Shown piece by piece: positions 1 through 64,000 of a stretch of DNA of 64,000 bases. Made by a program: the position numbers and the translations under genes. How positions within the stretch are numbered: the first letter of the stretch is position 1; the number at the start of each line of letters is the position of its first letter. The stretch is from Gammaproteobacteria bacterium. Its GTDB lineage: Bacteria; Pseudomonadota; Gammaproteobacteria; SZUA-152. The notes beneath the pieces were generated by a model. It did no database searches and was not told the DNA's origin. It saw only the letters and a program-made list of their open reading frames with translations. The stretch lies in assembly GCA_029882975.1 (NCBI GenBank), contig JAOUJW010000009.1, positions 62,001-126,000 of the forward strand, given 5' to 3'.

Positions 1-1
1 C

Positions 2-1201
2 AATGATCTGCCAGTGGACAGCGATTGGGGCGATACCTTTGATACTTACACGCCGATTAAATCTTTGGATCCGGACGACAACCGGATCATGGAACAACCC
101 CAAAACAGCGGGGAAAGCCTTAATGAACATTTGATGTGGCAAATGCGCCTCACCCCCTTCAGCGAAGTGGACATGGCCATTGCGACCTCCATCATCGACT
201 CCATAGACGAAAGTGGATTTCTTACCGCTGCCGTAGAAGAATTACACCAAAGCCTGGTAGAACAAGGGCTGGATATTGAATTGGACGAAGTGGAGTCCGT
301 GCTGCGCCGCGTGCAAAATTTCGATCCTCCAGGGGTAGGCGCGAGAAACCTGCAAGAAAGCATGGTGTTGCAGTTGGGATACTATGATATGGAAACACCA
401 TGGTTAACCGAAGCCAAGGCTATCATTAAAGACCATTTTGATTTGCTGGCCAATCGGGATTACCTGTCTCTAATGCGCCGCACCAAATTGTCAGAGAAAC
501 AATTACAGAACACCTTGGTTCTCATCCAGTCTCTCAATCCCAGACCCGGCAGCCAAATCACCGACACCCAGCCGGAGTATGTAGTACCCGATGTTTTTGT
601 CCGTAAAATCAAAGGCCAATGGAAAGTAGAGCTGAATCCGGAGGTCACCCCCAAGCTTTCCATCAATGCTCTTTACGCCAATTTAGCCCAAAAAAACAGC
701 AATTCCAGCGATACCACCTACATGAAGAATCATTTACAAGAAGCCCGCTGGTTCCTGAAGAGCTTGAAAAGCCGCAACGATACGTTATTGAAAGTGGCCA
801 GGTGCATTGTAGAACGACAAAAGGACTTCTTCGAGCATGGTGATGAAGGGATGAAACCGCTGGTCATGCACGATGTCGCTGAAGTGGTGAGTATGCATGA
901 ATCTACCATCTCACGCGTCACCACCAAGAAGTATATGCATACCCCCAGAGGCATTTACGAGCTGAAATACTTTTTCTCCAGCCACGTCAGCACGGCCAGC
1001 GGCGGAGAATGTTCAGCTACGGCAATACGTGCCATGCTTAAGAAACTGATTGCCGCCGAACAAGCCAACAAGCCCTTAAGTGATAACAAGTTAGCGATTC
1101 TTTTGGGAAAACAGGGCATCAATGTAGCACGCCGAACCGTGGCTAAATATCGCGAAGCGATGTCCATACCACCCTCCAACGAAAGAAAACGATTGATTTA
1201 G
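2..1201 (+). CDS. rpoN: RNA polymerase sigma-54 factor, C-terminal part
   Basis: Sigma-54 directs RNA polymerase to -24/-12 promoters and needs AAA+ activators to open them. The frame is open to the left edge of the window, so the start and the glutamine-rich region I are missing; about 400 of the usual 480-500 residues are seen. The fragment has the core-binding region, the helix-turn-helix (ESTISRVTTKKYMHTPRG) and, just before the stop, the RpoN box ARRTVAKYRE, which matches the family consensus exactly. The order rpoN-hpf-ptsN downstream is the classic gammaproteobacterial arrangement and supports the call. The coding frame begins before base 14, where a GTG could be mistaken for a start. 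Confidence 0.97.
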   Translation, partial: NDLPVDSDWGDTFDTYTPIKSLDPDDNRIMEQPQNSGESLNEHLMWQMRLTPFSEVDMAIATSIIDSIDESGFLTAAVEELHQSLVEQGLDIELDEVESVLRRVQNFDPPGVGARNLQESMVLQLGYYDMETPWLTEAKAIIKDHFDLLANRDYLSLMRRTKLSEKQLQNTLVLIQSLNPRPGSQITDTQPEYVVPDVFVRKIKGQWKVELNPEVTPKLSINALYANLAQKNSNSSDTTYMKNHLQEARWFLKSLKSRNDTLLKVARCIVERQKDFFEHGDEGMKPLVMHDVAEVVSMHESTISRVTTKKYMHTPRGIYELKYFFSSHVSTASGGECSATAIRAMLKKLIAAEQANKPLSDNKLAILLGKQGINVARRTVAKYREAMSIPPSNERKRLI

Positions 1202-1531
1202 GAATTTTCTGCGACATTTCCGGATGAGCGGAAAGAACAGAATGTGACCGCCAGAGGCAGCCATGCCTCACCCACTCTTGCGCCAACTTGGTGGAAAATG
1301 CAAATATTGGAAATATATCTAAGCTTTTCAGCGAAACAGACGATTCTGTTCTTATTAACGAGAGATTCTTACAACATTTACGCAAGTGCTACAGAGATGA
1401 CTGGTATTCCGCCGCATAGGGCGGTATTATCCCCGGTTTCGTGCTCGATGCCGGACATAATAACAATAAAGACGCACAATCGTTTACACGGCAACGTAAA
1501 CGGCTAAGTTTCACCGATACAGGAGATTTTT
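1202..1531 (+). other. rpoN-hpf intergenic region
   Basis: No convincing gene lies in these 330 bases. Two weak hairpins can be drawn: CCGCC/GGCGG at 1409-1424, which could end rpoN transcription but has no T run, and CGTTTAC/GTAAACG at 1481-1502 in the hpf leader. A clear ribosome-binding site AGGAG (1521-1525) stands six bases before the hpf start. The 87-codon plus-strand frame inside has no recognisable motif and no ribosome-binding site. Confidence 0.5.
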
Positions 1532-1855
1532 ATGCACATCACCATCACTGGCCACCATTTAGAAGTAACACAATCATTAAAAGACTACGTTCAAGAAAAA
1601 ATGCAAAAACTCGAGCGCCATTTTGACCAGGTGACCAGTATCGATGTGATTCTCAGCGTTGAAAAACAACGTCACAAAGCCGAGGCCACGATCCCGGTCA
1701 ATGGCAACAAAATTTTTGCTAACGCTGAAGACCAGGATATGTATGCCGCCATTGACGCTTTATTGGATAAACTGGATCGGCAAATTATCAAGCGGAAAGA
1801 AAAAACAACTGACCATCACCGCAATGAGGGTTCTCCCAAAAAAGCCCAGATGTGA
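1532..1855 (+). CDS. hpf: ribosome hibernation promoting factor (short form)
   Basis: Hpf/YhbH binds the 30S decoding channel in stationary phase and promotes 100S ribosome dimers, protecting idle ribosomes. The 107-residue product begins MHITITGHHLEVTQSLKDYV, the usual S30AE start, and keeps the conserved stretch with EA.IPVNGNKIFANAE and MYAAIDALLDKLDRQI. It lacks the C-terminal dimerisation domain of the long form, as expected in gammaproteobacteria. AGGAG six bases upstream fixes the ATG. It sits between rpoN and ptsN, its standard place. The basic C-terminal tail, slightly longer than in E. coli (95 residues), is unremarkable. Confidence 0.96.
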   Translation: MHITITGHHLEVTQSLKDYVQEKMQKLERHFDQVTSIDVILSVEKQRHKAEATIPVNGNKIFANAEDQDMYAAIDALLDKLDRQIIKRKEKTTDHHRNEGSPKKAQM

Positions 1856-1889
1856 TTTTGATTGGATGTAACCAAAAACGTAGAATAAG

Positions 1890-2357
1890 ATGGAAATTCA
1901 AGACATTATTACACCGGATCGGGTCGTCAACGATCTAAATGTCAGCAGCAAGAAAAGAGCATTGGAAACTGTCAGCGAGATCCTCGCCAGAGGCAGTCAA
2001 TCTTTAGCCTCTCAGGATGTTTGTGAAAGTCTGTTTGCACGGGAAAAGCTGGGAAGCACCTCCATTGGCAGTGGCGTTGCCATACCTCACGGACGACTGA
2101 AAAACACAGAGCAAACCATAGCCGCTTTCATCAAGCTGGAACAAGGCATTGACTATGACGCCATTGACAAACAAGCTGTCGACTTGATTTTTGCACTACT
2201 GGTACCTGAAAACTCCACTCAAGAACACTTGAATTTACTGGCGGAAATCGCCGAAATGTTCAGCATCGAGACCATTCGGGAGAAAATCCGCCAATGCGAG
2301 GATGCAGATAGCCTGTGCCATCTGCTTCAAAATTGGAAAAATCACATCAATAATTAG
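1890..2357 (+). CDS. ptsN: PTS-Ntr EIIA protein
   Basis: EIIA-Ntr is the terminal phosphate acceptor of the nitrogen PTS, a regulatory branch that moves no sugar and instead controls potassium transport, phosphate sensing and stress responses in other bacteria. The 155-residue protein has the EIIA(Fru/Ntr) fold and the active-site histidine at position 67 in GSGVAIPHGRL. It follows hpf by 34 bases and is only three bases from hprK, so it is almost certainly co-transcribed with hprK and rapZ. Its ribosome-binding site is weak. Which target it regulates here cannot be read from the sequence. Confidence 0.96.
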   Translation: MEIQDIITPDRVVNDLNVSSKKRALETVSEILARGSQSLASQDVCESLFAREKLGSTSIGSGVAIPHGRLKNTEQTIAAFIKLEQGIDYDAIDKQAVDLIFALLVPENSTQEHLNLLAEIAEMFSIETIREKIRQCEDADSLCHLLQNWKNHINN

Positions 2358-2360
2358 AGG

Positions 2361-3314
2361 ATGTCACAAGAACAAATCACAGCGGAAAAACTTTTTGGTG
2401 CTCACAAAAACCGCTTGTTGTTGCAGTGGATTGCAGGGCACTCCGGCGCAAAGCGAACCGTTCAGTTTGTGGACCAAAGCCTGCAACCCAGCGCCAGCCT
2501 GATCGGACATCTCAATGCGGTACACCCAAACCAGGTCCAGGTTTTGGGCCCCTGGGAAACAGACTACCTGGAGGGCTTGGGAAAAAACACCTATCACGAC
2601 GTCATATCACAATTATTCGCCAATCAACCCGTAGCGGTCATCGTCACTGACTCCATCACACCACCGGCCCAGCTCGTTGAAGCAGCACAAAGTTCCGGTA
2701 CGCCTTTACTGACCTCGCCCATGCCCAGCCAAAAATTGATAAATCGCATGCAGTATTATCTGGAACATACATTAGCGGAGCGAATCGTCCTGCACGGTGT
2801 TTTTATGGAAGTCTATGGTTTGGGTGTACTATTGCGCGGCGAAAGCGGTATTGGTAAAAGCGAGCTGGCACTGGAGCTGATCAACCGCGGCCACCGCCTG
2901 ATTGCCGATGACGCTCCGGAATTTTCCCGAATTGCCCCCGATGCCATTAAAGGCTTGTGCCCGCCCGCACTACAGGATTTTCTGGAAGTCCGTGGGCTAG
3001 GGGTCTTGAATATACGGGAAATGTTTGGTGACAGCGCCATAAAACCATCGAAAAATCTGCGTTTGATTGTAAAGCTCTCGTATATTAAGCCCGACCAGGA
3101 GTATAATCTGGATCGCCTGATGGGGACGAAACAAAACTTTACCTTATTGGATGTGGACATTTCTGAAGTGACAATACCGGTGGCACCCGGACGCAACTTG
3201 GCTGTGTTGGTTGAGGCAGCGACACGGCAGTATATACAACTTTTGTCAGGATACGACGCCGTCAAAGACTTCATGCAAAAACAAAAACAATTATTGGAAC
3301 CGTCTTCCGAATGA
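2361..3314 (+). CDS. hprK: HPr kinase/phosphorylase
   Basis: HprK phosphorylates HPr on Ser46 with ATP and removes the phosphate by phosphorolysis. The 317 residues show the N-terminal domain, then HGVFMEVYGLGVLLRGESGIGKSE written here in two parts: the catalytic-region HGVFMEVYG (from 145) and the Walker A GESGIGKS (160-167), the GHRLIADD element and the family signature LEVRGLGVLNI followed by MFG. The partner HPr, 1.3 kb downstream, has a serine at exactly position 46. The gene overlaps rapZ by four bases (ATGA), which implies translational coupling. Proteobacterial HprK is usually linked to ptsN-rapZ clusters like this one rather than to carbon catabolite repression. Confidence 0.96.
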   Translation: MSQEQITAEKLFGAHKNRLLLQWIAGHSGAKRTVQFVDQSLQPSASLIGHLNAVHPNQVQVLGPWETDYLEGLGKNTYHDVISQLFANQPVAVIVTDSITPPAQLVEAAQSSGTPLLTSPMPSQKLINRMQYYLEHTLAERIVLHGVFMEVYGLGVLLRGESGIGKSELALELINRGHRLIADDAPEFSRIAPDAIKGLCPPALQDFLEVRGLGVLNIREMFGDSAIKPSKNLRLIVKLSYIKPDQEYNLDRLMGTKQNFTLLDVDISEVTIPVAPGRNLAVLVEAATRQYIQLLSGYDAVKDFMQKQKQLLEPSSE

Positions 3315-4168
3315 AGCTCATTGTCATCAGCGGCGTCTCAGGCTCAGGCAAAAGTACCGGCCTCAACCTCCTGGAGGATCTGGGATACTATTGCATTGAT
3401 AATCTCCCGGTCGGTTTGTTACCGGCGTTTTCCGAGCAAATGCAGGCTGCGGTACCCAATACCGTGGAACACATCGCCGTAGGTATAGATGCTCGTAATC
3501 TGCACAAAGAGCTACACCGCTTTCCGTATATTCTCGACCAAATCAAGAACAAGGGAATCAGTTGCGATGTCCTCTTTCTGGATGCTGACGACGACATACT
3601 CCTGAAACGTTTTAGTGAAACCCGTCGCAAACACCCCCTGACCGCCAACAAGGTCCCCTTGCTGGAAGCGATAAAAATTGAGCGCGAGTTACTGGAGCCC
3701 ATCTCGTCTCGGGCCGATCTTTATATTGATACCAGCCGCAGCAATGTACACCAACTGCGAGAGCTGATTCGAGAACGCCTAAACGGCAACGAATTTGCAT
3801 CCCTGTCACTGCTGTTTGAATCCTTTGGGTTTAAGCATGGAGTGCCGGCAGATGCGGATTTTGTCTTTGATGCCCGTTGCTTGCCCAACCCACATTGGGA
3901 GCCGCGATTGCGGCAAAAAACCGGCCTGGACGACGAGGTAGTGACATTTTTGGAAACACACCAGGATGTAGACAAAATGTATCGCGATATCAAAAACTTT
4001 CTGGATCATTGGATTCCTAAGTTTGAGGCTGACAACCGCAGTTACATGACCATCGCAATCGGCTGCACCGGTGGGCAACACAGGTCTGTATTCCTGGCGC
4101 AAAAGTTGGGTGAACACTATAAGACACAGCGGGATAATGTTTTAATGCGGCACAGAGATTTACCATGA
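3311..4168 (+). CDS. rapZ: RapZ/YvcJ nucleotide-binding RNase adapter
   Basis: RapZ-family proteins bind nucleotides and, in enterobacteria, guide RNase E to the GlmZ small RNA to control amino-sugar synthesis. The 285-residue product has an N-terminal Walker A (GVSGSGKS, 8-15), the conserved DLGYYCIDNLPVGLLP and FLDADDDILLKRFSETRR stretches, and a C-terminal domain ending in IAIGCTGGQHRSVFLA, the likely RNA- and metabolite-binding part. It overlaps hprK upstream and the EIIA gene downstream by ATGA four-base overlaps. Whether it acts on a GlmZ-like RNA here is unknown; none is visible in the window. Confidence 0.95.
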   Translation: MKLIVISGVSGSGKSTGLNLLEDLGYYCIDNLPVGLLPAFSEQMQAAVPNTVEHIAVGIDARNLHKELHRFPYILDQIKNKGISCDVLFLDADDDILLKRFSETRRKHPLTANKVPLLEAIKIERELLEPISSRADLYIDTSRSNVHQLRELIRERLNGNEFASLSLLFESFGFKHGVPADADFVFDARCLPNPHWEPRLRQKTGLDDEVVTFLETHQDVDKMYRDIKNFLDHWIPKFEADNRSYMTIAIGCTGGQHRSVFLAQKLGEHYKTQRDNVLMRHRDLP

Positions 4169-4563
4169 CGGTTAGCGTCTTATTAATCACGCACGAAAAT
4201 TTAGGCAAAATTCTGCTGGAAATCACCACCCGGGTTCTGGGTGTCTGTCCCCTGCAAACCGACACCCTATGTGTTCCCTTTGATTCAGACCCAGATCAAA
4301 TGCTGGCTCAAGCTCAAGCCAAAGTGGAAACCATGAACAGCGGCGATGGTGTACTGATTCTTACCGATATGTTCGGTGCTACACCCAGCAATATTGCCCA
4401 CAAATTATCCAAGCCGGAACACGTCATGGTGGTGACCGGTTTGAACATGCCTATGATGATGCGCGTCATGAACTACCCGGATCTTACGCTCACCCAACTG
4501 GTGGAAATTGCCGTCGATGGCGGTAAAGACGGTGTATTGTTCAACCGCAGAGAAATTACCTAA
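4165..4563 (+). CDS. PTS mannose-type EIIA domain protein
   Basis: A free-standing EIIA of the mannose/sorbose family (132 residues). The active-site histidine is His10 in LLITHENLG, and the LTDMFGATPSNIA and VTGLNMPMMMRVM segments are typical. It is coupled to rapZ by a four-base overlap and is followed 40 bases on by HPr. No EIIB, EIIC or EIID is present, so it should be a regulatory phosphate acceptor, as in other proteobacterial hprK clusters, and not part of a sugar transporter. Similar genes are often labelled manX or ptsL; the exact name is not certain. Confidence 0.92.
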   Translation: MTVSVLLITHENLGKILLEITTRVLGVCPLQTDTLCVPFDSDPDQMLAQAQAKVETMNSGDGVLILTDMFGATPSNIAHKLSKPEHVMVVTGLNMPMMMRVMNYPDLTLTQLVEIAVDGGKDGVLFNRREIT

Positions 4564-4603
4564 GGAACCTCTGAAGTGACGAGAAGAGAAGTGAAGAGTT
4601 GTT

Positions 4604-4873
4604 ATGCTGTCCACTGAACTGACCATAGTGAATAAACTGGGTTTGCATGCCCGGGCAGCGGCCAAATTGGTACAACTGGCATCGCGGTTTCAAAGTAGCG
4701 TGTTCGTCTCCAAAGACGGACGGGAAGTCAATGGAAAAAGTATCATGGGCGTCATGATGCTGGCGGCCAGCCAAAACTCCATCATCACTGTCACCGTGGA
4801 TGGCGCAGACGAGTACGAAGCCCTGAGTGGTTTGCAGCAGCTGGTCGAAGAACGATTTGGTGAAGATGAATAA
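4604..4873 (+). CDS. ptsH: phosphocarrier protein HPr (NPr-like)
   Basis: The small phosphocarrier of the PTS (89 residues). His15, in LGLHARAAAKLV, takes phosphate from enzyme I and passes it to EIIA proteins. Ser46, in NGKSIMGVMML, is the site modified by HPr kinase, and its exact conservation fits the hprK gene nearby. The product probably serves both EIIA-Ntr (ptsN) and the mannose-type EIIA encoded just upstream. Enzyme I (ptsI or ptsP) is not encoded in this window; mgtE follows instead. The name npr would be equally acceptable. Confidence 0.95.
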   Translation: MLSTELTIVNKLGLHARAAAKLVQLASRFQSSVFVSKDGREVNGKSIMGVMMLAASQNSIITVTVDGADEYEALSGLQQLVEERFGEDE

Positions 4874-4996
4874 AGTATTTTAGCAACTGACAACCCTCAT
4901 TCGTTATACCTTAACTTTTCCTACACTCTCTCAATTTGCCGCGCTTTGGTTTAAACTTGTGCGTTGGTATCCCCATTGTTTGAATCAGGGAATTTC

Positions 4997-6352
4997 ATGT
5001 CAGACACAGAGCAAGAAGCCGGCAAAAACATCCTGGTAGATTTCACCGACCTGATCAATAAAGGCAGTGTTGCCCAGGTACGCCGCAAGATCAACAAAAT
5101 ACACCCCGCCGATCTGGCTCATTTGCTGGAGTCTCTGCCACAACCGCAGCGACACAGTATTTGGGAGTTGATTAAGAAAAAAAATCGCGGTGACGTACTG
5201 GCCAGCCTGCATGATGATGTAAGAACCAACCTGATCCAGACCATGGAACACGATGATCTGGTCACCGCGGTTCAAAGCCTGCCTAATGACGACTTAGCGG
5301 ATATTCTCGAAGATATTCCGGAGGAAGCCACCTCACAACTGCTCCAATCCATGGACGAACAACGGCGTCAGCGTTTAGAAGCCGTTATGTCATACCCGGA
5401 GGATACCGCAGGCGGCCTGATGAACACCGATACCATCACCGTACGCGAAGACACGACGCTGGACGTGGTTCAACGCTATTTGCGCCTGCTGGGTGAAATT
5501 CCACAAGCCACGGATAACCTGATCGTCATTAACCGGGAAGGCACCTATATTGGCACCCTGGCGCTGACGGATTTGTTAATCAAAGATCCAGGTTTATCCG
5601 TTGGCGCACTCACCAAGCGGGACAGTCAGGCGATTGACGCCCATCTACCGCAACAGGAAGTGGCACATATTTTCTCGCAACGCGATCTCATTTCCGCCCC
5701 TGTGGTGGATAGTGAAAACAAACTTTTGGGACGTATTACTATTGACGACGTGGTGGACGTTATTCGCGAGGAATCGGACCACTCACTCATGAGCATGGCG
5801 GGACTGAACGAAGAAGACGATATGTTTGCCAGCTCCATTACCAGCAGCCGCCGTCGCAGCGTCTGGCTGGGTATCAATTTACTCACCGCCTTACTGGCCT
5901 CCTGGGTAATCGGCCTGTTTGGTCAAACCATTGAGCAACTCGTAGCCTTGGCCATTCTGATGCCAATTGTCGCCAGCATGGGGGGTATTGCCGGAAGCCA
6001 AACCCTGACACTGGTGATTCGGGGCCTGGCACTGGGTAAAGTCAGTCCGGCCAACGCCATGCGTTTGATCAATAAAGAAGCACGTATTGGTCTGCTCAAC
6101 GGCTTAATCTGGTCACTGGTAGTCGCAGCCATTGCGGTGCTCTGGTTCGGTAACGAAAAACTGGGCTTAGTTATCGGCATGGCTATGATCGCCAATCTCG
6201 TTGTAGCCGCACTGGCAGGGGCATCCATCCCCATCGTACTACAAAAGTTCAAAATCGATCCCGCTCTGGCCGGCGGCGTGGTACTGACCACGGTAACCGA
6301 TGTCATTGGATTTTTGGTATTCCTGGGCCTGGCGGCTCTGTATCTCGTGTAA
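4997..6352 (+). CDS. mgtE: magnesium transporter MgtE
   Basis: MgtE is a homodimeric, Mg2+-gated channel in the inner membrane. The 451-residue form begins MSDTEQEAGK at an ATG preceded by AGGG; a TTG 33 bases upstream is also in frame but has no ribosome-binding site. The order of domains is an N-terminal helical superhelix (MgtE_N, about 30-135), two CBS domains (about 140-260) that sense Mg2+, and a C-terminal five-helix pore domain starting near SVWLGINLLTALLASWVIG, with the conserved LMPIVASMGGIAGSQTLTL. It follows ptsH in the same direction after 123 bases. No magnesium riboswitch is visible in that gap. Confidence 0.95.
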   Translation: MSDTEQEAGKNILVDFTDLINKGSVAQVRRKINKIHPADLAHLLESLPQPQRHSIWELIKKKNRGDVLASLHDDVRTNLIQTMEHDDLVTAVQSLPNDDLADILEDIPEEATSQLLQSMDEQRRQRLEAVMSYPEDTAGGLMNTDTITVREDTTLDVVQRYLRLLGEIPQATDNLIVINREGTYIGTLALTDLLIKDPGLSVGALTKRDSQAIDAHLPQQEVAHIFSQRDLISAPVVDSENKLLGRITIDDVVDVIREESDHSLMSMAGLNEEDDMFASSITSSRRRSVWLGINLLTALLASWVIGLFGQTIEQLVALAILMPIVASMGGIAGSQTLTLVIRGLALGKVSPANAMRLINKEARIGLLNGLIWSLVVAAIAVLWFGNEKLGLVIGMAMIANLVVAALAGASIPIVLQKFKIDPALAGGVVLTTVTDVIGFLVFLGLAALYLV

Positions 6353-6375
6353 GCATTAATTATTAAGGACAGCAC

Positions 6376-6819
6376 ATGCCTTTACCCGTCACACCGCTAC
6401 TTACCGTGGATATCATAATCGAGCTGAGAGATCGTCCGAACCACCCCATTGTACTAATTGAACGACGTAACCCACCTTTGGGCTGGGCACTGCCCGGCGG
6501 CTTTGTGGATCGGGGCGAAACGCTGGAAACAGCGGCCATACGCGAAGCCAAAGAGGAAACCTGCCTGGATGTCACCTTGGTGGCCCATTTAGCCAACTAC
6601 TCCGCCCCCAAGCGGGATTCCCGCTTTCACACCGTTAGCAGTGTCTATATCGCCCACGCTCAGGGCACCCCGCAAGCGGCCGATGACGCCATCAATCTTA
6701 AGGTGTATACGCCCGACCAAATCCCCACCCCCTTGGCGTTTGATCACGAACAAATCCTTAGAGACTATCTACTATTTAAGCAAACGGGCTGCAAACCCGG
6801 ACTATTGCCGACGACATAA
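6376..6819 (+). CDS. NUDIX hydrolase
   Basis: A 147-residue NUDIX enzyme that should hydrolyse a nucleoside diphosphate linked to another group. The box reads [22 protein letters not shown], written without its last residue; it fits GX5EX7REUXEEXGU except that the late glycine is replaced by cysteine. The segment [15 protein letters not shown] before it and the C-terminal [13 protein letters not shown] resemble ADP-ribose pyrophosphatase-like and YjhB-like members, but the substrate cannot be fixed from sequence. It begins 23 bases after mgtE on the same strand, so it may share its transcript. Confidence 0.9.
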
Positions 6820-6901
6820 GTTTTTATCATTCCAGCCCGCATGGATTTTCCCCAGCGTTTCTGTAAAATTGCGATATTCTCTCGCAATAAGGGATTCTTG
6901 A

Positions 6902-7294
6902 ATGAGCATTCCGGGAATTCGAAAAAATGACAAGCGACTCACTGCATTGGTAACCGAAATCTCTCTCGACTTGTCGCAAGGTAAAAAACACGTCGTCGCC
7001 GGACTGGGCACGTTCTCCGCTTGCAGCCGCAAAGCCGGCGCCGGAAACCCCGCTTGCACCATTGCCATGTTCCGAGCCTGTACAGAACTACGCGACTACG
7101 CAGAAGGCGGGACCAAACCCAAGACCGAAGGAACTCACGCGCCAATTGTGCAAATCATTCTCAACGCCATGAAAACCCAAGAAACCGTGGACATCCCGCG
7201 ATTCGGTCGTTTGGCGATGGTGAAAGACGGAAAAAAAACCAAATTGATATTTCACGGCGCTGATGAGCTCAACGGCAAACTTGGCATAAAGTGA
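6902..7294 (+). CDS. HU-like DNA-binding protein, tandem half-repeats
   Basis: A 130-residue basic protein that I relate to the HU/IHF fold rather than to a named family. The first half, from QGKKHVVAGLGTFSACSRKAG to NPACTI, mirrors the HU stretch GFGTFxxxxRxARxGRNPxTG. The second, VDIPRFGRLAMV then KTKLIFHGADELNGKL, mirrors the HU beta arm and its closing helix. Two HU-like units in one short chain would make a pseudo-dimer. It overlaps the next gene by four bases (GTGA), so the two are probably translated together. DNA binding is inferred; the partner dioxygenase gives no direct hint of its role. Confidence 0.65.
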   Translation: MSIPGIRKNDKRLTALVTEISLDLSQGKKHVVAGLGTFSACSRKAGAGNPACTIAMFRACTELRDYAEGGTKPKTEGTHAPIVQIILNAMKTQETVDIPRFGRLAMVKDGKKTKLIFHGADELNGKLGIK

Positions 7295-7989
7295 ATCATC
7301 AATTAATGAAAACAGAGTTTTTGCAACAAGGATTCTATTTAGTTAAACAAGCCATCCCAAAAAAGCAAATAGACTCGCTGCTACAAGCGCTCAATCCACT
7401 TCAAAAAGAAAGCAATCACTACGGCGTGCGCAACTTAATGCAGCGAGTTGCTGAGATTCGTGATTTAGCTCTATCACCTACCCTACATGGGTTGACAAAA
7501 ACGATACACGGAGATTTTTCCCAACCCGTAAGATCGATATTTTTCGACAAAACATCACAATCCAACTGGAACGTAGCTTGGCATCAAGACACATCCATCG
7601 CATTAAAGGAACGGCACGCTGTTCCCGGTTTTGATTTATGGAGTGAAAAACAAGGGATACCGCATGTAGAACCGCCGCAGGAATATTTAAACAACATGGT
7701 TACTTTGCGCCTGCACCTGGATAGAAGCGATAAAGACAACGGCGTCTTGCGGGTACTGCCGGGCACTCACCGCAATGGTCGCACAAGCTCCAAACAACTC
7801 ATTAAACAAGTGGAACAAAACGAGTCCAACATCGTTGAATGTGTTGCCGAACCGGGAGATGTTTTAATCATGAGTCCCTTGCTGTTTCATTCGTCGCGAA
7901 AAGCTGTCCAAACAACACACAGAAGAATCGTACATATTGAATATTGTTCCATGCAACTACCGCCACCGTTGCAATGGTACGAAGCCTGA
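7291..7989 (+). CDS. phytanoyl-CoA dioxygenase (PhyH) family protein
   Basis: A 232-residue Fe(II)/2-oxoglutarate-dependent oxygenase of the PhyH superfamily. The metal triad is visible as HQD in NVAWHQDTSIAL and a distal histidine in MSPLLFHSSRKAV; the following arginines could bind 2-oxoglutarate. The segment DNGVLRVLPGTHRNGR is typical. The substrate is unknown: PhyH relatives hydroxylate fatty acyl groups, ectoine and many small molecules. The GTG start overlaps the stop of the HU-like gene; an ATG at 7306 is an alternative. The pair appears to form its own operon. Confidence 0.88.
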   Translation: MNHQLMKTEFLQQGFYLVKQAIPKKQIDSLLQALNPLQKESNHYGVRNLMQRVAEIRDLALSPTLHGLTKTIHGDFSQPVRSIFFDKTSQSNWNVAWHQDTSIALKERHAVPGFDLWSEKQGIPHVEPPQEYLNNMVTLRLHLDRSDKDNGVLRVLPGTHRNGRTSSKQLIKQVEQNESNIVECVAEPGDVLIMSPLLFHSSRKAVQTTHRRIVHIEYCSMQLPPPLQWYEA

Positions 7990-8213
7990 TCGGGCCTTGA
8001 AAAATGAGACCTCATGTTTGACACGAGATTGGCAAAATATACAAACAGGAAGCGGGCCGGGTGCTGGCGGTTTTGTCTGCCCCTATGCAGGTGATTGGTT
8101 CGACCAGATAGTGAAGGGTTTCAAGCAAACACCAGAAACCGCTTCATACTGTTATTTTTCTAATACTTAGGCGCGCATACAACAAACGCGTACAACAAAA
8201 GGAGCACGACCAT
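7990..8213 (+). pseudogene. possible remnant of an ECF sigma factor N-terminus
   Basis: Between the dioxygenase gene and the YCII remnant, the frame 8022-8111 reads HEIGKIYKQEAGRVLAVL and then stops at TAG. This resembles the start of ECF sigma factors of the group linked to DGPF/YCII proteins (pattern I..vyReE.GR.lAtLiR). Only about 18 residues support it and no start codon is present, so it is tentative. The rest of the stretch holds no gene I can recognise. Confidence 0.3.
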
Positions 8214-8471
8214 ATGCAGTTTTTTGTTTACGTTACCTTGATATACCCCTATGAGCCCTTCCTCTGCGGAAGGTATGGTCAGAACGGGGAAATTTATGCA
8301 GAAAGCTTTTGAGACCGGCAAAATTGTGACCACGGGGAAATTCCCCCAACAAGTGACCAACGTACAGCTGGACGGGGAGTTCTCCATCTGCGCCAATGTA
8401 TGGGCAACGGTACCTTGCGTATGGCCCAGTTGGTGGGAACCGGCGCTGAAGAGCTCAAACCCCCGGCATGA
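8214..8471 (+). pseudogene. decayed YCII-related (DGPF) domain gene
   Basis: A ribosome-binding site GGAG (8201-8204) and ATG begin a frame reading MQFFVYVTLIYPYEP. The sequence then continues in another frame as SPSSAEGMVRTGKFM and GKIVTTGKFPQQVTNVQLDGEFS, and finally returns to the first frame as MGNGTLRMAQLVGTGAEELKPPA before a TGA. Together these follow a YCII/DGPF protein (MKFFVY..., S.E.M..MGKFM.E....GKL..TG.L..., ..QL..GEF..), but the central DGPF segment is deleted and there are two frame changes. The start site is intact, so decay may be recent. Confidence 0.6.
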
Positions 8472-8541
8472 GCTTTCGACAATCAGGAGAAACCGTGCTT
8501 AGCGCTGTTTCTCTGGTCTCCAAATCCAGTAAAATAGCGTC

Positions 8542-9222
8542 ATGATATATGCTATACCCACTTTGGCCTTGTTGGCACTCATTTTTGGGCCCCAGCTATG
8601 GGTCCGCTATGTACTGCGCAAACACAGCCGCCACCTGGACGGCATGCCCGGTACCGGCTCGGAACTGGCCAGACACTTGTTGCAGAAGTTTGGTTTAACT
8701 GACGTCAAAGTGAAGCAAGGTGGCAAAGATGAAAACTACTACCACCCGGAACAAAATACCGTGTGCTTGAGTCCCGATGTGTATACGGGAAAATCCCTGA
8801 CTGCGGTGGCGGTAGCGGCCCACGAAGTGGGGCATGCGATTCAGTTCAATAAACAGGAACCCGTAAGCCAACTGCGGGGAAAATACTTAAATAAAGCGCA
8901 CAGAATCCAAGCTGTTGGCGTATTCATTCTCACCGTGCTGCCCATCGTCAGCCTGCTCATAAGAATCCCCCATTTAGCGCTGGTCTCCGCGCTCATTGGC
9001 ATTCTCACCATGGCCGCTTCGGTCGCACTTTATGTTGCCATATTACCGGAAGAATTCGATGCCAGTTACAATAAAGCCCTACCTATTTTGGCAACCGGCT
9101 ATGTGCCTGAAACCTATATGCCCGCTGTGCGGCAAATTCTCAAAGCCTGTGCCCTCACGTATGTTGCCGGTGCGTTGGCGGACATACTGCGTTTGTGGCG
9201 CTGGATTGCCATTTTAAGATAA
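8542..9222 (+). CDS. neutral zinc metallopeptidase, YugP-like
   Basis: A 226-residue membrane-bound peptidase of the Zn_peptidase_2 (DUF2268-unrelated, YugP) family. The zinc motif HEVGH lies at residues 94-98 in AVAAHEVGHAIQF. The preceding YYHPEQNTVCLSPDVYTGKS and the later ILPEEFDASYNKALPIL are conserved in the family. There is an N-terminal membrane segment (1-20), a hydrophobic pair after the motif (about 125-170) and a short C-terminal one, so the active site probably faces the membrane surface. Its substrate is unknown. It stands 28 bases upstream of nhaA and may be co-transcribed with it. Confidence 0.9.
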   Translation: MIYAIPTLALLALIFGPQLWVRYVLRKHSRHLDGMPGTGSELARHLLQKFGLTDVKVKQGGKDENYYHPEQNTVCLSPDVYTGKSLTAVAVAAHEVGHAIQFNKQEPVSQLRGKYLNKAHRIQAVGVFILTVLPIVSLLIRIPHLALVSALIGILTMAASVALYVAILPEEFDASYNKALPILATGYVPETYMPAVRQILKACALTYVAGALADILRLWRWIAILR

Positions 9223-9250
9223 ACACTTTCACACCGAGATTTTTTAAACC

Positions 9251-10447
9251 ATGCAGACACAAGACAACATTTGGATCAGTGATTTTTTAAAACTGGAAAG
9301 CGCCGGGGGCATATTGCTGTTTATTGCCTCATTGGCCGCAATCATTGCGGCCAACAGCTTCGTCGCACCGTATTACGATTTGCTCCTTAGCGTACCCATA
9401 GAAATTCGAGTGGGCAGCTTTGAAATCGCCAAACCCTTGCTGCTTTGGATCAATGACGGCCTGATGGCCGTATTCTTCTTTCTTGTGGGTTTGGAGCTGA
9501 AACGAGAATTGTTGGAAGGTGAATTGGCAGACCGAAAAAAAGTCGTACTACCTGCCATCGGCGCAGTAGGCGGCATGATCGTACCGGCAGCGATCTATTT
9601 TCTTTTAAATAAGGACGACCCGGTAGCCATCAAGGGTTGGGCGATTCCCGCCGCGACAGATATCGCTTTTGCTCTGGGGGTATTAAGCTTATTAGGCACG
9701 CGTATTCCCGTTTCTATAAAAATATTTCTCACCTCCCTGGCAATATTCGACGATATCGGCGCCATAATTATTATCGCCGTGTTTTATACCTCAAAAATCT
9801 CTTTGACCGCACTTATCGTTGCGGCGCTGTGTTTATCCGTGTTGTATTTTCTTAACAAGCGCAACACAGCTTCCACCAGCGTATATATTCTGGTGGGCAT
9901 CATCATGTGGGCAGCCACATTGAAATCCGGTGTTCATGCCACGCTGGCCGGTGTTTTGCTGGCCATGTTCATTCCCATTCGCTCAGCCCATAAACCCGAC
10001 TATTCTCCATTAAAGAGCTTAGAACACGACTTACATGCGGCCGTAGCGTTTTTTGTACTACCGGTGTTTGCCTTTGCCAATGCCGGCATTAGTTTCAGCG
10101 GTGTCAGCGCCGAGCAGCTCTTGCATAATGTGCCCATGGGAATCACTCTGGGCCTGTTCCTGGGCAAGCAAATAGGGATATTCGCTTTTTGTTGGCTCTT
10201 CATTAAATTGGGTTTGGCGAGTTTGCCTAGCGGTATGAATTGGCGCAGCTTATACGGCACGGCAGCACTTTGCGGCATTGGTTTTACCATGAGCCTGTTT
10301 ATCGGCTCCCTGGCGTTTGAAGAAACCGGCGTCAATCTGCTGTTTGATGAGCGTCTGGGGATACTATTGGGCTCTGTCCTCTCGGGAATTCTGGGTTACC
10401 TAATCCTGCGTAGTAGCCCTCATCAAGCTGACCCTGAGAAAGGGTAG
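9251..10447 (+). CDS. nhaA: Na+/H+ antiporter NhaA
   Basis: NhaA exchanges two protons for one sodium ion across the inner membrane and supports salt and alkali tolerance. The 398-residue product has the usual twelve membrane segments, the NDGLMAVFFFLVGLELKRELLEGEL signature (given here only as its key part NDGLMAVFFFLVGLE) and the paired aspartates of the transport site in SLAIFDDIGAIII. The C-terminal GIGFTMSLFIGSLAF is also typical. It is convergent with the cytochrome b561-like gene, with a 114-base gap that holds only a weak CCTAT/ATAGG hairpin. Confidence 0.96.
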   Translation: MQTQDNIWISDFLKLESAGGILLFIASLAAIIAANSFVAPYYDLLLSVPIEIRVGSFEIAKPLLLWINDGLMAVFFFLVGLELKRELLEGELADRKKVVLPAIGAVGGMIVPAAIYFLLNKDDPVAIKGWAIPAATDIAFALGVLSLLGTRIPVSIKIFLTSLAIFDDIGAIIIIAVFYTSKISLTALIVAALCLSVLYFLNKRNTASTSVYILVGIIMWAATLKSGVHATLAGVLLAMFIPIRSAHKPDYSPLKSLEHDLHAAVAFFVLPVFAFANAGISFSGVSAEQLLHNVPMGITLGLFLGKQIGIFAFCWLFIKLGLASLPSGMNWRSLYGTAALCGIGFTMSLFIGSLAFEETGVNLLFDERLGILLGSVLSGILGYLILRSSPHQADPEKG

Positions 10448-10561
10448 CCGAACAGTCCTTTCCTATGCTGCGATAGGTTTATGGGTAATTAAGAGGGTTC
10501 GCCTGGAAAATGAAATGCTGTCTGCACTAAAAAGGAGCAGGCTTGAATTGCCCATTTTACT

Positions 10562-11146
10562 TTACGCTTTCTTTACCCATTTCAAACCACTGAACATAGG
10601 GCTGATAAGGTTTTCTCTTTTCCAAAACAGATAGAAAAACAGCACAAATACGTGTAAGGATACCAATCCCAGAATAAGGTACGACAAGTAATAGTGCCAA
10701 CGATTGAAAAACTTGGCGGTATCCTCGGACACGTAGTCGAACAAAGGCCCGTACTCGAAAAAATCATCGGCATCAATAAACAAACCGGATATGGCCTGCA
10801 GGAGGAGAATCAGCAAGACAACCACAATCCACAACGATCCCATGGGGTTGTGCCCGGCGTAACCGCTGGGTGTTCGCTTCATGAGGGTTTTTGAATAAGC
10901 AATTACTTCACTGGGGCGGGAAAACAATGCTCTTAGCCGTACCGGATCAGGCCCTACCATTCCCCAAATCAATCGAAACAATAACAAGGCGACAATGGTA
11001 TAGCCCAAATAAAAGTGCCAAAGCACCGAGTCTGACGACATGAACTTGCCAAACAGCCAACTGCCGGATACTGCTACAACGAAGATCCAGTGCCACACGC
11101 GTGTCACTGGATCCCATATTTTTTCTCGCTGCAATGGACTCACCAT
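10562..11146 (-). CDS. cytochrome b561-family membrane protein
   Basis: A 194-residue di-heme cytochrome b of the b561/Ni-Fe hydrogenase cytochrome b type. It begins with the typical KIWDPVTRVWHWIFV segment, has four membrane helices, and carries histidines in RVWHW and WHYYLSY plus SLHVFVLFF as likely heme ligands. It lies 15 bases after the cytochrome c' gene on the same strand. Such pairs, a small b-type cytochrome and a periplasmic c', usually pass electrons from quinol to a c-type acceptor; that role is inference here. No ribosome-binding site is evident before the chosen ATG. Confidence 0.9.
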   Translation of the reverse strand: MVSPLQREKIWDPVTRVWHWIFVVAVSGSWLFGKFMSSDSVLWHFYLGYTIVALLLFRLIWGMVGPDPVRLRALFSRPSEVIAYSKTLMKRTPSGYAGHNPMGSLWIVVVLLILLLQAISGLFIDADDFFEYGPLFDYVSEDTAKFFNRWHYYLSYLILGLVSLHVFVLFFYLFWKRENLISPMFSGLKWVKKA

Positions 11147-11161
11147 GCAATGCGGCGTCGA

Positions 11162-11632
11162 TTAATCGTCTTTCTTGCGGAAATCGTCATGACAGGATTT
11201 ACACGCCTTACCCAAATCCTTCATCGCCTTGCCCAAAGCAGATTGACCGTTACCGGCAACTGCAGCCACTTCCTTAACAGCTTTGGCATAGTCTTTACCG
11301 TAATCCGCTATTTTTGGCCAGGTTTCCCAAATTTTTGGTAACGCGGTTGTATCATCCGGATACTCCTTATTGGAAGTACCCTGCATCCAAGCCGCGCTAT
11401 TGTTTAATTCCAATAAAACTTTAAGGTTGTTCGCCATGGTCTGGGCTTTTTTGGCATCGTAGGGCATTTTTCCCTTGGCCATGGCCATTAATGGGCCCAT
11501 GTTAAATTTTCTGATTTGCATTTCGCCCTGTCGCGCCTTGATAGCCCCTTTTTTGGGGTCTTTATCGGCGAAAGCAGGCGAAGCCAAAGCCACGCACAGC
11601 ACCGACAGGATTAATCTGGAAACAATCTTCAT
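11162..11632 (-). CDS. cytochrome c' (c-prime) precursor
   Basis: A 156-residue periplasmic cytochrome with a signal peptide (MKIVSRLILSVLCVALASPAFA) and a C-terminal heme site CKSCHDDFR about ten residues from the end, the layout of cytochrome c'. In this family the heme iron is five-coordinate and binds NO or CO. The four-helix bundle is suggested by the long amphipathic stretches between residues 30 and 140. It is followed 15 bases on by the b561-like gene, a combination seen in many proteobacteria. A role in NO or peroxide stress fits the peroxidase nearby but is not shown. Confidence 0.92.
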   Translation of the reverse strand: MKIVSRLILSVLCVALASPAFADKDPKKGAIKARQGEMQIRKFNMGPLMAMAKGKMPYDAKKAQTMANNLKVLLELNNSAAWMQGTSNKEYPDDTTALPKIWETWPKIADYGKDYAKAVKEVAAVAGNGQSALGKAMKDLGKACKSCHDDFRKKDD

Positions 11633-11744
11633 AAGTTAATTCTCCATTGTGTAAAGGTAACCGGATAAATATAGATGACTCTCAATATTTTGCGAGTATG
11701 GTCTATAAACGCCGTTTGCACCGTTTTATTCCCGGGTTTCGTAT

Positions 11745-13970
11745 TTAAAAAAAGCTCAGATTGTGACCAAGAAATAAATAGCTTTTGGTTTCGCTATGGC
11801 GTGAAAACCCTTGTGCCAAGTACAGAGGCCCGATGGGCGTATCGACTCCGACAAATAAACTTCCAGCTAGTACTAAAGTACCAACATCGATTTCACTACT
11901 GTCATTCCAGGCATTGCCCGCCTCCACTGACATGCCAAAATATAATGGAATATCAATCAGCGTTGGCCAATTAATATAATCACCGGTATATAGAATGCGA
12001 GCAATTCCGGTATATCGTCCCATATAAGAGTTTCTTTCCAAGCCCGACAAGCTGAATAATCCACCCAAGGTATACCCCGTATCCGGCTCTACATCACCTC
12101 CCACCACCGCTCCCACACTTCCCCAAAACGTCAGCGTGTTTTTGCCAAAGGTTTCCGACAGCAGTAAATTGATTCGCACCCTGTCTTGCTCGCCAGCATT
12201 TCCCAGCGTCTGCCGCAGACCCAACCAATGGACACTTGCCAGAGACCCGGACGTCGGAAACTCCATGCTATCCAAATCGTCGTATACCATTCGAAGTTCC
12301 CATGCCCCCAAATCCGCATCATGATTATTAATAGACAACTTTCCCGTGTTGGGGACGCTGTCTCCAAACGCCCGATTCAGACCCAGCTCCACAGAAAATT
12401 GAGAACCAAACCAGCGACCCGCAACAAAACCCAACTGAGCAGTAGCCACTAAAGTATCATTGACTACATCGCGGGTTTTCGTAAAATCGTTTAAATGAGT
12501 TTGTTCAAATCTAAACCAAGGACGCACATAAAACTCTAACCGTCGATCCAAGGGTTGATAGAACTCCGTATGAAACACGTCGTTATAACCCAGTTGCAGC
12601 TCCGTGCGCCATTCACTGCCTGAACTCCCAACGGGAACCGTGTTGGCCGTCAAACTGAGGTGTGACTCAGTGGGTTCAGCATTGAAGTTGTTAGCGATGT
12701 TGGCGCCAAAACGCAAAAAATTGGGGCCCCAGGCTTTTTGCTTGGTGGTCAATACTAAGGTAGAGGTCCCATCGGAAGTCTCCAAATCAAAATCCACGCT
12801 TTCAAAAATATCCAACCCGTTGAGTTTTTCGATATCCTGTTCCAACTCTTTCATGTTTAGGGGGCCGGGCCTGGTTTGAATATACGTTTCTATGACGGAG
12901 TCAGACATTCTGGATTGATTTTGAACGACAACCCTGTCAACCCGCAACGGGCGTGTGGGCCGCTGTTTCTTGGCCAGATACTGCGTATAGTCACTTTCCG
13001 ACAAAGACAGCACCTTTAGTTTCTCGCTCTGAGACTGCGCTGCAAGAATACCTATTTGCGTGAGCTCCTTAATCCGCTTGAAATCGGTGGAAGAAAAACC
13101 ACTGGTATCGGGTTGAATCAAAATATCCCGATCGCCCAAAGCATCCAGTTGAAACGATGTTGCGCGCTGAATGGAGATATCGATGCTTTGGCCCAAAATA
13201 CTGAAAGGAGATCCCAAGTCTTTTCGATTTTTCAGTTTCGAACTCAAATCCACAACAATCAGAATTTCGGCGCCCATTTCCCGTGCGAGTTTTACCGGGA
13301 CGTTATTCACTATGCCGCCATCCACCAGCAGACGTCCATCCCACTCTACAGGGGCAAATATACCGGGAATAGACAAGCTGGCACGTAAGGATTCGGCCAA
13401 GCTACCCTCACCAAGCACGACATCTTCGCCTGTTTCGATATCTGTGGCGACGGCCCTAAAGTTGATGGGTAAATCACTAAACTTCGTTGGAGCATGTAAC
13501 GTGAGCGACTTGAGATACACGTTGAGCTTTTGGCCCTCAAGCAGTCCTGTCGGCATGTAAAACGATCGGTTTTTAAAACCCATTTCGTTCTTAACGGGAT
13601 AACCCAGATAATCGGTTTTACGCCTGGGACTCAACCCACGCCGTGGTGCCCTATCGGAAAACAAAACTTCCCAATCCGCCTGTGACAAGAGTAGCTCCAA
13701 CTCGGCCGGGGAATACCCATAAGCGTATAGGCCGCCCGCTATCGCCCCCATGCTGGTCCCGGTGATAATATCCACCGGTACTCGCATTTTTTCTATTATT
13801 CCAAGAACCCCTACATGAGCCGCCCCGCGGGCTCCGCCGCCACTGAGAACCAAGCCTACGACCGGGCGGTCTTGTTTGCCAAGCTCTGTCGCAAATAGGT
13901 TGTTATCAGCGCCAAGCAAAGTCAAAAACAGCATTGCGGGATGTACCGCTATAAACTTAAAATTTGGCAT
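11745..13970 (-). CDS. patatin-like phospholipase with outer-membrane barrel (type Vd, PlpD-like)
   Basis: A 741-residue exported protein. After a signal peptide, a patatin lipase domain (about 40-300) shows the oxyanion motif GGGARG, the serine motif GTSMG and the catalytic DGG in LLVDGGIVNN. A POTRA-like linker follows (RVDRVVVQNQSRMSDSVIETYIQTR) and then a BamA-type beta-barrel ending in an aromatic residue (HNLSFF). This is the architecture of type Vd autotransporters, which place a phospholipase at the cell surface. The frame extends 26 codons further upstream into the peroxidase gene; the ATG at 13970, before the signal peptide, is the better start. Confidence 0.92.
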   Translation of the reverse strand: MPNFKFIAVHPAMLFLTLLGADNNLFATELGKQDRPVVGLVLSGGGARGAAHVGVLGIIEKMRVPVDIITGTSMGAIAGGLYAYGYSPAELELLLSQADWEVLFSDRAPRRGLSPRRKTDYLGYPVKNEMGFKNRSFYMPTGLLEGQKLNVYLKSLTLHAPTKFSDLPINFRAVATDIETGEDVVLGEGSLAESLRASLSIPGIFAPVEWDGRLLVDGGIVNNVPVKLAREMGAEILIVVDLSSKLKNRKDLGSPFSILGQSIDISIQRATSFQLDALGDRDILIQPDTSGFSSTDFKRIKELTQIGILAAQSQSEKLKVLSLSESDYTQYLAKKQRPTRPLRVDRVVVQNQSRMSDSVIETYIQTRPGPLNMKELEQDIEKLNGLDIFESVDFDLETSDGTSTLVLTTKQKAWGPNFLRFGANIANNFNAEPTESHLSLTANTVPVGSSGSEWRTELQLGYNDVFHTEFYQPLDRRLEFYVRPWFRFEQTHLNDFTKTRDVVNDTLVATAQLGFVAGRWFGSQFSVELGLNRAFGDSVPNTGKLSINNHDADLGAWELRMVYDDLDSMEFPTSGSLASVHWLGLRQTLGNAGEQDRVRINLLLSETFGKNTLTFWGSVGAVVGGDVEPDTGYTLGGLFSLSGLERNSYMGRYTGIARILYTGDYINWPTLIDIPLYFGMSVEAGNAWNDSSEIDVGTLVLAGSLFVGVDTPIGPLYLAQGFSRHSETKSYLFLGHNLSFF

Positions 13971-14016
13971 GGCAAAACCTAATTTCTGACATATCGTGAA
14001 AATGGTGACTGCGCTG

Positions 14017-15297
14017 TTATTGCGCCGGTACTGTAACGCCCAAGCCACTGTCGTCCAGGTCGGAATTCAGAGTGCGCAAAAAGGACTCCAATTGCACCAG
14101 TTCCGTATCGGTCAATTTAAAGGGTAGTAAATCACTGTGTCCTAAACGGGTAAGAGGTCTTTTCTGATAATGTTTTAGGACCTCTGCCAGCGTACTAAAC
14201 TGTCCCGCGTGCATATAGGGTGCAGTTTTGGCAACATTTCTCAACCCGGGTATCTTAAATGCTCCCAAGGTATCGTCCACAGTGAATTTTATAAATTGCA
14301 GCTCTTTGCAACCATCTTGATTGGCGTCACTGTAGTCACTACGACAATTAAAAGGATTGTTCAGTACTTTCTGTACACCGTCAAATCGGCCCTGGTCCTT
14401 GCCCAATGCTTTCACACCGGGGGTGGCAACGTTCTTAAAATCGTGGTTAGTGAATAACGGGCCCGAATGACAAATGACGCAGGTCGCTTTACCTATAAAC
14501 AGTTTCAATCCTGCCTTTTCTTCTTCCGTATATAAGGGCTCAGAGCCCTGCACTACGCCGCTGTCCATTGCCTCTACATATCGATCAAAGCGGCTGGGAC
14601 CGATAATTATCGTACGCTCATAGGCTGCCAGTGATTTTCCTATATTGACAAAGACCCGTGTCACCGTATTTTGATCCTCCGAGGACATGCTCTCCCAAGC
14701 CAGACTGGCAGAGGTGTCCGTTACGGGGCCGGCCTGTCGGGGAAAGCGGGATACATCGGATAGATCCGGGAAAGAGCCAAATACCGATTCATATAAACGC
14801 AAATACTCCGCATCACTGCCCAGCACATGAGCATAGTGAGTACGATTACCACCATGCTCCACGCCATTTTCCAAAGGCCCTAGAGCCTGAGACCATTGGC
14901 TATCTGCACGACCATCCCAAAAAAACCAGGGGCTATACGCCATACCAATGATGCTGGGAGCATTGCGCCGGGTTTGCCCCATACCGCGTGAAAGCGCTTG
15001 TCCGTCAGTAAAATTCTTACTCGGATCATGACAAGTCGCACAGGATATTTGACCGGACGCACTCAAGCGTGTATCAAAAAACAGCTTTTTGCCCAATTCA
15101 GCGGCTTTAGGATGGTCTGCGTATTGATTAGTCGGATCTTTAGGCAATGGAGGCAGATTCCCTATCCAGAGACTACGTACTATAGACTTTTCAGAGTCTG
15201 TCCAGCTCTGCGCTCCCACTTTGCCGTCGGCGGCAGCACAGACAACACTAACTGAACACAATAAAACTACAACAAAATTCGATACAATTTTCAGCAT
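14017..15297 (-). CDS. di-heme cytochrome c peroxidase (MauG/CcpA family)
   Basis: A 426-residue periplasmic enzyme of the bacterial cytochrome c peroxidase family, which reduces hydrogen peroxide with electrons from small cytochromes c. It has a signal peptide (cleavage near VVCAAADGKVG) and two heme sites: CATCH at 86-90 and CVICH near residue 270. The segments KLFFDTRLSASGQ, NAPSIIGMAYSPWFFWDGRADSQ and FKIPGLRNVAKTAPYMHAGQF are standard. It is longer than classic CcpA because of an insert after the first heme, as in MauG-like members. It lies 11 bases downstream of a YtkA-like lipoprotein gene and upstream of the patatin gene. Confidence 0.93.
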   Translation of the reverse strand: MLKIVSNFVVVLLCSVSVVCAAADGKVGAQSWTDSEKSIVRSLWIGNLPPLPKDPTNQYADHPKAAELGKKLFFDTRLSASGQISCATCHDPSKNFTDGQALSRGMGQTRRNAPSIIGMAYSPWFFWDGRADSQWSQALGPLENGVEHGGNRTHYAHVLGSDAEYLRLYESVFGSFPDLSDVSRFPRQAGPVTDTSASLAWESMSSEDQNTVTRVFVNIGKSLAAYERTIIIGPSRFDRYVEAMDSGVVQGSEPLYTEEEKAGLKLFIGKATCVICHSGPLFTNHDFKNVATPGVKALGKDQGRFDGVQKVLNNPFNCRSDYSDANQDGCKELQFIKFTVDDTLGAFKIPGLRNVAKTAPYMHAGQFSTLAEVLKHYQKRPLTRLGHSDLLPFKLTDTELVQLESFLRTLNSDLDDSGLGVTVPAQ

Positions 15298-15308
15298 AAT
15301 GGGCCGGC

Positions 15309-15755
15309 TTATTTTATGTTGACGACAAATACCGCCTTATCCCGGACTTTTCCGGCAATGATATTCAACCAAATCTCCCACTGTCCCGGCATGTTGAACT
15401 TAATACCGTCTATCAAATAGTTACCGTTACCGAGATTTTGTGTGACTTTTGGATTTGTGGAAAAACCGTGCTTGTGCTTGGGCATACCGCCATAAACCAT
15501 GATATTGGCTGTTTCCACCGCCACTGCATCCGCGTCTTTCACTTGCAAGGTCCAATCGTGGATTTGGTGCAAAGGAGGTGGTGTTGTGTTTGGAAATAAA
15601 CTCAACACAAAGCGTTTGTGATCGCTTACAACCACTAAGTGTGGCTCCTGACTCACCATCGTTGTTGCTTTTAGCATAGATGAGTTTGTGGAAGCGCATC
15701 CTGTCAAAACCAAACTGAGGGTAATCAAGTTAACAGCTATTGTAAAACGTTTCAT
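15309..15755 (-). CDS. YtkA-like domain lipoprotein
   Basis: A 148-residue lipoprotein: MKRFTIAVNLITLSLVLTGC ends in a lipobox, so the mature protein starts with CASTNSS. The rest is a small beta-sandwich of the YtkA/FixH type, with GGMPKHKHGFSTNPKV, LGNGNYLIDGIKFNMPG and WEIWLNI. These are often encoded beside di-heme peroxidases, as here (11 bases upstream of the gene). The HKH motif and histidines could bind copper or heme; that is a guess. The frame runs 11 codons further upstream, but the ATG at 15755 gives a proper lipoprotein signal. Confidence 0.8.
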   Translation of the reverse strand: MKRFTIAVNLITLSLVLTGCASTNSSMLKATTMVSQEPHLVVVSDHKRFVLSLFPNTTPPPLHQIHDWTLQVKDADAVAVETANIMVYGGMPKHKHGFSTNPKVTQNLGNGNYLIDGIKFNMPGQWEIWLNIIAGKVRDKAVFVVNIK

Positions 15756-15836
15756 TTCCGTCACTTCAGGAAAAACCGCTTCGGGCAATCAAGCCCAAAG
15801 CGGTTTGTTAAGTTAAACAAAAATCAAGTACATTTT

Positions 15837-18065
15837 TTATAAAACGCCCTGACCACCAACAATACGCGTGACGGTGGCACCGTTTTCACCCCGCCCCAAC
15901 CAACTGGGTCCGGCACCAAAAACGGGCTGAACTTCACTAAAGTCGGAATCGGGCACGCCATCACAGTTCTTATCCACGCTCGGTGGTGTATTGGGACAAC
16001 CACTGTATGGGACAGTAACAGTACTGCGACGTTGTGGGCCGAACTGCGCCGCAGAAATAGTATTGTTCGGCAAAGTTTTAAGGTACTCACGTATCATCTG
16101 CACCGGCGCCATATAATTATCAGGCGCGACTTGCAGCACTACCGGATTACGCGTGGGATCGACAATATTTTCCTTGTTCACAGGCCCGCAAATGCCAAGT
16201 TCGCTGGGCATATCAGGATCCGGATTGAAAGTACCACAGACGAAGCGCAAGTTACGTCCTCCGGAAGTGCGGCACTGCCGGTCAGACCCTTCACCATGAG
16301 GATAACAACTGATGACGGTATAAACTTTACCGGCATCAATTTTTTCGGCCCCCACTTTCATTTCCAAGATCCGACCTCCCAAAGTGGCTAAGGGAACGGA
16401 ATTTGGTGCCGATTCCAGATCCAACACAAAATGCATATTGCTGGAGAAACCCATCCACCAACCGCCTTGATGACGGAAAGGGTGCGGATCAAATATTCCT
16501 TCCAGAAAACCTTCGTAACGATTGCGTAAAGCACCGCCGGAATAGTCCATCAAAGAAGCTGCCGGAGCGATAGGGATATAGTTATACAGCTCGCCCACGG
16601 TAATTGCCCCGTCAGCAAAGCCACCGTCCGGACCGTCCAAGGGGGTACCTTGGGCTAAGATAGGTATATCGTAACGAAACCCATTAGTAATACCGAAGGT
16701 ATTTTCAGGGGTTAAATTTAAATCCGGATTTGTTGCAGCCAGAGACAAACCGGCGTATAGAGCAGCGTCTCCGATCATATTGTTTACGAAATCACCGATA
16801 ACGTCGCGGCGCTCCAGCTCCACTTCTGTATAACCGACCACAGTGTCCAGCGGTGTACACAGCTTATGGCCTTTACCGTAGGGAAATCCGCCGTTACCAA
16901 ACGTATGGCATTTGAAATCATCGCCGGAGTAAAAAGTTTTCACATTTTCCCAAGCGAGGGCTTTTATACCACCGGGAACAAAATAATCGGACTCGTCTTC
17001 AGGAACCTCGTCGGTCATTTCCAACAGTTCAAACTTGAATTTTTTCACTCGACCTTCGGAAGATACATTTAAGTCCAAACGACCCAAATACGCATCTTCA
17101 CCGGACTCCACAATAATGGTCTTCTCGCCACTAGGACGCTTCACCACCATGGGCTCCGGCATGGCTTCGTGAGTATCGCCGCTGAGAATAACGTCAATAC
17201 CGTCTATTTCTTTTGCGATTTGCACATTATCGCCAAGCCCAAGCTCTGTCGCTAACACAATCACTTGTGCACCGGCAGCTCTGGCATCGGCAATGTCTTG
17301 TGGCAGCTCTTCAAAGCCTTTGGTAAAACGAAAGCTCAAATTAAACAAAGGATTTTGTACCGGTAACCGTGTGGTGGTAATACCAATGAAACCCACTTTG
17401 ATACCATTGGCTTCACGGATTACCCAGGGCTTGAACGTACGGTTCGAAGGAGACAGATTGATTTTGCGTGCGGCTCCTTGCGCCCGCTCGTTAAAGTTAT
17501 AGACGTTGTTGGCCACAGTGTCGTAGTTGGCGGGGATCACATTACAGTCAGCCGGGCCGGCACTACCTGTGCACAAAGGATTCATGGAACTTAAAGTGGT
17601 CTGGTTGTTGACCGACATTTGCACCTTACCCTTTTGCTGGTCACGGTAGCGGTTACGAGTCGTACGGTTACCGTAGGCAAAATCCCAATTGCCCATCACA
17701 AAACCATCAATGCTCAGAGCATTAAATACAGGCATGATGGCATTGCCCAAGGTAAACATACACTCCGCACCACCGTGCGTGGCATCCCCAACCATGAACA
17801 ACAGACTGTTGTCCTTACCTACCTCTTCACGTATGGATTTAATACCGGTTGCCAACTTGGCAACCCCTCCACTGTTAGTTCTATTACCTGCAACGATGAA
17901 ATCTTCGTCGTGCGGTAAAATATGACAATGGACATCACTGAGATGGATGAGCGTGATATCTTTACTGGGAGAGGCCAAAACCGACTGGGAACCGAATGTC
18001 AATACCATGCCCAAAAAGGAACCCGCAATCCGGGGTACACTGTGTTTCAAAAATCGACAGTTCAT
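15837..18065 (-). CDS. SoxB-like metallophosphatase / 5'-nucleotidase family protein
   Basis: A 742-residue secreted protein of the calcineurin-like plus 5'-nucleotidase C family. A signal peptide (to about VLASPSKD) precedes the metal-binding domain with LIHLSDVHCHILPHDED, VGDATHGG and SGDTHEAMPEP. The usual GNHE motif is GNWDF, closer to the GHWEF of SoxB than to UshA. The C-terminal domain (about 400-620) carries GITNGFRYDIPI, MDYSGGALRNRYEG and SCYPHGEGS. It could hydrolyse nucleotides or act on thiosulfate-linked protein as SoxB does; no other sox gene is near. A clear AAGGAG lies before its ATG. It leads the cluster with the peroxidase. Confidence 0.85.
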   Translation of the reverse strand: MNCRFLKHSVPRIAGSFLGMVLTFGSQSVLASPSKDITLIHLSDVHCHILPHDEDFIVAGNRTNSGGVAKLATGIKSIREEVGKDNSLLFMVGDATHGGAECMFTLGNAIMPVFNALSIDGFVMGNWDFAYGNRTTRNRYRDQQKGKVQMSVNNQTTLSSMNPLCTGSAGPADCNVIPANYDTVANNVYNFNERAQGAARKINLSPSNRTFKPWVIREANGIKVGFIGITTTRLPVQNPLFNLSFRFTKGFEELPQDIADARAAGAQVIVLATELGLGDNVQIAKEIDGIDVILSGDTHEAMPEPMVVKRPSGEKTIIVESGEDAYLGRLDLNVSSEGRVKKFKFELLEMTDEVPEDESDYFVPGGIKALAWENVKTFYSGDDFKCHTFGNGGFPYGKGHKLCTPLDTVVGYTEVELERRDVIGDFVNNMIGDAALYAGLSLAATNPDLNLTPENTFGITNGFRYDIPILAQGTPLDGPDGGFADGAITVGELYNYIPIAPAASLMDYSGGALRNRYEGFLEGIFDPHPFRHQGGWWMGFSSNMHFVLDLESAPNSVPLATLGGRILEMKVGAEKIDAGKVYTVISCYPHGEGSDRQCRTSGGRNLRFVCGTFNPDPDMPSELGICGPVNKENIVDPTRNPVVLQVAPDNYMAPVQMIREYLKTLPNNTISAAQFGPQRRSTVTVPYSGCPNTPPSVDKNCDGVPDSDFSEVQPVFGAGPSWLGRGENGATVTRIVGGQGVL

Positions 18066-18560
18066 TGTTTACTCCTTACTTTAGTATTATTTTTACTCCT
18101 GTTTTGACTAAAGCCACCACTCCACCCGATTCAAACCAGGCAGCGATACTTTAATCACATTTACAACGTTACTGCTTTTACAACACTTAGATACGGTTAC
18201 CCCCTAGGTTTACCACTGAACAGACAGTGGAACACGGTTGACGCTATCGCGCTGGGAAGCGGGGAAGTTTTGCTGTCAATTCCCTTATTACATCTAACCC
18301 CAAGGGGAGGAGAAGGGGCAGAATTGAAATTCCAGAAGGTGGTGATTTTCCACCTCAAAATCACATCCGGAGGATAATATCGGTATTAAGAATTTCCTGC
18401 AACATGCAAAAGAAGACACTGAATCGTTTGTAAAGTAAAACGACAGCCAGCTTTCAGAATAATGGCATCGGACCTTAGACACAGTACAATAAAGCAGCAA
18501 TATGCCTAAGGAACATTCTCACACGATAGGGTCACAGCGAAAACACCATAGAAGGAAGGA
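18066..18560. other. 495-base gene-free stretch upstream of the metallophosphatase gene
   Basis: No gene is supported here. Two perfect short hairpins are present: CCACTG/CAGTGG (18213-18230, loop AACAGA) and GTGATTTT/AAAATCAC (18342-18364, loop CCACCTC). The stretch must contain the promoter for the minus-strand cluster that begins at 18065. A 68-codon minus-strand frame at 18294-18500 has no features of a real protein. Confidence 0.5.
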
Positions 18561-19118
18561 TCAGCTCCTCTCATTCAACATCAGCCAAGTGTCCTTTTTA
18601 ATCAAATACAGCACGTGTTCTCTCAGGGAATGATCCGGGGGTATTAAGGGATGTTCAAAATTGAACCGGGTATCTTCCATACCGATGCGCTCCATAACAG
18701 CACGCGATTTAAAGTTGCCCACGGAAGCAAAAGAATAAACCTGGGAGATGTGAAGTTCTTCGAAAGCCACTCTAAGAGCCACCCGAGCCGCTTCCGTCGC
18801 ATACCCAAACCCCCAATATTCCATATCCAAACGCCAACCGACTTCAACGCAAGGGGATACCGGTAAATTGTAGTCAGGTTCATGCAAGCCGGTAAAACCG
18901 AGAAACTGTTGATCCTCTAAACGTTCCACCGCCCAAAAACCCCAACCTTTGGTTTGGATTAACCCCATAATTTTTCTCGCCATCGCATTGGACTCGTCTA
19001 CCGTTAAAGTCCTTGGATAGAACTCCATAACCACCGGATCGGCATTCATCTTTGCAAACAACGGCAGGTCGTCTTCACGCCACTGTCTAAGTTTGAGCCT
19101 TGTGGTTTGGTACTCCAT
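18561..19118 (-). CDS. RimJ/RimL-type GNAT acetyltransferase
   Basis: A 185-residue GNAT-fold N-acetyltransferase of the Acetyltransf_3 group. It starts MEYQTTRLKLRQWREDDLPLF, the common start of RimJ/RimL-like enzymes, and contains CVEVGWRLDMEYWGFGYATEAARVAL, whose GFGYATEA part is the acetyl-CoA binding loop, and NFKSRAVMERIGMEDT. These enzymes acetylate protein N termini or small molecules; the substrate is unknown. It follows a second, unrelated GNAT gene by 12 bases on the same strand. Confidence 0.9.
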   Translation of the reverse strand: MEYQTTRLKLRQWREDDLPLFAKMNADPVVMEFYPRTLTVDESNAMARKIMGLIQTKGWGFWAVERLEDQQFLGFTGLHEPDYNLPVSPCVEVGWRLDMEYWGFGYATEAARVALRVAFEELHISQVYSFASVGNFKSRAVMERIGMEDTRFNFEHPLIPPDHSLREHVLYLIKKDTWLMLNERS

Positions 19119-19130
19119 GCGGTTCTATCC

Positions 19131-19568
19131 CTATACATTTTTCTGTGTGTGTAAACGACGCATAAACATCAATTGACCCAAGATTTCTGCGTCGGCACTG
19201 AAACCCCAGCGTTGGTAGAATGGAAACATCGAGGCCAGACAATTTAAATCAATGTGCTCTACACTGACTAACTTCGGATGAGACAGAATTGAGTTCATGA
19301 GAAAAATCCCCAACTGTTTACCACGCATGTGCGGGTGTACAATAAGGTCATATAGGGTTGCTTTATAGACAAAATCGGTTAACACCCTGGCGAACCCCAC
19401 AAGATTTTCTGCCTTGTCCAACACACCCAAAATAATGTCCGTATTGGCCAGCATTTTTTCAACATCACTTCGCTTGCGGGTATTGCACCAAAACTCATGA
19501 CGATAGAGCTCCATGAGTTGATCTATTTGTTTCCCGCCCAGCTGCGAAACTAAGGTGTATTCATGCAT
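19131..19568 (-). CDS. GNAT acetyltransferase
   Basis: A 145-residue GNAT-family protein with the acetyl-CoA loop VHPHMRGKQLGIFLM and upstream beta strands (DIILGVLDKAENLVGFARVLTD). The ATG at 19568 is chosen; a TTG nine codons upstream is possible but has no ribosome-binding site and would overlap the oxyR leader more. It forms a two-gene unit with the RimJ-type gene. It is divergent from oxyR, whose start lies about 100 bases away, so the two promoters share this short region. No substrate can be assigned. Confidence 0.85.
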   Translation of the reverse strand: MHEYTLVSQLGGKQIDQLMELYRHEFWCNTRKRSDVEKMLANTDIILGVLDKAENLVGFARVLTDFVYKATLYDLIVHPHMRGKQLGIFLMNSILSHPKLVSVEHIDLNCLASMFPFYQRWGFSADAEILGQLMFMRRLHTQKNV

Positions 19569-19671
19569 GATGACACTGGGTTCCAAAGTTATCAAAGATC
19601 CGTTTCCAAGACTTCGTCGATTTTACAATAGAAACTTGTTTCCCGCATCGGCTGTAGTCTACTCTATGACC

Positions 19672-20595
19672 ATGAACTTAAAGGATTTGCGATACGTTAT
19701 TGCCGTTGCGGAAACCAAACACTTTGGGCGTGCCGCTGCCCGTTGTTTCGTCAGCCAACCCACGTTGAGTGGACAAATAAAAAAACTGGAGCAAGAACTC
19801 GGGGTTTGTATATTTGAACGCACCAATCGCTCGGTTGAAATTACGGCTATCGGTGGGGAAATTCTACAGCACGCTCGCTTAATGCTGGAACAGGCCGACG
19901 CCATTTCTCAGCTGGCCCTGGCGCATCAAGATCCACTGGCCGGACCATTGCGCATTGGTGCCATTCCCACACTCAGCCCTTACATGATGCCGTTGATACT
20001 GATCCCACTCAGAGACAAGCATCCACAACTGAAACTGGTATTGTCGGAAGAAATGACTCACGTGTTGACACAGCGGTTACGCAATCATGAAATTGATGCT
20101 GCGTTGTTAGCTACCCTGGTTAATGAACCGGATTTAACCCAAATCGAATTATTTAAAGAACCCTTCTGGCTGGCTCATCCGAGCAAGCACGAATTCTACC
20201 ATAAGGAACAAATAACCCTGGATGACCTGAAAAACACCCAATTATTATTGTTGTCCGAAGGCCATTGCCTGGCCAAACAGGCACTGGAATTGTGTCAAAC
20301 GGATGTCTCGGGAGACATGGCGGACTTGCGTGCCTCCAGCCTGGAAACCCTGTTGCAACTTGTCGGCGCGGGATTTGGTTGCACTCTGGTGCCGGCCTTA
20401 GCCATGCGCGGCAGCTGGACCACCGACAGTGGCGTCATTGCCCGTAAGTTGGAACTGCCCCAGGCGTTTCGCACCATTTCACTGGCGTTTCGCAGCAGTT
20501 TCCCCAGACGCGAAGCCTTGCACGCTTTGTGTAAGATTCTACTCAGTCAGTTACCCAATACCGTGCAAGCTCTACCGCAAGACTCAAGCTGGTGA
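19672..20595 (+). CDS. oxyR: hydrogen-peroxide-responsive regulator OxyR
   Basis: A LysR-type regulator that senses hydrogen peroxide by forming a disulfide and then activates antioxidant genes. The 307-residue form starts MNLKDLRYVIAVAETKHFGRAAARCFVSQPTLS (only the first residues needed: MNLKDLRYVIAVAE), the usual OxyR N-terminal helix-turn-helix. The redox pair is present in SEGHCLAKQALELCQTD, which matches the GHCLRDQAL...C of OxyR, so it should be redox active. Codons upstream of 19672 are open to 19555 but are not part of OxyR proteins. It converges with an unknown gene only three bases away. The peroxidase and cytochrome cluster nearby could be a target, but no operator was identified. 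Confidence 0.93.
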   Translation: MNLKDLRYVIAVAETKHFGRAAARCFVSQPTLSGQIKKLEQELGVCIFERTNRSVEITAIGGEILQHARLMLEQADAISQLALAHQDPLAGPLRIGAIPTLSPYMMPLILIPLRDKHPQLKLVLSEEMTHVLTQRLRNHEIDAALLATLVNEPDLTQIELFKEPFWLAHPSKHEFYHKEQITLDDLKNTQLLLLSEGHCLAKQALELCQTDVSGDMADLRASSLETLLQLVGAGFGCTLVPALAMRGSWTTDSGVIARKLELPQAFRTISLAFRSSFPRREALHALCKILLSQLPNTVQALPQDSSW

Positions 20596-20598
20596 TTG

Positions 20599-21198
20599 TT
20601 ACCGATGATCGTTGTACCATTCGATAAATTCCTTTAAATCCACCAACTCTATATACCCCATTTCGTCGGGCTCCTGAGGCAAACTCCCAACCTCAACGTA
20701 ACCAATGTTATTGGCACACTCTAACTCTCCCAGAGCGGTTTCCAATATCATCCACATGGCCTCTTCGGATACATCAGCGTTCACATCCTCAAAATTGGGA
20801 ATACCTATGCGTAATCCCAAGTCGTCGCTCGTATGGGATATGGGCAGAAACCACATTTCGTCCGGATCGTAGTGAACACCACCAAAACGCGTATAAAAAC
20901 CAAATCCAATTCCAGTTTTAAAAGCGATGAAATTCCAATGCGGTAATTTTGGAGCTCGCTCGACCAACTCGATGACGCTGGTAAATTGCTCCACATCACC
21001 CTCGGCAGTGATAATCAATTCGCTTTGTGGTCCCGACTCTGATATCTCAAAAAACAATTTGTCATTGTAACGATGCAGCTGTTCCAGTATTTCGCCCATG
21101 ATGCCATCGCGATCGGTTTCGTGTCGCGATTCTATTCTGCCCAGGTTGTCCTGAAACCAGGACCAAAAAAAATTATGTTGAGCCACTGCCTTATCCAC
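20599..21198 (-). CDS. conserved hypothetical protein
   Basis: A 199-residue acidic, soluble protein without signal peptide or membrane segment. I do not recognise a named family. It has a pattern also seen in uncharacterised proteins of Bacteroidetes and some proteobacteria: an N-terminal FFWSWFQDN, then ELIITAEGDVEQF, APKLPHWNFIAFKTG and a C-terminal LVDLKEFIEWYN. The regular mix of strands and helices and good codon use make it a real gene. It converges with oxyR with only three bases between stop codons, and no partner on its own strand is obvious. Confidence 0.7.
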   Translation of the reverse strand: MDKAVAQHNFFWSWFQDNLGRIESRHETDRDGIMGEILEQLHRYNDKLFFEISESGPQSELIITAEGDVEQFTSVIELVERAPKLPHWNFIAFKTGIGFGFYTRFGGVHYDPDEMWFLPISHTSDDLGLRIGIPNFEDVNADVSEEAMWMILETALGELECANNIGYVEVGSLPQEPDEMGYIELVDLKEFIEWYNDHR

Positions 21199-21376
21199 CT
21201 TAGGTAAAGATCCAACGATTCTTCAGTCAGAATGATATAAAACATTAGTAGCGCTCACGAGTAAATAATACATACTAACTAATGTGACATATTCACACTG
21301 CCTGGAATACACATTAGCGCTGATCTAAACGCAGTCATCCAGGCAGTTGGCGTCGAGGGGAATGAAACCGAAGTGG

Positions 21377-21955
21377 TCACTGTAATTGACCCACAAACCG
21401 GATCAGCTCAGGAAAAAACTGTTGAAAATCGTCCTCCAGAGCTTCATAACAGCGATGAAAATCATGGATACCCTGGGCCAGATCGTTTCTATAACGTATT
21501 CTTGCGGCAGTTCTTTGTAAGGCGTATTCGATCCCTCCGTGGCTACGATAAGATTGGAGCATGCCCCCATGGATAATTGCCTGTAGAGTGTGGTGCAAAC
21601 GCTGCGGGACTTGGTAGGGCAAGTCCTGATCCAGCAAGGCAATCCAATGCTGTAGCTGAGCTTCAAATCCTACAGGGGAGAATTCATCCCAATGTATCGC
21701 CAAAAAATGATCATAGAAAATATCCACCAGTATCCCGGAAAAACGGTAACGAGCCTGCTGGATACGCCCACGACTGCGTAAAAAAGTGGGGTGAGAATCG
21801 GTGAATTTATCAATTTGACGATGCTGAAATATACCTTTTTGCACCAAAATGGGGCATTCCTTCACGGCTTTGCCTTTGACAAAATCGCCCATGAGATTTC
21901 CCAGCAATTCATCGCGATTGGGTTGCGCTAAAAACAAATGTGCCAAAAAATTCAC
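21377..21955 (-). CDS. acpH: acyl carrier protein phosphodiesterase
   Basis: AcpH removes the 4'-phosphopantetheine group from holo acyl carrier protein. The 192-residue product begins MNFLAHLFLAQPN and carries the family stretch LLGNLMGDFVKG, then FQHRQIDKFTDSHPTFLRSRGRI in which HRxIDxFTDxH supplies metal ligands, and GILVDIFYDHFLAIHW. These are the HD-like residues expected for the enzyme and its length is standard. It stands alone, divergent from the multi-PAS kinase gene. Confidence 0.93.
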   Translation of the reverse strand: MNFLAHLFLAQPNRDELLGNLMGDFVKGKAVKECPILVQKGIFQHRQIDKFTDSHPTFLRSRGRIQQARYRFSGILVDIFYDHFLAIHWDEFSPVGFEAQLQHWIALLDQDLPYQVPQRLHHTLQAIIHGGMLQSYRSHGGIEYALQRTAARIRYRNDLAQGIHDFHRCYEALEDDFQQFFPELIRFVGQLQ

Positions 21956-22104
21956 AATCCCGGTTGCCTTGTAATTCCCATTTCTGTCCTGTGTTATTCT
22001 ATTTTTAATCAGTGTATGGTATTCATATTAACCTGTTTCCCTGGCCCCGGCTCCGATACTCAATGGGCCCAATAAAAACCCCTTTCCCTATATAGGGTGT
22101 ATTT

Positions 22105-24531
22105 ATGGATATATCCCAAATAAACAGCGACTTAAACCTTTTAACCATATTGAATCATGCCGTCAACCAGCATGCGATTATTTCCATGACAGACAAAGAT
22201 GGCGCCATTATTTATGTCAATGAACTGTTTTGCCAAGTCAGCGGTTATTCCAAAAAAGAATTATTGGGCAAAAATCATAATGTGGTCCGCTCTCAAGCCC
22301 ATGACACCAGGTTCTATCAAGATTTATGGCGTACGATAACCCAAGGCAAAACTTGGGAAGGCGTGATTCAAAATCGTCGCAAAGACGGCCAACCGTACTG
22401 GGTACAATCCACCATAGTTCCCATCCTGGATAACCACAAAAAACCCATACGGTATATCTCTGTGCGCACGGACGTCACCCAACGGGAACGGATGCGAGAC
22501 GCCATGGAGCGCATGGCCACTGCCGATACCAGCCATGATGCTTTTAACGCCATAGCCAAAGCCATCTGCATCGGCCTGGACTGTCGATCTTGCCTAATAG
22601 CTCAATTTGTAACCCAAGATACGCAAACGCAAATAATCGGCAGCTTCGATCAAACACCGGATGTTGCACCAGCTAACGGCACACTATCCCCCGTTTTGCC
22701 ACACAGCATTGCGGCTCATCTGCTTAACAAGGAACTGAGCTTGCTTGTCAACAACGCCGCTCACATGTACCCCGATGATCCCATACTCACCCGGCAAACC
22801 AGTGCTCTAATGGCGCAGGCCATACTGGATAATAGCAACAAGGTAATCGGACTTATATGCGCCACAAGCGGGCAACCCTTTATTCACTCGGGAACAGAAA
22901 ACAGTTTGCTTAAGCTGGCCGCCAAACGTACCAGCCTGGAGTTACGCCGCGCGGAGTTCGAGCACGTGATACGGGAACGGGAACAGATGCTGGCCGCCGC
23001 ACAACGTCTGGCTAAACTGGGTAGTTGGATCTTGGACTATCGCAACGGGAGTTTACATTGGTCCGAGGAAGTCTACCGAATTTTTGAGTTAGACCCAAAG
23101 ACCACCACACCATCCTATGAATTGTTTTTACAAATGGTACACCCCGACGACCGCGAGCTGGTGCAACAGGCTTACGACAATTCCCTGCAAGACCGGAATG
23201 ACTATTCCGTTCTGCATCGCTTGTGCCTGGAGGGAAAGCGCGAAAAATGGCTGCATGAACGCGGCGAAACCAGTTTCGATTCACAAGGTCACCCCATACG
23301 CAGCATCGGTTATGTTCACGATGTCACCGAACGTAAGCTTATAGAGAAAGAGCTCAGGGACAGCGAACAACGCTTTGACATCTCCCAGACCTTTGGCAAC
23401 ATCGGCTCATTTGAATGGAATATAGTGACCAACCAGGTACTTTGGTCCACCCAAATGTGGTCCATCCTGGGGTTGGATCGTAGCATCCCACCCAGTTTTG
23501 ATGCCTATATAGAAAGAGTACATCCTGACGACGTCGATATATTGCAAAAAGCTGTTTTACAGTGCGTGGAAACCGCGACGGATGTGGATATAACCTATCG
23601 ACTGATCCACCCCGGAGGTGAATTACATTGGGTCCGTGGCCGCGCCAATATCCAACACAATGGCGAAACAAAACGTATGCTGGGTATAATCATAGATATT
23701 GATAAACAAAAGCTGGCTGAAGATGAACAATCCCGGCTGCAAACACAACTGCAGCAGGCGCAAAAAATGGAATCCATCGGCCAACTCGCTGCCGGTATTG
23801 CTCATGATTTCAATAATATGCTCTCAACTATAGTGGGTTATACGGATTTGTGCAAAGAACTATATGTGGATCCGCAAAGCAAACCCGCCCAGTATCTAAA
23901 TGAAGTTTTGAAAGCGGCAGAACAGGGACGTAATCTGGTCCAACAGATGCTGACTTTTGGCCGAGCTGCACCGGGTCATCGCAAAGCCGTACTCGCCGGG
24001 CGTTTGTTGAAGGAAATCTGCAAACTGCTCCACGCAACCTTGCCATCCCGAATTGCTTTGAAACCCCAAGTAGAGCAGGAATGCCACGTGTTAAGCGATC
24101 CGGTACAATTGCACCAGGTGGTCACCAATCTGATATTGAACGCCAGAGACGCTCTGGGACCCCATGGAGACATCCGTTTGATCTTGCTACCTAAAACCTA
24201 TATTGAGGGAACATGCAGTAGCTGTGCACAACCGTTCCGAGGTGATTTTGTGGAAATATGTGTAGAAGACAATGGTCACGGAATCTCAGAGGACAACCTG
24301 ACACATATATTTGAACCGTTTTTTTCCACCAAACAAATGGGAAAAGGCAGCGGCATGGGCTTACCCATGGTACATGGCATTTTGCATCAGCAGGACAACC
24401 ACATCATTGTGGAATCGCAACTGGGCCAAGGCACAAAATTTCGACTGTTTCTACAACCGGCTTTAGAAAACGAAACAACGATAACACCGACCAAAACCGA
24501 GAAACCGCTGCCGCAGACCGTTAGCGAGTAG
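22105..24531 (+). CDS. multi-PAS/GAF sensor histidine kinase
   Basis: An 808-residue soluble kinase. In order: PAS with PAC (about 20-130, GKNHNVVRSQAHD and RRKDGQPYWVQSTIVPI), GAF (about 150-285), a second PAS/PAC (about 300-415, SWILDYRNGSLHWSEEVYRI), a third PAS/PAC (about 425-535, GSFEWNIVTNQVLWSTQMW), a HisKA domain with the phosphorylated histidine near 567 in GIAHDFNNMLSTIVGYTDL, and a catalytic domain with VEDNGHGIS, IFEPFFSTK and GSGMGLPMV. No membrane segment and no receiver domain are present, and no response regulator is next to it. The signal is unknown; PAS type suggests redox, light or a small molecule. A 17-bp tandem repeat begins soon after its stop. Confidence 0.93.
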   Translation: MDISQINSDLNLLTILNHAVNQHAIISMTDKDGAIIYVNELFCQVSGYSKKELLGKNHNVVRSQAHDTRFYQDLWRTITQGKTWEGVIQNRRKDGQPYWVQSTIVPILDNHKKPIRYISVRTDVTQRERMRDAMERMATADTSHDAFNAIAKAICIGLDCRSCLIAQFVTQDTQTQIIGSFDQTPDVAPANGTLSPVLPHSIAAHLLNKELSLLVNNAAHMYPDDPILTRQTSALMAQAILDNSNKVIGLICATSGQPFIHSGTENSLLKLAAKRTSLELRRAEFEHVIREREQMLAAAQRLAKLGSWILDYRNGSLHWSEEVYRIFELDPKTTTPSYELFLQMVHPDDRELVQQAYDNSLQDRNDYSVLHRLCLEGKREKWLHERGETSFDSQGHPIRSIGYVHDVTERKLIEKELRDSEQRFDISQTFGNIGSFEWNIVTNQVLWSTQMWSILGLDRSIPPSFDAYIERVHPDDVDILQKAVLQCVETATDVDITYRLIHPGGELHWVRGRANIQHNGETKRMLGIIIDIDKQKLAEDEQSRLQTQLQQAQKMESIGQLAAGIAHDFNNMLSTIVGYTDLCKELYVDPQSKPAQYLNEVLKAAEQGRNLVQQMLTFGRAAPGHRKAVLAGRLLKEICKLLHATLPSRIALKPQVEQECHVLSDPVQLHQVVTNLILNARDALGPHGDIRLILLPKTYIEGTCSSCAQPFRGDFVEICVEDNGHGISEDNLTHIFEPFFSTKQMGKGSGMGLPMVHGILHQQDNHIIVESQLGQGTKFRLFLQPALENETTITPTKTEKPLPQTVSE

Positions 24532-24535
24532 TGAG

Positions 24536-24630
24536 TCTTTAGCTAAAGAGCCCTCAGCGCGTAAGAGCCCTCAGCGCGTAAGAGCCCTCAGCGCGTAAGA
24601 GCCCTCAGCGCATAAGAGCCCTTTGCGCAC
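24536..24630. repeat. 14-bp palindrome and five-copy 17-bp tandem repeat
   Basis: The palindrome TCTTTAGCTAAAGA (24536-24549) begins five bases after the stop of the multi-PAS kinase gene. Overlapping it, from 24546 to 24630, come five 17-bp units AAGAGCCCTCAGCGCGT: the first three identical, the fourth with one change, the fifth diverged at its right half (TTTGCGCAC). The array ends six bases from the stop of the convergent gene. It might be a slippage-generated array or part of a transcription end region. It has no spacers, so it is not CRISPR. Confidence 0.9.
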
Positions 24631-24635
24631 AAGCC

Positions 24636-25424
24636 CTATAATTCCAATTTACGGTCTATTTCCTTCGCCATGGCGTCAGCCTCCTTGAGGTGTTTACCCT
24701 TGGGATGGGAACGTTTATAACCGTTGATTTCTTGCCTTGCTTTTTTCAACCAATGCAGTTTGGAACCGGGCTTATCGGCTTTCTTGTATTTATCCCAAGC
24801 ATCGGTCACGTATTTAAAATCGCCATCGTCTTTTTGCACTTTGGCGATCACTGTCCATTTGTCCACCAAAGCTTGAAATTGTACATTGCCGGGATAGGCT
24901 TTTAATATGTCCTGCAAAGAATCCAACACACCCACCGCATTCTGATCCTCATCAGAGTAAATACGCAGTAATTGCTCTTTAGGATCACTCAAAGCGACCA
25001 TGCCACGAAAGCTGCTACCCCAATACAGAGCCACATCCAACAAGGATGCAGGGTCCGGTTTCTCTTCGAAACTGACCCGTACCATGTCCTTTTTCCCGTC
25101 CACAGGAGTAACCACCGGGCTGAGCCGATTGTTTCGGGCCGGTACATCAAAAGGATGCGATACAAACTCCATGCGGTTGGTATCCAGGTCTTTTTGGTAA
25201 ACCAACAGCTCCAACGGCTTGTCTCCCGGCGGAATTACCGGAATCTCAGCAAAGTGTCTATAAAACACATCCCAATGTTTGAAACTTTTGACTCGAACAT
25301 AGTCACCGCCCTGGGTCGCATATACGCCATAGGCTTTTATTGTGGACAGTTCCGCGGCCTTTCCTGCGCTAACAAAACCACACAACAAAATTCCACCCAC
25401 AACCAACCAAAGCTGCTCTTTCAT
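24636..25424 (-). CDS. hypothetical secreted protein with signal peptide
   Basis: A 262-residue protein that starts with a signal peptide (MKEQLWLVVGGILLCGFVSA, cleavage near AGKAAE). The mature part begins with a beta-rich region (about 25-155) and ends in a charged helical segment (about 165-262, SKLHWLKKARQEINGYKRSHPKGKHLKEADAM in three helices), which could be a small TPR-like unit. I know no named family. It should act in the periplasm. Its start region has been duplicated (see the repeat at 25417-25456). It converges with the kinase gene across the 17-bp repeat array. Confidence 0.7.
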   Translation of the reverse strand: MKEQLWLVVGGILLCGFVSAGKAAELSTIKAYGVYATQGGDYVRVKSFKHWDVFYRHFAEIPVIPPGDKPLELLVYQKDLDTNRMEFVSHPFDVPARNNRLSPVVTPVDGKKDMVRVSFEEKPDPASLLDVALYWGSSFRGMVALSDPKEQLLRIYSDEDQNAVGVLDSLQDILKAYPGNVQFQALVDKWTVIAKVQKDDGDFKYVTDAWDKYKKADKPGSKLHWLKKARQEINGYKRSHPKGKHLKEADAMAKEIDRKLEL

Positions 25425-25456
25425 AACATTATCCTATCTTTCATAACATTATCCTA
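25417..25456 (-). repeat. 20-bp direct duplication containing a ribosome-binding site and start codon
   Basis: Two perfect 20-base copies lie head to tail. On the minus strand each reads TAGGATAATGTTATGAAAGA, with the Shine-Dalgarno-like TAGGAT six bases before ATG. The inner copy supplies the start of the 262-residue gene. The outer copy creates a leader of seven codons, MKDRIML, whose TGA overlaps the gene's ATG. This is read directly from the sequence; an effect on translation is inference. Confidence 0.9.
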
Positions 25457-25524
25457 ATAGACTGATATTAACTGTTATCACAGTTTAACTGCATCCCCGG
25501 GAAAGGCAACCGAAGCGCCTGCGC

Positions 25525-27072
25525 CTATTTTCCCAAAGACTCCCATACATGTTCCGCAAACCCGACACCCGCTTCTGCAAAATAGTTATACGCATCGTCA
25601 GCGCCCGCCTCCAACACTGAGACCACATCCTCCGGAAACACGCCCGTGGCGCTCACCCGTCCTTTGTAGCCCCGTTTACGCAATTGAATAACAGCGGCCC
25701 TGTTAGCTGCGACGTCCGGCATCGCCAGCATGATAGCTTCCACACTATCGAGGTTTATATTGCTCCACAAGTCCGAATCTTCTGCGTCAGCATATAAGAC
25801 ACGACGTCCTGCACTACGATGTTTCTCCACCTTACCCGGATCCGAGTCCAGGCCGATGACACGCATTTGACGTTGGTTGAGAAAATCATAAGCCCCTGTA
25901 CCCACACGCCCCATCCCGACAATCATCAGATTCGAGCTGCCAATGGATATGGGCACATCATCCGGATGCCGTCGAGCCAGTTCAAATCGACAAAGCAGCG
26001 AAGCGTAGCGATCGTATAGAGTATGGGCTAAGCGATTAGCCGGAGCCGCCACCACAAAGGACAGGGCCACTACCACTGCCAACAGCACCAACCAGTCGTT
26101 CCCCAGCCAGCCGTTGTCTACCGCCACGTTGGCTGCGATCAACCCAAACTCACTAAAAGTGGTCAAACTTAAGCCTGCCAATAACGCGGTGCGCGCCCTT
26201 ACCCCAAAGGACAGCAACACAAAAAAGAATAGAACCATTTTCACCGGCAGCAGTAGCAACAGTAACAGCCCGAAACCAAAAGTCTCCCAAGTAGGGATGC
26301 CGGACATACCAATCTGTAGAAAAAAGCCAATGAGGAAAATCTCTTTTAACCCCCACAAGGCGTTGGACAACTCCGATGCCCGGTCATGCCCGGCCAACAA
26401 CACCCCCAAAACCACGGCCCCCAATTCTGCACTCAAACCCAGCGCGTGAAACCCGGCTCCACCTGCGACTAAAGCCAAAACCAAACCAAACAGGAGCATC
26501 AAATCGTCGTGACCACTTAAGTCCAACAACTTATGAATAAGACCACGGAGCAAGGGTAAGGCGAATATCAACAACGCCCAGGGTGAGGGCATTTGTCCAC
26601 TGGCGGTACTTAAAAAAGCCACCGCCACCAGATCCTGCATAATCAAAATACCAATAGCAACACGACCGTGAAAGGCGCGCAGCTCACGCTTTTCTTCCAA
26701 CACTTTGGCTGCCACAACCGTACTGGAAAAACTCAGCGCTAAGGCGATAACTACGGAAGTGGTCCAACTGCTCCCCACAGAGAAATACACCAAAACACTT
26801 ACGAAAGCTGAAAAAACCACCATATGCAACAAGGTGCCCAGCAACACCTCGGACCTGGCCACGTTCTTCAAACGCAGTTTCAGGCCCACGCTGAATAACA
26901 ACAGCAAAACCCCTGTCTCCGCCACGTGTTTGATCATGTCGCTGCCGGATATCCCGTATCCATTTAGAGCAAATCCGGCCACCAAATACCCTACCAATGG
27001 TGGCAGACCGATGGAGCGTGCTGTCAATCCCATGAGGAACGCAATGGCTATATATATCGTGAACACTTGCAC
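25525..27072 (-). CDS. CPA2 cation:proton antiporter with RCK-N domain (Kef/YbaL-like)
   Basis: A 515-residue inner-membrane antiporter of the KefB/KefC/YbaL type. The first 370 residues form about twelve membrane segments, with GLPPLVGYLVAGFALNGYG, LLFSVGLKLRLKN and GAVVLGVLLAGHD as typical elements. A C-terminal TrkA-N (RCK) domain starts near residue 385 (NLMIVGMGRVGTGAYDFL) with the NAD-binding GxGxxG and the acidic VIGLDSDPGKVEKH. It should export potassium in exchange for protons, probably gated by nucleotide or redox state. It is divergent from the DUF523 gene. No KefF/KefG partner is seen. Confidence 0.92.
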   Translation of the reverse strand: MQVFTIYIAIAFLMGLTARSIGLPPLVGYLVAGFALNGYGISGSDMIKHVAETGVLLLLFSVGLKLRLKNVARSEVLLGTLLHMVVFSAFVSVLVYFSVGSSWTTSVVIALALSFSSTVVAAKVLEEKRELRAFHGRVAIGILIMQDLVAVAFLSTASGQMPSPWALLIFALPLLRGLIHKLLDLSGHDDLMLLFGLVLALVAGGAGFHALGLSAELGAVVLGVLLAGHDRASELSNALWGLKEIFLIGFFLQIGMSGIPTWETFGFGLLLLLLLPVKMVLFFFVLLSFGVRARTALLAGLSLTTFSEFGLIAANVAVDNGWLGNDWLVLLAVVVALSFVVAAPANRLAHTLYDRYASLLCRFELARRHPDDVPISIGSSNLMIVGMGRVGTGAYDFLNQRQMRVIGLDSDPGKVEKHRSAGRRVLYADAEDSDLWSNINLDSVEAIMLAMPDVAANRAAVIQLRKRGYKGRVSATGVFPEDVVSVLEAGADDAYNYFAEAGVGFAEHVWESLGK

Positions 27073-27166
27073 CTTCCCAGTGTGAGTTTATAATCCAGTG
27101 GATTCATACAGTGTCACGAATTCCACAACTAAAAGTCAACCAACAGCCAGTGGCTGGGAGCACTTT

Positions 27167-27862
27167 ATGGCGAACCGGCCATCTATTGCCGTGAGCAGTT
27201 GTTTACTGGGTCACAACGTGCGTTATGATGGCAGCAACAGACACTGCCGCATCGTCACAGATATTTTAGCCTCGCAAATGGAATTTATCCCTCAATGCCC
27301 GGAGGTGGGACTGGGGATGGGCTCCCCACGACCTACCATCGGCTTGTATCAATACAAACAAACCTTGCGGTTGCTGCGTAATCCGGACTACTACGACTTT
27401 ACCGACGCAATGGACCAATATGCGCGGGTGTCGCTGCAAAAGCTCTCGAAGATAGATGGTTATATATTTAAAAAAGGCTCCCCCAGTTGCGGGCCCTGGC
27501 AAGTACCGGTGTACCAAATGGGCAAGCCGGATCCTGTAGGACAAAGCGCCGGCCGGTATGCGGCTGCTTTTAAACAAACCTACCCGTGGATACCCGTTAC
27601 CACCGAAGTGAGCCTGCAAAATCGCGACATCTTGGAGAACTTCACGCTTCGCGTACAGACACTATATCGCTGGCACCAGAGCGAACCCATCGACCTGGGC
27701 ACATTGAGACAATTTCACAGTGACTATACAAAGCAACTGCCTTTGAATGAGCTACACCGGACACAGCTAAACACTTTAGTTGAGCAAGCCACCGGAGAAA
27801 CATTAACATCTGTCCGGGCTGTGTATTTGCAACGGCTTATGGACGCACTGGCACCGGAATAA
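27167..27862 (+). CDS. DUF523 domain protein (with a short YbgA-like tail)
   Basis: A 231-residue protein whose first 150 residues are DUF523: VSSCLLGHNVRYDGSNR, FIPQCPEVGLGMGSPRPTI and YIFKKGSPSCGPWQVPVY. The conserved cysteines in SSCLLG, CPE and PSCG suggest a metal or thiol centre. The C-terminal 80 residues recall a shortened DUF1722/YbgA region (TLRQFHSDYTKQLPL). The ATG at 27167 has GGAG six bases upstream and is preferred over an ATG 23 codons earlier. The function is unknown; some relatives are linked to 2-thiouridine removal and desulfidation. Confidence 0.9.
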   Translation: MANRPSIAVSSCLLGHNVRYDGSNRHCRIVTDILASQMEFIPQCPEVGLGMGSPRPTIGLYQYKQTLRLLRNPDYYDFTDAMDQYARVSLQKLSKIDGYIFKKGSPSCGPWQVPVYQMGKPDPVGQSAGRYAAAFKQTYPWIPVTTEVSLQNRDILENFTLRVQTLYRWHQSEPIDLGTLRQFHSDYTKQLPLNELHRTQLNTLVEQATGETLTSVRAVYLQRLMDALAPE

Positions 27863-27991
27863 TTTCATATTTCTCTAACATTCCCACAGTTCCATGGGTA
27901 TTATTTTTCGATTTTTATTCGCCCCCAACCCTTTAAGAATTTTGATCCGGCCCGATACAGGGCTTAACTGGTGTAACAGCGAGGACCGAAT

Positions 27992-28702
27992 ATGAGGTTG
28001 TTGGTCAGGTTTTTTCCGGGAAAATCGCCAAAATCCGGATTACACAGCGGCATCGCCGTAGCATTGGCGATAGCGATAACGATGGTGTTTAGTGCATCTG
28101 CTCACGCCGTGGAACACGCAGGATTCAACACGCTGGAATACGTTGACTCCGAGCTAATCATTAAACACAATCTAGCCGAAGTCAGCAGTTCGATATTCAA
28201 TAAGGCTAAAAACGAGCTGAATGACACTGGGTCCGGAAGCTGTGTAGGGACCACCTACCGTTTCGATCTGCAAGGTCAATTGGTCAGCACTCACCTGAAT
28301 CGTCTCAATGGTTACTGGCAAAGTCTGTATGAAAATGGCCGGCTGGTGGACTACGCCTTCGTAAATTCCGATACGGGCGAAGTGCAAAAACAAAGCGAAA
28401 AGCTTGACCCAAACAAATTCAAAAAACAATTGCAAATGATGCGCAAGGTCCTGGAACAGACCATGTCCAATAAATTGGCCATCGCCGGGAATCACAAGCG
28501 CTATTTTTACGACCCCTGCTTTAACCTGGACGGACTGTATCAAATGGAACTGGTGGAAAGTGGACCTTACGGGCCGAAATATGCAAAAGCTTATTTGATC
28601 AAAAAAGGGAAGAACCCACAAAGCCCCGAGATTTTGTATATTTACTTTGACTATAAACAACAGCAAGTGGCTGACAATTCAGCCGCTATTCCTGCCCCCT
28701 AA
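27992..28702 (+). CDS. hypothetical secreted protein
   Basis: A 236-residue protein with an N-terminal signal peptide (cleavage near FSASAHA-VEH, about residue 40; a long basic n-region comes first). The mature part has a pair of cysteines, CVGTTYRF and YDPCFNL, likely in a disulfide, and an alternating strand and helix pattern. I recognise no family. It stands alone between DUF523 and the ABC exporter genes, convergent with the latter and ended by a strong terminator hairpin. It is probably periplasmic. Confidence 0.7.
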   Translation: MRLLVRFFPGKSPKSGLHSGIAVALAIAITMVFSASAHAVEHAGFNTLEYVDSELIIKHNLAEVSSSIFNKAKNELNDTGSGSCVGTTYRFDLQGQLVSTHLNRLNGYWQSLYENGRLVDYAFVNSDTGEVQKQSEKLDPNKFKKQLQMMRKVLEQTMSNKLAIAGNHKRYFYDPCFNLDGLYQMELVESGPYGPKYAKAYLIKKGKNPQSPEILYIYFDYKQQQVADNSAAIPAP

Positions 28703-28708
28703 GAGCTG

Positions 28709-28742
28709 ATCGCCATGCAGTAGTGCATGGCGATTATTTTAT
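28709..28742 (+). terminator. rho-independent terminator
   Basis: An eleven-base stem ATCGCCATGCA/TGCATGGCGAT (28709-28734) with loop GTAG is followed by TATTTTATT. It lies seven bases after the stop of the secreted protein gene. It stands in the gap between convergent genes and, having an A-poor left side, mainly ends plus-strand transcription. Confidence 0.85.
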
Positions 28743-29500
28743 TGTCTAAGCCGATATCCGGTTTTAAACATCCACCAAACCAACAATAAACAGGCTCCCA
28801 AGAACACCAAAACCATAGCCAGACTGATTCCCACATCCACATCCGCCACTTCAAAAAAACTCCAGCGAAATCCACTGATCAAATACACCACCGGATTAAA
28901 CAAACTTACCGTCTGCCAAAAAGGTGGCAACATATTGATGGAGTAAAAACTCCCACCAAGGAAAACCAAAGGTGTAATGACCAACATGGGGATTAATTGC
29001 AGTTTCTCGAAATTCGTAGCCCACAGGCCGATGATAAAACCAAACAACGCAAAAGTGATGCAAGTCAGCACCAAAAACCCCACCATCCAAACCGGGTGAG
29101 CGATTTCCAGCGGTACAAAAAAACCTGCCGTACCCAGGATAATTAACCCAATAATCATTGACTTACTTGCTGCCGCGCCTACATAGCCCAGTAAAACCTC
29201 AAAAAAGGATACTGGGGCGGATAACACCTCATAGATGCTCCCGGTAAACTTAGGGAAAAATATTCCAAAAGAGGCGTTAGCCGTACTTTGGCTCAAAAGC
29301 ACCAACATTATCAATCCAGGGACAATAAATGCCCCATAGGAAACTCCTTCTATGGCCTCAATGCGGGTACCAATCGCTGAGCCGAACACTACAAAATAAA
29401 GCACAGTAGAGATAACCGGTGAAACGAAAGTCTGCAATAGGGTTTCCCAGGCTCGTAGCATCTCAAACTTGTAGATTACGCGAATGGCGTACAAATTCAT
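28739..29500 (-). CDS. ABC-2 type transporter permease (YadH-like)
   Basis: A 253-residue inner-membrane permease with six membrane segments of the ABC-2 type. It resembles YadH: the N-terminal [22 protein letters not shown], the central [14 protein letters not shown], and the family loop [24 protein letters not shown]-terminal segment [32 protein letters not shown] is standard; only its parts are quoted. It overlaps the ATPase gene by four bases (ATGA) and so forms an exporter with it. The exported molecule is unknown. Confidence 0.93.
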
Positions 29501-30483
29501 GACTGCTTCACCAAATTCACAAAAATTTCCTCCAACGAAGTCTTGGTGCTGAACACGTCTTTAATGGTTAATGGAGTCTGCGCCACTGCTCGCAGCAGCG
29601 CATCGATGCCCGTATCCTGCTTGCGTGGATCATAGGTATAGACCCAGTGACAGGCATCTTTACCAGGCTCCAAATTCCACTGACTAAGTTCCACAGGCAG
29701 CTGCACCACCTCAGTCTCCAATTGCAGGATCAACTGGCGTTTACCCAGTTTGTGCATCAATGCTTCTTTTTCCTCTACCAATAAAAGCTCACCCTGGTTG
29801 ATAACACCCACCCGGTCAGCAATAGCTTCGGCTTCTTCAATGTAGTGCGTAGTGAGGATGATGGTCACTCCGGACTCCCGCAGTCGCCTTACCAAAGCCC
29901 ACATATCTTTGCGCAGCTCTACATCCACACCAGCGGTGGGTTCGTCCAGAAACAATATTCTAGGTTCATGCGCCAGCGCTTTCCCGATCAGAACCCGGCG
30001 CTTCATCCCACCGGACAGCTCCATTAACATATTATTTCTTTTATCCCACAACGCCAGATCTTTGAGAGTACGCTCCAAGTGCTGTGCATCGGGCTTTTTC
30101 CCAAACAAGCCTCGGCTAAAACTCAAAGAATTCCACACCGTATCAAACGCACCCAAGGTGAGTTCTTGCGGTACCAAACCGATCAGAGATCGGCTCATAC
30201 GATAGTCCTTTATGATGTCGTATCCATCAACGGTGACCGAACCGGAACTGGGATTGACAATGCCGCAGATAATTGAGATCAGCGTGGTTTTCCCTGCACC
30301 GTTGGGCCCCAGCAGCGCCAGAATTTCTCCCTGGAAAATATCCAAATCAATATTTTTCAGGGCTTGATAACCGGTATCGTATGTTTTACTCAGACTGGAA
30401 ATGGAAACTATGGGTTCAGATGGATTCAATGAGCGCGTGTTCCTTAGTGGATTTACAGGGTTAGAAAACGTTATATAACACAC
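29497..30483 (-). CDS. ABC transporter ATP-binding protein (YadG-like)
   Basis: A 328-residue ATPase of the ABC-2 exporter family (YadG/CcmA-like). It has Walker [10 protein letters not shown], the signature [20 protein letters not shown] with SGGMKRR, Walker [14 protein letters not shown] and the switch histidine in [19 protein letters not shown]-terminal extension of about 80 residues (from [11 protein letters not shown]) is common in the DRR/YadG group. It drives the YadH-like permease that overlaps it. The first 25 residues lack family signals, so the true start may be a few codons later. Confidence 0.93.
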
Positions 30484-30566
30484 CTACCAGACAAATTCCC
30501 CAACTGTTTTGTAACAAAGTATTACAACTTTGTCTTGTTTGGGAAACATGGATCCGCCGGGAGGAA

Positions 30567-31565
30567 TCAACCAAATTGCCACTTGTCCAACAACTTTTGC
30601 ATTTGAAAACCCATTTTCTCGGATAGCGATTTTCTACTGACAAAGCTGATTTCAAATAAATCGGCGTCTTTACTTTGCTCCAGCAAATAATCGTCACTGG
30701 TTTTAAGCTCATCCACTAACTTGCGCTCCAGCGCCCGTGTACCTGGCCAACTTTCACCTGTGGAGACTTTGGCGATATCCACTTCGGGACGATTATGGAC
30801 AATAAAGTCCTTGAACAATACGTGAATATCTTCGATTTCCTCTCGAAACTTGGCTTTGGCCTCGTCCGTGTTTTCTCCAAACACAGTGACCGTACGTTTA
30901 AATTCGCCGGCAGTGAATTGATCATAATCAATGTCGTGCTTTTTCAATACCCGATTGAAATTGGGAACCTGAGCAATCACACCAATGGAACCAAGAATGG
31001 CGAACGGTGCGGCGATAATCCGGTTACCCACACAGGCCATCATATAACCGCCACTGGCTGCCACTTTATCCACCGAGACGGTTAGCGGGATGTTTTTTTC
31101 GCGCAAGCGCATAAGCTGCGATGCAGCCAGCCCATAACTGTGTACCATGCCTCCACCGCTCTCCAGGCGCACAAACACCTCATCTTTTTCCTCAGCCACC
31201 GTTAGCACCGCAGTGATTTCCTCGCGTAACGATGCCACCGCCGAGGCTCGAATGTCGCCGTGAAAATTCAAGACATAGATGCGCTTATTGCGACCCCCTC
31301 CCTTGGCTTCCTTCTGTGCGTCTTTATGTTTATCTTTTTCCTGTTTTAGATATTTTTTTAAGCCATCCTTATATAGCATGTTGGATTGCATGGCCAATGC
31401 CATATTCTCGTACTTCTCGTTGATTTTTTTTACTTCGATGAATTCTTTCTGGTGCTGTTTGCGGGAGGCAATAACCACTACAAATAAGACCACCGCGATA
31501 ATGGCAACCACCAAAGTGGTGGTTTTTGCAAAAAATAGTCCATATTCATAGAAAAATTCTGTCAT
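30567..31565 (-). CDS. sohB: SohB inner-membrane serine protease (S49)
   Basis: A 332-residue S49 peptidase of the SohB type, a membrane-anchored relative of signal peptide peptidase SppA. A membrane segment near the N terminus (about 10-30) is followed by a charged coiled segment and then the Clp-like protease fold, with RLESGGGMVHSYGLAASQL, the nucleophile serine in VDKVAASGGYMMACVGNRI and a likely lysine partner in RKLVDELKTSDDYLL. SohB is thought to degrade signal peptides and misfolded proteins on the periplasmic side. Its neighbours are the ABC exporter and a sensor kinase, without overlap. Confidence 0.95.
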   Translation of the reverse strand: MTEFFYEYGLFFAKTTTLVVAIIAVVLFVVVIASRKQHQKEFIEVKKINEKYENMALAMQSNMLYKDGLKKYLKQEKDKHKDAQKEAKGGGRNKRIYVLNFHGDIRASAVASLREEITAVLTVAEEKDEVFVRLESGGGMVHSYGLAASQLMRLREKNIPLTVSVDKVAASGGYMMACVGNRIIAAPFAILGSIGVIAQVPNFNRVLKKHDIDYDQFTAGEFKRTVTVFGENTDEAKAKFREEIEDIHVLFKDFIVHNRPEVDIAKVSTGESWPGTRALERKLVDELKTSDDYLLEQSKDADLFEISFVSRKSLSEKMGFQMQKLLDKWQFG

Positions 31566-31736
31566 GAGGGCGTCGTCGTCTTTGTTTTGTTAGTGGAGTG
31601 TTGGTTTTATGTTGATTTTGTTTTGGCTGTGTTTCTATTGTAGTTCGGCGAATGGAAGAATTATTGGAGAATCAATGCCGACTGATTCTATGAAATATCC
31701 CGGCCGGCGTCCAGCACTTGCCAACCAGAGTGGTTT

Positions 31737-33347
31737 TTATTGCTGTAAAATTGGTAACTCCACCCAAAAAGTAGTCCCTGTAGGCGAACCTGCGTTTGTA
31801 TGGGTGCTAAATCCGATGTTGCCTCCATGCATTTCCACAATCGCTTTCGCGATACTCAACCCCAGACCTGAGCTGCCCACTTTACCGTCACGCCGACCTT
31901 CTCGTGCCATAGTAAATTTTTCAAACACTCTGGTTTGAAATTCTTTTTGAATTCCTGAGCCATGGTCACTAACCGACACCCGCAAAAGGTCTTCACGACG
32001 GCACAGCCCCACTCTGATGGTATCCACCGCACCACCGTATTTGGCTGCATTACTCAATATGTTGTTGAGTACCTGCTCAATTCGATGTGCGTCACAAAAT
32101 ACTTTGTCATCTGGCATAGGTTTTTTTAAGGTATAGCGAGCCGAAAATTGCTTCGCGAAAAGTGCATTTTTGTTCACCGCCGATTCAATAATTTGGCTCA
32201 GTCGATGCTCCTGCTTGTTAAGACGCAGGTTCCCGGTTTCGATTTTTTGAATATCCATAAAATCATCAACCAATACCAACAGGCTTTCGGTACTGCTGAT
32301 AGCAACATTGATATATTTGCGCACGACATCATTGATCTGCCCGGCGTCACCGTCTAACACCAAATCCAAAGCACTTTTCACTACCGCCACGGGTGTACGA
32401 AACTCATGCCCCACATAGCTCATTAAAACCTGTTTCTGCCGCTCGGCCTGCTGTCGCCGGTCTTCTGTTCTTTTTAGGCGGTGTAATAAAAACAGGGCAA
32501 TCAGCATAAATGCCAGAAAAATTGCCCCTGATTCCCAGATCAGCGCTTTACGGTGATTTTCAAACAATACCGGATTACGGAAATCCACAACTTGCCAACG
32601 CGTACCTGGAACATCCAGGCGTGAGGAAATGAGGCCCGCTTCCTCCGGAGACAGACGGTAATCCTCCCGTTCCCATTGGTTGCGCGCACCTGTCGCCACC
32701 ACTTCAATGAGATCCCGTTCCAGTGGTAATACCAACATTATTTTCTGATCAGGCCCCTGAATATTATTGATAATATCGCCCAACACAGCCGCTAAAAAAC
32801 TAACGAAGAAAATACCCTCAACCGTTTTTTCCCCTTCGTCCTCCATTACGAAGCGCACCATAATGTCAAAGTGATAACCTTCGGCGTTAGGATGAATATA
32901 AGGTTGGTATTGTGTCTTGGTAGAGGAAAAAGTTTTGATATCGGTCAAGCACAACTCCGATATCAAACCGTCGAAGTCTTCAAAACGGGGCACGCCCAAA
33001 CTATCTGCCACTGAAAAAGCAAAGTAATCCCGAAAGTGCCTACCGAGAGCTTCGTCCAGGTATTGATGTAGTGTGTCGTTATCCGGGTGGCCGAACAAGC
33101 CACGTATGGCGTCTGCATGACTATGTGAAATAGCCTCAACCATACGCCTTTTTTCAGAGATATACAGAGCCGCTTGCTGGCGCACACCCTGAATCGCCTC
33201 CCGCCCCAACTCATAGTGTTTTTGCTCAAAAGCCATCTGGCGGACACCACCAACCCATGCCAGCATTCCGGCGATCAGTGTCATCAAAATCAGTACGAAA
33301 ACCAGATAGTTCCGGAGTAAGGACGATTTGTTAAACACTTGTTTCAT
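31737..33347 (-). CDS. membrane sensor histidine kinase
   Basis: A 536-residue kinase. A membrane segment near the N terminus (NYLVFVLILMTLIAGMLAWVG) and a second near 300 (LIWESGAIFLAFMLIALFLL) enclose a periplasmic sensor of about 250 residues. A HisKA domain follows with the site SYVGHEFRTPVAVVKSALDL and an ATPase domain with NNILSNAAKYGG, VSDHGSGI, VFEKFTMAR and GLGLSIAKAI. The ATG at 33347 is preferred over one 21 codons upstream because it directly precedes the first membrane segment. No response regulator is next to it; the signal is unknown. Confidence 0.92.
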   Translation of the reverse strand: MKQVFNKSSLLRNYLVFVLILMTLIAGMLAWVGGVRQMAFEQKHYELGREAIQGVRQQAALYISEKRRMVEAISHSHADAIRGLFGHPDNDTLHQYLDEALGRHFRDYFAFSVADSLGVPRFEDFDGLISELCLTDIKTFSSTKTQYQPYIHPNAEGYHFDIMVRFVMEDEGEKTVEGIFFVSFLAAVLGDIINNIQGPDQKIMLVLPLERDLIEVVATGARNQWEREDYRLSPEEAGLISSRLDVPGTRWQVVDFRNPVLFENHRKALIWESGAIFLAFMLIALFLLHRLKRTEDRRQQAERQKQVLMSYVGHEFRTPVAVVKSALDLVLDGDAGQINDVVRKYINVAISSTESLLVLVDDFMDIQKIETGNLRLNKQEHRLSQIIESAVNKNALFAKQFSARYTLKKPMPDDKVFCDAHRIEQVLNNILSNAAKYGGAVDTIRVGLCRREDLLRVSVSDHGSGIQKEFQTRVFEKFTMAREGRRDGKVGSSGLGLSIAKAIVEMHGGNIGFSTHTNAGSPTGTTFWVELPILQQ

Positions 33348-33527
33348 AAAAAGGATTTCGGATTGAGCAGGGATTTCTTTAATTCCTTTTTTTCGACAAT
33401 GGTAGTGCATCTTATTGAATTATATACTTATTGAATAATTCGCCAGTCCCGTCTTCTACAAAAACCGGCTTTGCGTTGGCGCTCGCACTACGCCAAAATT
33501 CAAGTTTCAATAACTTCAGGGCATACC

Positions 33528-34124
33528 ATGAAAACTCCCATCGTAAAGGTTTTTAGCGGTAGTGACGTGCAACGCCACCTTCCCGAGGTAGCACGATTGC
33601 GTATTACAGTATTTCGTGAGTTTCCCTATTTGTACGATGGCGACATGGAATATGAGCAAAAATACTTGAGCACTTATACCGAAAGCCCGGACAGTGTCAT
33701 TGCAATCGCATTTGACGAAGACAAGGTTATAGGCGCATCCACAGCGGTGCCATTGCAACACGAACCGCAGGAAGTTCAGCAGCCCTTTCTCGACCACCAA
33801 ATTGACCCGGTTCAGGTGTTTTACCTGGGAGAATCGGTGTTGCTACAGGAGTATCGCGGTCAAGGCATTGGAGTGCGATTTTTTGAACAAAGAGAAGCCC
33901 ATGCGCGCCGACTGGGGGAGTTTCAATGGTATGCCTTTTGTGCGGTCCAGCGGTCCTCGAGCCATCCCAGGTGTCCGCAGAATTATGAACCCTTGGACCG
34001 CTTTTGGAACCACCGCGGTTATCACAAACACCCGGAATTGCACACCACCTTCACATGGCAGGATCTGGATGAGGACACCCAGACCCCAAAACCCATGACT
34101 TTTTGGTTAAAGCCTTGCAGCTAA
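33528..34124 (+). CDS. GNAT acetyltransferase
   Basis: A 198-residue GNAT-fold protein. The acetyl-CoA loop is in LGESVLLQEYRGQGIGVRFFEQRE (quoted key part YRGQGIGVRFF), and an N-terminal VARLRITVFREFPYLYDGD resembles other uncharacterised family members. The cysteine-rich AVQRSSSHPRCPQNY and DRFWNHRGYHKHPEL follow. The ATG at 33528 has a CAGG-like ribosome-binding site; the frame is open 19 codons further. It stands alone, divergent from the sensor kinase and followed by a 17-bp inverted repeat. The substrate is unknown. Confidence 0.85.
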   Translation: MKTPIVKVFSGSDVQRHLPEVARLRITVFREFPYLYDGDMEYEQKYLSTYTESPDSVIAIAFDEDKVIGASTAVPLQHEPQEVQQPFLDHQIDPVQVFYLGESVLLQEYRGQGIGVRFFEQREAHARRLGEFQWYAFCAVQRSSSHPRCPQNYEPLDRFWNHRGYHKHPELHTTFTWQDLDEDTQTPKPMTFWLKPCS

Positions 34125-34143
34125 TTGATGTAGCTACATCTAA

Positions 34144-34201
34144 GGAACCTCTGATTAATTCCTGGACGAGGGATCAAGAGCAATAATTAATCAGAGGTTC
34201 C
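34144..34201. repeat. 17-bp inverted repeat between convergent genes
   Basis: The arms GGAACCTCTGATTAATT (34144-34160) and AATTAATCAGAGGTTCC (34185-34201) are perfect complements with a 24-base loop. The stem is long enough to stall transcription but there is no T run. The left arm's first part, AAGGAACCTCTGA, recurs at 4562-4574 between the EIIA and HPr genes, so it may be a family of short repeats or the ends of a lost element and not just a terminator. Confidence 0.85.
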
Positions 34202-34205
34202 CTAA

Positions 34206-34688
34206 CTACATCATTTCCAAATCTTCTTTAATAGCGTCGATTCCGGCCTGAGCGCATTCCTCATCCAATTTGCCGTCTGGCGCTCCACTGACACCGATTG
34301 CACCGTACATTTCTCCTCCTGCTTGAATCGGTAAGCCACCGGCACCAAACATCAAATTATCCATATGAGCCAAAGAGCTGCTGCCTTGGCGCTCCATTGC
34401 AGAGGTGGCAGCCATAAACATGGCGGAAGTATTGGCTTTTTTCATACTCACTTCCACCGTCAAAAAAGGCGCCAACACATCCCGCAACATCACTTGAGAC
34501 TGACCGTTACGATCCACCACGGTAACTCCGACCTGGATGCCCTTTTTGCGGCAACTTTGGATAGCAGCACGCGCCATTTTTAGAGACGATTCCATGGTCA
34601 ATCGCTTGGTTGATATAACCAAAGGGTCATCACTGGCCCACAGACTGCTACAAAATACACTGAAAAAAATTAGGACTATGGCTCTCAT
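34206..34688 (-). CDS. HbpS/GlcG-like (DUF336) secreted protein
   Basis: A 160-residue protein with a signal peptide (MRAIVLIFFSVFCSSLWASD). The mature part is a GlcG/HbpS domain: LKMARAAIQSCRKKGIQVGVTVVDRNG, KANTSAMFMAATSAMERQG and the glycine-rich end FGAGGLPIQAGGEMYGAIGVSGAPDGKLDEECAQAGID, of which GGLPI and GAIGVSG are the key parts. HbpS proteins bind heme or cofactors and can sense redox state; in this host the role is unknown. The ATG at 34688 is chosen since it starts the signal peptide; the frame is open 30 codons upstream. Confidence 0.9.
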   Translation of the reverse strand: MRAIVLIFFSVFCSSLWASDDPLVISTKRLTMESSLKMARAAIQSCRKKGIQVGVTVVDRNGQSQVMLRDVLAPFLTVEVSMKKANTSAMFMAATSAMERQGSSSLAHMDNLMFGAGGLPIQAGGEMYGAIGVSGAPDGKLDEECAQAGIDAIKEDLEMM

Positions 34689-34834
34689 ATTCTGCTCCGC
34701 AATAGTGTTTACGACCAATATTCTTATCTCTATTTTAAAAAAATACAAGAAACAATACTCGAACCAAGCCCCTGCCACAATGGCCGGGGGCTTGAAGGCA
34801 GGACTTGTGACAGCTCACTACGAGGCTAAACCGC

Positions 34835-35161
34835 TTATGTTCTCCAGGAGGGTGGCACAACGGTATCCAATCCATTTTCGTCCAAGGTCCGCACGCAATC
34901 TCCGGGAACCGCTGTTTCGCAATGTTGCGCTATGGCTGGATTATGTTCCCTCCAATCGGCCGGGTCTGTGCAAACATATTTTGCCTCAAAGCCCGGTTGC
35001 CCCAAATTAACAAACTGCGCATCAATAACACAACACATCAACCGGCTCCGTAATATCTCATCCATTAACGGCCCGGTGAGACAAAGCCAATACTTTCGGA
35101 ACGAAGACACTTGATCCAGGCTTTGAATCAATTCACAAAAACTCATTACACAGCTAGGCAT
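34835..35161 (-). CDS. hypothetical cysteine-containing small protein
   Basis: A 108-residue protein without a recognised family. It contains eight cysteines (in PSCVMSFC, WLCLTG, LMCCVID, YVCTDP, QHCETA and GDCVRT), no membrane segment and no signal peptide. A ribosome-binding site GGAGG stands ten bases before its ATG, and it lies 26 bases after the exoprotein gene on the same strand, so the two could be co-transcribed. The start could be a few codons later. Codon use looks normal. A role alongside the exoprotein is only suggested by position. Confidence 0.6.
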   Translation of the reverse strand: MPSCVMSFCELIQSLDQVSSFRKYWLCLTGPLMDEILRSRLMCCVIDAQFVNLGQPGFEAKYVCTDPADWREHNPAIAQHCETAVPGDCVRTLDENGLDTVVPPSWRT

Positions 35162-35187
35162 AAGATAGTTTCCTCCCCTTATAAAAA

Positions 35188-37509
35188 CTACGATTGTTTA
35201 GAACACGTCAATTCCAGATCTGCTAATACATCCAACGAATCGCTTTCCCGCTTTGCATTCACTTTACTACTTACACCTTTCTCATACGCTACATACACAA
35301 ATCGATCTTCCATCCCTGGCAACAAATAGTCTGCATGGACGAAACTGTTTTCCTGCACCCCAAGATTACATTCATTCTTAGCAAAAGGTTTTAAGGCCAA
35401 ATAGTGACCGGGAATGTTTTCAATTGCTGAATTCAAATTATGTGCTTGAATAGAAATGACTCCATCCACAGATAAGTTGGACGACGCATCCAAGACCATA
35501 TCCGGAGACTGAATCACGGTTTGCGCTTTTAAAACAATATCCCCGCCCGCACCCTCGTCCGCATTGGTTTTTATGGCCCCACCCAGCAAAAACAACAACT
35601 GCGCATCCACGAAAACATTACCACCATTGGCAAAACCTGGATTGGCATCAGCACTGATGAACCCGTCTTTGATATAGACCATCCTGGAGGCACTAATCGA
35701 AATATCGCCCGGGTTTTCTACGTAATCGTTCAGTCCCAGCAGCGCAGCGCCGTCGGTGAGATAGAAGTCTTTAGCGCTAATGATAATATTGCCCTTACTC
35801 TGCGTTGCACTTGCGTCTGGTGCGTTTGCCAGCTGATTACTGACCAGAACCTTGGTGCGCGCAATACTAAACGCATCATCCTCATCATACCCCCTTTCCT
35901 GCCAATACTTGAAAGTATCTTCACTATAGCCACGGATTTCGACGACAGGAGCTTCGATAGTAACATCGCCAACTTTGCCACCCGAGGATACTCGGTCAGA
36001 CTTCACCACAGCTCCACCGCTGATTTTTATACTCTCATCAGCCGTTATCGTCAGGTCTCCAGCCTGCCCGCTAAGTGATTGTGAGGAAGTATTTATAGTG
36101 GTTGCGCTATAAGGCCTGGATAAAGAGGCGCCACTAATTTCTACATTCTTACCGTGTAAAGTAATATCACCGCCCCTGCCTTCACCAAATACGATATCGG
36201 TAGAAACTGCGCTCCCGTTTTTGACGGTCAGATTAGTCCTTGCGGTTATAGAAATATTCCCGGATTCAGAAGCTGCACCAACCATCTGACTGAGAATGTA
36301 ACCGCCTTCCATATTAAAACTGTCGGCCTGTATATCGACATTCCCACCGCTACTACCCGCGACTAAAACACCGGTGGGCTGCCACGGTGTATCGCTGCCT
36401 TCGATATTCACGGTACCCGCCTTGATATCAACATTCGCTGCTTTGCCGAATGCAATCGAATGAATTAGGGCAGAATGAGCCAATGTGACTTGCTCGGCCT
36501 CTATATCTATATCTCCTGCATCGCCAATACCCGAGGAACCTGCATGAATTTCGCTATTACTGATGCTGACTTCCTGGCCCAACTTAATATCAATCCCGCC
36601 ACCCTTGCCGGAAAAAAAGCTTTGGTTGTCAGCAGCGATTTCCGAATCCGTCACCGTTAAACGTCCCCCTCGAATCACCACCTTACCGCCGGTCGCGGCA
36701 CTAACATCCAGCGTAGCACCTGAATCCAGTTCAATATCCCCCAATGCCGTTTCCGAGTGACTAAGCACTGTATCTAAGGATTGAATTTGAGTACCCACTT
36801 CAAGCTCCGAGGTTAGCGTGCCTACCGCAGCAATTTGCACCGCACCGCCGCTAGAGCGTATCGCCGCCGCCTGGCCATCCTCCAATGCGGTCATGGTGAC
36901 ATTACCGGCGACAATGGTGACATCATGGGCACCGGCATCCAACTGGGCACCGCGTAACTCCACTGCCGCCGGGGCACTGGATGTAAATCCAAAGCTTGCC
37001 GGTGCCGCCACGCTCAAATCCAACCCCGAACTGGCAGCGGCAACGTTCATTTGCACACCGTCTTCAAAGCGCAAATAATCCGCCGTGCTCACATAAAAAG
37101 AACCATTGATATCCAGCGATGCACCTTCACCAAACAACACGCCGGCGGAATTCAGCAAATAAAAATCCGCTCCCTCAATTGAACTTTGAATTCGGCCGAA
37201 AATTTCCGATGGACTACCGCCGGTAACTCTTGTAATTACGTTGCCAATACTTTCATTACCGGTATGAGAAAAATGAGCGGTGTGATTTTGTTCTACATTG
37301 AAGCTACCGAAGCTATGAAACAGATTCTGCCCGGAAATAGTGCCCAACTCTGAGCGGATATCATATGTCATCACTCCCGTATCCGGATGCTGCTCAGCCA
37401 AAATAGCACCTGCGGGTGCAGCACCGGTACTGCCATCGCGCACAACTTCGGCATAAGCAAGGTTATTCAATAACACGGGAATGGCCAGTATCGTGAAACT
37501 CTTTTTCAT
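35188..37509 (-). CDS. filamentous-haemagglutinin-type exoprotein (TpsA-like)
   Basis: A 773-residue secreted protein. After a signal peptide (to about LNNLAYAEVV) comes the two-partner secretion domain of about 240 residues, with the marks AEQHPDTGVMTYDIRSELGTIS (part), NLFHSFGSFNV, ADFYLLNSAGVLFGEGASLDINGSFYVS (part). The rest is a long run of short strands (GNISITAR, GGDITLHGK, VFVDAQ) that should form a right-handed beta-helix, and it ends in a small cysteine pair region (NECNLGVQ and LTCSKQS). No TpsB transporter is in the window. The ATG at 37509 has GGAG six bases upstream and is preferred to one four codons earlier. Confidence 0.88.
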   Translation of the reverse strand: MKKSFTILAIPVLLNNLAYAEVVRDGSTGAAPAGAILAEQHPDTGVMTYDIRSELGTISGQNLFHSFGSFNVEQNHTAHFSHTGNESIGNVITRVTGGSPSEIFGRIQSSIEGADFYLLNSAGVLFGEGASLDINGSFYVSTADYLRFEDGVQMNVAAASSGLDLSVAAPASFGFTSSAPAAVELRGAQLDAGAHDVTIVAGNVTMTALEDGQAAAIRSSGGAVQIAAVGTLTSELEVGTQIQSLDTVLSHSETALGDIELDSGATLDVSAATGGKVVIRGGRLTVTDSEIAADNQSFFSGKGGGIDIKLGQEVSISNSEIHAGSSGIGDAGDIDIEAEQVTLAHSALIHSIAFGKAANVDIKAGTVNIEGSDTPWQPTGVLVAGSSGGNVDIQADSFNMEGGYILSQMVGAASESGNISITARTNLTVKNGSAVSTDIVFGEGRGGDITLHGKNVEISGASLSRPYSATTINTSSQSLSGQAGDLTITADESIKISGGAVVKSDRVSSGGKVGDVTIEAPVVEIRGYSEDTFKYWQERGYDEDDAFSIARTKVLVSNQLANAPDASATQSKGNIIISAKDFYLTDGAALLGLNDYVENPGDISISASRMVYIKDGFISADANPGFANGGNVFVDAQLLFLLGGAIKTNADEGAGGDIVLKAQTVIQSPDMVLDASSNLSVDGVISIQAHNLNSAIENIPGHYLALKPFAKNECNLGVQENSFVHADYLLPGMEDRFVYVAYEKGVSSKVNAKRESDSLDVLADLELTCSKQS

Positions 37510-37895
37510 CGAGCACTCCATAACAAATTCTTACCCTTTGCGACAGGGACGCGTGTGATGTTATGTCAGAAAGATTCGAAAGGGTAATACTTATTTAATC
37601 GTTCACAGCGAGTTTACCAGCATAGACAAGCACTAAGAAAGTTATTTAAACAAGCAGGCTCAAATGTCATTGGGTAAAGCGAAGAAAAGAAACAAAACGT
37701 CGATAGTTTTTACACTACTGCAGGATAATGGATAACATTTAACCAAGTAGCAAATAATCCCCTCGTTGCGTATACAGTTATGCCTGCCTCGCAACCCATC
37801 ACGCAAGGGTTAAATACCAAGATGTCGACGGCAAAACGGAAAGGAAAATCCCGAAGCACGATGATACACGTGCTTCGGGTTGAAGCCGGGCGTGA
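37510..37895. other. intergenic region between the exoprotein and YdgA-like genes
   Basis: A 386-base stretch with no gene. It contains the terminator of the YdgA-like gene (37850-37879) and otherwise the promoter region of the exoprotein gene. I see no repeat or small ORF of note. Confidence 0.5.
37850..37879 (-). terminator. rho-independent terminator of the YdgA-like gene
   Basis: The eleven-base stem CCCGAAGCACG/CGTGCTTCGGG (37850-37860 and 37869-37879, loop ATGATACA) begins 17 bases after the stop. On the minus strand it is followed by ATTTTCCTTTCC, a modest T-rich tail. Confidence 0.8.
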
Positions 37896-39326
37896 TTATT
37901 GCGGAGCTTGCTCCATGGAAGCGGCTGCGGGGTCTTGCGAGTCACCGCCCATTGACGGCTGCGCCCCACCCATGGGCGGCCCAAAGGGTAAAGGCAATTC
38001 GGTGCCATTAAGCGTTAACCTGGAATCTTTAAACTCGGCATGGGCCGTATAGTTATTACCTTGCTCTTTCACGTATCCGGCCTGGATAAACTGGGGCACT
38101 TGCTGCCCCAGCGGCGTCATCGCGAGCAAAAACTTGGGAATATTGACCTTAACGTCAGCAGAAGTCCGGCTGAGCAGATCAACAGGCATATTCATAGTTT
38201 GCATGCTCATATCCGCATCCAAAGCTTTGAAGTCCACATTAATGTCAATATTACCATCACCTTGCTCAGTCCCGACCTTTACCGCCTGGCCCAGATTGAT
38301 GTTGCGTTTCAGGAGTTGGTCAGCCACTCCCATGAGTTGACCCATCATAAGTGCAATATCCGGTTGCGCGCCTTGTTTGGATTGCTCTTCCAGTACTTTT
38401 CCATAGTCCACAAATGCTTTAACGTCCAAATTACGCATGGAAAATTTTGCATCCAGGTTATTAATGGGCAAGGGTGCGCCACTGGAGGAAGATATTTTCT
38501 CTATGCTGGTGCTGAACTCATAATCAAAGGTTTCTTTATTGTTATCCGTCACCTTGTAGGTCATCTTGTTATTCGTCAATGTCACCGGGACCATGGCATT
38601 ACCGATGTCGATAACAGCAATTTTCACACTGCCGTCGCCGGAGTACAGATTGGCGGCAAACTGCTGCAAATTGAAATCGCTGCTGATGTTCTCCAATTTG
38701 AATTGGGTTTCATCCCCTCGAGCGGAGCTCTCTTTTACCATCAGCAATGGCATACTGACCAAACCGGAAATTTGTTTGCCGTCTGATGAAACATCCATAT
38801 CTCCGTTCATACCGGAGAACGACACTGACGTCATTTGTTTGACTGTATTGCCTAAGGGATCGGTCACTTCACGTTCATCCTGGAAATCGGCCTTAGGAAC
38901 ATTCAAATACATTTTCACGCTGCTGGCATATCCCACTACGGTATCGATGCTGGGCTCTTGGCCTCCGAAAAACTTGTCCACAGTGTTTTTGGCATTTTCG
39001 TCTTCGATAAGTAATTTTGTACGCACATGAGCAACACCGGTCGCAGTACTGCCATTGTTCAACGTGAACACCGGCATGGTGTTCACCTGGTGCTGTAGAG
39101 TGAACTCTACGGGAGTGGTTGGATCATTGAGTTTTATTTTGGTTGTAGCTTCTCCTCCAAACAAACCTTTTTTGTAGCTGCTGTCCATAACCGACAGCAA
39201 AGGGTGTTTGTCTATTGCTTCATGGGCAGCATTGAGTTGTCCTTCTGCCATTTGACCCGCCACTAATACTTGCCCGGCCACCAACACCAAAATGGCAGCT
39301 CCTGAGCCAATTACTATTTTTTTCAT
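37896..39326 (-). CDS. ydgA: YdgA family protein (DUF945)
   Basis: A 476-residue envelope protein of the DUF945/YdgA family. It starts with a single membrane anchor (KKIVIGSGAAILVLVAGQVLVAGQ), then the family sequence TKIKLNDPTTPVEFTLQHQVNTMP and a long beta-rich mature part, ending in a proline-, methionine- and glutamine-rich tail (FGPPMGGAQPSMGG). The function is unknown in E. coli as well. It is preceded by a gene-poor stretch of 297 bases and ended by a good terminator, so it is a single-gene unit. Confidence 0.85.
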   Translation of the reverse strand: MKKIVIGSGAAILVLVAGQVLVAGQMAEGQLNAAHEAIDKHPLLSVMDSSYKKGLFGGEATTKIKLNDPTTPVEFTLQHQVNTMPVFTLNNGSTATGVAHVRTKLLIEDENAKNTVDKFFGGQEPSIDTVVGYASSVKMYLNVPKADFQDEREVTDPLGNTVKQMTSVSFSGMNGDMDVSSDGKQISGLVSMPLLMVKESSARGDETQFKLENISSDFNLQQFAANLYSGDGSVKIAVIDIGNAMVPVTLTNNKMTYKVTDNNKETFDYEFSTSIEKISSSSGAPLPINNLDAKFSMRNLDVKAFVDYGKVLEEQSKQGAQPDIALMMGQLMGVADQLLKRNINLGQAVKVGTEQGDGNIDINVDFKALDADMSMQTMNMPVDLLSRTSADVKVNIPKFLLAMTPLGQQVPQFIQAGYVKEQGNNYTAHAEFKDSRLTLNGTELPLPFGPPMGGAQPSMGGDSQDPAAASMEQAPQ

Positions 39327-39623
39327 TTCTATCTCCGGTTTTAAAGTGTGTTGACTGCTACGCCATGCGCGGTGCTATATCCGTGATAAACCGGCAAGAA
39401 AATCCAACAGCATAAGAAAAATAGTTTGCTGTTTATGCCAGGGCCTGGCGCGGCTCAAATAGTATCGTAAGTACCGAGCAAATTGATGTGAAATATTGCC
39501 ATTAAGAATAGCAACAAAATCTTAGTTTAAAAGCAAAAGCTCAAAATCTGTGCAAATAATACGCCACCTTAACAAAAAGGAAGAACAAGGACCTACTCTC
39601 ATAGGCCGGGCTATACTGGAAAC

Positions 39624-40220
39624 ATGAACTACATCGACACAGTAAAACAGCTGGGTTATCCGGCCGACACCATTAAAGGCTACGCTGTAAACGAGATTCC
39701 CGACCATATTCCGCACGCACTGGCAACATACTATCATCAAGTTGGGAAAATGGCGTTCAATATGGCTCACAATGAACTATACCCGCCCAAAGCACTGACA
39801 CAACAGGATCAACGCTGGGTATTCATGCATGAGAACCAGAGTGTTGCCTATTGGGCGTTTGATTGCAACTCAACCGAACCCGATCCACTGGTTCTCCAAT
39901 ACCTGTCTTGTGAAAACGGTTACGAGTGGCACCCGGAGACACAGCTGCAGGAATTTCTAACACGCATGATGTATTTTCAAACCAGCATGGGTGGGTTTCC
40001 CTATTGCGGCACCTCAGACAATCATTCCCTACTGCTACAACTTCAACAACAGTGGAACGTGACACCATACAATTTCGACGGGATGAGTTTTATTGTGCAA
40101 AAAGGCATTGTGGTATTGGCTTTTGACGCCAAGGAACTGGATATTTTCGTTTCTGCTTATTATGAAAGCAAACTGGAAGAATTCGAAAATACTTTCCAGC
40201 TGCAGCTGGAACACCTCTAG
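39624..40220 (+). CDS. hypothetical protein, possible SUKH-like (Smi1/Knr4) member
   Basis: A 198-residue soluble protein. Its N-terminal pattern (LGYPADTIKGYAVNEIPDHIPHALATYYHQVGKM, with the L.P..Y..G-like IPHALATYYHQVG) and QQDQRWVFMHENQSVAYWAFDC recall SUKH/Smi1 immunity proteins, which protect against toxins, but the match is weak and I do not claim the family. There are no membrane segments. It is the first gene of the accessory block and is followed by a long gap and the RES-Xre pair. It may be an orphan immunity protein. Confidence 0.55.
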   Translation: MNYIDTVKQLGYPADTIKGYAVNEIPDHIPHALATYYHQVGKMAFNMAHNELYPPKALTQQDQRWVFMHENQSVAYWAFDCNSTEPDPLVLQYLSCENGYEWHPETQLQEFLTRMMYFQTSMGGFPYCGTSDNHSLLLQLQQQWNVTPYNFDGMSFIVQKGIVVLAFDAKELDIFVSAYYESKLEEFENTFQLQLEHL

Positions 40221-40602
40221 GGTAAACCATATGATAGTATAGTAACTCAGCGGCCTTTAAGTCCGGTAAAAATTCACAGTTTCTAATACAACAGCCCCCC
40301 AAGCAGTACACTTGCCGAAATAAAAAAGCGTGCGACAGACATTACTCCCCCCCGACTGAATTGTTTATTAATAAGTCGGTAATTTGGGTGCAGACATCTA
40401 CCCGACATTACCTCGCGTAGAAACAAGTACCAAATCACCGCGGTTATTCAAATATTCAAAAAATGTATCTGTTTGTTTTTGTTATATTTTAATCAAGCTT
40501 ATCAACCCGACTCTATGCCACATAAGTACTATTGATTGGCAGATTTTGCTCATCCAGCGATACTCTTATATGATAGCAATCCACTAATATGGGAGTCTGT
40601 GA
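40221..40602 (+). other. leader region of the RES-Xre operon
   Basis: A 382-base stretch with no gene, AT-rich in its second half. It contains a sigma-70-like promoter (40546-40574) and the ribosome-binding site GGGAG (40591-40595) of the antitoxin gene. No inverted repeat suitable as an operator is clear. Confidence 0.5.
40546..40574 (+). promoter_or_regulatory. probable sigma-70 promoter of the toxin-antitoxin operon
   Basis: TTGCTC (40546-40551) and TATGAT (40569-40574) are separated by 17 bases. The -10 box matches five of six positions of TATAAT, the -35 box three of six. It lies 28 bases upstream of the antitoxin start. The Xre-type antitoxin would be expected to bind here. Confidence 0.45.
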
Positions 40603-40992
40603 ATGCACCCGCAAACCAAGCAAATACCGGCCAATGTTGGCCCGGCAGCCTTGCGGACCTTCTTTAACATACTGGAGCAATGGCAATTGTCCCCGGCCGA
40701 AGGCCAATCCTTACTGGGGGTACCCGAGAGCACTTATTTCCGTTGGAAGAAACAACCCAATAGTGCCAACGTTGATTCCGACAAACTGGAGAGAATGTCT
40801 TATATTTTCGGTATCTATAAAGCCCTACGCTTGCTCTATAGCGACGAAGGCATAGCCGACGGCTGGCTATGCCGCAACAATGAGAACCCATTATTCAACG
40901 GACAAAAACCACTGCAACGACTGCTCAGCGGACAAGTGGCCGACCTCTATGTGATTCGCCAACACCTGGATGCCAGACGGGGTATGGTTTGA
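40603..40992 (+). CDS. Xre/MbcA/ParS-type antitoxin
   Basis: A 129-residue protein with an N-terminal Xre-like helix-turn-helix (QLSPAEGQSLLGVPESTYFRWKK) and a C-terminal DUF2384 (MbcA/ParS) domain with IADGWLCRNNENPLFNGQKPL and HLDARRG; the key parts are quoted. It should bind and neutralise the RES toxin encoded next, and repress its own promoter as in RES-Xre systems. The stop overlaps the toxin start. A ribosome-binding site GGGAG precedes the ATG. Confidence 0.9.
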   Translation: MHPQTKQIPANVGPAALRTFFNILEQWQLSPAEGQSLLGVPESTYFRWKKQPNSANVDSDKLERMSYIFGIYKALRLLYSDEGIADGWLCRNNENPLFNGQKPLQRLLSGQVADLYVIRQHLDARRGMV

Positions 40993-41687
40993 CCCCACGG
41001 ATTAGCGAAACCTTCTGGCCCAAAGCATTTCGAATCATTAGCAGCCGATTCCCACCCATTGGTATATTCGACAAAGTCGCCAAGCCTGAAGATCTTGAGG
41101 CTATTTTCTACGTGGAATCCCTCACTAACCCCCGGCTTCGTGATCAAATGGGCGCCATAACATTGGTAAAACCCGAAGACCGATTATCGGGCCAGGGCAC
41201 CACACCCATCATGGCGGCTTTCACTCACCTCAACCCCAGCGGTAGCCGTTTCTCCAACGGCGAGTACGGTGTCTACTACGCCGCCAACCAACGGCAAACC
41301 GCAATTGCCGAAACGGTTTTTCATGTGGCACGATGGGCCAAAGAGTCCAACGACCCGCCCACCTCATTTGTTATGCGTGTCTATATCGGTCGGCTCAATA
41401 AAAAGCCCTATCATGATTTAAGAGACCAAGAGACACTGCACCCCGAGTACTTCAACCCCGACCCCAGTCAGTACGGCCCGCCACAACAACTCGCCGCAAC
41501 CTTGCGCCAAGCCGGTAGCTGGGGCCTGTTATACCATAGCGTGCGCGACGCAAGCGGAGAATGCGTCGCCGCTTTTCGCCCGCCTGCCCTCGGCAACGTC
41601 CACCAAGGACCTCACCTGGCGTTTCATTGGGACGGGAAAAATATTGTCGATGTTTTGGAGCTGCGTTCTTTGGGGCTACCCGCGTAA
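40989..41687 (+). CDS. RES domain toxin
   Basis: A 232-residue RES-domain protein. RES toxins degrade or modify NAD+ by an ADP-ribosyltransferase-like fold. The marks are the R, G, S motif region: WPKAFRIISSRFPP, GSRFSNGEYGVYYAANQRQTAIAETVFH (key: GRF-like SRFSNG and GVYYA) and FVMRVYIGRLN. It starts at a TTG that overlaps the antitoxin's stop (TTGA). It should inhibit growth if the antitoxin is lost. No further partner is present, so this is a classic two-gene module of the accessory block. Confidence 0.92.
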   Translation: MTPRISETFWPKAFRIISSRFPPIGIFDKVAKPEDLEAIFYVESLTNPRLRDQMGAITLVKPEDRLSGQGTTPIMAAFTHLNPSGSRFSNGEYGVYYAANQRQTAIAETVFHVARWAKESNDPPTSFVMRVYIGRLNKKPYHDLRDQETLHPEYFNPDPSQYGPPQQLAATLRQAGSWGLLYHSVRDASGECVAAFRPPALGNVHQGPHLAFHWDGKNIVDVLELRSLGLPA

Positions 41688-41887
41688 TCCGAACCCGCCA
41701 ATTTGTACGTTTTTTGTTCGCATAATGCGTTCCAGGATATTGTCTAATCGTTTTGCAGTTGTGTTCGTGATAATTTAACGTACACTATAAATAAGTTTAC
41801 GAAATCTATGTGTCGTGGTAACAGTAGCATTCGTCAACCTTTGGCCGCATTAAGGAGAATAGAGCCGGCTCATCACCGGCGAGGCAA

Positions 41888-42106
41888 ATGAATATGCGTA
41901 ACAAAACAGACAGTAAAGCAGAAAGCAACGTTTCGCCGCTCGACAAAGAGGCCGTCTTAATGCGGTCTTTAGATGACCAAAAAAACATCGCCGCCAGACA
42001 AGCCCGAGGCAACCTAAGTTTATCGAGGGGCTGGTATAAAACCCAAAACGAAATTGACAGCGAAAGAGAGCATATACTCTCAATAAAATCTTTACTGTTT
42101 AAGTGA
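41888..42106 (+). CDS. possible small protein running into a tandem repeat
   Basis: A 72-codon frame starting MNMRNKTDSKAESNVSPLDKEA and ending ...ILSIKSLLFK. It is hydrophilic and charged with no known motif. The stop TGA (42104-42106) lies inside the first 16-base unit of the tandem repeat that follows, so the repeat was built from or includes the end of this gene. A weak GGAG-like site lies upstream. It may be a small regulator or an inactive remnant; evidence for expression is lacking. Confidence 0.4.
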   Translation: MNMRNKTDSKAESNVSPLDKEAVLMRSLDDQKNIAARQARGNLSLSRGWYKTQNEIDSEREHILSIKSLLFK

Positions 42107-42190
42107 AACGCTGTTTAAGTGAAACGCTGTTTAAGTGAAACGCTGTTTAAGTGAAGCGCTGTTTAAGTGAAGCGCTGTTTAAGCGAAGCC
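42095..42190. repeat. 16-bp tandem repeat, six units
   Basis: Six 16-base units starting CTGTTTAAGTGAAACG run from 42095 to 42190. Units 1 to 3 are identical, 4 and 5 differ at one base (GAAGCG) and the last has two further changes. The first unit holds the stop codon of the small ORF. Since 16 is not a multiple of three, the units change frame along the array. It has no spacers. Confidence 0.9.
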
Positions 42191-42257
42191 CAGCAAAGGC
42201 AGCTGAACAAAAAACAAGTCGACAATAAAAATAACACACCTGTTTCCGGATCACGTA

Positions 42258-43034
42258 ATGAACGACAACCATAGAGGCTCCACTGGAGACACCTCAAACC
42301 ATACCACGCACACCCCCATCAACACCGAAGACTTACTGACAAGGCGCGCTGTAGATCCGGCTATTAGAGAGATCGGCAAACTGTATAAGGAAGCCGAAGA
42401 CAAAATCAAAGAAATCGAACACATTGGCGAAGGCCTGGTAGTACCTGCAATTAACGAACTCCGATACGCCGGTCATCACGTATTAAAATCGCTCAACACC
42501 CGAGACACCCACCAATCCACCGACGAATTGGGTAAAGCCAAAAAACACTGCAAACGCGCCATCTACGACGCCTCCGAAGCCGGCCTCTTATACCTGTTTC
42601 GTGTCTACAAAAACTTCCGCGAAGACTACCGCCGCTTGAACTTGCAACCGCACTTTAGCAACTACGAAGAAAAAGTGGCTACCGTAAAAAAGGCCTACCA
42701 ATTGCTGGAACAACGTCACGCCGAAGAAAACAAAGACGAGCTATACCAAAAATTTTACGAAACCTACCGCTCCTTAAAAGAAACCATAGAAACCTTCGAA
42801 AACAGCCGTGACGACTTAAACCGCGTCATTGTGAACGAACGCTGGAAGTTCGTAACTATCGCCGTATCCGTTATCAGCGTTTCCATCGCCGTACTCGCAC
42901 TATTTGGCTTTGGAAAACCCAACAAATACACCGCCTACGAACAATGCGTCGCGTTGACCCAAAGCAATCAACCCAACCTCACTCACAACAAAGTCTTGGA
43001 AAAATGTAATTCGTTGTTACCGAAGTTGCCTTAA
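42258..43034 (+). CDS. unknown coiled-coil protein with one C-terminal membrane segment
   Basis: A 258-residue protein that I cannot assign. Residues 1-35 are hydrophilic and threonine- and histidine-rich. Residues 40-200 are strongly helical and charged (IREIGKLYKEAEDKIKEIEHIGEG, HCKRAIYDASEAGLLYLFRVYKNF, KDELYQKFYETYRSLKETIE), with likely coiled coils. A membrane segment follows at about 203-226 (WKFVTIAVSVISVSIAVLALFG), and the last 35 residues, with two cysteines (YEQCVAL and EKCNSLLP), would lie across the membrane. Such a design suits an effector or sensor. It begins 67 bases after the tandem repeat. Confidence 0.65.
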   Translation: MNDNHRGSTGDTSNHTTHTPINTEDLLTRRAVDPAIREIGKLYKEAEDKIKEIEHIGEGLVVPAINELRYAGHHVLKSLNTRDTHQSTDELGKAKKHCKRAIYDASEAGLLYLFRVYKNFREDYRRLNLQPHFSNYEEKVATVKKAYQLLEQRHAEENKDELYQKFYETYRSLKETIETFENSRDDLNRVIVNERWKFVTIAVSVISVSIAVLALFGFGKPNKYTAYEQCVALTQSNQPNLTHNKVLEKCNSLLPKLP

Positions 43035-43112
43035 GGTACGCGAATATTTGAGAAGGAGTTGTTAAATACCAATCACGTATGCAAACCGATTTAAACAGGT
43101 GAATTGTCAGCC

Positions 43113-43388
43113 CTAAATTAATGCAAGTAGTTTTTCCAAGAAACTCTTAGCAGTATGCCCCCAAAGAGCCGGATCTACATCGAATCCGTATTTCTCTTCG
43201 AACACACTTTCAACATTATCACCAGCCATAAAAGCCTGTATTTCTTGCCTCACTTGATTACGCTGCTCCTCTGTGTGACTGGAATTAAATCCTTTTACTA
43301 TTTCCTCTATACTGTCTCCACCAAGATCAAAGTCTTGATTGAAGTAGCTGAAAATCAGGTTATCCAGGTTCTGGTAGCTATTCATCAC
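43113..43388 (-). CDS. CdiI-like contact-dependent inhibition immunity protein
   Basis: A 91-residue acidic protein that begins NSYQNLDNLIFSYFNQDFDLGGDSIEEIVKGF (key part NLIFSYFNQDFDL), which resembles the CdiI_2 immunity family (pattern L..L..aYFhqDwdl...e.v..F). It also has the family's C-terminal DPALWGHTAKSFLEKL. No CdiA, CdiB or toxin lies near it, so this is an orphan immunity protein or part of a lost system. The function is inference from motif and context. Confidence 0.6.
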   Translation of the reverse strand: MMNSYQNLDNLIFSYFNQDFDLGGDSIEEIVKGFNSSHTEEQRNQVRQEIQAFMAGDNVESVFEEKYGFDVDPALWGHTAKSFLEKLLALI

Positions 43389-43825
43389 TTTCTCTGTTAA
43401 GGAATAGGGAGGAGATATATCTTCGTCCGAAACACTTTCGAATTAAGGCAGGAAAATTTATAAACAGAAAATATTGATGGCCGCTCTCGCACATCCTTGT
43501 GCTTCGCGGCACCTGTACATCCATGTGCAATGGCCGCTCTCGCACATCCTTGTGCTCGCGGCATAAGTACATCTCGGCAACCGCTCCTGGTGCAAATAAA
43601 TTCGAACCGAACAACTGAGCAAAAAGCTTAGTATCGTTTGAAGGATAAAATTCTAGAAAGGGTTTGGTGGCCGCTCTCGCACATCCTTGTGCTTCGCGGC
43701 ACCTGTACATCCTTGTACAATGGCCGCTCTCGCACATCCTTGTGCTTCGCGGCACCTGTACATCCTTGTACAATGGCCGCTCTCGCACATCCTTGTGCTT
43801 CGCGGCACCTGTATGTCGTATTCAA
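43389..43825. other. gene-free stretch holding two repeat blocks
   Basis: A 437-base stretch between the CdiI-like gene and the tRNA. It contains the 53-bp repeat in two blocks (43478-43563 and 43668-43826) with an unrelated spacer of about 100 bases. The apparent ORFs across it are made of the repeats themselves, since no stop codon occurs in any minus-strand frame of a full unit. Confidence 0.6.
43478..43563. repeat. 53-bp hairpin repeat, distal block (one full and one partial unit)
   Basis: Unit 43478-43530 is complete and carries a changed second loop (TCCA in TGTACATCCATGTGCA). A second unit begins at 43531 but is degraded after the first hairpin (one base deleted in the TGTGCTCGCGGC part), ending near 43563. 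Period is 53 bases, as in the proximal block. Confidence 0.85.

Positions 43826-43826
<1 letters not shown>
43668..43826. repeat. 53-bp hairpin repeat, tRNA-proximal block (three units)
   Basis: Units start at 43668, 43721 and 43774, exactly 53 bases apart. Each has two hairpins with the same four-base loop: GCCGC...GCACA-TCCT-TGTGC...GCGGC and TGTACA-TCCT-TGTACA. The third unit keeps its length but changes its second hairpin. It ends at 43826, the last base of the tRNA gene, so a fourth unit would start at the base where the tRNA begins. Confidence 0.9.
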
Positions 43827-43899
<73 letters not shown>

Positions 43900-43909
43900 G
43901 GAACCGCGC

Positions 43910-43938
43910 ATTTTATCAGGTTTCGCGGGTAATTCCAG
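43910..43938 (-). promoter_or_regulatory. probable promoter of the tRNA gene
   Basis: On the minus strand CTGGAA (-35, 43933-43938) and TAAAAT (-10, 43910-43915) are 17 bases apart, followed by the GC-rich discriminator GCGCGG, which is typical of stringently controlled stable-RNA promoters. Confidence 0.5.
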
Positions 43939-43981
43939 CGAAATCGTTTATGAATGAAGAATTTCGATAGCAGGAATGCCA

Positions 43982-44008
43982 CAAAAAAACCCGCCGATTG
44001 GCGGGTTT
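43982..44008 (-). terminator. rho-independent terminator of rpoD
   Basis: The nine-base stem AAACCCGCC/GGCGGGTTT (43987-44008, loop GATT) stands 27 bases after the rpoD stop. On the minus strand it is followed by a run of seven T, a strong terminator. Confidence 0.92.
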
Positions 44009-44034
44009 GGTAGTTTGTTTTATCAACCTGGGCT

Positions 44035-45894
44035 TTAGCTATTATTGCCCATATCATCGGTGTCGATGAAGCTGCGCAGGGGATCGGAGCGGCTGGGGTG
44101 GCGCAGTTTGCGCAGAGCCTTGGCTTCGATCTGACGAATACGCTCACGGGTGACGTCGAATTGTTTGCCCACTTCTTCCAGAGTGTGGTCGGTGTTCATG
44201 TCGATACCGAAACGCATGCGCAATACCTTGGCTTCGCGTGCCGTGAGACTGTCCAGTACCTCCAGGGTGGCTTCGCGCAGGCCTTCGAAGGTGGCGGAGT
44301 TCACCGGCGAGAGCAGGTTCTGGTCTTCGATAAAATCGCCCAGGCGTGAGTCTTCATCATCACCGATGGGGGTTTCCATGGAAATGGGCTCTTTGGCGAT
44401 TTTCAGCACTTTACGCACTTTGTCTTCGGGCATGTCCATGCGTGCAGCCAACTCTTCCGGGGTGGCTTCGCGCCCCATTTCCTGGAGCATTTGCCGGGAA
44501 ATGCGATTGAGCTTATTAATGGTCTCAATCATATGCACGGGAATACGGATGGTACGGGCCTGGTCGGCGATGGACCGGGTGATGGCCTGACGTATCCACC
44601 AAGTGGCATAGGTAGAGAACTTGTAACCGCGGCGGTATTCGAATTTGTCGACGGCTTTCATTAAGCCGATGTTGCCTTCCTGGATCAGATCCAGGAATTG
44701 CAGGCCGCGATTGGTGTATTTTTTGGCGATGGAAATCACCAAACGCAGGTTGGCTTCCACCATTTCCTTTTTGGCGCGGCGGGCTTTGGCCTCACCGATA
44801 GACATGCGGCGGTTGATGTCTTTGATTTCACCAATGGTGATTCCGCTTTCGTCTTCCAGTATCAATAATTTTTTCTGCGCCCGCAGGATTTCGTCTTTGT
44901 GCTGTTCCAAATTGGCAGAATAGCTTTTGCCTTCACCGATTTGGTTTTGCAGCCATTGCAGGTCGGTTTCATTGTCCGGGAAGGAGGTAATAAAGTCTTT
45001 GCGGGGCATACTGGCTTTTTTCACGCACAGTTCCATAATGACTTTTTCCTGCACCCGCACGCGATTAACGATGTCGCGCATATTGCCCACCAGGCGATCG
45101 GTCAGCTTGGGTACCAGTTTGAACTGCTCAAATACTTCACGCAGCTCGGCATAGGTCTTTTCCGCTTTTTTATCGCGACCGGAGTCAGCCAATTGTTTGG
45201 CATATTTGGCGTAGAGCTTGCGAACCTGGCCGATGCGCTTGGCGCACTCTTCCGGGTCCGGTCCCACATCCACTGGTGATGCGGTATCGTCATCATCGTC
45301 ATCGTCATCGTCGTCACTGTCATCAGCAACGTCCGCAGTAACGTCTACGACTACCGGAGGCGGTATCATATCGTCTTCCAGGTCTCGAAATCCGGCGATT
45401 ACGTCGGCCAGACGCAGTTCTTCCTGATCGATTTTGTCAAACGCATGCATCAGGGAGATCAAACTGCCGGGATAGCGACCCAAGGCGTTAAACACCTGGT
45501 TAACACCGTCTTCGATACGTTTTGCAATTTCGATTTCACCCTCACGGGTCAGCAGCTCTACAGTCCCCATTTCTCGCATGTACATGCGCACGGGGTCGGT
45601 GGTGCGACCAAATTCGCTGTCGACATTAGCCAGAGCGGCAGCAGCCTCTTCGGCCACGTCTTCATCGGCAGTAACACTGCTTTCTGACAGTACGATACTG
45701 TCAGCATCCGGGGCTATTTCGTGTACAGCAATGCCCATATCATTGATCATGCTAATGATATCTTCGATTTGTGATGGGTCCACAATATCGTTGGGCAAGT
45801 GATCGTTAACCTCACGATAAGTAAGGTAACCTTGTTCTTTTCCCTTTGCGATCAATAGCTTAAGCTGTGACTGCTGCTCTACATTCATACTCAT
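44035..45894 (-). CDS. rpoD: RNA polymerase sigma-70 factor
   Basis: The main sigma factor (619 residues). Region 1.1 is at the start ([26 protein letters not shown]), then region 1.2/2 ([29 protein letters not shown], key [11 protein letters not shown]), the core-binding and -10 recognition region ([39 protein letters not shown], key [17 protein letters not shown]), region 3 and region 4 ([22 protein letters not shown]) with the -35 helix-turn-helix. The non-conserved insert has a run of ten aspartates after VADDS, coded by GAC/GAT repeats. It is the last gene of the rpsU-yqeY-dnaG-rpoD group and has its own terminator. Confidence 0.98.
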
Positions 45895-46006
45895 AGGTGT
45901 CTATATATCTCAATCGCATAAAAAAATAGCCGCAAAGTATACAACAAACCGCACTCATTGACCTAACATTAATGTTCGACTCTAAATCGTGCAAAACATT
46001 CAATGG

Positions 46007-47740
46007 TCAGTGTTTTTCGGTCAATGCTTTTTTTAATTCTTGCTTGTCCGCTTCACTTACTTGCTCGAAACGGGACTTTTCCAGAATCTCATCCAGCCGT
46101 TGGTCTTCACGCCATTTAATTAATTTATTAAACGTATCGGCAAATTCTCTCTCTACCTCGTTTTCGGACAATTGCAGCGGAATATTAATTAACTTCGCCA
46201 AATGTCCGCCTTCTGTGGTGCCACGCCAGTGTTCCAGCAAGGCTCCACAGCTTAATTCAGGATTGTTTTGGGCCAACTCTGCGATACGACACAGCAGGTC
46301 AACACCCCGTGTGTGTAACCCATTGATTTGTGTAAGATCTACCGAGTGTGCCAATTGCGGTTTCTCCAGCAACAGCCGAATGGCATGCCTTACAGGTGAC
46401 AATCCCCCATTTTTGGTTTTTGCCGGTACCACCGGTTGTTTTTTATATTGTGTTGGAAAAATAAGTGTAGACAATTTTTCGCTGTCCATGTGAATAATTT
46501 CCGCTAACTTTGCCAACATCATTTGCAGAAATACACCGGGCTGGATTTTTGTCAGCAACGGCTTGGCTCTCTCCACTATCATGGAACGGCCGTCCAGGGT
46601 GCTCAAGTTAACACCCTTGGCCATGGTATTAAAGAAGAAGCTTGAGAATGGTACGGCTTGGTCCATTCGATGTTGGAACTGTTCTGTACCTTCCTTTCGT
46701 ACCAGCGAGTCCGGATCTTCTCCTTCAGGTAAAAACAAAAACTTAATTTGTCTGCCTTCCCTGATTATAGGCAAAGATTGCGTTAATGCACGCCAAGCGG
46801 CTTTTTTGCCGGCGCGATCGCCATCAAAACAGAATACCACTTCCGGTACAATACGGAATATACGCTCCAAATGTTCTTGCGAAGTGGCAGTACCCAAGGT
46901 CGCGACGGCGTTTCGTATACCAAATTGTGCTAAGGACACTACGTCCATATACCCTTCCACTACTATAATTTGAGTTAAGTCGCGCACTGCCTTACGCGAT
47001 TCATACAATCCGTATAGTTCGCGATTTTTGTGAAATACACTGGTTTCCGGCGAATTGAGGTATTTGGGGGTCTCGTCTCCCATGACACGTCCACCAAAAG
47101 CAATGGTACGCCCACGTTGGTCGCGGATAGGAAACATAATGCGATGGCGAAAGCGGTCATAATAAGAGCCACTGTCTTTGGCGATCAGCAATCCGGCTTT
47201 CTCCAAATGCTCCGGTAAGGTTCCCTTTTGAGCAAAAGCATTAAGCAGGTTGTCCCAGCCCGGCGGAGCGAAGCCAATTCCGTATTCCTGGGCAATAACA
47301 CCGGAAAGGCCTCTACGTTTTAAATAATCCACCGCTGTGGCCGCATGTTCCGAATGCTTTAACTGATACTTAAAATAAGTCTCTGTTTTACCCAGAATTT
47401 TATAAATATGGACATCAGGCTTGCGAGTATCGGGTAAAGATTCTGTGGGTACGGTCATCCCGACCCGCGAGGCCAAGTCTTCGACGGCATCCACAAACCC
47501 CATGTGATCGTATTCCATCAAAAAACCGATAGCGGACCCATTGGCGCCACAGCCGAAACAATAATAGAACTGCTTGTCCGGGCTGACGGTAAAAGAAGGG
47601 GTTTTTTCATTGTGGAACGGGCAACAAGCTGTGTATTCGCGACCGGCTTTTTTCAAAGCCACACGGCTATTAATGACCTCAACGATATCGGTACGAATAA
47701 GCAGGTTGTCTATGAACTGTTGTGGAATCTTACCGGCCAT
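46007..47740 (-). CDS. dnaG: DNA primase
   Basis: DnaG makes RNA primers for replication. The 577-residue product starts MAGKIPQQFIDNLLIRTDIV and has the CHC2 zinc ribbon CPFHNEKTPSFTVSPDKQFYYCFGCG (C...H...C..C), the TOPRIM core with EGYMDVVSLAQFG and DGDRAGKKAA, and a C-terminal DnaB-binding part. The ATG at 47740 gives the family start; a second ATG two codons upstream is in frame. It is between yqeY and rpoD on the same strand, in the macromolecular synthesis operon. Confidence 0.97.
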   Translation of the reverse strand: MAGKIPQQFIDNLLIRTDIVEVINSRVALKKAGREYTACCPFHNEKTPSFTVSPDKQFYYCFGCGANGSAIGFLMEYDHMGFVDAVEDLASRVGMTVPTESLPDTRKPDVHIYKILGKTETYFKYQLKHSEHAATAVDYLKRRGLSGVIAQEYGIGFAPPGWDNLLNAFAQKGTLPEHLEKAGLLIAKDSGSYYDRFRHRIMFPIRDQRGRTIAFGGRVMGDETPKYLNSPETSVFHKNRELYGLYESRKAVRDLTQIIVVEGYMDVVSLAQFGIRNAVATLGTATSQEHLERIFRIVPEVVFCFDGDRAGKKAAWRALTQSLPIIREGRQIKFLFLPEGEDPDSLVRKEGTEQFQHRMDQAVPFSSFFFNTMAKGVNLSTLDGRSMIVERAKPLLTKIQPGVFLQMMLAKLAEIIHMDSEKLSTLIFPTQYKKQPVVPAKTKNGGLSPVRHAIRLLLEKPQLAHSVDLTQINGLHTRGVDLLCRIAELAQNNPELSCGALLEHWRGTTEGGHLAKLINIPLQLSENEVEREFADTFNKLIKWREDQRLDEILEKSRFEQVSEADKQELKKALTEKH

Positions 47741-47904
47741 AAGCACTAATGGTATGCTTTCGGCGCTTCACTGTCAGCATTTATTGAGACTGCATGCGCA
47801 TCCACGCCGGTAACAAGATAACTTGAGCCGTTAATACAGCGATTACTGATATAGCGGAGTGGTAACTTAAAACAATGACGGAAAAATGGCGACTGCTTGA
47901 TGGC

Positions 47905-48357
47905 TTATGCGCCGGAAAGAAGTGACTTCACCTTCTGACTCACCATGCCCATGTCGGCACGGCCCTGTACTTTGGGGCGCAGTTCATTCATAACTTTACC
48001 CATGTCCTGCATGGATGCGGCACCGGTTGCAGCGATGATCTCTTTGATCACGGCCTCCAGCTCGTTTTCGTCCATCGCCGCGGGTAAATACCCTTGCAGC
48101 ACATCCACTTCGTACTTTTCCTGATCCGCCAGATCCTGGCGATTAGCCGCTTCATATTGACTGATGGAATCGCGACGCTGCTTGATCATTTTGTCCAGCA
48201 CAGCCAGCACATCGGTGTCAGTGAGTTCTTTGCGCTCATCCACTTCCACCTGTTTGAGGGCAGCCAAAGCGAGACGCAACACGCCCAGGCGCTGCTTCTC
48301 TTTCGCCTTCATGGCGGCCTTCATATCGTCCGTAAGCTGTTGTTTTAGTGTGGACAC
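47905..48357 (-). CDS. yqeY: YqeY/GatB C-terminal domain protein
   Basis: A 150-residue protein of the YqeY family, related to the C-terminal domain of GatB, with LKQQLTDDMKAAMKAKEKQRLGVLRLALAALKQVEVDERKE (key: DMKAAMKAKEKQRLGVLR) and the GatB-tail end EAVIKEIIAATGAASMQDMGKVM. The role is not settled; the fold suggests tRNA binding or amidation support. It stands between rpsU and dnaG, as in many gammaproteobacteria, and is likely co-transcribed with both. Confidence 0.95.
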   Translation of the reverse strand: MSTLKQQLTDDMKAAMKAKEKQRLGVLRLALAALKQVEVDERKELTDTDVLAVLDKMIKQRRDSISQYEAANRQDLADQEKYEVDVLQGYLPAAMDENELEAVIKEIIAATGAASMQDMGKVMNELRPKVQGRADMGMVSQKVKSLLSGA

Positions 48358-48433
48358 GGGCTGGGACCTTTTGCGCTGACTCGTTACGCTTTATACCTAA
48401 CGCCATCCAACCGAAGCGTCAGGCCTAAGGGAA

Positions 48434-48649
48434 TTAGTACAGACGTCTACGGCGTGCGATTTCGCGCGAAACTTTTTTCATGTGGCGCTTTACCGCAGCA
48501 GCCAGTTTTCGCTGACGCACTTGAGTGGGTTTTTCATAAAACTCACGACGACGCACTTCTGTTAAAATACCTGCTTTCTCACAAGAGCGTTTGAAACGGC
48601 GCAGAGCCAGATCGAACGGCTCGTTTTCTTTAACTTTAACGTTAGGCAT
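48434..48649 (-). CDS. rpsU: 30S ribosomal protein S21
   Basis: The 71-residue S21, [42 protein letters not shown] (key: [17 protein letters not shown]), a basic ribosomal protein that helps initiation by placing the mRNA. AGAGGATATTGA stands before its ATG. It heads the rpsU-yqeY-dnaG-rpoD group and is divergent from tsaD, with a 251-base gap that must hold both promoters. Confidence 0.98.
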
Positions 48650-48900
48650 TCAATATCCTCTAAATTAATAAGCGAATACTCAAGCTGCCGTTCAGACTGT
48701 TTCTGAAGCCGGCACCCGCTCAGGGTAAACCCTGGTACCCGTTTCCTGGTAAAATGCGGACTCGCTTGGCAGCGCCCAGGCCTCGGAAAGGCATCCAGAC
48801 CCAGGGAGCGCAATATTCTAGTAGTAAGTGAAGCAGAATGCAAAAATACAACCAAAAAAAATCCTAATTTTCTTAAAAAATTGTTCTTGGACGGGTCGAG

Positions 48901-49926
48901 ATGAGAGTTTTGGGCATAGAAACCTCCTGTGACGAAACAGGAGTGGCAATATACGATACGGAATGTGGTCTTTTGGGCCATGCCCTGCATAGCCAGATTT
49001 CACTACATGCAGCCTATGGGGGCGTGGTGCCGGAGTTGGCATCCAGGGACCATGTGCGCAAAACCATTCCTTTAATCGATGACGTGTTGCAACAATCCGG
49101 CTTGCGAAAAACTCAAATTGATGCGGTTGCCTATACGGCGGGCCCGGGCTTGATTGGTGCCTTATTGGTGGGCTGCGCCGTGGGCCGCAGCCTGGCTTGG
49201 GCCTGGGACATACCTTCTATTGCGGTGCACCATATGGAAGGACATTTGTTGTCCCCCATGCTGGAAGATGAACCACCACCTTTTCCCTTTGTCGCCTTGC
49301 TGGTGTCGGGCGGTCACACCCTGCTGGTTAAAGTGCAAGGTGTGGGACACTACGAGGTTCTGGGTGAGAGCCTGGACGATGCCGCCGGAGAGGCTTTCGA
49401 TAAGACGGCTAAATTGTTGGGTCTGCCTTACCCGGGAGGGCCTGCATTGGCAAAACTGGCACAACAAGGAGATCCGCAACGATTTCGTTTTCCCCGCCCC
49501 ATGACCAATCGCCCGGGACTGGATTTTAGTTTCAGTGGTTTAAAAACCTTTGCACTTAACACCATCCATACCCACCCCTCGGACGATCAAACCAAAGCGG
49601 ATATAGCCTGCGCCTTTGAATTAGCCATCATAGACACGCTCGCTATTAAATGTCGCCGCGCCTTAGAACATACCGGCTTAAAACGGCTGGTGGTTGCCGG
49701 CGGTGTCAGCGCCAATACACAACTACGCGAGAAATTGGCACAACTGCTTCATAGCATCCAGGGTGAAGTTTATTATCCACGCCCCCTGTTTTGCACCGAC
49801 AATGGTGCCATGATTGCTTATGCGGGCGCCCTACGACTAAGTGCGGGAGAACAGCAACAAGGGGGATTTAATGCCAAGGCTCGTTGGCCCATCGAATCCT
49901 TAAGTCCGCTGCCCTGGCAGTCATAG
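48901..49926 (+). CDS. tsaD: tRNA N6-threonylcarbamoyladenosine transferase TsaD
   Basis: TsaD (Gcp/YgjD) transfers threonylcarbamoyl to A37 of tRNAs that read ANN codons, with TsaB and TsaE. The 341-residue protein starts [19 protein letters not shown] and has the metal motif HMEGH at 111-115, [38 protein letters not shown] (key) and [13 protein letters not shown]. All are typical. It is divergent from rpsU as in many gammaproteobacteria. The plus-strand terminator at 50002-50024 ends it. Confidence 0.98.
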
Positions 49927-50001
49927 GTTGAATGTATGTCTAAAACAAAGCCATGTAAAACAAGCCTGCCATGACAGCAGTATGAAACATACGACCATCA
50001 A

Positions 50002-50024
50002 AAAGGGGGCTTTGCGCCCCCTTT
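50002..50024. terminator. bidirectional rho-independent terminator
   Basis: The nine-base stem AAAGGGGGC/GCCCCCTTT (50002-50024, loop TTTGC) lies between the convergent tsaD and HU-like genes. It can end both transcripts: T-rich on the plus side (CTTTCTG), A-rich upstream that gives T on the minus. Confidence 0.9.
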
Positions 50025-50049
50025 CTGTGTTTTGCGGTACTGCTGCTGC

Positions 50050-50430
50050 TTATTTTGCCATTTCTTTAACTGCTTTCAAGGGCAAAATTTTAACTACATT
50101 TCGAGCCGGTTTGGCTTTAAACACCGTTTCTTCGCCGGTAAACGGATTGATACCTTTACGGGCTTTGGTTGCGGGTTTACGCACAACTTTCAACTTCAAC
50201 AGACCCGGCATAGTGAATACACCTGCTCCGTTTCGTTTGATATGTGCTTCAATGGTCTCCGCCAGACTGGCGAGTACGCTACCGACTTGCTTTTTGGTCA
50301 AATCGGTTTGTTCAGACAACGAGGCAATAAGCTGAGACTTGGTGAAGGGGTCTTTTACCGTCTTCAATTTCTTAGCTGGTGCTGCCGCTGCTGCTGCCTT
50401 TTTCTTCGCAGCTTTCTTTTTTGCCGCCAT
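50050..50430 (-). CDS. HU-family DNA-binding protein with Lys/Ala-rich head
   Basis: A 126-residue basic protein. The first 22 residues are AAKKKAAKKKAAAAAAPAKK-like, a lysine/alanine extension resembling histone H1 tails. The rest is an HU/IHF domain: DPFTKSQLIASLSEQTDLTKKQVGSVLASL (key TKSQLIASLSE), MPGLLKLKVVRKPATKARKGINPFTGEE (key RKGINPFTGEE) and VKILPLKAVKEMA. It should bind and bend or compact DNA. It is convergent with tsaD and has a 383-base leader shared with nudE. Confidence 0.93.
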   Translation of the reverse strand: MAAKKKAAKKKAAAAAAPAKKLKTVKDPFTKSQLIASLSEQTDLTKKQVGSVLASLAETIEAHIKRNGAGVFTMPGLLKLKVVRKPATKARKGINPFTGEETVFKAKPARNVVKILPLKAVKEMAK

Positions 50431-50813
50431 TTTACTTTCTCCCTTGCTAGTTAATAATTAAACGTGCATTTATAAAATAGCCGAATTTTACATTAAGTAA
50501 AACTTTTTTATATCTATTTTTGCAGTATTTTCCCCACTTTTGATTATTCAGTCATCAAAACAGGGAAAATAGGCCTACTATGGCAGAATATTTACACCCG
50601 CAGCCGTGAAAACCCTATAATATCCTTACCGATCCACGTATCCTCGACGCAAAATTGATACATTCAAAAAGGCCTCGCAAGCAGCACACCGGCGCCACAG
50701 GGTTTATAATTAAGTGGAATAGCTTATTCATTGCCCCGCAACCATAAGAACCTACAGGCCGATGCCGCGCAAGGAATCAGTAAGCGTAATTTGAGACCCT
50801 ATAAAGAGCCAAA
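50431..50813. other. intergenic region between the HU-like gene and nudE
   Basis: A 383-base AT-rich region with the two divergent promoters. No gene, repeat or RNA is evident. Confidence 0.5.
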
Positions 50814-51347
50814 ATGCCGGAAATTACCAAACGAAAAATAGTAGCCCAATCCCGAATTTTTACCATTGAGCAGTTGGATCTGCGGTTTTCCAATGGCGTG
50901 CAAGTCCAATATGAACGACTGTGTCCACGGGGACAGGGGGCTGTACTGATAGTCCCTCTATTGGATGACGACACGGTTTTGTTGATACGTGAATACGCTG
51001 CCGGTGTAGAGCGCTATGAGCTGGCCTTACCCAAAGGTAAGATAGATGCCAATGAAACCGTAGAGGAAGCCGCCAATCGGGAACTGGCAGAAGAAGTGGG
51101 ATATGCTGCCCATTCACTGCAGCGGTTAAAGTCTCTTTCTGCATCACCCGGATACCTGGCCAATAATACCCATGTTGTGCTGGCCACGCAGTTGTACGAA
51201 AAAAGGCTGCCGGGAGATGAACCCGAACCTATAGAAGTCGTACCGTGGAAACTCAGCGAACTGGAACAATTGCTGCGACACCCTGAGTGCACCGAGGCCA
51301 GAACTATTGCCGCCCTGTTTATGGTAAAATACCATCAACCGGCCTGA
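50814..51347 (+). CDS. nudE: ADP compounds hydrolase NudE
   Basis: A 177-residue NUDIX enzyme of the NudE type, acting on ADP-ribose, NADH and AP3A. The box GKIDANETVEEAANRELAEEVG matches GX5EX7REUXEEXGU exactly, and YERLCPRGQGAVLIVPLLDDDTVLLIREYAAG (key RGQGAVLIVP) is typical of NudE. The C-terminal ARTIAALFMV is conserved. It is followed 55 bases on by cysQ, as in many gammaproteobacteria (nudE-cysQ). Confidence 0.95.
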   Translation: MPEITKRKIVAQSRIFTIEQLDLRFSNGVQVQYERLCPRGQGAVLIVPLLDDDTVLLIREYAAGVERYELALPKGKIDANETVEEAANRELAEEVGYAAHSLQRLKSLSASPGYLANNTHVVLATQLYEKRLPGDEPEPIEVVPWKLSELEQLLRHPECTEARTIAALFMVKYHQPA

Positions 51348-51401
51348 AGCATCTCAGCAAAACGCCCGTGGGTGAAAAAGTTTAAACAACGGAATACAAC
51401 T

Positions 51402-52199
51402 ATGAAATTAAATCCCGAACCCTGGCTGGAACCGGTTATCCGCATCGCTCAGGCTGCCGGTCGCGAAATATTACACGTCTACAACTCGGGATTTGACGTC
51501 ACTCGGAAACATGACAACACACCTTTGACTCAAGCCGATTTGGCAGCGCACCACTGTATCGAAGACGGCTTGGAGCAACTCACTCAAGATTTTCCGATTT
51601 TGTCAGAAGAGTCCACCCACATTGCTTTTCATGAACGCAGTCAGTGGGAAACCTATTGGTTAGTGGATCCTTTGGATGGCACCCGTGAGTTCATCAAACG
51701 TAATGGAGAATTCACCGTAAACATTGCCTTGATACATAAACAAAAATCCATACTGGGGGTGGTATACACCCCGGTCACCGGAGTTTGCTACTTTGCCTGC
51801 AAAGGTGAGGGGGCGTATAAACAGGAGCCGGGTAAAACAACCTTGGCCATACACAGTCGCAAGAAACCGGGTAAAAAAGTCATCGTAGCCGGTAGCCGCT
51901 CGCATCGGGGCGACTCTTTAATTGAATTTTTACAAAAAATAGGCCCGTATGACATTATCAGCATGGGCAGTTCACTAAAGTCCTGTCTGGTCGCCGAAGG
52001 TAAGGCGGACATTTACCCTCGTTTGGGCCCCACATCCGAATGGGATACTGCGGCGGCCCAATGTGTCGTTGAAGAGGCCGGCGGGGTTATTATGGACTTA
52101 CAGATGCAACCTCTGCGCTACAATACCAAACGTTCCTTGCTAAATCCGTTTTTTCTAGTGTGCGGAGACAAGCAATACGATTGGGGACAGTACTTCTGA
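51402..52199 (+). CDS. cysQ: 3'(2'),5'-bisphosphate nucleotidase CysQ
   Basis: CysQ removes the 3' phosphate from PAP and PAPS, which recycles sulfur-assimilation by-products. The 265-residue product has the inositol monophosphatase-type motifs ILSEES, WLVDPLDGTREFIKRNGEF (key DPLDGT) and SEWDTAAAQCVVEEAGG (key WDTAAA), all metal ligands. The ATG at 51402 has GGAA seven bases upstream; a GTG ten codons earlier is weaker. It is convergent with the first subtilisin gene. Confidence 0.95.
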   Translation: MKLNPEPWLEPVIRIAQAAGREILHVYNSGFDVTRKHDNTPLTQADLAAHHCIEDGLEQLTQDFPILSEESTHIAFHERSQWETYWLVDPLDGTREFIKRNGEFTVNIALIHKQKSILGVVYTPVTGVCYFACKGEGAYKQEPGKTTLAIHSRKKPGKKVIVAGSRSHRGDSLIEFLQKIGPYDIISMGSSLKSCLVAEGKADIYPRLGPTSEWDTAAAQCVVEEAGGVIMDLQMQPLRYNTKRSLLNPFFLVCGDKQYDWGQYF

Positions 52200-52208
52200 C
52201 CAATCACC

Positions 52209-54764
52209 CTATTGGGGCATTCCCGTACCCAGATTGTAACCGACTTCAAAATCCCAACGGTCTACTACGTCACTCAGGACACTGATTTCCGCTGCTCCCG
52301 GATATACCGGATACGCTCCACAGGACTCTCCGATTTCACATATTGCCCCATCATTATCCAGATCTGAACCGGAACGTAAGATATATCTGCCCTCTTTAAC
52401 ATTGCCGATGCGGTAGTGATAAACGCCGCCATCGGAGACGACAGAGGTGACGAACCCTACCATGCGTTGGTCCTCTGCACGGAGTAATTTCACATGCTGT
52501 ACCCCGGCATTGTGACTGTTGTCGGGTTGCGCCACTTCCATGCTGACGGGAATATCCGCAAATCCAAAATCGGAGCTGACCCTCACGTTTGCCGTGTATA
52601 TACCCGGCGCCAAACGGCTACGATCCACTAGAACTTGATACTCGCCCAAACCGTCGCCGTCCACTGCCACTGCATATAGTTGCAACCAGCCGCCGGAGTC
52701 CTGGCTTATGTTCACTCCTGTCACAATGCCACCACCCCAATTGGACAGGATAAGCCTCAAGCGCGATGCCGCCAGGCCAAAATTCAACTGCCCAGGCGCC
52801 ACTTGTAACAGCGGGTCTCCCTGTGATGGGGCATTACCCGCGGCCAGCGCCTGCGCTGTGGTTAGGGCCTTGTAGGCATCCACCAAACCATAGCCATAAC
52901 GCTCGTCCCAACCCGTGATGCCCAGATCTTGTGTCAAGAGACCGCCTCTGAGCAAGTTATCGAATTCATCCGGGCTTAAATTGGGATACACGGATTTCAT
53001 CAAGGCTGCCACGCCGGATACATGAGGTGTGGCAATCGAAGTGCCTGTCATAAAGCTGTACCCGTACCGTAAAACCCCGGTGCTGTCATCCCCCGCCGTA
53101 CTGAGAACATAGTCCGGGTTATTATCACCGTTAATATCGGTCCAGGTACTGCCACCACCGGGCGCCGCCACATCTATGGTACTGCCATAATTGGAATAGG
53201 CTGCGTATTGGCGACTTATATCCACAGCGCTCACTGAAACCACGCCGGTATAAGCTGCCGGAAGAAAGGGGGTAGCGGAACCGTCATTACCCGCGGCCGC
53301 GATAAGGATGACACCGGCATTACGTGCCGCAGCATAGGCGCTGGGAGGCTCCAGGGTTTCAACAGCACCTTTGAGACGACCCAGGCTCAAGTTAATGACA
53401 TCTGCCCTTTGTGTTGGCACGATTCCCGTGTCATTGGGTAAACCGGCTGCATACAATACACCCTGCATTACATCAAATTCGCTGCCGCCCGCAACACCCA
53501 GTACTCTCAAAGGCATCACTTTACTGTTCCAGGAAACACCCGCCACACCCTGACTATTGTTTGTGTTGGCAGCAACGATTCCGGCCACATAGGTTCCGTG
53601 AAACCCGCCGCTGCTGTTGGGATCGGTGGGATCGCTGTCGGGCCCATCCAAATCAGCGGCACTAACCGGGTCGCTTACAAAATCATAGCCTGACACAAAC
53701 TGGCCTTGCTGTCCGTCCTGGTAATCCAGATCTGGATGTTGCGGTAAAATACCCGTGTCCAACACAGCAACAATGACATCAGGACTACCCGTACTAATAT
53801 CCCAGGCCAGGGGCAAATTTATGAGAGGATAGTGCCATTGCATAGGATAACGGGAATCATTGGGCACCCGGGCCGGGTAAACGCGATAGTTCAACCGCAC
53901 CGATTCAACGTCACTACGCCGCTGTAACGCAGCCGCAACCGTGATGGTATCCTGCTTCAATTGTTGCTGCGCTGACACTGCATTCGATGCGGGCTCAATT
54001 CCCAAGGCAGAAAATGTACCGGGAGCCATAGGCGCTCCCCCGTTACGTCCAACATTAATACCCAGTAACATATCGCGGTCCTCCGCCCCGCCTTTGGCGG
54101 TCATCCCCAATGCGGCGGCACGATTGGCGGCCGGGGAGAAACCCGAGTATGCAGGTTTGAATTTGACAATTAATTCGCCGGGAATAAAGTCATCATTGGA
54201 ACTGAAACCATTACCTGAGGATGCTGTAGCCGGTAAATTAACGCCCACGGTGAGAAGATAACCGGATGCACCCAGACTGACTTCAACACGGAGGTGATAG
54301 GTGCCAGTACTGGGCGCCGTCACGCTAAGGTTGCCGTTTCCCGTGCTTTTCTCCAGGGACTGACCGTTCAGTAACAACTCCAGGGCCAAACTTGCTGTGC
54401 TGTTAGCCCTGGACAGAGTAACGATCTGCCCGGCATTTAAATCGACCTGGTAAACGTCAAACACATCGCCTACGGAGCGGCTGCGCCCATTAGGTCCCAT
54501 GCCGGGCTGATTTACGTAACCACCGACCAAACCGGGATTGGGAATCAGTTGAGCCGTTGCAATGGAATCGTTGGCGATAAAAGGTGCGGCGGGATCGTTT
54601 ACATCCGAATCCACATAGTGGATAGACGACACGTACAAGGTGCCGCTGACAGCCCCCTTAGGATCATCATCCAGCAGACTGTCACAGGAAAGTAACAATA
54701 CAGTGGAGAATAGCAACCCCAATGCTTTGTAGGGTAGCCCGTTAACCGCCAATGAATTCTTCAT
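52209..54764 (-). CDS. secreted subtilisin-like serine protease (S8), lipoprotein
   Basis: An 851-residue exported protease. The N terminus ends a lipobox at LLLSCDS. A PPC-like domain is next (about 40-180), then an inhibitor-like pro-part (FIPGELIVKFKPAYSGF), and the S8 catalytic domain: Asp in VLDTGILPQHPDL, His in FHGTYVAGIVAANT, oxyanion Asn in AAAGNDGS and Ser in GTSIATPHVSGVAALM. A beta-sandwich follows (LQVAPGQLNFGLAAS...) and a conserved end module with RSGSDLDNDGAICEIGESCGAYP. It is a paralog of the 1544-residue protein upstream. Confidence 0.93.
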   Translation of the reverse strand: MKNSLAVNGLPYKALGLLFSTVLLLSCDSLLDDDPKGAVSGTLYVSSIHYVDSDVNDPAAPFIANDSIATAQLIPNPGLVGGYVNQPGMGPNGRSRSVGDVFDVYQVDLNAGQIVTLSRANSTASLALELLLNGQSLEKSTGNGNLSVTAPSTGTYHLRVEVSLGASGYLLTVGVNLPATASSGNGFSSNDDFIPGELIVKFKPAYSGFSPAANRAAALGMTAKGGAEDRDMLLGINVGRNGGAPMAPGTFSALGIEPASNAVSAQQQLKQDTITVAAALQRRSDVESVRLNYRVYPARVPNDSRYPMQWHYPLINLPLAWDISTGSPDVIVAVLDTGILPQHPDLDYQDGQQGQFVSGYDFVSDPVSAADLDGPDSDPTDPNSSGGFHGTYVAGIVAANTNNSQGVAGVSWNSKVMPLRVLGVAGGSEFDVMQGVLYAAGLPNDTGIVPTQRADVINLSLGRLKGAVETLEPPSAYAAARNAGVILIAAAGNDGSATPFLPAAYTGVVSVSAVDISRQYAAYSNYGSTIDVAAPGGGSTWTDINGDNNPDYVLSTAGDDSTGVLRYGYSFMTGTSIATPHVSGVAALMKSVYPNLSPDEFDNLLRGGLLTQDLGITGWDERYGYGLVDAYKALTTAQALAAGNAPSQGDPLLQVAPGQLNFGLAASRLRLILSNWGGGIVTGVNISQDSGGWLQLYAVAVDGDGLGEYQVLVDRSRLAPGIYTANVRVSSDFGFADIPVSMEVAQPDNSHNAGVQHVKLLRAEDQRMVGFVTSVVSDGGVYHYRIGNVKEGRYILRSGSDLDNDGAICEIGESCGAYPVYPGAAEISVLSDVVDRWDFEVGYNLGTGMPQ

Positions 54765-55110
54765 GCTGTAACCTCGCTGCGACGGCCTTGAACACTAAGA
54801 TTGCCGAACACTAAGAATGCCAATTTGTATGAATGCATACCGTGAACAGATTCTCATGCGAAACATTGGGAGGCAGGAATAGTAGCGGTAAGCAATATTT
54901 CTGTGACGCGTTAAGCGTAGCAATGCAGACGACCGATACTTTGTCGAGTGTTGGCTACATGCCGACATAGGCCGATTTAGTACTAACATCAGCCCCTAGC
55001 ATATAGCGCAATGAAACAAAAGCCAAGTTTTTTAGTGTTGTTAGCCGGTTCAGATCCAGAGCAGGGTTCTGTATATTTCCCTACAGAACCCTGCATCACA
55101 GATGCCCGCG
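54765..55110. other. intergenic region between the two subtilisin genes
   Basis: A 346-base stretch with no gene. It contains a 13-base perfect stem GCAGGGTTCTGTA/TACAGAACCCTGC (55061-55094), 17 bases past the stop of the larger protease. The stem has no T run, so it may be a weak terminator or an mRNA 3' end stabiliser. Confidence 0.6.
55061..55094 (-). terminator. possible terminator hairpin
   Basis: A perfect 13-base stem with an eight-base loop TATTTCCC. On the minus strand it follows the stop of the PKD-subtilisin gene by 17 bases. There is no T run after it, so termination is uncertain. Confidence 0.5.
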
Positions 55111-58100
55111 TTAGTGCGCTGTAATAATAAAACCGGTTTCAAAATTGAGGTTATTGATGTCGGTGCCACTGCCATCCACCACGATGTCCCCCGAAACCGA
55201 ATTCAGCACAGGATAAGCCCCGCAAGATTCGCCCATTTCACACAACACACCGTCATTGTCCAAATCCGAGCCCGAACGGATTTGGTAAGTTCCCGGTGGA
55301 ATTTGTGGAAAGGCGTAACTGTACACACCACCGATTACAGTCACCTTAACGGAAGCGCTAATGACCTGATTGATCCGGTCCCACAATTCCACGACCTGGG
55401 GTCCGGCATTATCATCGATGGCCGCAGGTGCAACCTGCATGGTGACGTTAATATTAGTGGAACCGGCATTGGAGCTGACCGCAACAGCGGAACTATAGAC
55501 ATTGGCGCTTAAGCCGGTGCGATTAACGGAGACGCGGTAGGTGCCCAAACCGGAAGCGTCCACGGCTACCGGCGTCACACTGAGCCAATTACTGTTTTCC
55601 GTCACACTGAGCCCGCTCAGGGCGCCGCTTCCACTATTGGAAATGGTCACGGTTTGGTTGTTTAATGCCAGACCAAAACTAATATTGGTAGGCGTCACCT
55701 GTAACGCAGGTGATGGTGCAGCGCCTCCCCCGCCGGCCAAGGCGTCTGCAGCCAACACAGCCTTTTGCGCATCCACCAAACCGTAACCAAAGGAATCATC
55801 CCGGCCGTTGGGACCCAGATCTTGAGTCAGGTCGCCGGCGACTAACATACTGTCAAATTGAGCCGGTGTTAGCGCCGGGTACACGGATTTCATCAAAGCA
55901 GCCACTCCCGCCACGTGAGGCGCTGCCATAGAAGTGCCATTTTGGGGTGGGTACAAGTACTGCAAGCGACTGCCGGAACCACTGCCACCGGTGCTGTAGA
56001 CCGAATCGGGCCAACCATCAGAGTTTACGTCCCGCGATGTGCCTCCGGGCGCCGCGATATCGATGTTAGGACCAAAATTGGAGTAGCCGGTAAGGCTGCG
56101 ACTGATATCCACGGCGCTCACGGCGACCACGCCTTCGTATGCCGAGGGCAGGTATATATCGTTGTTTCCATCATTCCCCGCCGCAGCCACAATAATGACA
56201 CCGTTTTGACGTGCCTGCACATAGGTGGACGGTGGTGTGGTGGTGTTACCTGTACGGCCCAAGCTCAGGTTGATCACATCCGCCCGTTGAGCCGGACTAA
56301 GGGTGACACCCGAGTCATTGCTCAATCCCGCCGCGTAACGGATGGCCTGCAACACATCGTAGTCTGTGCCTCCTTGAGCGCCCAAGGCCCGAAGCGGCAA
56401 AATGCGGCTGTTCCAAGCAATTCCGGCTACCCCTGTATTGTTGTTGCTGGCCGCAGCCACCGTACCGGCTACGTGGCTGCCGTGATAGGAACCGCCTCCC
56501 GTACCATTGCCCAAATCGGTGGGATCGGAATCGATACCGTCACCATCCAAGGCATTGGAAGGATCGCTGACAAAGTCATAACCATAGTTAACGTACTGAC
56601 CCTGCAAATCCGGATGATTGGGTAAAATGCCCGTATCAATGATCGCCACCACAACATCCGCCGAACCGGTGCTGGTATCCCAGGCCTGGGGCAAGTTGAT
56701 CAACGGAAAGTGCCACTGCAAACCGTACAAAGTATCGTTAGGCACGGCAGCGGCGAACACTCGGTAGTTAAGACGTACCGACTCTACATCAGGGCGGTTC
56801 TGCAATGCAGCCGCTGCCAAAATGGTATCCTGTTTCAATTGCGCTTCGGCATTGGCGGCGCGGTAGGGAACAGCCGGTATTCCCAGCGCACTTAGGGTTG
56901 CCGGAGCAACACCATTGACGTCGGTATTTAAACGCAACAGCATTTCCCGATCCGAGCTGCCGCCCTGCACAGTCATACCCAAGGCGTTGACTTTAGCCTG
57001 CGCCGGAAAAAAGGTATTTGGAGATTTCTTAAAGTCCACAATCAGCTGTCCGGCCACGAAATCATCCGCAGCACTGAAAGCATTGGCATTCAATGCGACA
57101 GGTGCCTGGGAACCCACGGTTAACACATAAGAAATGGAACCGGTGTCGGAAATCAGCTGGATGTACACTACATAATTATCGGTTGCCGGTGCAGTTACCG
57201 ATAATACGCCGCTGGAACCGGTAACAGACTGCCCTGCTACAGCCGAACCCCCTAATGTCAGTACCATCCATACCATTGTGGTGGCATCACCGTTATTGTC
57301 CCCCAAATGCAGATTGACCGTTTGGCCGCTGTTGAGACTGACAGCATAATGATCCTCCACATCGCCACTGATCCGTGATGCTCCCGCAGGACCGGAGCTC
57401 GGCCGATTCAAATAGCCTCCCAGCACGGCCGGGTTGGGCAAAGCTTGGACCGTTCCTGTGATAACACTATTGTCGATGAAATCAGCATCGGCATCATTCA
57501 CGTCGCTATCCACCACATGTGAGGTGGTCACCGAAATCGTGCCACTGAGCCGGGACGGTTGCTGGCCGACCAAGGGATTGACTGTGACGGAAACCATCGC
57601 CGAATCGCTACCCCCTTGATCATCGGTCACCACCAAGGTGAAGTTCAATACCGTTTGTGCAACGACACTGGGGGCCGAAAATGTTGCGACAGCACCATTG
57701 GCATTATTAAGCGTAACAGCCGGCGTTCCCGTTTGGCTCCACGCGTATGAAACTATGGTGCCATCGGGATCACTACTGCCGGACCCGTCCAGGGTCACCA
57801 GCGTACCCGAGATCACAGTCGGATCCGCAACAGCGTTGGCCGTTGGCAGTTGATTGGCTGCGGGCGCCGGATTTATGGTTATAACTGCCGAATCCGTGTC
57901 ACTGGCTCCGTCGTTATCGGTCACTGTCAAGGTAAAAGTCAATTGGGTCGTCACGCCCACAGTGGGCGCTATGAATCCGGCATTTACGCCATTGGCGTTG
58001 GTCAAAGTGACGCTGGGACTGCCACCCGTCTGGGCCCAAGCGTAAGAGACAATAGTACCGCCATTCGAATCGCTGCTACCGGCGCCTGATAGAGTCACCG

Positions 58101-59745
58101 CAGCGCCCTCTGTTACGGTTTGCGGCCCTCCGGCATTGGCGACAGGCGCCACATTACCCGGAGGATTAACCGTCACAACCACTTGCGCAGTTCCGGTTGC
58201 GCCATCGTTATCGGTGGCTGTCAGGGTAAAGTTAAGGGTGGTGGCACTGCCCACGGTGGGCGCTGTAAACGTCGCCGTGGCGCTGTTGGCATTACTCAGC
58301 GTCACGGTAGGACTGCCACCGGTTTGAGACCATACCAAAGACGTCACGGTGCCATCGGAATCGTTGGCAGAACCGCTCAGTGTTACCGCAGCACCGGAGG
58401 CGACGCTTAGGTTTGCATCGGTAACACTGACACTGGGCGGCGCATTAACGGCCACCGGGTTAATGGTAATCAGAACCGTATCCGAAGCCGACACACCGCG
58501 ATTATCGGTAACCGTGATACGCAAGGTAACCGGCGTGGGCGCGGTCACAGCAGGCGCGGTAAAGGAAATCTGTGCCGCACTGGTGCTGGATAAGTTGACA
58601 CCATTTGGGCCGGAGAGAATTTCCCAGACATACACTAAAGTCCCGAGGCTTTCGTCGGTGGCCGCGGCTGTAAGGTTAACCGTATCGCCCACCGTCACAC
58701 TTTGATCATTGCCCGCCGATACGGTGGGTACTGCATTACCGTTAATGGTAATGTTAATTTCAGTGGAACCCGTTGCTTGCTGCGAATCCGTTACGGTGAG
58801 TTGTACGGTGACTATGGTGTTGCTTACGACCTGGGGAGCAACAAACTGTACTTGATTGGCACCATTGGACACCAATGTGATATTGGTACCGGTAGACGTG
58901 ACCAGCCAGTTCCAGCTCACTATCGTACCGTCCGGATCGTTGCTGCCGCTACCGTTAAGCACCACGGTATCCCCAACATTGACCGTGGTTTGATTGGCGC
59001 TGATATTTGCAGTGGGCGGTGTATTACCCGCAACCGGCGGCACAACGGTGACAATAACGCCGGCTGTTTCGGAGACGCCATCCTCATCGGTGACCACGAC
59101 GGAAAAATTATAAGCGGTGGATTGGCTCACCGTTGGCGCAGTAAATTGCAGGATTTGCTCAGTTGCACCGGTGACGGGCGGAGTGGGCAAAGCACCACTG
59201 CGATTCGTGTGTTCCCAACGATAGGTTTGTATGGGCGCCCCTTGGCGCTGTATGTTCACCCGCAAACTTACCGGAGTTCCACTGGACACCGTCTGATTGC
59301 TGCCGGCGTTAATGATTAACGGCGGGGTAACTATCACCTGGACATCAGCGGAACTACTGGCACCATTGTCATCAATCGCGGTGAGTCGAAACAGAAAAAC
59401 TTCACGTTTCGCAGGCGCCGTAGGCAGGGTAACTTGCGTTGTGGTGTTTTGGCGGTTGCCGAAGACTACAACGGGCCCGGCGATCTGGGTCCATTCGGTA
59501 GATTGGACACCGGTGTCATCGATGGCTCCGCCGGTCAAGGTGAAACTGCTCACATCACCCAGTGACTGATTCGCACCTGCTGTTACCACCGGTGGCGTGT
59601 TGGAGGGTGTGGGAGTGGTATTTCCATTCCCTTGAGATTGAGTGTTCTGCGGTTCTCCCGTACAGGCTGCTAATATTAAGGCCATAAGCAACAGCAAGAT
59701 GCTGTTTGTCCATGGCATACGACGCATTGCGCTGATAACTCGCAT
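55111..59745 (-). CDS. PKD-repeat subtilisin-like serine protease, lipoprotein
   Basis: A 1544-residue exported protein. A lipobox LILAAC is at the start. About seven PKD-like domains follow in residues 50-720, marked by VTAGANQSLGD, SANQTTVNVGDTVVLNGSGSNDPDG (key), AGNDQSVTVGD, AGGPQTVTEGAAVTLSGAG (key) and ending in VTVNP. A PPC-like domain is next, then FVAGQLIVDFKK and the S8 domain: Asp in IIDTGILPNHPDL, His in YHGSHVAGTVAA, Asn in AAAGNDGN and Ser in GTSMAAPHVAGVAALM. The end has a BACON-like sandwich and the module RSGSDLDNDGVLCEMGESCGAYPV. It likely digests or binds polymers outside the cell. Confidence 0.93.
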   Translation of the reverse strand: MRVISAMRRMPWTNSILLLLMALILAACTGEPQNTQSQGNGNTTPTPSNTPPVVTAGANQSLGDVSSFTLTGGAIDDTGVQSTEWTQIAGPVVVFGNRQNTTTQVTLPTAPAKREVFLFRLTAIDDNGASSSADVQVIVTPPLIINAGSNQTVSSGTPVSLRVNIQRQGAPIQTYRWEHTNRSGALPTPPVTGATEQILQFTAPTVSQSTAYNFSVVVTDEDGVSETAGVIVTVVPPVAGNTPPTANISANQTTVNVGDTVVLNGSGSNDPDGTIVSWNWLVTSTGTNITLVSNGANQVQFVAPQVVSNTIVTVQLTVTDSQQATGSTEINITINGNAVPTVSAGNDQSVTVGDTVNLTAAATDESLGTLVYVWEILSGPNGVNLSSTSAAQISFTAPAVTAPTPVTLRITVTDNRGVSASDTVLITINPVAVNAPPSVSVTDANLSVASGAAVTLSGSANDSDGTVTSLVWSQTGGSPTVTLSNANSATATFTAPTVGSATTLNFTLTATDNDGATGTAQVVVTVNPPGNVAPVANAGGPQTVTEGAAVTLSGAGSSDSNGGTIVSYAWAQTGGSPSVTLTNANGVNAGFIAPTVGVTTQLTFTLTVTDNDGASDTDSAVITINPAPAANQLPTANAVADPTVISGTLVTLDGSGSSDPDGTIVSYAWSQTGTPAVTLNNANGAVATFSAPSVVAQTVLNFTLVVTDDQGGSDSAMVSVTVNPLVGQQPSRLSGTISVTTSHVVDSDVNDADADFIDNSVITGTVQALPNPAVLGGYLNRPSSGPAGASRISGDVEDHYAVSLNSGQTVNLHLGDNNGDATTMVWMVLTLGGSAVAGQSVTGSSGVLSVTAPATDNYVVYIQLISDTGSISYVLTVGSQAPVALNANAFSAADDFVAGQLIVDFKKSPNTFFPAQAKVNALGMTVQGGSSDREMLLRLNTDVNGVAPATLSALGIPAVPYRAANAEAQLKQDTILAAAALQNRPDVESVRLNYRVFAAAVPNDTLYGLQWHFPLINLPQAWDTSTGSADVVVAIIDTGILPNHPDLQGQYVNYGYDFVSDPSNALDGDGIDSDPTDLGNGTGGGSYHGSHVAGTVAAASNNNTGVAGIAWNSRILPLRALGAQGGTDYDVLQAIRYAAGLSNDSGVTLSPAQRADVINLSLGRTGNTTTPPSTYVQARQNGVIIVAAAGNDGNNDIYLPSAYEGVVAVSAVDISRSLTGYSNFGPNIDIAAPGGTSRDVNSDGWPDSVYSTGGSGSGSRLQYLYPPQNGTSMAAPHVAGVAALMKSVYPALTPAQFDSMLVAGDLTQDLGPNGRDDSFGYGLVDAQKAVLAADALAGGGGAAPSPALQVTPTNISFGLALNNQTVTISNSGSGALSGLSVTENSNWLSVTPVAVDASGLGTYRVSVNRTGLSANVYSSAVAVSSNAGSTNINVTMQVAPAAIDDNAGPQVVELWDRINQVISASVKVTVIGGVYSYAFPQIPPGTYQIRSGSDLDNDGVLCEMGESCGAYPVLNSVSGDIVVDGSGTDINNLNFETGFIITAH

Positions 59746-60190
59746 TGGTTCTGCCCCCGTTTCAGATTTTTATCGCCCGGACAAAAAACTACCGGTTCTT
59801 CACACCATTTGACACCTGCATGACACCAGGCTCCTGCCTCCGGCCACACCGGTGTTGGGCAAGTCGGCTGCAAATAAACTTGCCAAGATTCGCTATAAAC
59901 TACTACTATTACTCAAGCTTTAACAAGCATGAATCATTATTTGAATATCCAGAATCGCTAGCATATCCCTTGCTTACACTGATTCCAAGTCCGTTTGCCC
60001 AATGTGCCCACGGCCTATTCGGTAAAGCTCTGGAAAGCCACAACGAAAACGTGACGGCTTGCGCAAGGACCCATCGATAAGCTTTTGATTAAATTAACTA
60101 AAATCACTTATCGCCACGGGCGGATTGGAACATTCTACATGGTTTTCTGTCTTACAAATACACTATATTGAAAAACTAAAGGACATAATT
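59746..60190. other. intergenic region upstream of the FKBP gene
   Basis: A 445-base stretch with no supported gene. It must contain the divergent promoters of the PKD-subtilisin and FKBP genes. The 111-codon plus-strand frame at 59745-60080 has no family features. A clear AAAGGA (60178-60183) precedes the FKBP start. Confidence 0.5.
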
Positions 60191-60877
60191 GTGCATAAAA
60201 TATCTTCAGTTGTTGCAGCTGCAACAATAGTCACCATGGCCATTTCCCCCATGGCGTCTGCGGCTAAACCTAAATCCGACAAAGAAAAATTCAGTTACAC
60301 CATCGGTGTTCAAATCGGCCAGAGCTTGAAACGGGAAGACCTGGACATTGATATTAAATTTGTAAAACAGGCCATGGAAGACGTACTTAAAGACGCTAAG
60401 CTGCAATTGACCCAGCAAGAAATGCAACAAGCATACACCAATGCACAACGTATAATGGCTGAAAAAATGGCAGCCAAAGGCGAAAAATCCAAAAAAGCCG
60501 GCGAAGACTTTTTGGCGAAAAACAAGAAAAAATCCGGCGTGAAAGTCACCGAGTCCGGTTTACAATATAAAGTGGTTACAGCCGGCAACGGCGCACAACC
60601 TAAAACCACCGACACCGTAACCGTGCACTACAAAGGCACCCTCATTGACGGCAAGGTGTTCGACAGCTCTTATGATCGCAACCAACCGGCCACCTTCCCT
60701 CTGACTGGAGTGATTAAAGGTTGGCAGGAAATCCTGCCCATGATGAAAACCGGTGCTAAATGGCAGGTATTTATCCCCTCTGACTTAGCCTATGGACCAC
60801 GCGGTAGCGGCGGCGGCATCGGCCCCAACGAAACCCTGGTATTCGATATTGAGCTGTTGGAAATTAAAGCGAAATAA
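60191..60877 (+). CDS. FKBP-type peptidyl-prolyl isomerase (Mip/FkpA-like)
   Basis: A 228-residue exported isomerase. It starts at a GTG, seven bases after AAAGGA, and has a signal peptide (HKISSVVAAATIVTMAISPMASA). An N-terminal helical dimerisation domain (about 25-115: KEKFSYTIGVQIGQSLKREDLDID) leads to the FKBP domain (about 120-228) with TVTVHYKGTLIDGKVFDSSYDR and GWQEILPMMKTGAKWQVFIPSDLAYG (key YKGTLIDGKVFDSS). Such Mip/FkpA proteins help fold proteins in the periplasm. The first 22 codons of the longer frame are not part of it. A terminator follows. Confidence 0.93.
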   Translation: MHKISSVVAAATIVTMAISPMASAAKPKSDKEKFSYTIGVQIGQSLKREDLDIDIKFVKQAMEDVLKDAKLQLTQQEMQQAYTNAQRIMAEKMAAKGEKSKKAGEDFLAKNKKKSGVKVTESGLQYKVVTAGNGAQPKTTDTVTVHYKGTLIDGKVFDSSYDRNQPATFPLTGVIKGWQEILPMMKTGAKWQVFIPSDLAYGPRGSGGGIGPNETLVFDIELLEIKAK

Positions 60878-60886
60878 ATCGATATG

Positions 60887-60914
60887 GCGGGTTCGCTGTT
60901 GCGAACCCGTTTTC
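60887..60914 (+). terminator. rho-independent terminator of the FKBP gene
   Basis: The stem CGGGTTCGC/GCGAACCCG (loop TGTT) starts ten bases after the stop and is followed by TTTTC. It stands in the gap to the convergent GalT-like gene. Confidence 0.85.
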
Positions 60915-60959
60915 TGTTGTTCGTACCGCCCACGCCACCCTTCTACACCATTCCTTGCT

Positions 60960-62051
60960 TCAATCTTCCAGTTTAACCGCACGCAAACGCGCAGCGGCTT
61001 CTTCCGGTGAAACTGTGTTTACAAACAAACCCGACCCCAATTCGAATCCGGTGGGAATACTGGTGCGAGGACATATCTCTAAATGCCAATGATAACTGTC
61101 TTCAAATTCATTGCTTCCAGGCTGATGCGGCAGGGTATGCAGAAAGTAATTGTATTGCGCCCCACCGATGACACTGTCCAATCGGGACATGGTGCGCTTT
61201 AATACCCAAGCCAAATCTTCTAACTGCTGCGCGCTGACTTTGAGAAAATCAGCCTCGTGCGCCAAGGGTAAGATGTGCACCTCCCATTCAAAACGGCTGG
61301 CAAACGGCTTAATTGCAACAAAATGTTGGCCTTTTTCCACCACATATAGACCACTGTCCAGCTCTCGGTGAAATTCTCCGGATTCACTGTTATAACCTGT
61401 GGCGACGAAAGTCATGGCATCGTCAATCAAACAGCAGTAAACACAGCTATGATTGCTGCGGTGATAGGTACGGCTGAATTGCACTTCTGCCTGAACATTC
61501 TCCGGCACCACCGGTAAAGCTATGAGTTGGCTGTGGGTATGGGGAATACTGGCTCCGGCGGCAGGACCGAAATTTTTAAAGGCCAGGACATAACGCAAAC
61601 GCGCGTCCGATTGGTATAGCTGAGTCATGCGTTCACGGTACGCCAGAAATAATAGTGCCAAATGTTTCTGCGACATTTGGTGCAGGCCAATCCCGTGATT
61701 GTGATGGTCTATTATCACTTCGTGGCGCCCGTACCCTTCAATGGTTTGACGCAGGCCTTCGTTGATGCTTTCGCCGTATTGCTCGTCGCTTAATACCGGA
61801 TAGAGATTTTCCACAATGCGAATATCCCATTGCTCCCCCTCGGAATAAGTGGAAATCTCCGGTGGGGTCATGTGCTCATTACCGCGACAAAAGGGGCAGG
61901 TTTCCACATGCTCTCGGGTATCCCGCGGAGCGGGATCTTCTTTTTTACGGGGACGCTGGCCACGGGCCGTGGAAACCAGTACGGATTCCGTAGGCACAAT
62001 GGGATCCAGTCGAATTTCCCTCACAAAGTCCTGATCTTTGTTCTCACTCAT
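60960..62051 (-). CDS. galT: galactose-1-phosphate uridylyltransferase-like protein
   Basis: A 363-residue GalT-family protein. It has the zinc site CPFCRGNEHMTPPE and a distal histidine pair (SIPHTHSQLIALP, the HxHxQ active motif), then CVYCCLIDDAMTF and a C-terminal HIT-like half with FHLE...HW-like DSYHWHLEICPR. The enzyme would exchange UMP or AMP between sugar phosphates; ADP-sugar phosphorylases are close relatives. No galE, galK or galM is nearby, so its Leloir role is not shown. The ATG at 62051 has GGGAG seven bases upstream; the frame is open 25 codons further. Confidence 0.88.
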   Translation of the reverse strand: MSENKDQDFVREIRLDPIVPTESVLVSTARGQRPRKKEDPAPRDTREHVETCPFCRGNEHMTPPEISTYSEGEQWDIRIVENLYPVLSDEQYGESINEGLRQTIEGYGRHEVIIDHHNHGIGLHQMSQKHLALLFLAYRERMTQLYQSDARLRYVLAFKNFGPAAGASIPHTHSQLIALPVVPENVQAEVQFSRTYHRSNHSCVYCCLIDDAMTFVATGYNSESGEFHRELDSGLYVVEKGQHFVAIKPFASRFEWEVHILPLAHEADFLKVSAQQLEDLAWVLKRTMSRLDSVIGGAQYNYFLHTLPHQPGSNEFEDSYHWHLEICPRTSIPTGFELGSGLFVNTVSPEEAAARLRAVKLED

Positions 62052-62183
62052 AGACGCTCCCGGGGTTTTTACGACATTTTTTGAAAACCTTGTTGACCAC
62101 CCTTGGTAGACTAACACCAACGGCATGAAGACAGATTAAAAGCTTTTGATTTGTGTATAAAAGCCGCTAGGGGACCCAATACT

Positions 62184-62630
62184 CTAAGGGCCTTGCATCG
62201 GCCACTCGACGATGTGGTCTTCCAATTCCAAGTTATCAAATTCACTAAAAACCCGGCCGCGTACCGAATGCCCGGCTTTGAAAACGGATTCCGGGTCACC
62301 CGATACCAATGGGTGCCATTGCGGCAATTCTTGGTTTTCCGATATAAGTCGATAGGCGCAACTGGCCGGCAGGAAAGGCAAATCCCCCAGATTCGGGATA
62401 TTTTTCAAGTCCACACAGTCCTGCACCAGGGTAGCGCGACGCTGGTACTCCCGACAGTGGCAGTTATTCATATCCATGAGACGACAAACTATATTGGTGA
62501 AGTACAAATCCCCGGTGTCTTCGTCTTCCAATTTAATCAGACAGCATTTGCCACAATGGTCGCACAAGGACTCCCATTCCTCAGTAGTCATTTGCTGCAG
62601 GGTTTTTGTTTTCCAAAAAGCTTGCGTCAC
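62184..62630 (-). CDS. YcgN family cysteine-cluster protein
   Basis: A 148-residue protein of the YcgN (UPF0260) family. Its cysteines lie in LCDHCGKCCLIKLED (CxxCxxCC), IVCRLMD, NNCHCREYQRR, VQDCVDL and ASCAYRL, which resembles the zinc- or iron-binding CxxCxxCC group (YkgJ-like). The WHPLVSGDPESV end is family-typical. It starts at a GTG that overlaps the stop of the upstream DUF547 gene (GTGA). The function is unknown. Confidence 0.93.
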   Translation of the reverse strand: MTQAFWKTKTLQQMTTEEWESLCDHCGKCCLIKLEDEDTGDLYFTNIVCRLMDMNNCHCREYQRRATLVQDCVDLKNIPNLGDLPFLPASCAYRLISENQELPQWHPLVSGDPESVFKAGHSVRGRVFSEFDNLELEDHIVEWPMQGP

Positions 62631-63457
62631 CGGGTATCACCTTTGGCCTCGTTCAGAGCCCAATCGTAAGCTAAGTAGTCTATGGGCACTTGCCCCTCTG
62701 CTATGCGCTGTTGCAGTGGGGCACCATCACTGAGATAGGGTGCAATAAATCGCGCCACACTGCCGTGAGTTTTGTCAAAATCCTTACCGTACCATTTAAA
62801 CAGGCTGGAAATCAGCAACCGGTCTTCTTGGGCACTATAGCGATTACGGCTACGGTCACCAAGAAAGGCTTTGGCGCCGGATTCTAACATAGTTTCCAAC
62901 CTCGCGGCGGTATACGCCTGCGGCTGCAATTTGGGACAGCCGATGGAAGCGCATACCAAAGCAAAATGTATCCTGGGCTCGGAAAAATCCTCGGCGCCTC
63001 GAATCAAACGATGCTCTATTTCGTCCAGATGGGTATCGGCTTGAAACAGGCGAAAAAAGCGAATTTTCCAGGCGCTTCGAAAAAAACTACCGATATCTTT
63101 GATGGACTTAACCGGATAATGCTGCAAAATAAGTTTTACCGTAAATGCATTGTAGGCATTGATGAGAAACGCCAAACGCTGCGGTGGAGTCCAGGCCTGG
63201 AACTGCTTTTTGTTCACTTTTGACAAGCCGGCCAAATACTGCTCCAGGGCTTGGGGCTGCTGTTTCCAGAGCCGGTAATTGACACCACTGAACGCCCCGT
63301 GGTCCTGAACATACTGCCGCAACAGTTGATCCCAGACCTTATGTTCATGATCAAAGTCCCCCGCAAACACGGGAGCGTTAATAGAAAACAGCAGGCACAG
63401 TACGCCGGCGAATCTTGCAATAACGGTGGACGGTATCAAAGGCACTCTGGAAATCAC
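62627..63457 (-). CDS. DUF547 domain secreted protein
   Basis: A protein of about 276 residues with a signal peptide (STVIARFAGVLCLLFSINAPVFA) and a DUF547 domain: RLAFLINAYNAFTVKLILQHYPVKSIKDIG (key FLINAYNAFTVKLIL), DEIEHRLIRG, EPRIHFALVCASIGCPKLQPQAY (key FALVCASIGCP) and a C-terminal DRLLISSLFKWYGKDF. The cysteine pair may be catalytic; function is unknown. I chose a GTG at 63457; a TTG at 63499 and a GTG at 63445 are possible. It overlaps YcgN and follows the oxidoreductase gene closely, so the three form one transcription unit. Confidence 0.88.
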   Translation of the reverse strand: MISRVPLIPSTVIARFAGVLCLLFSINAPVFAGDFDHEHKVWDQLLRQYVQDHGAFSGVNYRLWKQQPQALEQYLAGLSKVNKKQFQAWTPPQRLAFLINAYNAFTVKLILQHYPVKSIKDIGSFFRSAWKIRFFRLFQADTHLDEIEHRLIRGAEDFSEPRIHFALVCASIGCPKLQPQAYTAARLETMLESGAKAFLGDRSRNRYSAQEDRLLISSLFKWYGKDFDKTHGSVARFIAPYLSDGAPLQQRIAEGQVPIDYLAYDWALNEAKGDTR

Positions 63458-63462
63458 AGCCG

Positions 63463-64000
63463 CTAAGCCCGACGCCAGGCGTGGAACTTTTTCAGCCAAT
63501 CCAACAAGCGTTCCGGTTTGTGGGCTTTTTTCCAGTTTCCCGCCACGTACTTGTTCATTTCAGCCAACGTGGGATAAATGTGTATGGTTCCGAGGATCTT
63601 ATTCAGCCCCAGGCCATGGGTCATGGCCAGTACAAATTCGGCCAGTAAATCCCCCGCATGCGCCCCCACAATGGTGGCCCCAAGAATTTTATCTTTACCC
63701 GGCACGGTCAACACCTTCACCAAACCGCGATCTTCGTCGTCAGCGATAGCACGGTCCAAGTCATCCACGCCATAGTGGGTTACCTCATAGGGAATGCCCA
63801 GTTGACGGGCCTGTTTTTCATTAAGCCCCACCCGCGCCACTTCCGGATCGGTGTACGTGGCCGCCGGAACCACCGCGTAGTTAACCTTAAATTTTTTAAA
63901 GGGACTGAACAAGGCATTAACGGCCACATACCAGGCTTGATGCGAGGCCATATGGGTGAACTGATAGGGACCGGCAACATCGCCACATGCGAAAATGTTG
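63463..64000 (-). CDS. FAD-dependent disulfide reductase, C-terminal part
   Basis: The last 179 residues of a pyridine nucleotide-disulfide oxidoreductase, related to mercuric reductase and dihydrolipoamide dehydrogenase; the frame is open at the right edge. It shows the FAD-binding end NIFACGDVAGPYQFTHMASHQAW (key ACGDVAG), the dimerisation domain (VVPAATYTDPEVARVGLNE) and the conserved HIYPTLAEM. The end lacks a Cys-Cys pair as in MerA, so mercury reduction is not supported. The rest of the protein, with the redox-active site, lies outside the window. Confidence 0.92.
   Translation of the reverse strand, partial: NIFACGDVAGPYQFTHMASHQAWYVAVNALFSPFKKFKVNYAVVPAATYTDPEVARVGLNEKQARQLGIPYEVTHYGVDDLDRAIADDEDRGLVKVLTVPGKDKILGATIVGAHAGDLLAEFVLAMTHGLGLNKILGTIHIYPTLAEMNKYVAGNWKKAHKPERLLDWLKKFHAWRRA

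Follow-up and report, generated by a model that had tools for sequence, protein, structure and literature searches.

A 20-bp tandem duplication spanning a ribosome-binding site and start codon, and the seven-codon frame that it places ahead of a gene for a probably exported protein

Genes at the locus

The window (the whole stretch of DNA that was analysed, 64 000 nt of a gammaproteobacterial contig) carries on its minus strand a 262-aa ORF at 24636..25424. A monovalent cation:proton antiporter-like gene with a TrkA_N domain (25525..27072, minus strand) lies upstream of it, co-directed, and ends 100 bp before the ATG of the ORF; the two genes may be co-transcribed. The N-terminus of the 262-aa product, MKEQLWLVVGGILLCGFVSAGKA-AELS, resembles by eye a Sec signal peptide, and the protein is probably exported. 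The GC content of its gene is 0.469 (0.488 in the window).

We found no Pfam or NCBIfam family for the protein at E ≤ 0.001. Its predicted structure (mean pLDDT 87.0, pTM 0.73) has a beta-rich domain followed by long C-terminal helices; comparison of this model with the PDB returned nothing at E ≤ 0.001, the best match being CopC (1.5e-02, TM 0.21 on the query). Alignments with homologues from elsewhere in the class start in the same region and include a common YGVY stretch at residues 32-35, which supports the downstream of two candidate ATG codons described below as the true start.

The duplicated unit

The start region of this ORF consists of 2.0 perfect copies of the 20-mer TAGGATAATGTTATGAAAGA (minus strand), set head to tail without a gap at 25456-25417, with period 20. 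The downstream copy (25417..25436) carries the Shine-Dalgarno-like AGGA (25435-25432) and the ATG (25424-25422) of the 262-aa ORF; the upstream copy (25437..25456) carries a second such pair, AGGA at 25455-25452 and ATG at 25444-25442. The distance from AGGA to ATG is 7 nt in either copy. Both the perfect 20-bp duplication and the second Shine-Dalgarno and ATG, as claimed in a sequence-only reading of this DNA, are therefore present. From base composition, the number of perfect 20-bp tandems of period 20 expected in the window by chance is ∼6e-8; the adjacent identical copies are thus beyond chance and represent a real short tandem duplication. In the genome (5,184,259 bases in 59 contigs, searched with up to three mismatches) the 20-mer was found only at this one place.

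The leader frame and the stop/start overlap

The upstream ATG opens the predicted frame ATG AAA GAT AGG ATA ATG TTA TGA (MKDRIML, 25444-25421; 25421..25444, minus strand). It shows one feature of a leader ORF, a start codon and a ribosome-binding site of its own (AGGA 7 nt before the ATG), and one of a coupled pair, an upstream stop overlapping a downstream start: its TGA (25423-25421) shares two bases with the main ATG (25424-25422), the overlap reading ATGA. The seven-codon frame with an overlapping stop described in the earlier reading is therefore present. A Shine-Dalgarno motif lies inside the frame, just ahead of the start of the gene. Since ATG-TTA-TGA is contained in each single copy of the unit, a frame of two codons ending on that overlapping stop (25421..25429, minus strand) exists even without the duplication; AGGA is only 2 nt before its ATG.

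We assessed how readily such a layout arises by duplicating in silico the start regions of the 32 window ATG ORFs of at least 200 aa with periods of 17-30 (2816 cases), the start being taken as the first ATG of each frame, which for some ORFs may be wrong. A stop overlapping the start was produced in 392 of the 2816 duplications (14%). This outcome is common because an ATGA start and a period of the form 3n+2 are sufficient for it, unless an earlier stop intervenes; an A follows the ATG in 16 of the 32 ORFs. Existing layouts of this kind were surveyed as well. A short frame preceded by a Shine-Dalgarno motif, with its stop overlapping or adjoining the start, was observed for four of the 74 window ATG ORFs of at least 100 aa, this gene included, in a survey that allowed GTG and TTG starts for the short frame and in which many of the ORFs are spurious; one of the four is merely the 3′ end of an ABC-transporter ATPase ORF (29497-30483). 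Since in-silico duplications and other ORFs of the window give such frames, the coupled layout is largely arithmetic, an easy by-product of duplicating a start region. The earlier suggestion that the layout permits translational coupling is a fair one; 14% of the simulated duplications yield the same arrangement, and none of the analyses made here gave a sign of selection for it. The simulated rate suggests that such leader frames arise readily.

Tandem repeats elsewhere in the genome

Perfect tandems with periods of 12-150 were collected from 464 kb of sequence, made up of the window and 20 further segments of 20 kb each. We observed 16 rows, 10 of them with a period of at least 15, versus none in one Markov-1 random replicate. 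Five of the 16 rows touch a contig start or fall in the 76 bases that follow it, a position favoured by the sampling of contig starts. When these are set aside 11 rows remain, of which the window holds five (two belonging to one array), and four of the 11 are, like the present one, two-copy rows (2.0-2.1 copies). In this genome short tandem repeats readily form or persist.

A 17-bp array of AAGAGCCCTCAGCGCGT (4.5 copies, 24546-24622) is situated just 3′ of the 262-aa gene and belongs to a dispersed minisatellite family spanning other contigs: AAGAGCCNTCAGCGNGT has 20 exact matches in the genome versus none in a reversed control, and 99 versus three at up to two mismatches. Most of these matches fall in arrays whose period is ∼18 bp; every array has a unit variant of its own, and several are situated at contig ends. 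A 16-bp unit, CTGTTTAAGTGAAACG, is present in 5.8 copies at 42095-42187, and a 53-bp unit in 2.8 perfect copies at 43668-43813, where it overlaps a minus-strand ORF of 136 aa.

Homologues and the age of the duplication

A protein scan of a collection of genome contigs gave no relative of the 262-aa protein. Its gene was found in its own genome and three of 95 other genomes, and, in an overlapping sample of the class, in its own and eight of 368 others; none of 23 genomes of the same genus or family has it. The family thus sampled is one of probably exported proteins with no Pfam or NCBIfam model, patchily distributed in the class, and one genome (G260, loci L033 and L036) has two adjacent copies.

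Relatives of the antiporter gene were found in 21 of 24 genomes (own included), the nearest with 63% identity. No copy of the 262-aa gene was seen beside the antiporter gene at 23 loci in other genomes or at the 81 loci of a second check (L008 is counted in both sets), with flanks of 1.5-3 kb or shorter searched and with paralogues at some of the 23 loci. As the 262-aa gene was found neither in the genomes of the same genus or family nor beside the antiporter gene at these loci, no counterpart of the exact site was available for comparison.

What could be compared are nine homologous loci, all distant (24-31% protein identity); in 261 bp examined no perfect tandem of at least 9 bp was found in any of the nine. 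The start codon could be placed in seven of these loci; the segments of two others, L005 and L006, begin at the edge of the match. With identities of just 24-31% these homologues are too distant for dating, and absence of the tandem from them says little. The two copies show 0 differences in 20 positions, which bounds their divergence at ∼14% (95%), so identity of the copies alone is no proof of recency. The earlier reading had described the duplication as apparently recent. The identity of the copies agrees with this, as does the failure to find the tandem at the nine distant loci, but 20 bases still allow divergence of up to ∼14%.

RNA folding and access of the ribosome

The unit contains the quasi-palindrome AUAAUGUUAU, and therefore the two copies can pair with each other. 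The resulting AUAAUGUUAU/AUAAUGUUAU hairpin has a stem of 10 pairs (eight A-U and two G-U) and holds the second AGG in its loop. A 62-nt stretch folds at -10.1 kcal/mol versus -5.3 kcal/mol without the upstream copy, a gain of -4.8 kcal/mol. For this stretch, which begins with the upstream copy and extends into the gene, z was -2.60, with five of 200 shuffles as good; with 34 more upstream bases z became -1.03, with 29 of 200 shuffles as good. Among in-silico duplications at 31 other ORFs the gain was mid-ranking (17 gained more, one the same and 13 less). The hairpin was rejected as a mark of selection, given that most of the comparable in-silico duplications fold equally well or better. A search of Rfam with window positions 24300-25800 gave no match at E ≤ 1, and a known structured RNA leader was rejected accordingly.

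In a 176-nt context the mean unpaired probability was 0.34 for the AGGA of the gene and 0.73 for its ATG; for the upstream pair the values were 0.36 (AGGA) and 0.34 (ATG). Either AGGA pairs with an assumed 16S tail sequence at -4.0 kcal/mol, a middling value that ranks 17th of 32 window ORFs.

An effect of the duplication on translation of the 262-aa gene, through coupling or through competition for ribosomes, is possible in principle. One could propose that the seven-codon frame functions as an upstream ORF: translating it would open the hairpin between the copies, termination-reinitiation would feed the gene, and the duplication would thereby raise or condition expression. This proposal draws on the ATGA overlap with a Shine-Dalgarno motif inside the leader frame, on the hairpin with the second AGG in its loop and on the unpaired probability of 0.34 for the AGGA of the gene; E. 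coli provides documented cases of coupling at overlaps of this type (PMC6728339), and effects of short ORFs on a downstream gene are documented as well (PMC8708949). Yet the stem, rich in A-U pairs, is worth just -4.8 kcal/mol, as is typical of any such duplication, and the ATG of the gene is mostly open. Moreover, the tandem was seen at none of the nine homologous loci, distant as they all are, and the layout arises in other ways too, as the four cases among the 74 ORFs indicate (many of these not being real genes). We consider a working upstream ORF unlikely, although it is the strongest of the alternatives to a near-neutral duplication.

Transcription and DNA-level features

Scanning 24400-25800 with a two-hexamer consensus revealed no sigma-70-like promoter near the start of the gene; the single promoter-like site, versus 1.5 expected by chance, is away from this start. 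A negative result of such a scan neither places a transcript start nor excludes one. Each copy of the unit holds a -10-like GATAAT, which matches TATAAT at five of six positions, together with a quasi-palindrome rich in A and T, ATAATGTTAT; a promoter inside the 20-bp unit is without support from the consensus scan. The interval separating the antiporter gene from the duplication contains, 14 nt ahead of the upstream copy, an inverted repeat, AACTGT-GATA-ACAGTT (25470..25485, minus strand), which folds as a 6-bp stem and is possibly an operator or a small hairpin. The 21-mer around it has one genomic occurrence at up to three mismatches.

These elements bear on another explanation, in which the duplication acts at the level of DNA, or precedes the point where transcription begins, so that the additional unit would change a promoter or operator and be left untranslated. 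The GATAAT and quasi-palindrome of each copy, as well as the nearby inverted repeat, would fit such a role. Against it, neither the scan nor inspection by eye provided a promoter near the start or a good -35 element, and with a co-directed gene 100 bp upstream co-transcription may apply. We regard a DNA-level role as improbable.

Origin of the duplication and its likely effect

We think it likely that the duplication is a lineage-specific and probably near-neutral event. Slippage or a similar error would have made the 20-bp tandem, which by chance spans both the Shine-Dalgarno motif and the ATG of the 262-aa ORF. Expression of the gene would still be driven from the downstream copy, with the protein unaltered. 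If both units are transcribed, the upstream ATG may capture some ribosomes; these would read seven codons and stop at the TGA over the true ATG, where a fraction of them may begin again. Overall, the consequence for the gene is most likely small. Nothing that we computed separates this case from the default outcome of such a duplication. Two observations count against this reading: the layout is well formed, with both Shine-Dalgarno-to-ATG spacings equal to 7 nt and an exact overlap of stop and start, and the 62-nt stretch outfolds most of its shuffles, although less clearly so once more upstream bases are included. Use of the frame, should it occur, would illustrate how a gene can gain an element of translational control through a single small slippage event.

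A further speculation goes beyond a working upstream ORF. One duplication of a quasi-palindromic start region would have made at once a hairpin over the ribosome-binding site and a coupled seven-codon frame able to open it, i.e. a newborn translational switch, and the copy number (one or two units) could toggle expression. We find this very improbable. Least credible of all is an assembly error, with the second copy absent from the organism: the genome is a draft in 59 contigs, several of which start in tandem arrays, but an ordinary short read is long enough to cover the 40-bp array, and the duplication is internal to its contig, away from the ends.

Comparison with known systems

A search of the literature on duplicated ribosome-binding sites and short tandem duplications yielded nothing on point among titles and the opening parts of abstracts, which is no proof of absence. 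Short perfect tandem duplications, indels of the slippage type, are a known kind of change in bacterial genomes. The present case is like them in having two exact head-to-tail copies in the range of ∼12-20 bp; it differs from the two-copy rows of 13-16 bp in our sample (L042), which coincide with or follow an ORF end, in that a start codon is spanned.

Gene pairs with overlapping stop and start codons (ATGA) are coupled by termination-reinitiation in E. coli (PMC6728339). The locus described here shares with them the overlap and a Shine-Dalgarno motif that precedes the second start closely and is itself part of the first frame. In contrast to those pairs of full genes, the upstream frame here is a predicted one of seven codons that arose by duplication.

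Bacterial minigenes and short upstream ORFs include mg2 of axe-txe and, cited in the same source, pssL, yoaL, baxL, argL and the ycbK dipeptide ORFs (PMC8708949). Like them, the frame at our locus is very short, has its own Shine-Dalgarno motif and lies near or overlaps a downstream gene. For those minigenes the source gives mutational tests or cites them, whereas the seven-codon frame is a predicted one, placed ahead of a gene whose product is probably an exported protein.
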